Source: Neisseria polysaccharea ATCC 43768 (GTDB lineage: Bacteria; Pseudomonadota; Gammaproteobacteria; Burkholderiales; Neisseriaceae). Taken from it: a stretch of DNA of 38,534 nt. The notes under the pieces were generated by a model that made no database searches, was not told the origin of the DNA, and worked only from the letters and a program-made list of their open reading frames with translations. A program made the position numbers and the translations under genes. This document shows, one piece after another, positions 1 through 38,534 of the stretch. The number at the start of each line of letters is the position of its first letter. The stretch's first letter is position 1. The stretch lies in contig ADBE01000129.1 of assembly GCA_000176735.1 (NCBI GenBank), positions 1-38,534 of the forward strand, read 5' to 3'.

Positions 1-1656
1 GGCGTGTGGTATATCGGCGTTAAGACCGACAGGGAGGGCAACACGCAGGAAGCCACGCCGGTAAAACTGTCATCCCCCATCGACATCATAGGCAGGGGCA
101 CGGACAACGACGGCGCATATTACCGCGTAATACGCTGGCAGGACGCTAACACACGGCGAACCAAAACCGCCGCCATCCCCAAAGGCGAAATCGTAACAGG
201 GCAGTGCTGGGCAAGATTGGGGCAGTACGGTATAGACATCCTATCAGGCAAGGTTAAGCGTGAACGGCTTTCCGACTATTTGCAGACACAGGGCGGCGGC
301 GATATTTACACCATTACCGACCGCGCAGGCTGGCACAAAGACACCTATATCATGCCTAGCGGGGAAACCATCACGGCAACCGACAAAGGCCCCGCCATCA
401 TCTATAACGGAGACACCAGCCAAAGGGAGGGCTATACGGAATCGGGCAGCCTTGAAGAATGGCGGCAGGAAGCCGCCCGATACGCAGAGGGCAACAGCCG
501 CCTATGCCTTGCATTGGGCTTAAGCCTTGCCGCGCCGTTCTTGGCACTGCTGCACGAAGAGGGCGGCGGCGTACACTTGGCAGGCAGTTCGTCCAAAGGA
601 AAAACCACAGCCGCCAACCTTGCATTAAGCGTATGGGGCAGCTATGAAGCCACAAAAAGCAACTGGGACACTACCGCATTAGGTTTGCAAAATGCCGCAT
701 TAGCGCGTAACGACGGCTTTTTAGCACTGGACGAAATCGGACAGACCGCAGACCCGCGAAGAATCCCCCAAATGGTTTACAGCGTGATCAACGGCATATC
801 GAAAACACAGGGCGCGAAAGACGGCGGCAACCGCAAACAAAAGACATGGCGCAATCTGATACTCTCAACGGGCGAAACCAACCCTGAAAGCCTAATCGGA
901 GACCGCGCCCAATGGAAGGCAGGCAACCGCGCCCGATTGCCAGATATACAGGCAGAAGCCAAACACGGCATATACGACACGCTGCACGGCTTCACAGACG
1001 GCGCGAAACTGTCGGAGCATATCAACAGGGCAGCCGCCAAGAAATACGGCACGGCAGGGCGCGCCCTTATCCGCCAAATCCTTTCAGACGGCAAAGAAGC
1101 CGCCGCCGAAACCATAGAAGCAACACGCGCCCGATACCTTGAAGCCTTGCCGCCTATGGAAGGGCAGGCACGGAGGATAGCCCGCCGTTTTACCCTTTTA
1201 GCCGCCGTTTTAGAATATGCCACGCCCATTACAGGATTAAAGACAGGCGGGGCGGGGGTTATGCAGTGCTTTCACGAATGGCTGGAAGAGAACGGCACAG
1301 GAGACCGAGAAGCAGAAGCGATATGCAGCCAGTTGGACGACTTTATCGCACAATATGCCGATTCCCCGCGCTTCCTGTCGTGGAGCGAAAGAGACGCGCC
1401 ATACACCATGACAGGCGGCAAAGGCAAAGGGCACGCAGGCTTTAAAGTGCAGGTTGGCGGCAATGACGAGTTTTACATCCTGCCGCTGGTGTTTAGAGAA
1501 GAAATCGCCCAATCGTTCCCGATTCATACCGTGTGTAAGGTACTATCGGAAAAAGGACGCTTGAAGCCGTCCAAAAACGGCTACCAGCACCAAATCAAAG
1601 TGAACAAGAAGCCGATACGCCATTATTTAATCATTGAGCCGCTAGAACTTGATTGA
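1..1656 (+). CDS. DUF927 primase/helicase-type protein, 5' end cut by window edge
   Basis: The reading frame is already open at base 1, so the true start may lie outside the window; the first possible start inside is GTG at 4 (550 residues). Numbering from there, a Walker A loop GSSSKGKTT lies at about 194-202 (Lys200) and a Walker B-like LALDEIGQ at about 240-247. This layout matches the DUF927 family, ATPases found in phages, satellites and plasmids, often next to a primase domain and thought to act in DNA replication. The toxin-antitoxin pair and repeat array that follow fit a mobile element. A hairpin terminator lies just after the stop. The family call is fairly firm; replication as its role is inferred. 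Confidence 0.75.
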   Translation, partial: GVWYIGVKTDREGNTQEATPVKLSSPIDIIGRGTDNDGAYYRVIRWQDANTRRTKTAAIPKGEIVTGQCWARLGQYGIDILSGKVKRERLSDYLQTQGGGDIYTITDRAGWHKDTYIMPSGETITATDKGPAIIYNGDTSQREGYTESGSLEEWRQEAARYAEGNSRLCLALGLSLAAPFLALLHEEGGGVHLAGSSSKGKTTAANLALSVWGSYEATKSNWDTTALGLQNAALARNDGFLALDEIGQTADPRRIPQMVYSVINGISKTQGAKDGGNRKQKTWRNLILSTGETNPESLIGDRAQWKAGNRARLPDIQAEAKHGIYDTLHGFTDGAKLSEHINRAAAKKYGTAGRALIRQILSDGKEAAAETIEATRARYLEALPPMEGQARRIARRFTLLAAVLEYATPITGLKTGGAGVMQCFHEWLEENGTGDREAEAICSQLDDFIAQYADSPRFLSWSERDAPYTMTGGKGKGHAGFKVQVGGNDEFYILPLVFREEIAQSFPIHTVCKVLSEKGRLKPSKNGYQHQIKVNKKPIRHYLIIEPLELD

Positions 1657-1664
1657 TACAGAGA

Positions 1665-1684
1665 GCCGCCGAAAGGCGGTTTTT
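1665..1684 (+). terminator. Rho-independent terminator after the DUF927 gene
   Basis: GCCGCC, loop GAAA, GGCGGT, then a short T run. The same stem and GAAA loop recur after higA at 2350. Confidence 0.75.
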
Positions 1685-1687
1685 ATC

Positions 1688-1715
1688 TTGACATTGTAAC
1701 GTGTAGAGATACAAT
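1688..1715 (+). promoter_or_regulatory. Sigma-70 promoter of higBA with overlapping inverted repeat
   Basis: A perfect -35 TTGACA (1688-1693) and a -10 TACAAT (1710-1715) are separated by 16 bases. The spacer starts with TTGTA and the -10 reads TACAA, giving an imperfect palindrome (ATTGTA at 1693-1698, TACAAT at 1710-1715). That is where HigA or the HigBA complex would be expected to bind for autoregulation. The promoter is seen directly; the operator role is inferred. Confidence 0.7.
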
Positions 1716-1741
1716 AAAGGAAACAGATATAGGCTTGTATC

Positions 1742-2020
1742 ATGATTCTGACATTCAGACATAAAGGCTTGGAGCAGTTTTACAAGACAGGGAGCAAGGC
1801 AGGCATACAGGCGGCACATTCAGCCAAAATCCGCCGCATACTTGCACGTTTAGATAGTTCCTCAACCCCTAACGACATGAACATTGCAGGCTGGAATTTA
1901 CACCCCTTAAGCGGCAATCTGTCAGGGCATTGGAGCGTGAAAGTGAGCGGCAATTGGCGCATTACATTCAGAATCGAATCAGGACACGCCGAAATTGTAG
2001 ATTATCAAGACTATCACTAG
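1742..2020 (+). CDS. higB: HigB/RelE-type toxin
   Basis: A 92-residue protein with the RelE/HigB fold pattern: a short N-terminal strand and helix, then a C-terminal block with SGHWSVKVSGNWRITFRI, where basic and aromatic residues of the ribosome-dependent mRNA endonuclease are usually found. It is the first gene of a two-gene unit with a strong promoter 26 bases upstream, and the antitoxin gene starts 9 bases after its stop. Toxin-before-antitoxin order is typical of higBA and unlike most relBE loci. The expected role is mRNA cleavage on the ribosome when the antitoxin is lost, which stabilises the element. Confidence 0.85.
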   Translation: MILTFRHKGLEQFYKTGSKAGIQAAHSAKIRRILARLDSSSTPNDMNIAGWNLHPLSGNLSGHWSVKVSGNWRITFRIESGHAEIVDYQDYH

Positions 2021-2029
2021 GAGTAAGCC

Positions 2030-2323
2030 ATGATGTACAACCCACCACACCCGGCGGAAACCATCAAAGAGGACATATTGCCCGCGCTTGGAATCGGCAT
2101 AAGCGAAGCAGCCGCGCAATTGGGCGTTTCAAGAATAACCCTTAGCCGCCTGTTGAACGGCAAGGCAGGAATCAGCCCTGAAATGGCAATCAGGCTTCAC
2201 GCATGGTTAGGGGCAGACAGCCCCAGCCCCGAATCATGGTTACACCAGCAGGCGGATTATGATTTATGGAAGGCAAGGCAGAAAACCGCGCCAAACGTAA
2301 CACCAGCCCCGTATATGGCATAG
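2030..2323 (+). CDS. higA: HigA antitoxin, XRE-type helix-turn-helix
   Basis: A 97-residue protein with a clear helix-turn-helix at about 25-60 ([20 protein letters not shown] followed by [18 protein letters not shown]), typical of HigA antitoxins that neutralise HigB and repress the operon. The start ATG at 2030 follows the ribosome site TAGGAG, which overlaps the higB stop; the next codon (2033) is also ATG and could be used instead. A hairpin terminator at 2350 ends the operon. Confidence 0.87.
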
Positions 2324-2349
2324 TCGGATTTACCGATACCGACAACACC

Positions 2350-2370
2350 GCCGCCGAAAGGCGGCTTTTT
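2350..2370 (+). terminator. Rho-independent terminator of higBA
   Basis: GCCGCC, loop GAAA, GGCGGC, then TTTTT. Nearly identical to the hairpin at 1665. Confidence 0.8.
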
Positions 2371-2455
2371 ACGCTATCGGAAAACAGGAAAACGAAAGAA
2401 AAAGGCTATCACGGCACAGGAAAAGCCGAAAAACAGGCGGAAAACGGGGAAAGAG

Positions 2456-2552
2456 TTGTTACAGTTGTTACCGACTTGTTACCGAAAAACGCGAAAAGAA
2501 ATATTAAAATCATAATGTTGCGAAGCGGTAACAAGAGTAACAACGGTAACAA
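2456..2552. repeat. Inverted iteron-like array flanking an AT-rich core
   Basis: The left arm has three TTGTTAC units (2456-2462, 2465-2471, 2476-2482; the last two extend to TTGTTACCG). The right arm has three inverted GTAACAA units at exact 9-base steps (2528-2534, 2537-2543, 2546-2552; the outer two preceded by CG). Between them lies an AT-rich stretch of about 40 bases, and a second AT-rich run (TTTTTATATATATA) follows at 2557. Iterons flanking AT-rich DNA beside a replication ATPase resemble the origins of satellites and plasmids. The repeats are seen directly; the origin role is inferred. A regulator-binding array is the main alternative. Confidence 0.5.
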
Positions 2553-2775
2553 GTGATTTTTATATATATACTGTTTTTTTATACGGGGCGGCGGCGCATG
2601 ATTGCCGATGTTACAATGTGCCCATATTTCACAGCTTGGCAGAAATGCCACAAACCGCCCCTGAAAAATTTTGACTTTGACAAATTTACGGTATTTTTTA
2701 CGGTATTATTGATTTGCCTAAAAATAAAATATATTTAAATCAGCATGATATGCTTTCATTTCGAGAGAGACCCTG

Positions 2776-2801
2776 CCGCTTTTAGAGCGGTTATTTTTTT
2801 G
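2776..2801 (+). terminator. Terminator-like hairpin in the AT-rich gap
   Basis: CCGCT, loop TTTAG, AGCGG, then TTATTTTTTT. No intact gene ends just before it, so it may be left over from a lost gene. Confidence 0.6.
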
Positions 2802-2971
2802 TCTATTGCTGTTTAATGAAATAGATAAGACTAAATACAATCAATATATTAATTCGTTGTTAGCTCTCTTGGTTCTGTCAATGCCGCCCAATACAGTCCG
2901 GTGCAATGAGCCATTTTCAGGAAGTATGGTTGGGAATATTTTTGATATATCAAAAATAAAATCAAGTTCAA

Positions 2972-3142
2972 TCAATATCCCGAGTCTTTATTGGGATGAA
3001 ACCCTGTAAATTTTAAAATTCTTGATACCGAAGAAGGGTTTTTCACATCTGCCCCTCCTGCATAAACTGTTAACAATTCCCATCTTTCAAAAAAAGGTAC
3101 TCCTGATTTTATTCTTTTAAAATCAATCAATGATCTCTCCAT
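2972..3142 (-). CDS. Small unknown ORF, possibly a gene remnant
   Basis: A 56-residue minus-strand frame starting at ATG (3142) and ending TGA. It encodes a protein-like sequence with a balanced composition (contains VPFFERWELLTVYAGGADV and ILKFTGFHP), unlike the random frames around it. I do not recognise the family. A stop lies only a few codons upstream of the ATG, so it is either a complete small protein or the 3' part of a decayed gene. It is too short to have been found by length-based gene calling. Confidence 0.3.
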   Translation of the reverse strand: MERSLIDFKRIKSGVPFFERWELLTVYAGGADVKNPSSVSRILKFTGFHPNKDSGY

Positions 3143-3377
3143 CTTCAAAAAATATTAAAAGATGAAAGATTTTTCTTGATTGAACTGTCGGTTTGCGTTA
3201 TCGTTTCTACTCTTTTTCACAAACTCTGTGTTCCTTTCCAATTGATTGGATAATCCGTCTGTTGCCGTGTTCTTCCAATGCGCGTACCCTAAATCGCTGC
3301 TTGGTGGAATTGCATTACAGGTGCTGTGGCAAAGCGGTTTGTCCCTATTGGTTTGAAACCGTATAAAAGAGGTCGTT

Positions 3378-5105
3378 ATGCAGTTATCAGGCGCACAAAT
3401 CATAGTGCAGAGTCTCAAAGCCGAAGGCGTCGAGTACGTTTTCGGTTATCCCGGCGGTGCGGTTATCGAAATCTACGATGCCCTGTTCCAACTCAATAAA
3501 TTCAAACACATTCTTACCCGCCATGAGCAGGCGGCAGTACACGCGGCAGATGCGTATGCGCGCGTCAGCGGTAAGGTGGGCGTGGCATTGGTTACATCCG
3601 GCCCGGGTGTTACCAATGCACTGACCGGTATTGCTACTGCCTATACGGATTCGATTCCGATGGTGGTCATCAGCGGACAGGTAGGCAATTCCCTGATTGG
3701 TACGGATGCGTTCCAAGAAGTTGATACGGTGGGTATTACCCGTCCGTGCGTCAAACACAATTTCCTGGTTACGGATATCAATGAGTTGGCGGAAACCATT
3801 AAAAAGGCGTTCCAAATTGCCGCAAGCGGCCGACCGGGGCCCGTGGTGGTTGATGTCCCGAAAGATGTTACGCAGGCGATGGCGAAATTCAGCTATCCTC
3901 AGGAAGACATTTTTATCCGTTCGTATCAACCGGTTGTTCAAGGGCATATCGGTCAGATTAAAAAGGCCGTGCAGATGTTGGCATCTGCCAAACGTCCAGT
4001 CGTCTATTTTGGCGGCGGCGTGGTGTTGGGTAATGCTTCTGAAGAGCTGACCCGATTTGTCCGAATGACGGGTACTCCGTGCACGGGTACGCTGATGGGC
4101 TTGGGCGCTTATCCTTCCAGCGACCGCCAATTCCTCGGTATGCTCGGTATGCACGGTACTTACGAGGCAAACCTTGCCATGCAGAATGCGGATGTCGTTC
4201 TTGCCGTAGGTGCGCGTTTTGACGACCGTGTGGTTTCCGTACCGTCTAAATTTTTCGAGAAGGCGAAGAAGGTTATCCATATCGATGTCGATCCTTCCAG
4301 CATCGCCAAACGCGTGAAGGTGGACATTCCGATTGTCGGCGACGTGAAAAACGTTTTGTCCGAGATGGTTGCGCTGTGGCAAAAACAAGAGTCCGTGCCG
4401 TCTGAAGATGCTTTGGGCAAATGGTGGAAAACCATAGAGGAATGGCGTTCCCGCGATTGCTTGTGGTTTGACAACAGCAGCGAAATTATCAAGCCCCAAT
4501 ATGTGATTCAGAAGCTTGCCGAGATTACCGGCAATTCGGCAATCATCACATCGGATGTAGGGCAGCATCAAATGTTTGCGGCTCAATATTATCCTTTCGA
4601 ACGTCCGCGCCAATGGCTCAACTCCGGCGGTTTGGGTACGATGGGCGTGGGTCTGCCTTATGCGATTGGTGCAAAACTTGCCGCCCCGAATCAAGACGTA
4701 TTCTGTATTACCGGCGACGGCTCGATCCAGATGAACATCCAAGAGCTGTCCACCTGTTTCCAATATCGGATTCCGGTTAACGTCATTACACTGAACAACG
4801 GTTATCTCGGTATGGTACGCCAGTGGCAGGAAATATATTACGGCGGACGAGAGTCGGAAACCTATTTCGATTCTTTGCCCGATTTCGTCAAACTTGCCGA
4901 GGCATACGGTCATATCGGTATCCGCGTGGACAAGAAGTCTGATGTGGAAGGTGCGTTGTTGGAAGCATTGAACCAAAAAGACAGGCTGGTGTTTATCGAC
5001 TTCCTGACCGACCAGAAACAGAATGTGATGCCTATGGTCGGCAACGGCAAAGGTTTGGACGAAATGGTACTTCCGCCGCATATGTGTGCGGACGGAAAGG
5101 CGTAA
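3378..5105 (+). CDS. ilvI: Acetolactate synthase III, large subunit
   Basis: Condenses two pyruvates, or pyruvate with 2-ketobutyrate, in the first shared step of valine, leucine and isoleucine synthesis. The 575-residue protein shows the three-domain thiamine-diphosphate enzyme pattern: an N-terminal domain with the catalytic glutamate in RHEQAAVHAADAYAR at about 46-60, a central FAD-binding domain, and a C-terminal diphosphate-binding motif starting GDGSIQMN and ending LNNGYLGMVRQW. Length is normal. The start ATG at 3378 has GAGG just upstream. The small subunit gene begins 10 bases after the stop, so the two are co-translated. Confidence 0.97.
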   Translation: MQLSGAQIIVQSLKAEGVEYVFGYPGGAVIEIYDALFQLNKFKHILTRHEQAAVHAADAYARVSGKVGVALVTSGPGVTNALTGIATAYTDSIPMVVISGQVGNSLIGTDAFQEVDTVGITRPCVKHNFLVTDINELAETIKKAFQIAASGRPGPVVVDVPKDVTQAMAKFSYPQEDIFIRSYQPVVQGHIGQIKKAVQMLASAKRPVVYFGGGVVLGNASEELTRFVRMTGTPCTGTLMGLGAYPSSDRQFLGMLGMHGTYEANLAMQNADVVLAVGARFDDRVVSVPSKFFEKAKKVIHIDVDPSSIAKRVKVDIPIVGDVKNVLSEMVALWQKQESVPSEDALGKWWKTIEEWRSRDCLWFDNSSEIIKPQYVIQKLAEITGNSAIITSDVGQHQMFAAQYYPFERPRQWLNSGGLGTMGVGLPYAIGAKLAAPNQDVFCITGDGSIQMNIQELSTCFQYRIPVNVITLNNGYLGMVRQWQEIYYGGRESETYFDSLPDFVKLAEAYGHIGIRVDKKSDVEGALLEALNQKDRLVFIDFLTDQKQNVMPMVGNGKGLDEMVLPPHMCADGKA

Positions 5106-5115
5106 GGAGAGACAA

Positions 5116-5607
5116 ATGCGACATATCTTATCTGTTCTGATTGAAAACGAATCAGGTGCGATGAGCCGCGTGGTCGGTTTGTTCTCTGCACGCGATTACA
5201 ATATCGATTCTTTGGCGGTTGCGCCGACCGAAGACAAAACCCTGTCCCGTATGACCATCGTTACCCACGGCGATGAGCAGGTCATCGAACAAATCACCAA
5301 GCAACTCAATAAATTGATTGAAGTGATTAAAGTGGTCGATTTGAACGAAAGCCGTTTTGTCGAACGCGAACTGATGTTGGTAAAAGTCCGTGCCGCCGGC
5401 AAAGACCGCGACGAATTTTTACGCTTGACCGAAATCTACCGTGGCAGCATCATCGATGTAACCGACCGTAGCTACACCATCGAAATCACAGGCTCAACCG
5501 ACAAACTCGACTCTTTCCTCGAAACCGTCGGACGCGCTCAGATTCTGGAAACCGTACGTACAGGCGCAGCCGGCATCGGCCGCGGCGAGCGTATCTTGAA
5601 AATTTAA
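5116..5607 (+). CDS. ilvH: Acetolactate synthase III, regulatory small subunit
   Basis: The ACT-domain partner of IlvI that confers valine feedback inhibition. The N-terminal ACT domain (about 2-75) carries the expected SVLIENESGAMSRVVGLFSAR pattern; the second half is the usual C-terminal dimerisation domain. I place the start at ATG 5116 after GGAGAG, giving 163 residues, the family length. An upstream in-frame ATG at 5086 lies inside the end of ilvI and would add ten unlikely basic residues. Confidence 0.96.
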   Translation: MRHILSVLIENESGAMSRVVGLFSARDYNIDSLAVAPTEDKTLSRMTIVTHGDEQVIEQITKQLNKLIEVIKVVDLNESRFVERELMLVKVRAAGKDRDEFLRLTEIYRGSIIDVTDRSYTIEITGSTDKLDSFLETVGRAQILETVRTGAAGIGRGERILKI

Positions 5608-5614
5608 TACCGCC

Positions 5615-5647
5615 GTTTTTCAGACGGCAATATGCCGTCTGAAAAAC
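5615..5647. terminator. Inverted uptake-sequence pair after ilvH
   Basis: Two DUS copies face each other as 15-base perfect arms (5615-5629 and 5633-5647) with a 3-base loop and A/T runs on both sides. It can act as a terminator or attenuator between ilvH and the ABM gene as well as an uptake signal. Confidence 0.75.
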
Positions 5648-5666
5648 AAAGCGGTAGGAGAGATTA

Positions 5667-7047
<1,381 letters not shown>

Positions 7048-7063
7048 TTGTTTTCAAACGGGA

Positions 7064-7091
7064 CTGCCTACACATCGTGTAGGCAGTTTTT
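7064..7091 (+). terminator. Rho-independent terminator of ilvC
   Basis: CTGCCTACAC, loop ATC, GTGTAGGCAG, then TTTTTAT: ten perfect base pairs. Confidence 0.9.
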
Positions 7092-7096
7092 ATATG

Positions 7097-7129
7097 GATG
7101 CCGTCTGAACATCGTGTTCAGACGGCATC
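7097..7129. terminator. Inverted DUS pair between ilvC and argF
   Basis: Perfect 15-base arms (7097-7111 and 7115-7129) built from two AT-DUS copies. It lies between the convergent ilvC and argF ends and probably serves argF on the minus strand as well as uptake. Confidence 0.7.
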
Positions 7130-7164
7130 TGTGTTGCGGATGAATTTAAACAGGTACAGTTCTG

Positions 7165-8160
7165 TCAGTCGCCCAGAGCCGCGACCATTACCGCTTTAAT
7201 CGTGTGCATACGGTTTTCCGCTTGGTCGAACACGATGCTGGCAGGGCTTTCGAATACTTCTTCCGTTACTTCTACGCCGTTTAAGCCGAAGGTTTCGTAA
7301 ATCCATTCGCCGACTTTGGTTTCTCGGTTGTGAAAGGCGGGCAGGCAGTGCATGAATTTGACCTGCGGATTGCCCGATGCCGCCATCAGTTCGGGGGTAA
7401 CGCGGTAATCTTTCAGCAAATCGATGCGTTCCTGCCAGACTTCTTTCGGCTCGCCCATGCTGACCCATACGTCAGTATGAATGAAACCGACACCTTTGAC
7501 GGCTTCATGCGCGTTTTCGGTCAGGGTAATTTTTGCGCCGGTTTCTTTGGCGGCGGCGTGTGCGGCGGCGATAATGCCTTCAGACGGCCACAGGCTTTCC
7601 GGTGCTCCGATACGCACGTCCATTCCCAATTTTGCCCCTAAAATCAGCAGGGAATTGCCCATGTTGTAACGCGCGTCGCCGACGTAGGCAAACGCGGTTT
7701 GGTTCAGAGGTTTGCTGCTATGTTCGCGCATAGTCAGTGCGTCGGCAAGCATTTGTGTGGGATGGAACTCGTTGGTCAGCCCGTTGAACACGGGTACGCC
7801 CGCATATTTTGCCAATTCTTCAACAATTTCCTGACCGAAGCCGCGATATTCGATGGCATCGTACATCCTGCCCAAGACGCGCGCCGTGTCTTTGATGCTT
7901 TCTTTGTGCCCGATTTGGCTGGCAGACGGTTCCAGATAGGTTGCACCCGCGCCTTGATCGCGTGCGGCGACTTCAAATGCGCAGCGTGTGCGCGTGGATG
8001 TTTTTTCAAAAATCAGGGCGATGTTTTTCCCTTTCATCCGCTGCACTTCGCACCCTGCCTTTTTGGCGGCTTTCAATTCGGCGGCAAGGTCGAGGTAGGC
8101 GGTGATTTCTTCCGGCGTGAAGTCTAAGAGTTTCAAGAAGTGGCGGTTTTTCAGGTTCAT
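7165..8160 (-). CDS. argF: Ornithine carbamoyltransferase
   Basis: Makes citrulline from ornithine and carbamoyl phosphate in arginine synthesis. The 331-residue protein has the carbamoyl-phosphate motif STRTRC at about 55-60, HPTQ with the following MLADALTM at about 133-144, and the ornithine-side motif [11 protein letters not shown] near 272-282. Length is normal for the anabolic enzyme. It is transcribed away from acnB's 3' end and towards ilvC, and appears to be a single-gene unit. Confidence 0.96.
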
Positions 8161-8240
8161 ATTATCGTCTGCCTTGTATGGCGGATGGGGAGGATTACAT
8201 TATACTGCCCGTTAAAAGGGGAGATTGGCAGAATATTATA

Positions 8241-8269
8241 ATGCCGTCTGAAAAACTTTCAGACGGCAT
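8241..8269. terminator. Inverted DUS pair after acnB
   Basis: ATGCCGTCTGAAA (8241-8253) faces TTTCAGACGGCAT (8257-8269). It lies just past the acnB stop on the minus strand. Confidence 0.65.
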
Positions 8270-8304
8270 GGGTGCCAACCCCTTATATCACGGGGTTGCT
8301 CCGG

Positions 8305-10889
8305 TTAAACATTCACGGTTTCGGCTACTTCGTTGTAGCTGTCGATTTCGTTGAAGTTCATGTAACGGTAGATTTGGTCGCCTTGTTCGTTGATGATGCC
8401 GATATTGGCTTGATATTCTTCAACGGTCGGGATTTTACCCAGTTTGGAGCAAATCGCCGCCAATTCTGCCGAGCCGAGGTAAACGAAGGTGTTTTTACCC
8501 AAGCGGTTCGGGAAGTTGCGGGTGGAAGTGGACATGACGGTCGCGCCTTCGTGCACTTGGGCTTGGTTGCCCATACACAATGAACAACCCGGCATTTCCA
8601 TACGCGCGCCGGCGCGGCCGAGTACGCCGTAGTGGCCTTCGTCGGACAACTCTTTCGCGTCCATTTTGGTCGGCGGTGCTACCCACAAGCGGACGGGGAT
8701 GTCGCTCTTGCCTTCCAAGAGTTTGGAAGCAGCGCGGAAGTGGCCGATGTTGGTCATGCACGAACCGATGAACACTTCGTCGATTTTGGTGCCGGAACGT
8801 TCGGACATGAAACATACGTCGTCGGGGTCGTTCGGACAAGCAATAATCGGCTCTTTAATGTCGTCCATGTTGATTTCAATCACGGCGGCGTATTCGGCAT
8901 CTTTATCCGCTTCGAGCAATTCAGGATTTGCCAACCATGCTTCCATGGCTTTGATACGGCGTTCCAAAGTGCGCGGATCTTGATAGCCGTTGGCAATCAT
9001 GTTTTTCATCAACACAATGTTGGATTTCATGTACTCGATAATCGGATCTTTGTTGAGCTTCACAGTACAACCTGCAGCGGAGCGTTCGGCAGACGCATCG
9101 GTCAATTCAAAGGCTTGTTCCACTTTCAAATCAGGCAGGCCTTCGATTTCGAGAATGCGGCCGGAGAAGATGTTTTCTTACCGGCTTTGGCAACGGTCAG
9201 CAAACCTTGTTTAATCGCGTAAAGCGGGATGGCGTTCACCAAATCGCGCAGGGTTACGCCCGGTTGCAGTTTGCCGCTGAAGCGTACCAATACGGACTCG
9301 GGCATATCGAGCGGCATTACGCCCGTTGCGGCGGCAAAAGCGACCAAGCCTGAACCTGCGGGGAAGGAAATACCGATGGGGAAACGGGTGTGGCTGTCGC
9401 CGCCGGTGCCGACGGTATCGGGCAGCAGCAGGCGGTTGAGCCACGAGTGGATGACACCGTCGCCCGGACGCAGGGACACGCCGCCACGGGTGGAAATAAA
9501 GGCGGGCAGTTCTTTATGGGTTTTTACATCGACAGGTTTCGGATAGGCGGCGGTGTGGCAGAAAGACTGCATCACCATATCGGCTGAGAAGCCCAAGCAA
9601 GCCAAGTCTTTCAACTCGTCACGGGTCATCGGACCGGTGGTGTCTTGCGAGCCGACCGTCGTCATACGCGGTTCGCAGTAAGTACCCGGGCGCACGCCTT
9701 GCCCTTCGGGCAGGCCGCAGGCGCGGCCGACCATTTTTTGTGCCAAGGTGAAACCGGCTTTGCTTTCGGCAGGTGCTTGTGGCAGGCGGAATGCAGTAGA
9801 GGCAGGCAGTTTCAGGGCTTCGCGCGCTTTGGCGGTTAGACCTCGGCCGATAATCAGGTTAATACGGCCGCCAGCTTGCACTTCGTCCAGTAATACTTGT
9901 GATTTCAGGTTGAATTCGGCAACGGTTTCGCCGTTTTTCACGATTTTGCCTTCATAAGGCAGGATATCGACGACATCGCCCATTTTCAGCGCGGAAACAT
10001 CGACTTCAATCGGCAGCGCGCCGGAGTCTTCTTGAGTGTTGAAGAAAATCGGCGCGATTTTGCCGCCCAAGCACACGCCGCCGAAGCGTTTGTTCGGCAC
10101 GAACGGAATGTCTTCGCCGGTATGCCAAATGACAGAGTTGGTCGCGGATTTGCGTGAAGAACCGGTACCGACCACGTCGCCAACGTAAGCAACCGGATAG
10201 CCTTTGGCTTTGAGTTCTTCCAACAATTTAATCGGGCCGACTTCGCCCGGTTTGTCGGGATTGATGCCGTCGCGCGGGTTTTTCAGCATGGCCAGCGCGT
10301 GCAACGGAATATCGGGACGACTCCATGCGTCGGGCGCGGGAGAGAGGTCGTCTGTATTGGTTTCGCCGTCAACTTTGAAGACGGTAACGGTGATTTTTTC
10401 GGGAACTTTGGCACGGGAGGTGAACCATTCGGCATCTGCCCAAGATTGCAAAACTTCCTGCGCGTATTTGTTGCCTTTTTCGGCTTTTTCCTGAACGTCG
10501 TGGAAAGAATCGAACATCAGAAGCGTATGTTTCAGGCCTTTGGCGGCAATGGGCGCGAGTTTGTCGTTGTCCAAGAGTTCGATTAAGGCGTGGATATTGT
10601 AACCGCCGAGCATCGTGCCCAACAGTTCGGTCGCATATTCGGGGGAAATCAAGGGGCTGGATGCGCTGCCTTCGGCAACGGCAGCCAGGAATGAGGCTTT
10701 GACTTTGGCGGCATCGTCCACGCCGGGCGGCACGCGGTGGGCAAGCAATTCGACCAAAAATCCGCCTTCGCCTGCGGGCGGGTTTTTCAGCAGCTCGACC
10801 AAATCGGCGGTTTGCTGCGCGTTCAAAGGGAGGGCGGGAATGCCGAGGGCGGCACGCTCGGCGGCGGCTTTACGATAGGCTTCTAACAT
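8305..10889 (-). CDS. acnB: Aconitate hydratase B, frame broken by one missing base
   Basis: Interconverts citrate and isocitrate in the TCA cycle, and hydrates 2-methyl-cis-aconitate in some bacteria. The reading frame is split. The N-terminal part (587 residues) runs from ATG 10889 through [21 protein letters not shown]; the C-terminal part resumes as the expected [20 protein letters not shown] and carries iron-sulphur cysteines in [12 protein letters not shown] and [11 protein letters not shown]. One extra T in the run at 9173-9176 (AAG AAA AAC on the coding strand) restores one frame of 861 residues, the usual AcnB length. A sequencing error is more likely than a real break in this central enzyme. 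A palindrome lies upstream at 10943. Confidence 0.93.
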
Positions 10890-10942
10890 CTCTTTGTTCC
10901 TTTTTCTGTTTTTCTTTTATCCGGTTGCAAATGACTTGCGTT

Positions 10943-10962
10943 AAATATTGTAAACAATATTT
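10943..10962. promoter_or_regulatory. Palindromic operator candidate upstream of acnB
   Basis: AAATATTG, spacer TAAA, CAATATTT, about 54-73 bases upstream of the acnB ATG. Its core ATTGTAAACAAT (10947-10958) recurs in complement form before osmC (17926) and as a variant at 18596. TTGTNNACAA resembles GntR/FadR-family operators. On the acnB strand the right half also reads TACAAT, so it may overlap a -10 element. Confidence 0.5.
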
Positions 10963-11059
10963 GCACCGCTATCATAGACTAGTTTTAACAAAAATGGAAC
11001 TGTTATGACAGGCTGTGTAATAGGGAACGGCTATCTGTCTGTGGGAATGTGCCAATGAA

Positions 11060-11099
11060 AACAAATGCCGTCTGAAGAGAGGTTCAGACGGCATTTGTT
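11060..11099 (-). terminator. Terminator of lptFG made of an inverted DUS pair
   Basis: Perfect 17-base arms (11060-11076 and 11083-11099) with AT-DUS in each, touching the lptG stop codon. TTTT follows on the minus strand. Confidence 0.8.
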
Positions 11100-12168
11100 C
11101 AACGTTTTTCCTGTTTGCGTATCAACCGGACGGCAAGTAGGGCAAACAGGGCGGTGGGCAGGATGCCGGCGAGGAAGGGCGGCACGCCGTACAACTGGCC
11201 GGCAAACCCGAAGAGCCTGCCGGCAAAGTGGAACAGCAATCCGAGACAGATGCCGCCGAAGAGTTTCAAGCCCATATTGCCGTGGCGGGTGGTTTGCGGG
11301 GTGAAGGCGAAGGCGACGAGAGCCATGACCCAAGCGGCGACGGGGTAAACGAGTTTGCGCCACCACGCGATGGCGTAGATTTGGGTGTTTTGGCTGTTGT
11401 TTTGGAGGTGGCGGATGTAGGTGGTCAGCTCGCCGACGGACATTTGGTCGGGTTTGACGAGCAATACGTCCATCAGGTTGCGTTTGACGGAAATCGGCCA
11501 GCTTTCTTCGGCAGCGGTGGAGACTTCGACTTTGTCTTCGCCCAATATACTGCGGCGGATATTTTTCAGCTGCCAGCTGCCGTCGGTATTCAAAACGGCT
11601 GATTCGGCTTCCGCTGCTTGGGTCAGTTCGTTTTTATCGTTGCGCTGCCAAATTTTGATGCCCAAAAGCGTATGGTCGGGCAACATTTCGCGCACATTGA
11701 TAATGCTGTTTTTTCTTTCAGCCAAAGGCCGGTATTGCCGGCACTGATTTTGCCGTTGATGGCGGCGGCTTTGATGTTTTCGGCTTTTTGGCTCAGCGCG
11801 GGGGCAATCCATTCGCCGAGCGCGGCGGTGGCAATGGCGAAAATCAAACCGAACTGCGACAGGATCAACAGCAGCTTTTTGGTGCTCATGCCGCTGGCTT
11901 TGATGACAGTCAGTTCGCTGCCGGCGGCAAGCTGGCTGAGGGAAACCAGTCCGCCGATGAGAACGGCGAGGGGCATGAGTTCGTAGGCGTGTGCGGGCAT
12001 CTGCATTAAAACATACTGCCCCAATTTTGCGCCGTTATAGCTGCCTTTTCCAAGATTGCCGACTTCGTTGATGATTTCAAAAAAGCTGTACAAAGCGAGG
12101 AAGGCAAGGAGGGCGTAAACCGCCATAACCGCCATTTGGCGGATGATGTAACGTGAAATCAGGTTCAT
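11099..12168 (-). CDS. lptG: LPS export permease LptG, frame broken by one missing base
   Basis: An inner-membrane subunit of the LptB2FG transporter that pulls lipo-oligosaccharide from the inner membrane towards the LptA bridge. The start at 12168 (MNLISRYIIRQMAVM) overlaps the lptF stop as ATGA. N-terminal membrane helices lie at about 10-35 and 60-85, a periplasmic beta-jellyroll in the middle, and C-terminal helices with YPVAAWVMALVAFAF and GLLFHFAG. The frame breaks in a T run at 11709-11714; one more T gives GLWLKEKNSIINVREMLPD and a 356-residue protein of normal length. As the transporter is needed for the outer membrane, a read error is likely, though some Neisseria survive without LOS. 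Confidence 0.92.
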
Positions 12169-13280
12169 TTTCCGCCTTTCAATGTCAGACTTTTGCCAAC
12201 CGCCCGCCAGAAGGGTTGGCCGGGCATACTGCGGACGCGCAGAAGTACGATTGCGATGACGAACATGATGATGTGCATAGGCAGCAGTCCGAGCCAAAAA
12301 TGGATTTTGCCGTCTTCCACGGCTTCAAAAAGCAGGGTCAGCCCGTTTTGGTAAATTAAAAACAAACCGATGGCAATCAGGATGTTGTAGGTGTGGCCGC
12401 TGCGCGGATTGAAATAGGAAAGCGGCACGGCAAGCAGGCAGAGCAGGAGGACGCTAACGGTCAGCGAGATGCGCCACATCAATTCCGCCCGGTGTTGGGG
12501 GTTGCTGCTGCCGATTAATTGGGCGGTCGGAATGGTGCGGCGGTGGGAAACAGGGTCGATGAGTTTGGGCGTGGTGCTGATAATCAGGCTGAGGTGTTGG
12601 AAGGAAACGCGGTTGTAATCGGCTTTGCCGGGCGTGCCGCTGTAACGGTAGCCGTCGTGCAGGTCGAGCGTGCGCTTGTTGTCGTTCAGCGAGAAATTGC
12701 CTTCTTTGGCGAAGATAATGTTGTCGTTGCCGTTTTTGTCCTGTTCGCGCAGGAACAGGTTTTTCATGATGCCGGATTCGGTGTTGAAGGTTTCGACAAA
12801 ATAAACCCTGCCGTTGCGCTTGCCTAGGCTGTTGAACTCGCCCGCTTCTACCAAAGACAATTCCTGCTTCTGCTTCAATATTTCGGCGTATTCGCGGCTG
12901 CGCAGTTCCGCCCACGGTATCACCCAAAGCTGCATCACGGCAACCAAAACGGCAAACGGCACGGCAAACTGCATTACCGGGCGTATCCATTGTTTCAATG
13001 CCAATCCGCAGGAAAGCCAGACCGACATTTCGCTGTCGCGCCAGTAGCGGGTCAACACGGTCAGCGTGCTGATGAACGCGGTTAACACCAGCAAAAGCGG
13101 GGTCATGCCGATGACCCAGAAGCCGACCAACGCCAACACGGCATCGATGGCGACGCGCCCGTCGGCGGCGCGTCCGAGCAGGTTGATTGCCTGCGTGGAC
13201 ACCAACACCGCCAAGAGGACGACGAAAATGCCGACGGCGGTAAAAGAGAGTTCTTTGATAAGGTTTCTTTGATAAATCAT
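12165..13280 (-). CDS. lptF: LPS export permease LptF
   Basis: The partner of LptG in the LptB2FG exporter. The 371-residue protein starts at ATG 13280 (MIYQRNLIKELSF); an upstream in-frame ATG at 13334 would add a non-membrane leader and is not favoured. N-terminal transmembrane helices lie at about 12-35, 55-75 and 95-115, a long periplasmic domain follows, and three C-terminal helices include VSVLLLCLLAVPLSYFNPRSG, the conserved loop of the YjgP/YjgQ family. Its stop overlaps the lptG start, so the two are translationally coupled. It is divergent from pepA, as in many proteobacteria. Confidence 0.95.
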   Translation of the reverse strand: MIYQRNLIKELSFTAVGIFVVLLAVLVSTQAINLLGRAADGRVAIDAVLALVGFWVIGMTPLLLVLTAFISTLTVLTRYWRDSEMSVWLSCGLALKQWIRPVMQFAVPFAVLVAVMQLWVIPWAELRSREYAEILKQKQELSLVEAGEFNSLGKRNGRVYFVETFNTESGIMKNLFLREQDKNGNDNIIFAKEGNFSLNDNKRTLDLHDGYRYSGTPGKADYNRVSFQHLSLIISTTPKLIDPVSHRRTIPTAQLIGSSNPQHRAELMWRISLTVSVLLLCLLAVPLSYFNPRSGHTYNILIAIGLFLIYQNGLTLLFEAVEDGKIHFWLGLLPMHIIMFVIAIVLLRVRSMPGQPFWRAVGKSLTLKGGK

Positions 13281-13447
13281 AGAATCGCGGCCAGGGGCGG
13301 TAGGCGGTTCGGCGCAGGCGGATTGTCCGCGCAAGGTTTCAGACGGCGCTTCAAATGGGGTACAATCGTGCCAACCGTCTTCAGACGGCCTTTTGATGCG
13401 AAGGACCGTCTGAAACTACCGAAACCGTCCCAATCAGGAGGATAAAC

Positions 13448-14854
13448 GTGAAATTTAGCACAAAAGCCGAAACTTTGCAGGCGCGACAGGCAGGCGCGCA
13501 GTTATTTGTCTGTGCCGAAACCGCACAATTAAACCACCCGGCCGCCTTTGCCCTTTTGTCTTCGCTTGAAGAAGGTCAAACTTTTGCCGACACAAAAATC
13601 CCGACAGGCAACGGTTTGCAGGCTGTTGCCGTATGCCGTCTGAAAAACACCGATCGCGCCGCGCTGAACAAAGCCGCCGCCGAAGCCGCCAAATGGGCGC
13701 AAAATCAGGAAACGGTCAATGTGGACGTTCACGCCTTTGAAGAAGCGCAAGCCGCAGCCCTTGCCGAAGCATTCGCCATCGCGTTCGGCAACGCCGCCTA
13801 CCGTTTCGACCGCTACAAAAAAGAAGCCAAGCCCGCCAAATTTACAGAAGCCGTGTTCCACAGCGCACACGAAGCCGCTGTCAAAGAAGCCTTGCGCGTC
13901 GCCGAAGCGCAGGTTTACGGACAAAGCCTCTGCCGCGATTTGGGCAACGCCGCGCCCAACGAATGCACACCCGAATTTTTAGCGCGCACCGCCAAAGCCG
14001 AAGCCGAAAAACTGGGCGCACACGCCAAAATCATCGAAAAAGACTATATCAAAGAAAATATGGGTTCGTTCTGGTCGGTCGCCAAAGGCAGCGTGGAAGA
14101 TCCGTATTTGGTCGAACTGAGCTATTTCGGTGCGGCCGACAAAGAAGCCGCGCCTGTGGTATTGGTCGGCAAAGGCATTACCTTCGACACCGGCGGCATT
14201 TCCCTCAAACCCGGTCTGAACATGGACGAAATGAAGTTTGATATGTGCGGCGCGGCAACCGTCATCAGCACCTTCTGCGCCGCCGTCAAACTGCAACTGC
14301 CGATCAACCTGATTGCCGTCGTCGCCACTTGTGAAAATATGCCTTCCGGCGCGGCAAACAAACCGGGCGATGTCGTGAAAAGTATGAAAGGGCTGACCAT
14401 CGAAGTGTTGAACACCGATGCTGAAGGCCGTCTGATTTTGTGCGACGCGCTCACTTACGCCGAACAGTTCAAACCCAAAGCCGTCATCGACGTCGCCACC
14501 CTGACCGGTGCATGCATCGTCGCCTTGGGGCACGATGTCAGCGGCGTGATGGGCAACAATCAGGATTTGATCGACAGCCTGCTGGCTGCTTCCCGAAACG
14601 TGGACGATAAAGCATGGCAGCTGCCGCTCTTTGAAACCTATAAAGACCAGCTCAAATCCAATTTTGCCGACATTCCCAACATCGGCACGCCCGGCGCGGG
14701 CACGATTACCGCCGCAACATTCCTGTCTTACTTTACCGAAGGCTACCCGTGGGCGCACCTCGACATCGCGGGTACAGCGTGGAAATCCGGAGCGGAAAAA
14801 GGCGCGACCGGCCGTCCCGTGCCGCTGCTGTTGAACTACCTGCGCAATCTTTAA
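13448..14854 (+). CDS. pepA: Leucyl aminopeptidase, M17 family
   Basis: A cytosolic two-metal aminopeptidase that removes N-terminal residues. The 468-residue protein has an N-terminal regulatory domain and a C-terminal catalytic domain with the metal-binding lysine and aspartate in [16 protein letters not shown], then DMCGAATV, and the family signature NTDAEGRL at about 325-332. The start is GTG at 13448, chosen because a strong AGGAGG (13436-13441) sits at the right distance. Divergent DUS copies lie in the lptF-pepA gap, including an AG-type copy, AGGCCGTCTGAA on the minus strand near 13380. Confidence 0.94.
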
Positions 14855-14864
14855 CCCCGTAATC

Positions 14865-14904
14865 ATGCCGTCTGAAACAGTGTGCCGCACCGTTCAGACG
14901 GCAT
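14865..14904 (+). terminator. Inverted DUS pair after pepA
   Basis: ATGCCGTCTGAA at 14865-14876 faces TTCAGACGGCAT at 14893-14904, 10 bases past the pepA stop. Confidence 0.6.
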
Positions 14905-14928
14905 CGTCCTGCCAAGCGTTCAAACAAT

Positions 14929-15369
14929 ATGCCGAAAGCCACCTTTTACACGCACGTTGCCCAAGTTCCGATTTTCACCTGCCGCCTGATTGCCCGTGCG
15001 ATTCGGGACGGCGGCAGGATACTGGTGTGGTCCGACTCGTTCGGGCAGCTTCAGGAATTGGACAAAATGCTTTGGCAATACGAGGCCGAGAGTTTCATTC
15101 CGCACGAAATTTGGGAAACGGAAGAAGCCATGCCGTCTGAAACATCCGTCCTGCTTGCCTGCGGCGGCAATCTGCCCCGAATTCCCGAAGGCATGGCCGT
15201 TTTGAACTTGTCCGACAGTTTTTGGAACACCGCTCCGGTCTTGCCCGCGCGCGTTTTGGAAATCGTCGGCAACAGCCTGGAAGATCTCGCCGACGCGCGC
15301 GAACGCTTTGCCGCCTACCGCCGAAGTGGTTTTGCCATCGAACATCACGGCATGGAGGGCAAGGCATGA
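14929..15369 (+). CDS. holC: DNA polymerase III chi subunit
   Basis: The clamp-loader accessory subunit that links the chi-psi pair to single-strand-binding protein. The 146-residue protein begins MPKATFYTHVAQ and shows the HolC pattern: LIARAIRDGGRILVWSDSFGQLQELDKMLW, then an acidic IWETEE region and the NLSDSFWNTAP strand. An AT-DUS lies inside the gene (15130-15141) and is read in frame as MPSE, an uptake signal tolerated in coding sequence. It follows pepA closely, the usual Neisseria and gamma-proteobacterial arrangement. Confidence 0.9.
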   Translation: MPKATFYTHVAQVPIFTCRLIARAIRDGGRILVWSDSFGQLQELDKMLWQYEAESFIPHEIWETEEAMPSETSVLLACGGNLPRIPEGMAVLNLSDSFWNTAPVLPARVLEIVGNSLEDLADARERFAAYRRSGFAIEHHGMEGKA

Positions 15370-15442
15370 AATGCCGTCTGAAATGCCGCATTTACAAAAT
15401 TTAAACAGGCTTGATTCTATTTGATTAAAATTTCCTTATCGG

Positions 15443-15566
15443 TTGAACCCCGCCACTTGGACATCTGTCCTTCGAGGCGGTAGAATCAGACCTTATTTGG
15501 GAAGGTTCAATTCCTTCCAAAACAGGGCAACACACAGATTGACACTTTATGTGTCATCCTGTGTGT
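15443..15566. other. Cluster of stem-loops upstream of the Mip-like gene
   Basis: Three nested or adjacent hairpins fill the gap. First, CCGCC (15450-15454) pairs GGCGG (15476-15480) around GGAC-ATCT-GTCC. Second, TTGGGAAGG (15497-15505) pairs CCTTCCAA (15513-15520). Third, ACACACAG (15530-15537) and TGACAC (15540-15545) pair GTGTCA (15551-15556) and CTGTGTGT (15559-15566). TTGAACC (15443-15449) can also pair GGTTCAA (15504-15510), closing the first hairpin. This much pairing suggests a small RNA or a regulatory region. No matching RNA family is recognised. Confidence 0.35.
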
Positions 15567-15591
15567 TGAAACATTCAAACTCGGCTATAAT
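15563..15591 (+). promoter_or_regulatory. Promoter candidate for the Mip-like gene
   Basis: A perfect -10 TATAAT at 15586-15591 with a weak -35 (GTGTTG, 15563-15568) at 17 bases. The -35 overlaps the right arm of the third hairpin. Transcription would start about 30 bases before the ATG at 15629. Confidence 0.6.
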
Positions 15592-15628
15592 CCCGTTTTT
15601 CCGACCTTATTAACAGCGAAGAGCTATT

Positions 15629-16447
15629 ATGAACAAAATTTTCAAAATCAGCGCACTGACCCTTGCCGCCACTTTGGCACTTTCCGCCTGCGGCAAAAAA
15701 GAAGCTGCTCCCGCATCTGCATCCGAACCTGCCGCCGCTTCTGCCGCGCAGGGCGACACCTCTTCAATCGGCAGCACGATGCAGCAGGCAAGCTATGCGA
15801 TGGGCGTGGACATCGGACGCTCCCTGAAGCAAATGAAGGAACAGGGCGCGGAAATCGATTTGAAAGTCTTTACCGAAGCCATGCAGGCAGTGTATGACGG
15901 CAAAGAAATCAAAATGACCGAAGAGCAGGCTCAGGAAGTCATGATGAAATTCCTGCAGGAGCAGCAGGCTAAAGCCGTAGAAAAACACAAGGCGGACGCG
16001 AAGGCCAATAAAGAAAAAGGCGAAGCCTTCCTGAAAGAAAATGCCGCCAAAGAAGGTGTGAAAACCACCGCTTCCGGCCTGCAATACAAAATCACCAAAC
16101 AGGGCGAAGGCAAACAGCCGACCAAAGACGACATTGTTACCGTGGAATACGAAGGCCGCCTGATTGACGGTACGGTATTCGACAGCAGCAAAGCCAACGG
16201 CGGCCCTGCCACCTTCCCTTTGAGCCAAGTAATTCCGGGCTGGACCGAAGGCGTACAGCTTCTGAAAGAAGGCGGAGAAGCCACGTTCTACATCCCGTCC
16301 AACCTTGCCTACCGCGAACAGGGTGCGGGCGAAAAAATCGGTCCGAACTCCACTTTGGTATTTGATGTGAAACTGGTTAAGGTTGGTGCACCCGAAAATG
16401 CGTCTGCCCAACAGCCGGCTCAAGTCGACATCAAAAAAGTAAATTAA
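15629..16447 (+). CDS. Mip-like FKBP-type peptidyl-prolyl isomerase lipoprotein
   Basis: A surface or periplasmic rotamase that speeds proline isomerisation; the Neisseria homologue is reported to help survival in macrophages. The 272-residue protein starts with a lipoprotein signal (residues 1-20) ending LSAC, so Cys21 would be lipidated. A low-complexity Ala/Ser linker follows, then an N-terminal dimerisation domain rich in Lys, Glu and Gln (about 50-145), and a C-terminal FKBP domain (about 150-255) with VTVEYEGRLIDGTVFDSS, FPLSQVIPGWTEG and the IPSNLAYRE loop. The name fkpA or mip is used for relatives; I leave the symbol blank. Confidence 0.92.
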   Translation: MNKIFKISALTLAATLALSACGKKEAAPASASEPAAASAAQGDTSSIGSTMQQASYAMGVDIGRSLKQMKEQGAEIDLKVFTEAMQAVYDGKEIKMTEEQAQEVMMKFLQEQQAKAVEKHKADAKANKEKGEAFLKENAAKEGVKTTASGLQYKITKQGEGKQPTKDDIVTVEYEGRLIDGTVFDSSKANGGPATFPLSQVIPGWTEGVQLLKEGGEATFYIPSNLAYREQGAGEKIGPNSTLVFDVKLVKVGAPENASAQQPAQVDIKKVN

Positions 16448-16457
16448 GTCCGAATCC

Positions 16458-16486
16458 ATGCCCGAAACAGGTTTTCGGGCATTTTT
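16458..16486 (+). terminator. Rho-independent terminator of the Mip-like gene
   Basis: ATGCCCGAAA (16458-16467) pairs TTTCGGGCAT (16473-16482), followed by TTTT. Confidence 0.85.
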
Positions 16487-16493
16487 ACGGCAA

Positions 16494-16532
16494 ATGCCGT
16501 CTGAAACCATCAAACAGCGGTTCAGACGGCAT
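16494..16532. repeat. Inverted DUS pair before purN
   Basis: ATGCCGTCTGAA (16494-16505) and TTCAGACGGCAT (16521-16532). It creates a spurious in-frame MPSE extension in front of purN. Confidence 0.7.
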
Positions 16533-16553
16533 CCCTTTCAGAAGCGCACCATT

Positions 16554-17180
16554 ATGAAAAACATCGTCATCCTGATTTCCGGACGCGGCAGCAATATGCA
16601 GGCAATCGTCAATGCTGCCGTTCCAAATGTCCATATCGCTGCCGTGTTGAGCAACAGCGAAACGGCTGCCGGTTTGCAATGGGCGGCCGAACGCGGCATC
16701 CCGACCGGCAGCCTGAACCATAAAAACTTTGCGTCCCGGCTTGCCTTCGATACCGCTATGATGGAGAAAATTGACGCATATCAACCCGATTTGGTGGTTT
16801 TGGCAGGTTTTATGCGGATTCTGACCCCCGAGTTTTGCGCCCATTACGAAGGCAGGCTGATGAACATCCATCCGTCCATTCTTCCCTCGTTTACCGGACT
16901 TCATACGCACGAACGCGCTTTGGAGGCAGGTTGCCGCGTTGCCGGCTGTACTATTCATTTCGTTACGGCCGAGCTGGATTGCGGCCCGATTGTATCGCAA
17001 GGGATTGTGCCGATACTTGATGGTGATACGGCAGACGATATTGCCGCACGGGTTTTGGCTGTCGAACACAAACTCTATCCGAAAGCCGTTGCCGATTTTG
17101 CCGCCGGCCGCCTGATTATCGAGGGAAACCGCGTCAGAAATTCGGAAAACGCCGATGCCGCCCGTTTCCTGACGGCGTAA
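16554..17180 (+). CDS. purN: Phosphoribosylglycinamide formyltransferase
   Basis: Transfers a formyl group from 10-formyl-THF to GAR in purine synthesis. The 208-residue protein shows the PurN hallmarks: SGRGSNMQAI near the start, the LVVLAGFMRILTPEF block, MNIHPSILPSFTGLHTHERAL with the catalytic Asn and His, and CTIHFVTAELDCGPIV with the catalytic Asp. I start it at ATG 16554 (MKNIVILISGRG); the longer frame from 16458 only translates the terminator and DUS pair. Confidence 0.96.
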   Translation: MKNIVILISGRGSNMQAIVNAAVPNVHIAAVLSNSETAAGLQWAAERGIPTGSLNHKNFASRLAFDTAMMEKIDAYQPDLVVLAGFMRILTPEFCAHYEGRLMNIHPSILPSFTGLHTHERALEAGCRVAGCTIHFVTAELDCGPIVSQGIVPILDGDTADDIAARVLAVEHKLYPKAVADFAAGRLIIEGNRVRNSENADAARFLTA

Positions 17181-17195
17181 ACCGGGCGGGAGCAA

Positions 17196-17867
17196 ATGAT
17201 GAAGACTTTTAAAAATATATTTTCCGCCGCCATTTTGTCCGCCGCCCTGCCGTGCGCGTATGCGGCAGGGCTGCCCCAATCCGCCGTGCTGCACTATTCC
17301 GGCAGCTACGGCATTCCCGCCACGATGACATTTGAACGCAGCGGCAATGCTTACAAAATCGTTTCGACGATTAAAGTGCCGCTATACAATATCCGTTTCG
17401 AGTCCGGCGGTACGGTTGTCGGCAATACCCTGCACCCTACCTACTATAAAGACATACGCAGGGGCAAACTGTATGCGGAAGCCAAATTCGCCGACGGCAG
17501 CGTAACCTACGGCAAAGCGGGCGAGAGCAAAACCGAGCAAAGCCTTAAGGCTATGGATTTGTTCACGCTTGCCTGGCAGTTGGCGGCAAATGACGCGAAA
17601 CTCCCCCCGGGTCTGAAAATCACCAACGGCAAAAAACTTTATTCCGTCGGCGGTTTGAATAAGGCGGGTACGGGAAAATACAGCATAGGCGGCGTGGAAA
17701 CCGAAGTCGTCAAATATCGGGTGCGGCGCGGCGACGATACGGTAATGTATTTCTTCGCACCGTCCCTGAACAATATTCCGGCACAAATCGGCTATACCGA
17801 CGACGGCAAAACCTATACGCTGAAACTCAAATCGGTGCAGATCAACGGCCAGGCCGCCAAACCGTAA
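17196..17867 (+). CDS. DUF3108 family exported protein
   Basis: A 223-residue protein with a clear signal peptide (about 1-24, MKTFKNIFSAAILSAALPCAYA, cleavage after AYA). The rest is beta-rich, with HYSGSYGIPATMTFERSGNAYKI and FESGGTVVGNTLHPTYYKDIRRGK, a pattern matching DUF3108 proteins of unknown function. It begins 15 bases after purN and probably shares its transcript. Two ATG codons stand in tandem at 17196 and 17199. Function is not known to me; envelope location is inferred from the signal. Confidence 0.75.
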   Translation: MMKTFKNIFSAAILSAALPCAYAAGLPQSAVLHYSGSYGIPATMTFERSGNAYKIVSTIKVPLYNIRFESGGTVVGNTLHPTYYKDIRRGKLYAEAKFADGSVTYGKAGESKTEQSLKAMDLFTLAWQLAANDAKLPPGLKITNGKKLYSVGGLNKAGTGKYSIGGVETEVVKYRVRRGDDTVMYFFAPSLNNIPAQIGYTDDGKTYTLKLKSVQINGQAAKP

Positions 17868-17925
17868 ATCGGTTTTCAGGCGTTTTTTTGCCGTTTTGTC
17901 CATATTTCTGTATAAGCCGCTTGAA

Positions 17926-17937
17926 ATTGTTTACAAT
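17926..17937. promoter_or_regulatory. ATTGTNNACAAT operator candidate upstream of osmC
   Basis: ATTGTTTACAAT, the exact complement of the acnB-upstream core at 10947. It contains TACAAT, which may act as a -10 for the OsmC gene 48 bases downstream. Confidence 0.5.
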
Positions 17938-17984
17938 AACGCCATATGCAAAGCGGTTTTAACGCTATTTTCGGGAATGACACC

Positions 17985-18407
17985 ATGCAGGTTACATCAA
18001 AATGGATAGACGGAATGTGCTTTGTCGGCACGACGGAAGGCGGGCACAGCGTCGTTATGGAGGGATCGGCGGCAGAAGGTGCGGCCAAGCGCGGGCCCAG
18101 CCCGATGGAAATGCTGCTGTTGGGCGTGGCGGGCTGTTCGAGCATCGATGTGGTGATGATTGCCGAAAAACAGCGTCAGAAAGTGACTGACTGCCGTGCG
18201 ACGGTTACGGCGAAACGGGCGGACGATGCGCCGCGCGTGTTTACCGAAATCCACATCCATTTCAAAGTATTCGGGCACGATTTGAAAGAATCGGCCATTG
18301 AGCGCGCCGTTCAGATGTCTGCCGAAAAATACTGTTCGGCTTCGATTATGTTGGGCAAAGCGGCAAAGATTACCCACAGTTTTGAAATTGCCGGGGCAGA
18401 TAAATAG
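17985..18407 (+). CDS. OsmC/Ohr family protein
   Basis: A 140-residue protein of the OsmC family, which reduces organic and fatty-acid hydroperoxides with two cysteines. Both are present: Cys51 in LLGVAGCSSIDV and Cys117 in MSAEKYCSASIM, in the usual contexts. I favour ATG 17985 (MQVTSKWIDG), where the family fold begins; a longer frame from 17946 adds 13 residues without family support. A possible operator overlaps its promoter region at 17926. Whether it is OsmC, Ohr or the YhfA-like subgroup cannot be decided by eye; the short form and sequence fit the YhfA-like group best. Confidence 0.85.
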   Translation: MQVTSKWIDGMCFVGTTEGGHSVVMEGSAAEGAAKRGPSPMEMLLLGVAGCSSIDVVMIAEKQRQKVTDCRATVTAKRADDAPRVFTEIHIHFKVFGHDLKESAIERAVQMSAEKYCSASIMLGKAAKITHSFEIAGADK

Positions 18408-18480
18408 GCATCGGGCGGCATTATGGAGAAACGGCTGATGCCGTCTGAAGGGGAAAGGTGCGGGCAAGCCGGAGGCGCAT

Positions 18481-18568
18481 AAAAAAGCAGATATATTCGG
18501 ACTGCACCTCCCGAATATATCTGCCTGCTGTTTCCTCTTTATTCAGCCTTTATAATACTTGGACTTGT
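18481..18568 (-). ncRNA. Candidate small RNA, minus strand
   Basis: On the minus strand a -35 TTGACA (18598-18603) and a -10 CACAAT (18575-18580) are 17 bases apart. About 50 bases further on comes a perfect 14-base-pair hairpin (arms 18487-18500 and 18511-18524) ending in TTTTTT (18481-18486). That gives a transcript of about 88 bases with a textbook terminator, antisense to nothing, between two plus-strand genes. The minus-oriented terminator is otherwise unexplained. Meningococci have reported small RNAs, and this may be one of them, but I cannot match it. The start point is inferred. Confidence 0.45.
18487..18524 (-). terminator. Strong minus-strand terminator
   Basis: GCAGATATATTCGG pairs CCGAATATATCTGC (14 perfect pairs, 10-base loop). 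The T run is on the minus strand only (AAAAAA at 18481-18486 on plus). Confidence 0.75.
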
Positions 18569-18595
18569 CGGGGTATTGTGCAGGCTTGATTCCGG

Positions 18596-18607
18596 ATTGT
18601 CAACAAT
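18596..18607. promoter_or_regulatory. ATTGTNNACAAT operator candidate over a minus-strand promoter
   Basis: ATTGTCAACAAT overlaps the -35 of the candidate small RNA and lies 214 bases upstream of the GntR gene. It is the third copy of the motif also found at 10947 and 17926. Confidence 0.5.
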
Positions 18608-18820
18608 TTTCGGTCAAATTTTAAATGCCGCGTTTTAAAATGATACCCGCCTGCTTCTGCGGGCGGGCGGAAGGCGGGAATCCCGTTATTTTAAGTAATA
18701 TATTAATTTGTTGAATTAAAATAAATTTGTGTAATACTTTGATTTCCCCGACACGATTTGAAACACAGCCGTCTTAAAACATCTTAAAAAATTTGAAAGC
18801 GTAAAAATACGGAAAACATC

Positions 18821-19537
18821 ATGAACTTTGAAAACGACGACATTATCCATGCGCCGACCACGTCTTCCCTGATTCTCGAAGAGCGGCACGATTCGGAGCT
18901 GTTCCGTGTTTACGCCCTGATTTTGGACGGCATTACCGATCAGGTGCTGCTGCCCGGCAAAAAGCTGACCGAGTCCGAACTTTGCCGTCAGATGGTGTGT
19001 TCGCGCAACACCGTCCGCGGCGCGCTGTCGCTTTTGGCGCACGACAAGATTGTCGATTTGCAACCCAACAGGGGCGCGTTCGTCCACGTTCCCGATTTGA
19101 AAGAAATGCAGGATGTGTTCAATGCGCGCATCGAAATGGAGACGATGATTTTGAACATCCTCGCCGACCTGCCGGATTTGGAAACGCGCCTCAAGCCGCT
19201 TTATGCGATGATACGGCGCGAAGAAGAGGCCTCCGGCAGGGGCGACCGCGTCGGCTGGAACCGCCTGTCCAATGCCTTCCACGTCGAACTGGCGCGACTG
19301 GTGGGCAACGATGTGCTGTTCGACATTATGAACACGCTGTGCGCGCGATCTTCCCTGATTGTCGCCGTGGCGGGCGTGCATCGCGAGGAAAAACACGCCA
19401 TCAATATGCACACGCATTCCGAACATCGGGAAATCCTCGACCTGCTGCTGGCAGGCAGGCGCAACCGCGTGGTCAAAATCCTGCGCCGCCATTTGGGCAA
19501 CTGTATGGAGCGTTTGGAAAAGACTTTGGAAGATTGA
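18821..19537 (+). CDS. GntR family transcription regulator, FCD type
   Basis: A 238-residue regulator. The N-terminal winged helix (about 20-95) has the GntR signature KLTESELCRQMVCSRNTVRGALSLLAHDKIVDLQPNRGAFV, broken here only for description. The C-terminal FCD all-helical ligand domain includes FNARIEMETMI, NAFHVELARLVGN, MHTHSEHREILDLLLAG and a closing RRHLGNCMERL; Asp and His residues in such positions bind metal and small organic acids in relatives. FCD regulators usually bind short TTGT/ACAA palindromes. Three such sites occur in this window, one between this gene and osmC. The ligand is unknown. Confidence 0.88.
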   Translation: MNFENDDIIHAPTTSSLILEERHDSELFRVYALILDGITDQVLLPGKKLTESELCRQMVCSRNTVRGALSLLAHDKIVDLQPNRGAFVHVPDLKEMQDVFNARIEMETMILNILADLPDLETRLKPLYAMIRREEEASGRGDRVGWNRLSNAFHVELARLVGNDVLFDIMNTLCARSSLIVAVAGVHREEKHAINMHTHSEHREILDLLLAGRRNRVVKILRRHLGNCMERLEKTLED

Positions 19538-19552
19538 ATGCCTGATGGAGAG

Positions 19553-19587
19553 AAAACCGTCTGAATCAGATGTTCAGGCGGTTTTTT
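19553..19587 (+). terminator. Terminator of the GntR gene
   Basis: AAAACCGTCTGAA pairs TTCAGGCGGTTTT with one G-T pair, then TT. It uses a partial DUS. Confidence 0.7.
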
Positions 19588-19692
19588 AATGGCGAACCTG
19601 ATGCCGTCTGAAATATGGATGCGGGTATCTGTAATTTTCAGACGGTAATTTTTAAGCTGCACATATCATGCGGCAATAAAGGAGGGCAGGGG

Positions 19693-20595
19693 ATGGACAG
19701 CCTGATGATATTGATTTCGGTTTTGATACCGATGTTTGCCGGATTTTTTATCCGTGTGCCCAAGCCTTACCTGCCCGCTTTGGACAAGGTGCTGTCGGTT
19801 TTGGTGTATGCCGTGCTGCTGCTGATCGGCGTATCGTTGTCGCGCGTGGAGGATTTGGGTTCGCGGTTGGACGATATGGCGTTGACGGTTCTGTGGCTGT
19901 TTGTTTGTACGGTCGGGGCGAACCTGCTTGTCTTGGCAGTTTTAGGAAAGTTATTCCCGTGGCGGATAAAGGGGAAAGGGAAGGGCGTTTCGGTCGGCGT
20001 GTCGGGCAGTGTGGGGCAGCTCGGATGCGTGCTGTTCGGATTCTCATTCGGCAAACTGATGCGCGATATTTGGATGCCGTCTGAAAACGCGGGCATGTAT
20101 TGTCTGATGCTGCTGGTGTTCCTCATCGGCGTACAGCTCAAAAGTAGCGGCGTATCGTTGCGGCAGGTTTTGGTCAACCGCAGGGGTATTCGGTTGTCGG
20201 TCTGGTTTATATTGTCATCTCTTTCGGGCGGGCTGCTGTTTGCCGCATCGGCAGATGGTGTGTCGTGGACGAAGGGTTTGGCACTGGCTTCTGGCTTCGG
20301 TTGGTATTCCCTCTCGGGTTTGGTCATGACCGAGGCTTACGGGGCGGTATGGGGCAGCATCATGCTGCTGAACGATTTGGCACGAGAGCTGTTTGCACTG
20401 GCATTTATCCCGCTGCTGATGAAGCGTTTTCCGGATGCGGCGGTGGGGGTTGGCGGTGCGACCAGTATGGATTTCACATTGCCCGTGATTCAGGGTGCGG
20501 GCGGTTTGGAAGTCGTGCCGGTAGCGGTCAGCTTCGGCGTGGTGGTCAATATTGCCGCCCCGTTTCTGATGGTGGTGTTTTCCGCTTTGGGTTGA
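19693..20595 (+). CDS. LysO-type (DUF340) membrane exporter
   Basis: A 300-residue hydrophobic protein with about eight membrane segments, for example MDSLMILISVLIPMFAGFFI, VLVYAVLLLIGVSL, VLWLFVCTVGANLLVLAVL, CLMLLVFLIGVQL and VVNIAAPFLMVVFSALG. The order and the ASGFGWYSLSGLVMTE and NDLARELFALAFIPL blocks match the LysO (YbjE) family, which exports lysine in E. coli. I start it at ATG 19693 after GGAGGGCAGGGG; the longer frame from 19615 adds an unrelated hydrophilic leader. The substrate here is inferred. An internal AT-DUS lies near 20074. Confidence 0.82.
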   Translation: MDSLMILISVLIPMFAGFFIRVPKPYLPALDKVLSVLVYAVLLLIGVSLSRVEDLGSRLDDMALTVLWLFVCTVGANLLVLAVLGKLFPWRIKGKGKGVSVGVSGSVGQLGCVLFGFSFGKLMRDIWMPSENAGMYCLMLLVFLIGVQLKSSGVSLRQVLVNRRGIRLSVWFILSSLSGGLLFAASADGVSWTKGLALASGFGWYSLSGLVMTEAYGAVWGSIMLLNDLARELFALAFIPLLMKRFPDAAVGVGGATSMDFTLPVIQGAGGLEVVPVAVSFGVVVNIAAPFLMVVFSALG

Positions 20596-20637
20596 ACGCG
20601 GTAAAATCGGCATCCCGATGCAAGGAAGCAGAAAACG

Positions 20638-21411
20638 ATGAAACCGAAAATCCAAAGGCATGGAGAGATTTTAAGCCTTGTCCGCCGGCATCAGTTTATG
20701 TCGGTGGACGAGCTTGCCGCCGCATTGGACGTTACCCCGCAGACGATACGCCGCGACATCCGCGAGTTGGAGGAGGGCGGCAGCCTGAAACGCCATCACG
20801 GCGGCGCGTCCTCGGGCGGAAACCTGCCGGAGGGACTGCCCGCTAACCGCCAAATTCAATGTCAAAACGAAAAAAATGCCATTGCCCGGCTGATTGCGGA
20901 ACATATTCCCGACGAGTCATCGCTGTTTGTCAGTATCGGCACGACGATGGAAGCCGTGGCATCGGAGCTGGTGAGGCGGCGCGGCAGCCTGCGGATTATT
21001 ACCAACAATATCCACGTCGCCTCCATCGTTTCGGCGCGGACGGATTACACGGTCATCATCACTTCCGGAGTCGTCCGCCCTTTGGACGGCGGCATTACCG
21101 GCGTGGCGACCGTCGATTTTATCAACCAGTTCAAAGTCGATTATGCCGTGATGAGCACACACGGTGTGGAAAGCGACGGTTCGCTTTTGGATTACGATTA
21201 CAAGGAAGTCAGCGTCATGCAGGCGATGATTGCCAACGCGCGCGTCCGCTTCCTGGGTGTCGATCACAGCAAATTCCGCAGCAACGCGCTGGTCAGGCTC
21301 GGCGACATTACGGCGTTTGACAAAGTATTTACCGACCGGCTGCCCGATACCGCGATGCAGAAGATGCTGAAAGAGGCGGGGGTGGAATGTTTGGTTTCCG
21401 ATGCCGTCTGA
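20638..21411 (+). CDS. DeoR/GlpR family transcription repressor
   Basis: A 257-residue regulator. The N-terminal helix-turn-helix is at about 5-58 (RHGEILSLVRRHQFMSVDEL, then DVTPQTIRRDIRELEEGGSLKR), followed by the DeoR hinge HHGGASSGG. The C-terminal sugar-phosphate sensor domain (about 75-235) has ISIGTTMEAVASEL-like sequence (SIGTTMEAVA), ITNNIHVASI, and GVDHSKFRSNALVRLGDI. It is closest in pattern to GlpR, so glycerol-3-phosphate or another sugar phosphate is the likely signal. It is not next to a sugar operon, so its targets are elsewhere. Confidence 0.86.
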   Translation: MKPKIQRHGEILSLVRRHQFMSVDELAAALDVTPQTIRRDIRELEEGGSLKRHHGGASSGGNLPEGLPANRQIQCQNEKNAIARLIAEHIPDESSLFVSIGTTMEAVASELVRRRGSLRIITNNIHVASIVSARTDYTVIITSGVVRPLDGGITGVATVDFINQFKVDYAVMSTHGVESDGSLLDYDYKEVSVMQAMIANARVRFLGVDHSKFRSNALVRLGDITAFDKVFTDRLPDTAMQKMLKEAGVECLVSDAV

Positions 21412-21463
21412 ACGCTATGTCAAAGCGCGCAAGTCGGGTACAATAAACACATCATCAAACCGC

Positions 21464-21500
21464 TTCAGACGGCATCCCGATAATATTTATGCCGTCTGAA
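21464..21500. repeat. Inverted DUS pair before glnS
   Basis: TTCAGACGGCAT (21464-21475) and ATGCCGTCTGAA (21489-21500). The second copy supplies a false MPSE start for glnS. Confidence 0.7.
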
Positions 21501-21521
21501 ACCATCCATTTGAAGAAAACC

Positions 21522-23210
21522 ATGCTCAATAAAGACCAATTCGCGGACAACCACTTCATCCGCACCCTCATCGAAGAAGACCTCAAAAGCGGCAAACACG
21601 AAACCATCCAAACCCGTTTCCCACCCGAACCCAACGGCTACCTGCATATCGGCCACGCCAAATCCATCTGCCTGAACTTCGGTTTGGCGTATATTTACGA
21701 CGGCTTGTGCAACCTGCGTTTCGACGATACCAATCCTGAAAAAGAAAACGACGAATACGTCAACGCCATCAAAGAAGACGTTGAGTGGCTTGGTTTTCAT
21801 TGGGCGGGCGAGCCGCGTTTCGCTTCCAATTATTTCGACCAGCTTTACGATTACGCCGTCGGTTTAATCAAAGACGGCAAAGCGTATGTCGATGATTTGA
21901 AGCCCGAAGAAATGCGCGAATACCGTGGCACGCTGACCGAAGCAGGCAAAAACAGCCCTTACCGCGACCGCAGTATCGAAGAAAACCTCGACCTGTTCAC
22001 GCGCATGAAAAACGGCGAATTCCCCGACAGTAGCAAAACCCTGCGTCTGAAAATCGACATGGCATCAGGCAACATCAATATGCGCGATCCGGTCATCTAC
22101 CGCATCCGCCGCGCCCATCACCACAACACCGGCGACAAATGGTGTATCTACCCGATGTACGACTACACGCATTGCATTTCCGACGCCATCGAAGGCATCA
22201 CGCATTCCTTGTGTACGCTCGAATTTGAAGCACACCGTCCGTTGTACGACTGGGTGTTGGACAACATTCCTTCGCCGCACGCCACACGTCCACGCCAATA
22301 CGAGTTTTCACGTTTGGAGCTTTTGTATTCCATCACCTCCAAACGCAAGCTGAACCAACTGGTTTCAGACGGCCACGTTTCCGGCTGGGACGATCCGCGT
22401 ATGCCGACCATTTCCGGTATGCGCCGCCGCGGTTACACGCCCGAAGGCCTGCGCTTGTTTGCCAAACGCGCCGGTATTTCCAAATCCGAAAACATCGTCG
22501 ATATGAGCGTGTTGGAAGGTGCGATTCGTGAAGAGTTGGAAAACTCCGCGCCGCGCCTGATGGCGGTGTTGAATCCGCTCAAAGTGACCCTGACCAACTT
22601 TGAAACCGGCAAAACCCAAAGCCGCCGTGCCGCGTTCCATCCGAACCACGAAGAAATGGGCGATCGCGAAGTACCTATTTCCCAAACCATCTACATCGAA
22701 GCTGACGACTTTGCCGAAAATCCGCCCAAAGGCTTCAAACGCCTGATTCCCGGCGGCGAAGTGCGTTTGCGCCACGGCTATGTCATCAAGTGCGATGAAG
22801 TCGTCAAAGACGCGGCAGGCAATGTGGTCGAACTCAAGTGCAGCATCGACCATGACACCTTGGGCAAAAATCCAGAAGGCCGTAAAGTCAAAGGCGTGAT
22901 TCATTGGGTGTCTGCCGAACACGCAGCCGAAATTAAAGTCCGCCTGTACGACCGCCTCTTTACCGTCGAGCGTCCCGATGCCGTGCGCGGCGAAGACGGC
23001 AACTACCTGCCGTTTACCGATTTCCTCAATCCAGAATCCATCAAGGAAATCACCGCCTACGCCGAACCTGCCGCAAAAGATTTGCCGGCAGAAAGCCGCT
23101 GGCAGTTCGAGCGCATCGGCTATTTTGTTACCGACCGCAAAGACCACGGCAAAGACACGCCGGTGTTTAACCGCACGGTAACGCTGAAAGATTCTTGGCA
23201 GCTTAAGTAA
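21522..23210 (+). CDS. glnS: Glutaminyl-tRNA synthetase
   Basis: A class I synthetase that charges tRNA-Gln. The 562-residue protein has the HIGH-type motif [14 protein letters not shown] at about 33-46, the FDDTNPEKE block, the KMSKS-equivalent SKRKL at about 270-274, and a C-terminal beta-barrel anticodon domain. The start is ATG 21522 ([12 protein letters not shown]); the upstream frame from 21489 merely translates the DUS. Direct charging by GlnRS is expected in gamma- and beta-proteobacteria. An imperfect DUS hairpin follows the stop (23222-23249). Confidence 0.96.
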
Positions 23211-23221
23211 AACCCCATACT

Positions 23222-23249
23222 TGCCGTCTGAATATTGTTCGGACGGCAT
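23222..23249 (+). terminator. Imperfect DUS hairpin after glnS
   Basis: TTGCCGTCTGAA pairs TTCGGACGGCAT with mismatches, ATTG loop region between them, just past the glnS stop. Confidence 0.5.
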
Positions 23250-23302
23250 TTCTCCTTTACCCGCGAAATGCGGCACATTCGGCACACCGGAAAGGAAATA
23301 TG

Positions 23303-24259
23303 ATGAAAGTCCTCTTTATCGCCGACCCGATGGCAAGTTTCAAAACCTACAAAGACACCACCTACGCGATGATGCGGGAAATGGCAAAACGCGGCTGGCA
23401 GCTGTTTCATACCTTGAGTAGCGGATTGTCGGTTAAAAACGGTCTGGTGGTTGCTGATGCGTCTGCTTTTGAGTTTCTCGGAGCACAAGACGACCACGAC
23501 AAAAACTGGTTTGCCGCCGCCGACAAAGTTCAGACGGCATTGAAAGCATTTGATGCCGTGATTATGCGCACCGATCCGCCGTTCGATATGCAATACCTTT
23601 ACGCCACCCAATTACTGACGCTGGCGGAGCAGCAGGGCGCGAAGGTCTTTAACAGCGGACAGGCGATGCGTGATTTCAATGAAAAACTGGCGATTTTGAA
23701 CTTCAGCCGCTTTATCGCGCCCACGCTGGTAACGACCCGTTCCGCCGATGTCCGCGCATTTTTGAAAGAACACGGCGACATCATCATCAAACCGCTCGAC
23801 GGCATGGGCGGTATGGGCATTTTCCGCCTGACCGAAAAAGACCCCAACATCGGCAGCATCCTCGAAACCCTGATGCAGCTTGATTCCCGCACCATCATGG
23901 CGCAACGCTACATTTCCGAAATCGTCCACGGCGACAAACGCATCCTGATTATCGGTGGCGAAGTCGTCCCCTATGCTTTGGCGCGTATTCCGCAAAACGG
24001 CGAAACACGCGGCAATCTGGCGGCAGGCGGGCGCGGCGTGGCGCAGGAATTGGGCGGACGCGACCGCGAAATTGCCGAAACGCTCGCCCCCGAACTCAAA
24101 CGGCGCGGCATCCTGCTGGCCGGTTTGGACGTTATCGGCAGCAACCTGACCGAAGTCAACGTAACCAGCCCGACCGGATTCCAAGAAATTATGAAACAAA
24201 AAGGTTTCGATGTGGCGGCAATGTTTGCCGATGCCGTTGCCGCGTGGTCGGTACGTTAA
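23303..24259 (+). CDS. gshB: Glutathione synthetase
   Basis: Adds glycine to gamma-glutamylcysteine using ATP. The 318-residue ATP-grasp enzyme has the expected N-terminal MKVLFIADPMASFKTYKD, the MRTDPPFDMQYLY block at about 93-105, ATP-binding IIKPLDGMGGMGIFR at about 155-169, and the C-terminal GLDVIGSNLTEVNVTSPTG. Two ATG codons are in tandem (23300 and 23303); I choose the second because it is better spaced from AAAGGAA. Glutathione is the main redox buffer in Neisseria. Confidence 0.95.
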   Translation: MKVLFIADPMASFKTYKDTTYAMMREMAKRGWQLFHTLSSGLSVKNGLVVADASAFEFLGAQDDHDKNWFAAADKVQTALKAFDAVIMRTDPPFDMQYLYATQLLTLAEQQGAKVFNSGQAMRDFNEKLAILNFSRFIAPTLVTTRSADVRAFLKEHGDIIIKPLDGMGGMGIFRLTEKDPNIGSILETLMQLDSRTIMAQRYISEIVHGDKRILIIGGEVVPYALARIPQNGETRGNLAAGGRGVAQELGGRDREIAETLAPELKRRGILLAGLDVIGSNLTEVNVTSPTGFQEIMKQKGFDVAAMFADAVAAWSVR

Positions 24260-24417
24260 ACCGATGCCGTCTGAAAGGCTTTTGTTTCACAACCGCCTGG
24301 TTTGATCGGACAGGCAGGGTTTTCCCTCAGCCAGCAGGGATGCGCTTAATGCCGTACGGACACTCCTCCGCCCCGTTTTCAGACGGCATATATTGAGGAC
24401 ATTTTGAAAGGATACCG

Positions 24418-24801
24418 ATGGAACCTTCTTCCTACGCGGCAGAAAAAAAAGGAAAAGGCGGCATCAGGCGCGTCATTAACGCATTCGGCTATTCGATAGA
24501 CGGCATCGCCGCCGCCTACCGTTACGAAGCGGCATTCCGTCAGGTTTTGTGGCTGAACGCGCTGCTGGTGTGCGCGGCATTTTTTTGGGTTTCCGAAACC
24601 GCCGTCCGCCTGCCGTTGATTATCGCGTCTTTTGTATCGGTCATTGTCGAACTGTTCAACACCGCCGTCGAAGCCGCCGTCGATCATACTTCGACCGAAA
24701 AACACGAGCTGGCCAAACGCGCCAAAGACGCAGGTTCTGCCGCACAACTGGTTGCCATGCTGATGTTGGCGGCGGTTTGGCTGTCCACCCTGTTCGGGTA
24801 A
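24418..24801 (+). CDS. dgkA: Diacylglycerol kinase
   Basis: A small inner-membrane kinase that phosphorylates diacylglycerol (or undecaprenol in some bacteria) for lipid recycling. The 127-residue protein has an N-terminal amphipathic part and three membrane helices (about 42-60, 63-83, 105-125). The family signature is EAAFRQVLWLNALLV and VELFNTAVEAAVDHTSTEKHELAK, the latter with the catalytic Glu, Asn and Asp residues. DUS copies lie in the gap before it. Confidence 0.93.
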   Translation: MEPSSYAAEKKGKGGIRRVINAFGYSIDGIAAAYRYEAAFRQVLWLNALLVCAAFFWVSETAVRLPLIIASFVSVIVELFNTAVEAAVDHTSTEKHELAKRAKDAGSAAQLVAMLMLAAVWLSTLFG

Positions 24802-24859
24802 AACACTTGCAGCAGGATTTGTAATCCTTTAGGATTAGTATGTAGTATTTATTATTCGC

Positions 24860-24873
24860 TTAATCTATATCAA
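24860..24873. promoter_or_regulatory. FNR-like box upstream of the copper chaperone gene
   Basis: TTAATCTATATCAA differs from the FNR consensus TTGAT-N4-ATCAA at one base. It lies 65-78 bases before the ATG at 24938, a position that fits activation, which is plausible for a copper-delivery protein of terminal oxidases under low oxygen. Confidence 0.45.
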
Positions 24874-24937
24874 ATTTCCGAACGGTATTTGTTTGTAAGA
24901 TGAGCGCATCCTCGTTTGACATTTAAGGAGTAGAAAG

Positions 24938-25411
24938 ATGAAAAAACTATTGGCAGCCGTGATGATGGCAGGTTTGGCAGGCGCGGTTTCCGCCGCCGGA
25001 GTCCATGTCGAGGACGGCTGGGCGCGCACCACCGTCGAAGGTATGAAAATGGGCGGCGCGTTCATGAAAATCCACAACAACGAAGCCAAACAAGACTTTT
25101 TGCTCGGCGGAAGCAGCCCCGTTGCCGACCGCGTCGAAGTGCATACCCACATCAACGACAACGGCGTGATGCGGATGCGCGAAGTCGAAGGCGGCGTGCC
25201 TTTGGAGGCAAAATCCGTTACCGAACTCAAACCCGGCAGCTATCATGTAATGTTTATGGGTTTGAAAAAACAATTAAAAGAGGGCGATAAAATTCCCGTT
25301 ACCCTGAAATTTAAAAACGCCAAAGCGCAAACCGTCCAACTGGAAGTCAAAACCGCGCCGATGCCGGCAATGGACCACGGTCATCACCACGGCGAAGCGC
25401 ATCAGCACTAA
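24938..25411 (+). CDS. PCu(A)C-type periplasmic copper chaperone
   Basis: Delivers Cu(I) to the CuA or CuB site of haem-copper oxidases. The 157-residue protein has a signal peptide (about 1-20, MKKLLAAVMMAGLAGAVSAA). The DUF461/PCu(A)C motif is present: HxxMx(10)MxxM-like spacing in VEVHTHINDNGVMRMREVEG, and later SYHVMFMGLKKQLKEGD. The C-terminal tail MPAMDHGHHHGEAHQH is unusually rich in His and Met and would add metal-binding capacity. An FNR-like box lies upstream. Confidence 0.9.
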   Translation: MKKLLAAVMMAGLAGAVSAAGVHVEDGWARTTVEGMKMGGAFMKIHNNEAKQDFLLGGSSPVADRVEVHTHINDNGVMRMREVEGGVPLEAKSVTELKPGSYHVMFMGLKKQLKEGDKIPVTLKFKNAKAQTVQLEVKTAPMPAMDHGHHHGEAHQH

Positions 25412-25430
25412 TCTGCTGAAAATATTTGAA

Positions 25431-25470
25431 ATGCCGTCTGAAAAAGCCCGGGCTTTCAGACGGCATTTTT
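25431..25470 (+). terminator. Terminator after the copper chaperone gene
   Basis: ATGCCGTCTGAAA and TTTCAGACGGCAT arms enclose a palindromic GCCCGGGC, followed by TTTT. Confidence 0.8.
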
Positions 25471-25535
25471 ATGCCCGCCTTTAAAATGTGTTAAAATCTG
25501 CCTTTAAAAACCGCCGTTTCCAAGCCATCCTGCGT

Positions 25536-26639
25536 ATGAATACGACATCAGACCCATCCAATATCATCGTCGGGCTCTCCGGCGGTGTCGATTCTTCCGT
25601 AACCGCCGCCTTGCTCAAGCAGCAGGGTTATCAAGTGCGCGGTGTGTTCATGCAAAACTGGGAAGACGACGACAATGACGAATATTGCAGCATCAAACAG
25701 GATTCGTTTGATGCCATCGCCGTTGCCGATATTGTCGGCATCGATATCGACATCGTTAATTTCGCCGCGCAATATAAAGACAAAGTCTTTGCTTATTTTC
25801 TTCAGGAATACAGTGCGGGGCGCACGCCGAATCCGGATGTGTTGTGCAACGCCGAAATCAAATTCAAATGCTTTTTGGACTACGCCGTAGTGCAGGGCGC
25901 GGATACCATCGCCACCGGCCACTATGCGCGCAAAGAAGTCCGCAACGGCGTGCATTACCTGCTCAAAGGTTTGGATCGAAACAAAGACCAAAGCTATTTC
26001 CTCTACCGTCTCAAGCCTTTCCAACTCGAACGCGCGATTTTCCCGTTGGGCGGTTTGGAAAAACCCGAAGTCCGCCGCCTTGCCGCCGAGTTCAAACTGC
26101 CGACTGCCGCCAAAAAAGACAGCACGGGCATCTGCTTCATCGGCGAACGCCCGTTTCGCGAGTTTCTGCAAAAATACCTGCCGACCGACAACGGTAAAAT
26201 GGTTACGCCCGAAGGGAAAACCGTCGGCGAACACGTCGGGCTGATGTTCTACACGCTCGGACAGCGCAAAGGATTGGGCATCGGCGGCGCGGGCGAACCG
26301 TGGTTTGTTGCGGCTAAAGATTTGACGAAAAACGAACTGATTGTCGTGCAAGGACACGACCATCCGCTGCTCTATACCCGCAGCCTTGTGATGAACGATT
26401 TGAGTTTCACGCTGCCCGAACGTCCGAAGGCAGGACGCTATACCTGCAAAACGCGTTACCGTATGGCGGACGCGCCTTGCGAATTGCGCTATTTGGATGA
26501 TGAAACCGCCGAGCTGGTGTTTGACGAACCGCAATGGGCGGTTACGCCGGGCCAGTCTGCCGTGCTGTACGACGGCGACATCTGCTTGGGCGGCGGTATC
26601 ATTCAAACGACCGACAAACCCGTCATCATCACACGATAA
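25536..26639 (+). CDS. mnmA: tRNA 2-thiouridine synthetase MnmA
   Basis: Thiolates U34 in the anticodon of Lys, Glu and Gln tRNAs using ATP and a sulphur relay. The 367-residue protein has the PP-loop SGGVDSS at about 13-19, the catalytic cysteine pair in [12 protein letters not shown] and [10 protein letters not shown], and the C-terminal beta-barrel starting [14 protein letters not shown]. The start at 25536 ([13 protein letters not shown]) is preferred; a frame from 25488 adds 16 unsupported residues. Formerly called trmU. Confidence 0.95.
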
Positions 26640-26644
26640 AGGTA

Positions 26645-26674
26645 ATGCCGTCTGAAACGGTTTTCAGACGGCAT
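26645..26674 (+). terminator. Inverted DUS pair after mnmA
   Basis: ATGCCGTCTGAAA faces TTTCAGACGGCAT with a short CGGT loop. Confidence 0.7.
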
Positions 26675-26709
26675 TGTTCCGCTCAATTCCACTTTAAAGA
26701 CCGATACCT

Positions 26710-28379
26710 ATGAAAAAAATTTGGTTAGACAGCTACGAGAAGGGCGTCAGTGCCGAAATCGACATCACGCAATACAATTCCATCAGCGATGTATTCCGCC
26801 AAAGCGTGGAAAAATTTGCCGGGCTGCCCGCTTTTCAAAATATGGGCAAAACGCTCACTTATGCCGAAACCGGCAAACTGGCGACCGATTTCGCCTCTTA
26901 TCTGCAAAACGTCCTCAAGCTGCCGCGCGGCGAACGTGTTGCCATTATGATGCCGAACGTATTGCAATACCCGATTGCCCTTTTCGGCATTTTGCAGGCA
27001 GGTTTGGTAGCGGTGAACACCAATCCGCTCTATACCCCGCGCGAGTTGGAGCATCAGCTGAAAGACAGCGGTGCGACCGCCATCATCGTTTTGGAAAATT
27101 TCGCCAACACGCTGGAGCTGGTGCTGCCGCGCACGCAAATCAAACACGTCATCGTAGCCTCCGTCGGCGAAATGTTCGGGCTGCTTAAAGGTTCGCTGAT
27201 CAATTTCGTCATCCGGAAAATCAAGAAAATGGTGCCCGAATACCGTATTCGGGAAACCGTTTCCTTTCAGACGGCATTGAAAGAGGGGGCGAAGCACGTT
27301 TTCCAACCTGTCGCATTAAACCGCGAAGATACCGCGCTGTTGCAATACACGGGCGGCACGACAGGTGTTGCCAAAGGGGCGGTGCTGAGTCACGGCAACA
27401 TCTGCGCCAATATGCTTCAGGCAAAAGAATGGATTAAAAACCAGTTGCGCGAGGGCAAAGAAACCGTTATCGCTGCCCTGCCGCTGTACCATATTTTCGC
27501 CTTAACCGTGAATCTGATGATTTTTGCCAATGCCGGCTCAAAAATCATCCTGATTACCAACCCGCGCGATATGAAAGGCTTTATCGGAGAACTGAAAAAA
27601 CAGCAGGTTAATGTATTTATCGGCGTAAACACACTGTTTAACGCGATGGTTAACCGTCCTGATTTTGCCGAAGTCGATTTTTCAGGATTGCGGCTGACTT
27701 TGGGCGGCGGTATGGCGACCCAAAAAGCCGTTGCCGAAAAATGGAAAAAATTACCGGTACGCCTATTGTCGAAGCCTACGGTCTGACCGAAGCCAGCCCA
27801 GGCGTGTGCTGCAACCCCTTAAACATCGAATCATACAGCGGCAGCATCGGTTTGCCCGTCTCGTCCACCGAAGTAGAATTGCGCGACGCAAACGGCAAAG
27901 AAGTCCCCGTCGGGCAGCCGGGCGAATTGTGGGTAAAAGGCCCTCAAGTGATGCAAGGCTACTGGAACCGTCCCGAAGAAACCGCTAAAGCCATAGACGC
28001 GCGCGGCTTTTTGGAAACCGGCGATATTGCCGTGATGGACGAAAAAGGCTGGTTGAAGCTGGTCGATCGTAAGAAAGACCTCATTGTTGTTTCCGGATTC
28101 AATGTTTATCCGAACGAAATCGAGGAAGTCATCGCGCATCACGGCAAAGTGATGGAAGTCGCCTGTATCGGCGTTCCCGACGAAAAAACCGGAGAAGCCC
28201 TAAAAGTATTCGTCGTCAAAAAAGACCCGTCATTGACCAAAGAAGAACTTATCGCCTTTTGCCGCACCGAATTAACCGCATATAAAGTACCGAAAAATAT
28301 CGAATTCCGCGACGAGTTGCCCAAGTCCAACGTTGGCAAAATTCTGCGTCGCGAGTTGCGGCAAAGTACCGGGAAATAA
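26710..28379 (+). CDS. fadD: Long-chain acyl-CoA synthetase, frame broken by one missing base
   Basis: Activates fatty acids to acyl-CoA with ATP. The frame splits near 27745. The N-terminal part (358 residues) has the AMP-binding motif [19 protein letters not shown]; the C-terminal part has [31 protein letters not shown] and the catalytic Lys near the end in [14 protein letters not shown]. One additional A in the A-run 27745-27750 (TGG AAA AAA ATT) joins [20 protein letters not shown] into one 556-residue protein of normal length. A read error is likely, but a phase-variable or decayed gene cannot be excluded because fadD is dispensable. Confidence 0.92.
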
Positions 28380-28386
28380 AGAAAAT

Positions 28387-28425
28387 ATGCCGTCTGAAAA
28401 CAGCCGTCCACCGTTCAGACGGCAT
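28387..28425 (+). terminator. Inverted DUS pair after fadD
   Basis: ATGCCGTCTGAA (28387-28398) and TTCAGACGGCAT (28414-28425). Confidence 0.6.
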
Positions 28426-28460
28426 CCGCCTGTTTGCCAGAACCGCGCGCTTCACGTTAA

Positions 28461-30125
<1,665 letters not shown>

Positions 30126-30171
30126 TAAAGCGTTACTTGATGATCAAAATGCCGTCTGAAAAACGGCACCC

Positions 30172-30501
30172 CCCTGCCACGTCTTTAATCGAAGCCGGTG
30201 TGGACGTCGATTTTCCGTTGGTAATGCGCGCCGAAGCAGGTTTAGGCAGCGTTGTCCAAGCCGCAGGATGCTGCAACCGCGAAGGCAAAAGGCTACCTGA
30301 AAACAGCTTTGTCTAGGTATTTACGCCTGAAGAACAATGTAAAGTCCTGCCTGAACTTGCCACCCAAGCCGCCGTTATGCGTTTGACCGTCGACAGCTTT
30401 TCAGACGACCTCATTCCACAGATTTTCGATTTTTCAACACTTCGAGCCATTTATATGGCTTGTTCGTTAAATTTTGCGCGTTTTAAATTTGGAGAATTGA
30501 C
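30172..30501 (+). pseudogene. Remnant of a second, older type I-C cas3
   Basis: Starting just after the DUS following pyrG, the frame reads [20 protein letters not shown] and [14 protein letters not shown], the end of the Cas3 helicase domain (motifs V and VI). The intact cas3 downstream has LIEAGVDLDFPCVYRAMAG and IAQAAGRCNREGK. Motif VI has Cys in place of Arg, and an in-frame TAG (near 30314) follows, then VFTPEEQCKVLPELATQAAV, still Cas3-like. The 5' three quarters of the gene is missing. It contains an exact Eikenella-type DUS (30290-30301) and an exact mucosa-type DUS (30400-30411, minus). The sequence differs clearly from the intact copy, so it is not a simple duplication. Confidence 0.7.
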
Positions 30502-33012
30502 GTGAATTTCGACTATATAGCCCACGCCCGCCAAGACGCATCAGGAAATTGGCACCCCCACCCCCTGCAAGACCACCTGCAAAAAGTCGCTCAACTCGCC
30601 AAACGTTTTGCAGGGCGTTACGGGGCGTTGTTTGCCGAATATGCGGGGCTTTTGCACGATTTGGGGAAATTTCAGAAAGCTTTTCAGAAATATATCCGTA
30701 ATGCATCCGGCTTTGAAAAAGAAAATGCCCATTTGGAAGATGTCGAATCTACCAAGTTGCGCAAAATTCCGCATTCCACTGCCGGTGCAAAATATGCAGT
30801 AGAGCAAGAGCACCTTAATCTGTTTTTTGGGCATTTGTTGGCGTATTTGATTGCCGGGCATCATGCAGGGCTGGCAGATTGGTATGATAAAGGCAGCCTG
30901 AAACGCCGTCTGCAACAGGCGGATGACGAGTTGACGGCATCTTTGTCAGGTTTGGCGGAAAGTGGTTTGTCTGAAGATTTTTTCCCGTTATCAGAAGATG
31001 ATCTGAAGCGGGATTTTTTTGGATTTTGGAAAGACAGTGCAAAGCTGGAAGAGCTGCATATTTGGCTGCGTTTTCTCTTTTCCTGCTTGGTGGATGCCGA
31101 TTTTTTAGATACCGAAGCCTTTATGAACGGCTACGCCGATACAGATGCCGTGCAGGCTGCCGGATTGCGCCCGAAATTTCCCAGTTTGGATGAGTTGCAC
31201 CGGAGATATGAGCAATATATGGCGCAACTTTTGGAAAAAACAGATAAAAATTCAACTTTAAATCAAGAACGCCATATCATTTTGCAGCAATGTTTTTCCG
31301 CCGCCGAAACCGACCGCACTTTGTTTTCTTTAACCGTGCCAACCGGCGGCGGCAAAACTTTGGCGAGCTTGGGGTTCGCTTTGAAGCACGCACTGAAATT
31401 CGGCAAAAAACGTATTATCTACGCGATTCCCTTCACCAGTATTATTGAACAGAACGCCGATGTTTTCCGCAAAGCATTGGGCGATGATGTGGTTTTGGAG
31501 CACCACAGCAATTTGGAAGTGGCCGATAACAAAGAAACCGCCAAAACCCGCCTTGCCACGGAAAATTGGGATGCACCGCTGATTGTTACCACCAACGTGC
31601 AACTGTTTGAAAGCCTGTTTGCGGCGAAAACCAGCCGCTGCCGCAAGATTCACAATATTGCCGACAGCGTGGTGATTTTGGATGAAGCCCAGCAGCTTCC
31701 GCGCGATTTCCAAAAGCCGATTACCGACATGATGCGGGTGCTGGCGCGTGATTACGGCGTTACTTTTGTGCTGTGCACGGCAACCCAACCGGAGCTTGGC
31801 AAAAATATCGACGCATTCGGTCGCACTATTTTGGAAGGCCTGCCGGATGTGCGCGAAATTGTGGCAGACAAAATTGCCTTATCGGAAAAACTGCGCCGCG
31901 TCCGTATCAAAATGCCGCCGCCAAATGACGAAACACAAAGCTGGCAGGAAATTGCCGATGAAATCGCCGCGCGTCCATGTGTTTTGGCAGTAGTCAATAC
32001 GCGAAAACACGCCCAAAAACTCTTTGCCGCCCTGCCTTCTGACGGCATCAAACTGCATTTGTCCGCCAATATGTGCGCCACACACCGAAGCGAAGTGATT
32101 GCGTTGGTTCGCCGATATTTGGCACTGTATCGCGCAGGCAGCCTGCACAAGCCCTTGTGGCTGGTCAGCACGCAGTTGATTGAAGCCGGCGTGGATTTGG
32201 ATTTCCCTTGCGTTTATCGGGCGATGGCAGGACTGGACAGCATTGCCCAAGCGGCGGGGCGGTGCAACCGTGAAGGTAAACTGCCACAGTTGGGTGAAGT
32301 GGTCGTGTTTCGTGCCGAAGAAGGCGCGCCCAGCGGCAGCCTGAAACAGGGGCAGGACATTACCGAAGAAATGCTGAAAGCAGAGCTGCTCGGCGACCCG
32401 CTTTCCCCGTCGGCATTTGCCGAATATTTCCGCCGGTTCAACGGCAAAGGCGATGTGGACAAACACAACATTACAAGACTCTTGACGGCAGAATCATCCA
32501 ATGAAAATCCGCTGGCAATCAAATTCCGCACCGCTGCCGAACGCTTCCGCCTGATTGATAACCAAGGCGTGGCACTCATTGTGCCGTTTATCCCGTTGGC
32601 TCATTGGGAAAAAGACGGCAGTCCGCAAATTATCAAAGCAAACGAGTTGGACGATTTTTTCAGACGACACTTGGACGGCGTGGAAGTTTCAGAATGGCAG
32701 GATGTTTTGGACAAACAACGCTTTCCTCAGCCAACCGACAACTCCTTCGGGCAAACTGACAGTCCACCTCTGCCCGAGCCGTTTGAAAGTTGGTTCAAAT
32801 TTTTAGAAAGCGATCCACTCAAACACAAATGGGTTTACCGCAAGCTGCAACGCTACACGATAACGGTGTACGAACACGAACTGAAAAAGCTGCCTGTACA
32901 TGCGGTTTTTTCTAGGGCGGGATTGCTGGTGTTGGATAAGGGCTATTACAAAGCCGTGCTTGGCGCGGATTTTGACGATACGGCTTGGCTACCTGAAAAT
33001 TCAGTTTTATGA
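30502..33012 (+). CDS. cas3: CRISPR-associated helicase-nuclease Cas3, type I-C
   Basis: The effector that unwinds and cuts DNA marked by Cascade. The 836-residue protein has an N-terminal HD nuclease domain (His25, then HD at 52-53 in GLLHDLGK, HS in KIPHSTAGA) and an SF2 helicase: Walker A PTGGGKT with Lys285, DEAQ at 394-397, LCTATQP, STQLIEAGVDLDF and QAAGRCNREG. All the catalytic motifs I know are intact. The start is GTG at 30502 after GGAG (30491-30494). It contains an exact Kingella-type DUS, AGGCAGCCTGAA (30891-30902). It is the first gene of the operon; cas5 starts 23 bases after. Confidence 0.95.
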   Translation: MNFDYIAHARQDASGNWHPHPLQDHLQKVAQLAKRFAGRYGALFAEYAGLLHDLGKFQKAFQKYIRNASGFEKENAHLEDVESTKLRKIPHSTAGAKYAVEQEHLNLFFGHLLAYLIAGHHAGLADWYDKGSLKRRLQQADDELTASLSGLAESGLSEDFFPLSEDDLKRDFFGFWKDSAKLEELHIWLRFLFSCLVDADFLDTEAFMNGYADTDAVQAAGLRPKFPSLDELHRRYEQYMAQLLEKTDKNSTLNQERHIILQQCFSAAETDRTLFSLTVPTGGGKTLASLGFALKHALKFGKKRIIYAIPFTSIIEQNADVFRKALGDDVVLEHHSNLEVADNKETAKTRLATENWDAPLIVTTNVQLFESLFAAKTSRCRKIHNIADSVVILDEAQQLPRDFQKPITDMMRVLARDYGVTFVLCTATQPELGKNIDAFGRTILEGLPDVREIVADKIALSEKLRRVRIKMPPPNDETQSWQEIADEIAARPCVLAVVNTRKHAQKLFAALPSDGIKLHLSANMCATHRSEVIALVRRYLALYRAGSLHKPLWLVSTQLIEAGVDLDFPCVYRAMAGLDSIAQAAGRCNREGKLPQLGEVVVFRAEEGAPSGSLKQGQDITEEMLKAELLGDPLSPSAFAEYFRRFNGKGDVDKHNITRLLTAESSNENPLAIKFRTAAERFRLIDNQGVALIVPFIPLAHWEKDGSPQIIKANELDDFFRRHLDGVEVSEWQDVLDKQRFPQPTDNSFGQTDSPPLPEPFESWFKFLESDPLKHKWVYRKLQRYTITVYEHELKKLPVHAVFSRAGLLVLDKGYYKAVLGADFDDTAWLPENSVL

Positions 33013-33035
33013 AATAAAAGCAATAAGGAGATGAT

Positions 33036-33679
33036 ATGAGTTTTATCCTAGAAATCAGCGGCGATTTGGCATGTTTCACCAGGCCCGAGCTTAAGGTGGA
33101 GAGGGTAAGCTACCCCGTTATCACACCGTCTGCTGCCAGAAACATCCTAATGGCGATATTGTGGAAGCCGGCAATCCGCTGGCGAGTCTTGAAGATAGAA
33201 ATCCTAAAACCGATTCAGTGGACGAACATCCGCCGTAACGAAGTGGGAACCAAAATGAGTGAACGCAGCACCTCGCTCTATATTGAAGACAACCGCCAGC
33301 AGCGTGCATCCATGATGCTGAAAGACGTTGCCTACCGCATTCACGCCGATTTTGACATGACAAGCGAAGCAGGAGAAAGCGACAACTACGTCAAGTTTGC
33401 CGAAATGTTTAAACGGCGGGCAAAAAAGGGCAATATTTCCACCAGCCTTATTTGGGTTGCCGCGAGTTTCCCTGCCATTTCAGGCTACTTGAAAAGTCTG
33501 AAGACGGTTTGCCACGCGAAGACATTACCCAAGATTTCGGTTTTATGTTGTACGACATGGATTTCAGCAAATCCGATCCGCGCGATTCCAATAATGCTGA
33601 GCCAATGTTTTACCAATGCAAAGCGATAAACGGCGTAATTACCGTGCCCCCAGCCAATAGCGAGGAGGTGAAACGATGA
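33036..33679 (+). CDS. cas5c: Cas5c, frame broken by one missing base
   Basis: In type I-C, Cas5c cuts the crRNA precursor and caps the 5' handle in Cascade. The frame from ATG 33036 is good up to MFKRRAKKG, then fails. One more A in the run 33422-33427 gives KGQYFHQPYLGCREFPCHF and one 214-residue protein ending EEVKR. The stop overlaps the cas8c ATG (ATGA). The N-terminal FTRPELKVERVSYPVITPSAAR and NIRRNEVGTKM patterns are typical. Residue 42 is Leu in ILMAILWKPAIRW, where I recall Tyr or His in relatives (the Tyr is catalytic in B. halodurans Cas5d); this needs an alignment. Confidence 0.88.
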
Positions 33680-35421
33680 TTTTGCACGCACTCACCCAAT
33701 ACTACCAACGTAAAGCCGAAAGCGATGGCGGTGTTGCCCCGGAAGGGTTTGAAAACAAAGAAATCCCGTTCATTATTGTTGTAGACAAACAGGGCAAATT
33801 TATTCAGCTTGAAGATACCCGCGAGTTGAAAAATAAGAAAAAAGTTGCCCGCACTTTTTTAGTGCCGAAAGGTTTGGGCAGGAGCGGTTCAAAATCCTAC
33901 GAAGTAAGCAATTTATTGTGGGATCACTACGGTTATGTACTTGCTTATGCCGGAGAAAAAGGACAGGAGCAGGCGGACAAACAGCATGCCAGCTTTACCG
34001 CCAAAGTAAACGAATTGAAACAGGCGCTGCCCGATGATACAGGTGTTACTGCGGTTGCTGCCTTTTTGTCTTCTGCGGAAGAAAAAAGCAAAGTCATGCA
34101 GGCTGCAAATTGGGCGGAGTGTGCCAAAGTCAAAGGCTGTAATCTCAGCTTCCGCCTGGTGGATGAAGCGGTAGATTTGGTTTGCCAGTCAAGGGGGGTG
34201 TGGGAATATGTGAGTCAAGCAAATCAAACGCAATCCGATAATGTCCAAAAAGGCATTTGCTTGGTAACGGGCAAGCCTGCGCCGATTGCGCGGCTGCATA
34301 ACGCCGTGAAAGGCGTGAATGCCAAGCCCGCCCCGTTTGCATCGGTAAATCTGTCGGCTTTTGAATCATACGGCAAAGAGCAGGGCTTTATCTTTCCCGT
34401 GGGCGAGCAAGCCATGTTCGAATATACCACCGCCTTGAACACCCTGCTTGCTAGCAAAAACCGATTCCGTATCGGCGATGTAACGGCCGTATGTTGGAGT
34501 GCGAAACGGACTCTGTTGGAAGAAAGTCTTGCTTCGCTGATTAACGGCGGCGGCAAAGACAATCCCGATGAGCATATCGATGCCGTTAAAACCCTTTATA
34601 AAAGCCTGTACAACGGTCAATATCAAAAACCTGACGGCAAAGAAAAATTCTACCTTTTAGGTTTATCGCCCAATTCCGCGCGCATTGTCGTCCGCTTTTG
34701 GCACGAAACCACCGTTGCCGCCTTATCCGAAAGCATTGCGGCGTGGTATGACGATTTGCAGATGGTGCGCGGCGAAAACTCGCCATACCCCGAATATATG
34801 CCGTTGCCGCGCCTGTTGGGCAATTTGGTGTTGGACGGAAAAATGGAAAACCTGCCATCTGACCTGATTGCCCAAATAACCGATGCCGCACTCAACAACC
34901 GCGTTTTACCCGTCAGTCTGCTGCAGGCTGCTTTACGGCGCAACAAGGCGGAACAGAAAATTACCTATGGCAGGGCAAGTTTGCTTAAAGCCTATATCAA
35001 TCGCGCAATCCGCGCGGGTCGTCTGAAAAACATGAAGGAGCTAACTATGAGCTTAGATAGAAACCGTCAAGACATCGGCTACGTGCTGGGGCGGCTGTTT
35101 GCCGTGCTGGAAAAAACACAGGATGAAGCCAATCCCGGCTTAAATGCTACTATTGCCGACCGCTATTTCGGTTCGGCAAGCAGCACGCCGATTGCCGTAT
35201 TCGGTACTTTGATTCGTTTGTCCAAACATCACCTGAGTAAACTGAATACGGAAAAATACAGGGGAAAACGAATTTTTTTAGAAAAACTTTTTCAAGAAAT
35301 TATCGGAAAAATAGATAATTTTCCCAATCATTTGGATATTAACCATCAAGTTTTATTTGGGATCGGTTATTACCACCAAAAACAAGATTTTTTCCAATCT
35401 AACTCAACTGAAACAAATTAA
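33676..35421 (+). CDS. cas8c: Cas8c (Csd1), large subunit of type I-C Cascade
   Basis: The large subunit, which recognises the PAM and recruits Cas3. The 581-residue protein begins MILHALTQYYQRKAE and has the Csd1 pattern: FLVPKGLGRSGSKSYEVSNLLWDHYGYVLAYA near 55-90, CLVTGKPAPIARLHNAVKGV near 195-215, and FYLLGLSPNSARIVVRFW in the second half. It starts with ATG overlapping the cas5 stop after GGAGGTG. Its last 124 codons double as cas11 from an internal start (see 35047). Near 35016 is a near-match to the mucosa-type DUS. Confidence 0.93.
   Translation: MILHALTQYYQRKAESDGGVAPEGFENKEIPFIIVVDKQGKFIQLEDTRELKNKKKVARTFLVPKGLGRSGSKSYEVSNLLWDHYGYVLAYAGEKGQEQADKQHASFTAKVNELKQALPDDTGVTAVAAFLSSAEEKSKVMQAANWAECAKVKGCNLSFRLVDEAVDLVCQSRGVWEYVSQANQTQSDNVQKGICLVTGKPAPIARLHNAVKGVNAKPAPFASVNLSAFESYGKEQGFIFPVGEQAMFEYTTALNTLLASKNRFRIGDVTAVCWSAKRTLLEESLASLINGGGKDNPDEHIDAVKTLYKSLYNGQYQKPDGKEKFYLLGLSPNSARIVVRFWHETTVAALSESIAAWYDDLQMVRGENSPYPEYMPLPRLLGNLVLDGKMENLPSDLIAQITDAALNNRVLPVSLLQAALRRNKAEQKITYGRASLLKAYINRAIRAGRLKNMKELTMSLDRNRQDIGYVLGRLFAVLEKTQDEANPGLNATIADRYFGSASSTPIAVFGTLIRLSKHHLSKLNTEKYRGKRIFLEKLFQEIIGKIDNFPNHLDINHQVLFGIGYYHQKQDFFQSNSTETN
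35047..35421 (+). CDS. cas11c: Cas11c small subunit, made from an internal start in cas8c
   Basis: Type I-C systems are known to make Cas11 by internal initiation within cas8c, and Cascade needs it. Here an in-frame ATG at 35047 (codon 458) is preceded by AAGGAG at 35035-35040, six bases upstream: a perfect ribosome site inside a coding region. The product is 124 residues, MSLDRNRQDIGYVLGRLFAV onwards, all-helical, ending in QSNSTETN, matching the expected size. This start is the only one of its quality in the second half of cas8c. Confidence 0.82.
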   Translation: MSLDRNRQDIGYVLGRLFAVLEKTQDEANPGLNATIADRYFGSASSTPIAVFGTLIRLSKHHLSKLNTEKYRGKRIFLEKLFQEIIGKIDNFPNHLDINHQVLFGIGYYHQKQDFFQSNSTETN

Positions 35422-35436
35422 ACAGGAGCAAATGCT

Positions 35437-36288
35437 ATGACTATTGAAAAACGCTACGACTTTGTCTTTTTATTTGACGTGCAAGACGGCAACCCCAACG
35501 GCGATCCCGACGCAGGCAACCTGCCGCGTATCGACCCGCAAACAGGCGAAGGTTTGGTAACCGATGTTTGTCTGAAACGCAAAGTCCGCAACTTTATCCA
35601 AATGACTCAAAATGACGAACATCACGATATCTTTATCCGAGAAAAAGGCATTTTGAACAACCTGATTGACGAAGCCCACGAGCAAGAAAACGTAAAAGGC
35701 AAAGAAAAAGGCGAGAAAACCGAAGCCGCCCGCCAATACATGTGCAGCCGTTATTACGACATCCGCACATTCGGCGCAGTGATGACTACCGGTAAAAACG
35801 CCGGGCAAGTGCGCGGTCCCGTGCAACTGACTTTTTCTCGCTCTATCGATCCCATCATGACCTTGGAACACAGCATTACCCGCATGGCGGTTACCAACGA
35901 AAAAGATGCCAGCGAAACCGGCGACAACCGCACCATGGGGCGCAAATTTACCGTCCCTTACGGCCTATACCGCTGCCACGGCTTCATTTCTGCTCATTTT
36001 GCCAAACAAACAGGCTTTTCCGAAAACGATTTAGAACTGTTTTGGCAGGCACTCGTCAATATGTTCGATCACGACCATTCCGCCGCACGCGGACAAATGA
36101 ACGCACGCGGGCTTTATGTGTTTGAACACAGCAATAATCTGGGTGACGCACCTGCCGACAGCCTGTTCAAACGCATTCAGGTAGCCAAAAAAGACGGCGT
36201 GGAAGTGGCAAGGAATTTTGACGACTACCTTGTCAGCGTGGACAATCAAAATCTTGGCGAAACCAAGCTGTTGCGTAAATTAGGCTGA
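35437..36288 (+). CDS. cas7c: Cas7c (Csd2), Cascade backbone
   Basis: The repeated subunit that wraps the crRNA in type I-C Cascade. The 283-residue protein begins with the family hallmark [23 protein letters not shown] (split here for description), where the strand and loop bind RNA, then [24 protein letters not shown]. Later blocks are [29 protein letters not shown] and [17 protein letters not shown]-like [22 protein letters not shown] precedes the ATG. It lies 15 bases after cas8c and 2 bases before cas4. Confidence 0.95.
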
Positions 36289-36290
36289 AA

Positions 36291-36941
36291 ATGACTGCAC
36301 TTTTAACCGAAACCCAAAGGGAAAATCAGGATACGCGTCTGATTCCCCTTTCCGCCCTGCAACACTATGCTTTCTGCCCGCGTCAATGCGCGTTAATCCA
36401 CAACGAACAGGTGTGGGCGGAGAACTATCTGACCGCGCAAGGCAAGGCGTTGCATGAACGGGTGGATTCGGGCGAGCCGGAAACGCGCAAGGGCGTGCGC
36501 TTTGAGCGGACGGTACACGTTTCGGCAGAAAAACCGGGCATCAGCGGCGTGTTGGATTTGGTGGAAGTGGATACGAAAACAGGCCGTCTGAAACCCGTGG
36601 AATACAAACGCGGCAAGCCAAAACCCGAGCCGATGGACGAAATCCAGCTTTGCGCCCAAGGTTTGTGTTTGGAAGAAATGACGGGGCAAACCGTTTCAGA
36701 GGGCGCGCTGTGGTATATGCAAACCCGCCACCGCGTTCCCATCACGTTTTCAGACGACCTGCGCGCCCAAACACTCGCTACCATCGCCGCTGTGCGTGAA
36801 CTCCTGAACAGCGGCCAAACCCCGCCGCCCAACTACGGCAAACGCTGCAAAGCCTGCTCGCTGATGGAGATTTGCCAGCCGGAATTGTTGGGAAAACGGG
36901 ATAGGAGTGTGGGGTATGTGGAAGCGTTGTTTATTGTGTAA
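36291..36941 (+). CDS. cas4: Cas4 nuclease, last gene of an operon without cas1-cas2
   Basis: A RecB-like nuclease that trims and orients new spacers with Cas1-Cas2. The 216-residue protein has the iron-sulphur cysteines Cys29 (FCPRQC), Cys186, Cys189 and Cys195 (CKACSLMEIC) and the nuclease motifs GVLDLVEVD and PVEYKRGKPKP, so it looks intact. In standard I-C operons cas1 and cas2 follow; here the stop is 2 bases from a shared terminator and rpoD. It contains an AG-DUS (36581-36592) and an exact mucosa-type DUS (36749-36760, minus). Confidence 0.93.
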   Translation: MTALLTETQRENQDTRLIPLSALQHYAFCPRQCALIHNEQVWAENYLTAQGKALHERVDSGEPETRKGVRFERTVHVSAEKPGISGVLDLVEVDTKTGRLKPVEYKRGKPKPEPMDEIQLCAQGLCLEEMTGQTVSEGALWYMQTRHRVPITFSDDLRAQTLATIAAVRELLNSGQTPPPNYGKRCKACSLMEICQPELLGKRDRSVGYVEALFIV

Positions 36942-36942
36942 G

Positions 36943-36978
36943 AAAAAACCGCAGGTATTTTGAACCTGCGGTTTTTTT
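36943..36978. terminator. Bidirectional terminator between cas4 and rpoD
   Basis: AACCGCAGGT pairs ACCTGCGGTT around ATTTTGA, with an A run on the left and a T run on the right, so it can stop transcripts from both sides. cas4 ends at 36941 and rpoD at 36982. Confidence 0.9.
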
Positions 36979-36981
36979 GGT

Positions 36982-38534
36982 TTACAACTTGCTGTCTTCA
37001 CTGTCTAAGAAGCTTCTCAAGCGGTCGCTGCGGGTCGGGTGGCGCAACTTGCGGAGTGCTTTTGCCTCAATTTGGCGGATGCGTTCGCGGGTTACGTCAA
37101 ACTGTCTGCCGACTTCTTCCAGCGTGTGGTCGGTATTCATATCGATACCGAAGCGCATACGTAAGACTTTGGCTTCACGAGGTGTCAGGCTTTCGAGTAT
37201 TTCTTTGGTTACTTCGTGCAGGCTGGTGTACATTGCCGCATCAGCCGGCGCAATATTGTTGGCATCCTCGATAAAGTCGCCCAAGTGCGAATCGTCGTCG
37301 TCGCCTATAGGTGTTTCCATGGAAATCGGTTCTTTGGCGATTTTCATGATTTTACGGATTTTGTCCTCAGGCATCTGCATCAGTTCGGCAAGTTTGGCGG
37401 AATCGGGTTCTTCGCCGGTTTCTTGAAGGTGTTGGCGCGAGATGCGGTTCATCTTGTTGATGGTTTCAATCATATGTACCGGAATGCGGATGGTACGCGC
37501 CTGATCGGCAATCGAGCGGGTGATTGCCTGGCGGATCCACCAGGTTGCGTAGGTGGAGAATTTGTAGCCCCGGCGGTATTCGAACTTATCGACCGCCTTC
37601 ATCAGTCCGATGTTGCCTTCCTGAATCAAATCAAGGAATTGTAAGCCACGGTTGGTGTATTTTTTGGCAATGGAAATCACGAGACGCAAGTTTGCCTGAA
37701 TCATTTCCTGCTTGGCGGCTGCGGTTTCTTTTTCGCTCGACACCATATTTTTGTTGATTTCTTTCAACTCTTCGATGGAAATGCGGGTTTCTTTTTCCAT
37801 ATCTGCCAACTCGGTTTGTTTTTCGAGAATGGCGTGGCGGAAGCGGTCGAGTGCGTCGCTCCAGACCCTGCCTTTGGCGATTTCTTCTTCAATCCATTGC
37901 AGATTGGTGATTTCGGGCAGGAAGTTTTGGATGAAGTAGTCGCGCTCCATATGGACGCGGTCGAGGCAGATGTCGCGGATTTCGCGTTCGAGTTTGCGGA
38001 TGTTTTCTACTTTTCCGCGCAGGCTGCTGCTGAGGCTGTCAATTTGGCGGGTGGCGAAGCGGACTTCCAAAAGTTTGTTGGCGATGGCATCGCGGTAGGC
38101 GAGATAGTCTTTGTGCCGGCTGTGGTGTTTTTCCAAACGGCCGATCATTTTTTTGTAGTCTTTTTCGATTTGGGCAAAGTGGCCGATGACTTTTTGTTTC
38201 AATTCGGCGAGATTGGCTGCCGAGATTTCATCCGCATCTTCTTCCGACTCTTCGTCGTCTTCGTTTTCATCCGAATTGTCGTTGGAAGGTTTCTCGGGCA
38301 CTGTGGTTTCCAAGTGCCCCAAGCCCAATTCGTTGAGCAATACTTCATTCGGGTCGATAATGGCTTCTACGACTTCGTCGACGCGGATTTCGTCTTTGCG
38401 GATTTTTTTCGATGAGTTCTAAGATTTCCGCAATGGATCCTGGGCAGGCGGAGATGGCCTGACCATATTTTTCAGGGCGTTTTCGTTTTTTTGGCGATGA
38501 TGATTTCGTCTTCGCGGGTCAGCAGGTCGACCTG
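36982..38534 (-). CDS. rpoD: RNA polymerase sigma-70 factor, 5' end cut, with three indels near the window edge
   Basis: The housekeeping sigma factor. The clean frame (452 residues from 38340) holds the non-conserved acidic region, region 2 ([44 protein letters not shown]), region 3, and region 4 with the helix-turn-helix [23 protein letters not shown]. It ends DSEDSKL. Further upstream the expected protein continues ([35 protein letters not shown]) but needs one base removed from the T run at 38403-38409 and one added near 38461 and near 38485. These lie within 135 bases of the end, so poor contig-end sequence is the likely cause. Confidence 0.93.

Follow-up and report, generated by a model that had tools for sequence, protein, structure and literature searches.

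An apparently patchwork type I-C CRISPR-Cas locus with putative joints at uptake sequences in Neisseria polysaccharea

Gene content of the pyrG–rpoD locus

The window, by which we mean the whole 38,534-nucleotide stretch of Neisseria polysaccharea ATCC 43768 (contig ADBE01000129.1) that was analysed, carries CRISPR-Cas genes between two core genes: pyrG (CTP synthase; 28491..30125, + strand; NCBIfam equivalog, 860 bits), which flanks the locus on the left as it does in the relative G039, and rpoD (36982..38340, − strand; RpoD equivalog, 693 bits), the right flank, which is partial in the contig. Models of the type I-C gene set matched cas3, cas8c, cas7 and cas4, and cas5c in part only. Three of these genes are of the form designated here type B: cas3 (30502..33012, +; 836 aa, GTG start; cas3 core and HD models), cas8c (33676..35421, +; 581 aa; Csd1 equivalog, 525 bits), whose 3′ part from about 35047 (+) is equivalent to Cas11 by comparison with PDB Cas8 and Cas11 chains, and cas7 (35437..36288, +; 283 aa; Csd2 model, 384 bits). 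They are followed by cas4 (36291..36941, +; 216 aa; cas4 equivalog, 141 bits). The cas5 reading frame (33036..33676, +) is broken: the Cas5c model matched its first part only, and the Cas5 of another Neisseria genome, G007, aligned to it split over two frames. Cas5c is the crRNA-processing subunit, and barring an assembly error it is not intact here. Neither cas1 and cas2 nor a repeat array was found in the pyrG–rpoD locus; Cas1c, cas2 and a 12-repeat array sit on another contig, C28. Judged from its sequence, this is a type I-C CRISPR-Cas system in decay, with a patchwork make-up.

The same effector type occurs in the type I-C system of Neisseria lactamica, as described in passages of PMC10865793 and PMC11417383 and in PDB entries 8G9T, 8G9U and 8ZNS, with full-length or nearly full-length matches to the window for Cas3 (1786 bits), Cas8 (1149 bits) and Cas7 (631 bits). 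The window departs from the N. lactamica system in its broken cas5, in the location of cas1, cas2 and the array outside the locus, in the foreign cas3 remnant joined on upstream, and in the final part of Cas8/Cas11.

The upstream remnant (30161..30399, +) derives from inside a cas3 of the resident type, type A, with 84–89% DNA identity to the cas3 interiors of G039, G024 and G019, and it precedes the leader of the incoming operon (30413..30501, +), which is 96.7% identical to G007 over 30412–30501 and about 55–60% identical to Pasteurellaceae. At the same pyrG–rpoD site, G039 carries a complete effector set of this different I-C type, of which the 0.25-kb cas3 fragment in the window is a leftover; the flanks of the locus are 94–96% identical to those of G039. 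At the other end, cas4 is a mosaic, with parts from a full-length copy and parts from a duplicate. It is about 84–94% identical by segment to the full-length copies of relatives, and its end matches the duplicate adjoining rpoD in relatives: the cas4 end and terminator (36923..36980) occur as a second, partial cas4 beside rpoD in G039 and Neisseria gonorrhoeae. The informative sites within cas4 alternate and mark no single crossover point.

Uptake-sequence dialects in the window and the genome

The initial annotation had described flanks dominated by the AT dialect of the uptake sequence (DUS) and a cas region bearing other dialects, and our counts agree with it: the window holds 31 AT-DUS, none of them within 30161–36945. 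All five exact non-AT sites that it reported were recovered, namely eikDUS in the cas3 remnant (30290..30301, +), mucDUS at 30400 (−), kingDUS in cas3 (30891..30902, +), AG-DUS (36581..36592, +) and mucDUS (36749..36760, −), and its one-mismatch forms at 32334, 32986, 33482 and 35016 are present in the alignment rows. To these we add a sixth exact site, a king3DUS at 34922..34933 (−). Relatives carry uptake sequences at the same positions: mucDUS occupies the AG-DUS site in G007 and Aggregatibacter kilianii, the mucDUS at 36749 and the king3DUS are common to G007, A. kilianii and Necropsobacter, and the one-mismatch mucDUS (35016..35027, +) is exact in Necropsobacter. A Pasteurellaceae-type USS 10-mer within cas3 (31313..31322, −) is likewise found at the same position in G007, A. 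kilianii and Necropsobacter.

Across the whole genome (2,030,958 bases), we counted 1705 AT-DUS, 378 copies of AGGYNNYCTGAA (8 for the reversed-pattern control), 93 mucDUS (control, 0), 11 kingDUS (control, 2) and 7 eikDUS (control, 0). The stretch 30150–36945, chosen after being seen, contains no AT-DUS where 5.7 would be expected (P = 0.0034) and five copies of AGGYNNYCTGAA where 1.26 would be expected (P = 0.0096). On these post hoc figures it has the pattern of a dialect island, short of the genome's own DUS and rich in other dialects. The same pattern marks imported DNA in the islands that ancillary dialects revealed, as set out in the relevant passages of PMC7371117; in comparison with those islands, the present locus would be a module swap with DUS at its seams rather than a conjugative element.

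When the codons of cas3, cas8, cas7 and cas4 were shuffled synonymously in 1000 rounds, the shuffled genes held a mean of 0.08 exact dialect sites versus the four observed (king, king3, AG and muc), and no round reached four. Taken by dialect, the observed number was reached in 43 of 1000 rounds for king, 12 for AG, 11 for muc and 3 for king3. Because of that first figure, the kingDUS alone may be a product of chance, and it probably is; we take the muc and AG sites to be traces left by hosts that bear DUS. The cas locus as a unique dialect cluster was also considered and rejected. Among 100 of the 378 AGGYNNYCTGAA sites, 6.8-kb stretches in C7 (seven sites), C9 (ten) and C28 (nine) each hold at least as many as the cas locus, so that islands of this kind occur generally in the N. 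polysaccharea genome. The comparison of dialects inside and outside the locus that the initial annotation had called for bears out its enrichment of non-AT sites and absence of AT-DUS, but not any singularity of the locus.

Origin of the cassette and joints at uptake sequences

The cas3–cas5–cas8–cas7 cassette is 88–94% identical in DNA, gene by gene, and about 92% identical overall to that of G007, a mucDUS Neisseria genome with 2487 copies of that dialect; at only 92% identity, the donor itself would be other than G007. From the cassette through cas4, the window shares 87.7% DNA identity over 6.5 kb with A. kilianii, a gammaproteobacterium. Among 83 genomes of the family, Cas8c matches were confined to 2 of 12 genera, with the window's type in G007 only and the remaining 16 matches at 31–41% identity. 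In the Cas8 tree, the window joins G007 (100/100), then Aggregatibacter (99/98) and Necropsobacter (100/100), and branches apart from the other 15 Neisseria rows; the Cas4 and Cas1 trees group differently (N. gonorrhoeae rows, being fragments, were dropped from the Cas8, Cas7 and Cas1 trees, as were Cas1 rows of at most 250 aa). These comparisons support a reading in which the main cas genes were replaced by those of a related species, which differ little from copies in another bacterial family. A search of a plasmid collection returned two matching records, both chromosome-size N. gonorrhoeae sequences found via cas4.

A mosaic history of the system had been proposed earlier, and it is upheld by the conflict between the Cas8 and the Cas4/Cas1 trees, the fused type-A cas3 remnant and the duplicate-derived end of cas4. 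The accompanying proposal of natural transformation between genera stands in part: transformation is plausible and exchange reaches past the family, but the genera that were named find no support.

Type-A cas3 and the type-B leader, as aligned, meet inside the mucDUS at 30400 (joint 2; mucDUS plus one base, 30400..30412, −), where both parents are identical over 13 bp and diverge on either side; no longer match was found between type-A cas3 and the leaders. The seam between the remnant and the pyrG flank probably lies at the AT-DUS at 30149..30160 (+; joint 1), where the window stops matching the pyrG flank of G039 at 30161 and starts matching the cas3 interior of G024 at 30151, with 11 bp in common. 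The match past joint 1 is imperfect up to 30175, and in G024 a different internal DUS shares 13 bp with the pyrG flank, compared to 11 bp at the DUS used. A third joint, at a place selected for its mucDUS, was found where A. kilianii carries Neisseria-like DNA; it falls between two direct mucDUS whose distance in G007 is 2.4 kb. Here, as in joint 2, the two parental flanks approach the DUS from opposite sides and keep about 89–97% identity as far as the DUS. A search for more joints of this kind revealed none beyond those already found; when its 76 rows were grouped by eye into 11 joint events, four lay at a DUS, compared to a background of 2.0%, and the other seven did not.

The mucDUS is present in 10 copies in the A. 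kilianii genome and in 7 in that of Necropsobacter, with two of each inside the cas operon, and none was found in the genomes of Glaesserella, Moraxella and Pelistega. The USS 10-mer lies inside the I-C locus in 3 of 4 genome copies in G039, 3 of 9 in each of G019 and G024, 2 of 7 in G007 and 1 of 7 in the window's genome. Since mucDUS occurs in the Pasteurellaceae copies and USS in the Neisseria ones, I-C modules were most likely exchanged in both directions between Neisseria's family and Pasteurellaceae. Among the other mucDUS patches, compared with G007, G019 and G024, those of A. kilianii (L148) had no long match (0.58 kb at 73–75%, outside the mucDUS patch) and those of Necropsobacter (L149) matched over about 50 bases around a DUS pair only, leaving C1:1103208-1107395 of G083 as the one patch outside cas operons for which Neisseria-like DNA was shown. 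No report of I-C exchange between Neisseria and Aggregatibacter came to notice in our search of the open-access literature.

Proposed history, alternatives and significance

In the history that we favour, a Neisseria with mucDUS or AG-DUS would have supplied the transforming DNA, which would have paired at one end with the closely matching cas4 and been joined at the other through the 13-bp DUS: an illegitimate event, one-sided and anchored by homology. The old cas3 would next have lost its 5′ part by deletion from DUS to DUS, and recombination between cas4 and cas4′ would have removed cas1, cas2 and the array. We regard this account as a whole, with its patchwork I-C locus, DUS joints, series of events and two-way exchange, as the best explanation and a probable one. 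Homology-facilitated illegitimate recombination, known from transformation in Acinetobacter and pneumococcus, combines long homology at one end with microhomology at the other. Here, the long homology would be that of cas4 (about 84–94% by segment) and the microhomology the 13 bp at joint 2, a case that differs in that an uptake sequence would itself supply the short match.

The chimeric locus may instead have arrived ready-made from another AT-DUS species, for instance one resembling N. lactamica, by homologous recombination via pyrG and rpoD, a possibility of some weight that we nevertheless lean against. N. lactamica has a type-B I-C system (for the species, a passage of PMC11417383), and the flanks of the locus closely match those of G039; the joints were found in no other genome, however, the window's Cas8c type occurs only in G007 among the other 82 family genomes, and the G007 stretch examined contained no pyrG or rpoD matches. 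Ready-made arrival is compatible with the favoured history and differs from it in the place and time of the DUS joints, which would have formed earlier and elsewhere. It is unlikely that the DUS at the joints are coincidental or mere survivors of recombination elsewhere, as might be argued from their frequency (0.94 per kb for two 10-mers in the loci scanned), their conservation and the seven joint events away from a DUS, because parental identity runs up to the DUS from both sides in joint 2 as well as in the A. kilianii joint. A DUS-targeting mobile-element integrase, as proposed for ICENmu, whose attachment site is given in a passage of PMC7371117 as a 21-bp motif around AG-mucDUS, is a very improbable maker of these joints: each ORF to which an identity was assigned in the pyrG–rpoD interval is a cas gene, the common stretches measure 11–13 bp rather than 21, and the DUS at joint 1 belongs to the AT/AG dialect.

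In N. meningitidis, an AT-DUS species, transformation relative to AT-DUS was 0.90 with AG-DUS, 0.36 with mucDUS and 0.0002 with kingDUS, and eikDUS gave no transformants (PMC3630211). That DNA with AG-DUS or mucDUS can transform an AT-DUS species speaks for the history favoured above. Direct transformation from Kingella and Eikenella, the sources named in the initial annotation, can be all but dismissed despite the exact kingDUS and eikDUS in the locus, since those two dialects hardly transform an AT-DUS species, close Cas8c was found in no genus except Neisseria among the 83 family genomes, the kingDUS is one base from the G007 sequence and fits codon chance, and the eik site, taken here to be an inherited variant of a type-A cas3 site, is exact in the mucDUS Neisseria G019, an AG-DUS in G024, another Neisseria, and a variant in G039.

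Gene exchange marked by uptake sequences is known between Haemophilus and Neisseria, transformable bacteria of the airway and mouth that belong to different families. In the present case, CRISPR effector and adaptation modules would have been exchanged, with uptake signals of both families. The introduction of PMC3454330 names IS, DUS and Correia elements as repeated units targeted by recombination, so the idea is not new in its general form; new here are the DUS-to-DUS joints, on which no paper came to notice in our search of the open-access literature, and the two-way watermarks. We propose tentatively, and with somewhat less than even confidence, that DUS serve as crossover points for joining transformed DNA in addition to being entry tags, and that, as plentiful 12-bp repeats inside and near genes, they let one-sided homologous events swap whole modules, in this case a CRISPR effector cassette joined to a different adaptation module, even along a chain connecting two families whose copies bear the uptake signals of one another. 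Why thousands of uptake sequences persist, many of them within genes, is a long-standing question; if DUS are also short crossover sites, they would shape which chimeras transformation can make. The locus points to CRISPR effector modules traded between Neisseria and Pasteurellaceae against the background of a shared adaptation module, an exchange whose record can be read in the uptake signals of the two families.

Uptake-sequence dialects in the cas locus

The initial annotation had reported foreign dialects of the Neisseriaceae uptake sequence (DUS) in the cas locus, proposing transformation between genera and a mosaic I-C system. Sequence search and alignment rows recovered every one of these sites in place, one-mismatch forms included. 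The N. polysaccharea genome is an AT-DUS genome, with 1705 AT-DUS copies versus 378 places of pattern AGGYNNYCTGAA, among which are 93 muc, 11 king and 7 eik copies. Within the cas stretch, which was picked post hoc, no AT-DUS occurs beyond 30160 versus 5.7 expected (P=0.0034), and five sites of pattern AGGYNNYCTGAA are present versus 1.26 expected (P=0.0096). Taken together, the coding dialect sites are not due to chance, the set being matched in 0 of 1000 codon shuffles; kingDUS singly was reached in 43 of 1000, and taken alone could be a chance site. The comparison inside and outside the stretch bore out the depletion of AT-DUS and the enrichment of other dialects but not their singularity: among 100 of the 378 places listed, clusters of like or greater size lie on contigs C7, C9 and C28, so the cas locus is one dialect island among several. 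The bigger non-AT clusters at C9:1673-8019 and C28:19756-27221 are candidate further imports. The use of foreign dialects as an import finder has been published, as has a mobile element with mucDUS in its attachment site (both reported in PMC7371117).

Gene content and seams of the pyrG-rpoD interval

The interval contains, in order, a 0.25-kb cas3 remnant, a leader, cas3, a frame-broken cas5, cas8c, cas7 and cas4, directly followed by rpoD; a simple repeat scan found no CRISPR array in the window. Only one Cas1 match occurs in the genome, a Cas1c encoded on contig C28 alongside cas2 and an array and without effector genes (L125, 17076-19411; about C28:147075-149410), approximately 1.7 kb after era at the contig end. 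This array comprises 12 I-C-type repeats and leaves no more than about 20 bases before the contig end. Therefore, the C28 adaptation module lies apart from the effector genes of the window in the present assembly. For context, PMC9238386 describes I-C arrays in commensal Neisseria and none in 630 N. gonorrhoeae genomes. The reading frame of cas5 (33036-33676) is broken, and the copies of G007 (a mucDUS Neisseria), Aggregatibacter kilianii and Necropsobacter are intact; the break suggests that interference is dead at this locus, unless it is an assembly error. The cas3-cas5 gap is approximately 0.2 kb longer in G007 and Necropsobacter than in the window and A. kilianii (window 33013-33035 versus L109 9427-9642).

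At the same site, the relative G039 carries the other I-C effector type (type A; that of the window is type B), in the order pyrG, cas3 to cas4, a cas1 fragment, a partial second cas4 and rpoD. To the left of the mucDUS at 30400, the window tracks the cas3 interior of type-A relatives (G019, G024, G039); to the right, it tracks the leader of G007 and G019. Both parents of this joint have TTCAGACGACCTC, that is, mucDUS plus one extra base, which is the longest match between the leaders and those type-A cas3 genes. At the AT-DUS at 30149, pyrG-flank homology stops and cas3-interior homology starts, with 11 bp common with G024; because matching stays imperfect until 30175 and a different internal DUS of G024 fits the flank better (13 bp in common), a joint at this DUS is probable rather than sure. 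On the right side, the cas4 end and terminator track the second cas4 found in G039 and N. gonorrhoeae, which can explain the loss of cas1, cas2 and the array at this site.

Beside rpoD, G039 (L112, 15036-15865) and N. gonorrhoeae (L108, 7925-8590) both show a fusion that joins the 5′ portion of cas1 to the 3′ portion of a second cas4, an old common rearrangement with no DUS at its joint. The gonococcal locus comes from NZ_CP119140.1, which is 2.17 Mb long and is listed as a plasmid; next to rpoD it also has fragments of cas8 and cas7, one cas4 with a full-length reading frame and another that carries an insertion.

Effector types and their relatives

A Cas8c survey of 83 family genomes (cut-off 1e-40) gave matches in 18, among which, the window's own aside, G007 alone was close (95%) and the other 16 stood at 31-41%. 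In a Cas7 query of the genome collection, the closest among the best 80 of 178 relatives, a set from which near records may be missing, were Necropsobacter (96%), Glaesserella (89%), Moraxella (87%), A. kilianii (85%) and Pelistega (83%), with the rest at or below 63%. Although A. kilianii and Necropsobacter belong to the Pasteurellaceae, the window DNA is 92-93% identical to G007 and 87.7% identical to A. kilianii over 6510 bases, and the closest relative shifts along the operon from G007 (cas3, cas5, cas8, cas7) to A. kilianii at cas4 (90.2% versus 88.5% for G007). Local identity drops also occur in A. kilianii or Necropsobacter relative to the window in 150-base steps.

Trees supported the proposed mosaic history, in that the groupings of Cas8 differ from those of Cas4 and Cas1. 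In the Cas8 tree, the window pairs with G007, and A. kilianii, Necropsobacter, Glaesserella, Moraxella and Pelistega branch outside. The Cas4 tree nests A. kilianii and Necropsobacter in a clade with Neisseria (97/90); the Cas1 tree nests A. kilianii, not Necropsobacter, in a Neisseria-containing clade (99/98). Type-A and window proteins are 31-36% (Cas8) and 53-59% (Cas7) identical. By contrast, Cas4 (70-96%) and Cas1 (80-92%) stay closely similar across both effector types among rows from Neisseria, Pasteurellaceae and Moraxella. Judged by these identities, one kind of adaptation module goes with two effector types. PDB proteins whose source species is given as N. lactamica (PMC11417383) are type B by protein comparison.

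In the Cas11 region, the 3′ portion of cas8 (window 35200-35349), identity is 99% with G007 versus 56-60% with Necropsobacter or A. kilianii, and this appears to be a replaced segment; the last part of the window Cas8 is also unlike that of N. lactamica. The middle of A. kilianii cas7 (L012; window equivalent 35650-35949) has 64-70% identity versus 88-96% in most adjacent steps, as if replaced.

Joints at uptake sequences and proposed exchange between families

A third DUS joint was observed in A. kilianii, where Neisseria-like DNA jumps at a mucDUS between two sites 2.4 kb apart in G007, each with a mucDUS of like orientation. For a scan, the window was combined with 24 loci from the Neisseria family and one from A. 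kilianii; these 26 sequences yielded 76 rows, which we grouped into 11 events, and revealed no DUS case beyond those already identified. Four events lie at DUS, namely the two window joints, that of A. kilianii, and a gonococcal insertion of 180 bp, which is located at the 36749 DUS and has a DUS on one side only; seven lie away from DUS. Against a background of 2.0% per 30-base segment, this gives a post hoc P of 4.8e-5, or 8.8e-4 (3 of 10 events) with the A. kilianii joint left out. No paper describing DUS-to-DUS joints or the CRISPR exchange proposed here came up in a search of the open-access literature.

A single transformation event that was anchored at cas4 on one side and sealed at the DUS on the other would produce the main structure of the window locus. 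AG- or mucDUS Neisseria as donors would fit, since N. meningitidis takes up and recombines DNA of these dialects (0.90 and 0.36 relative to AT-DUS) and hardly king or eik DNA, as reported in PMC3630211. The effector swap may have been made in another species and then received ready-made.

Uptake signals of both families also mark the I-C loci. Exact mucDUS copies lie in the type-B operons of A. kilianii (2 of 10 in its genome) and Necropsobacter (2 of 7), two per operon being reached in 0 of 1000 codon shuffles in either case; whole-genome searches of Glaesserella, Moraxella and Pelistega found none. Further mucDUS patches, some as inverted pairs, lie in A. kilianii (L147, C1:1103208-1107395, which is Neisseria-like, and L148, C2:200569-205162) and Necropsobacter (L149, C11:62205-69883). 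The Pasteurellaceae uptake signal (USS) 10-mer is at background level in Neisseria (4-9 per genome versus 5-11 for reversed-pattern controls) but is concentrated in the I-C loci, which hold 3/4 copies in G039, 3/9 in G019, 3/9 in G024, 2/7 in G007 and 1/7 in N. polysaccharea. Two copies in the five tested genes of each of three type-A loci were reached in 0 of 1000 codon shuffles; single copies are weak (window 15, G007 30 of 1000). Collectively, the simplest reading is that I-C exchange would have been two-way, with Neisseria carrying modules of Pasteurellaceae descent, and cas4 and cas1 genes that bear DUS passing the other way.
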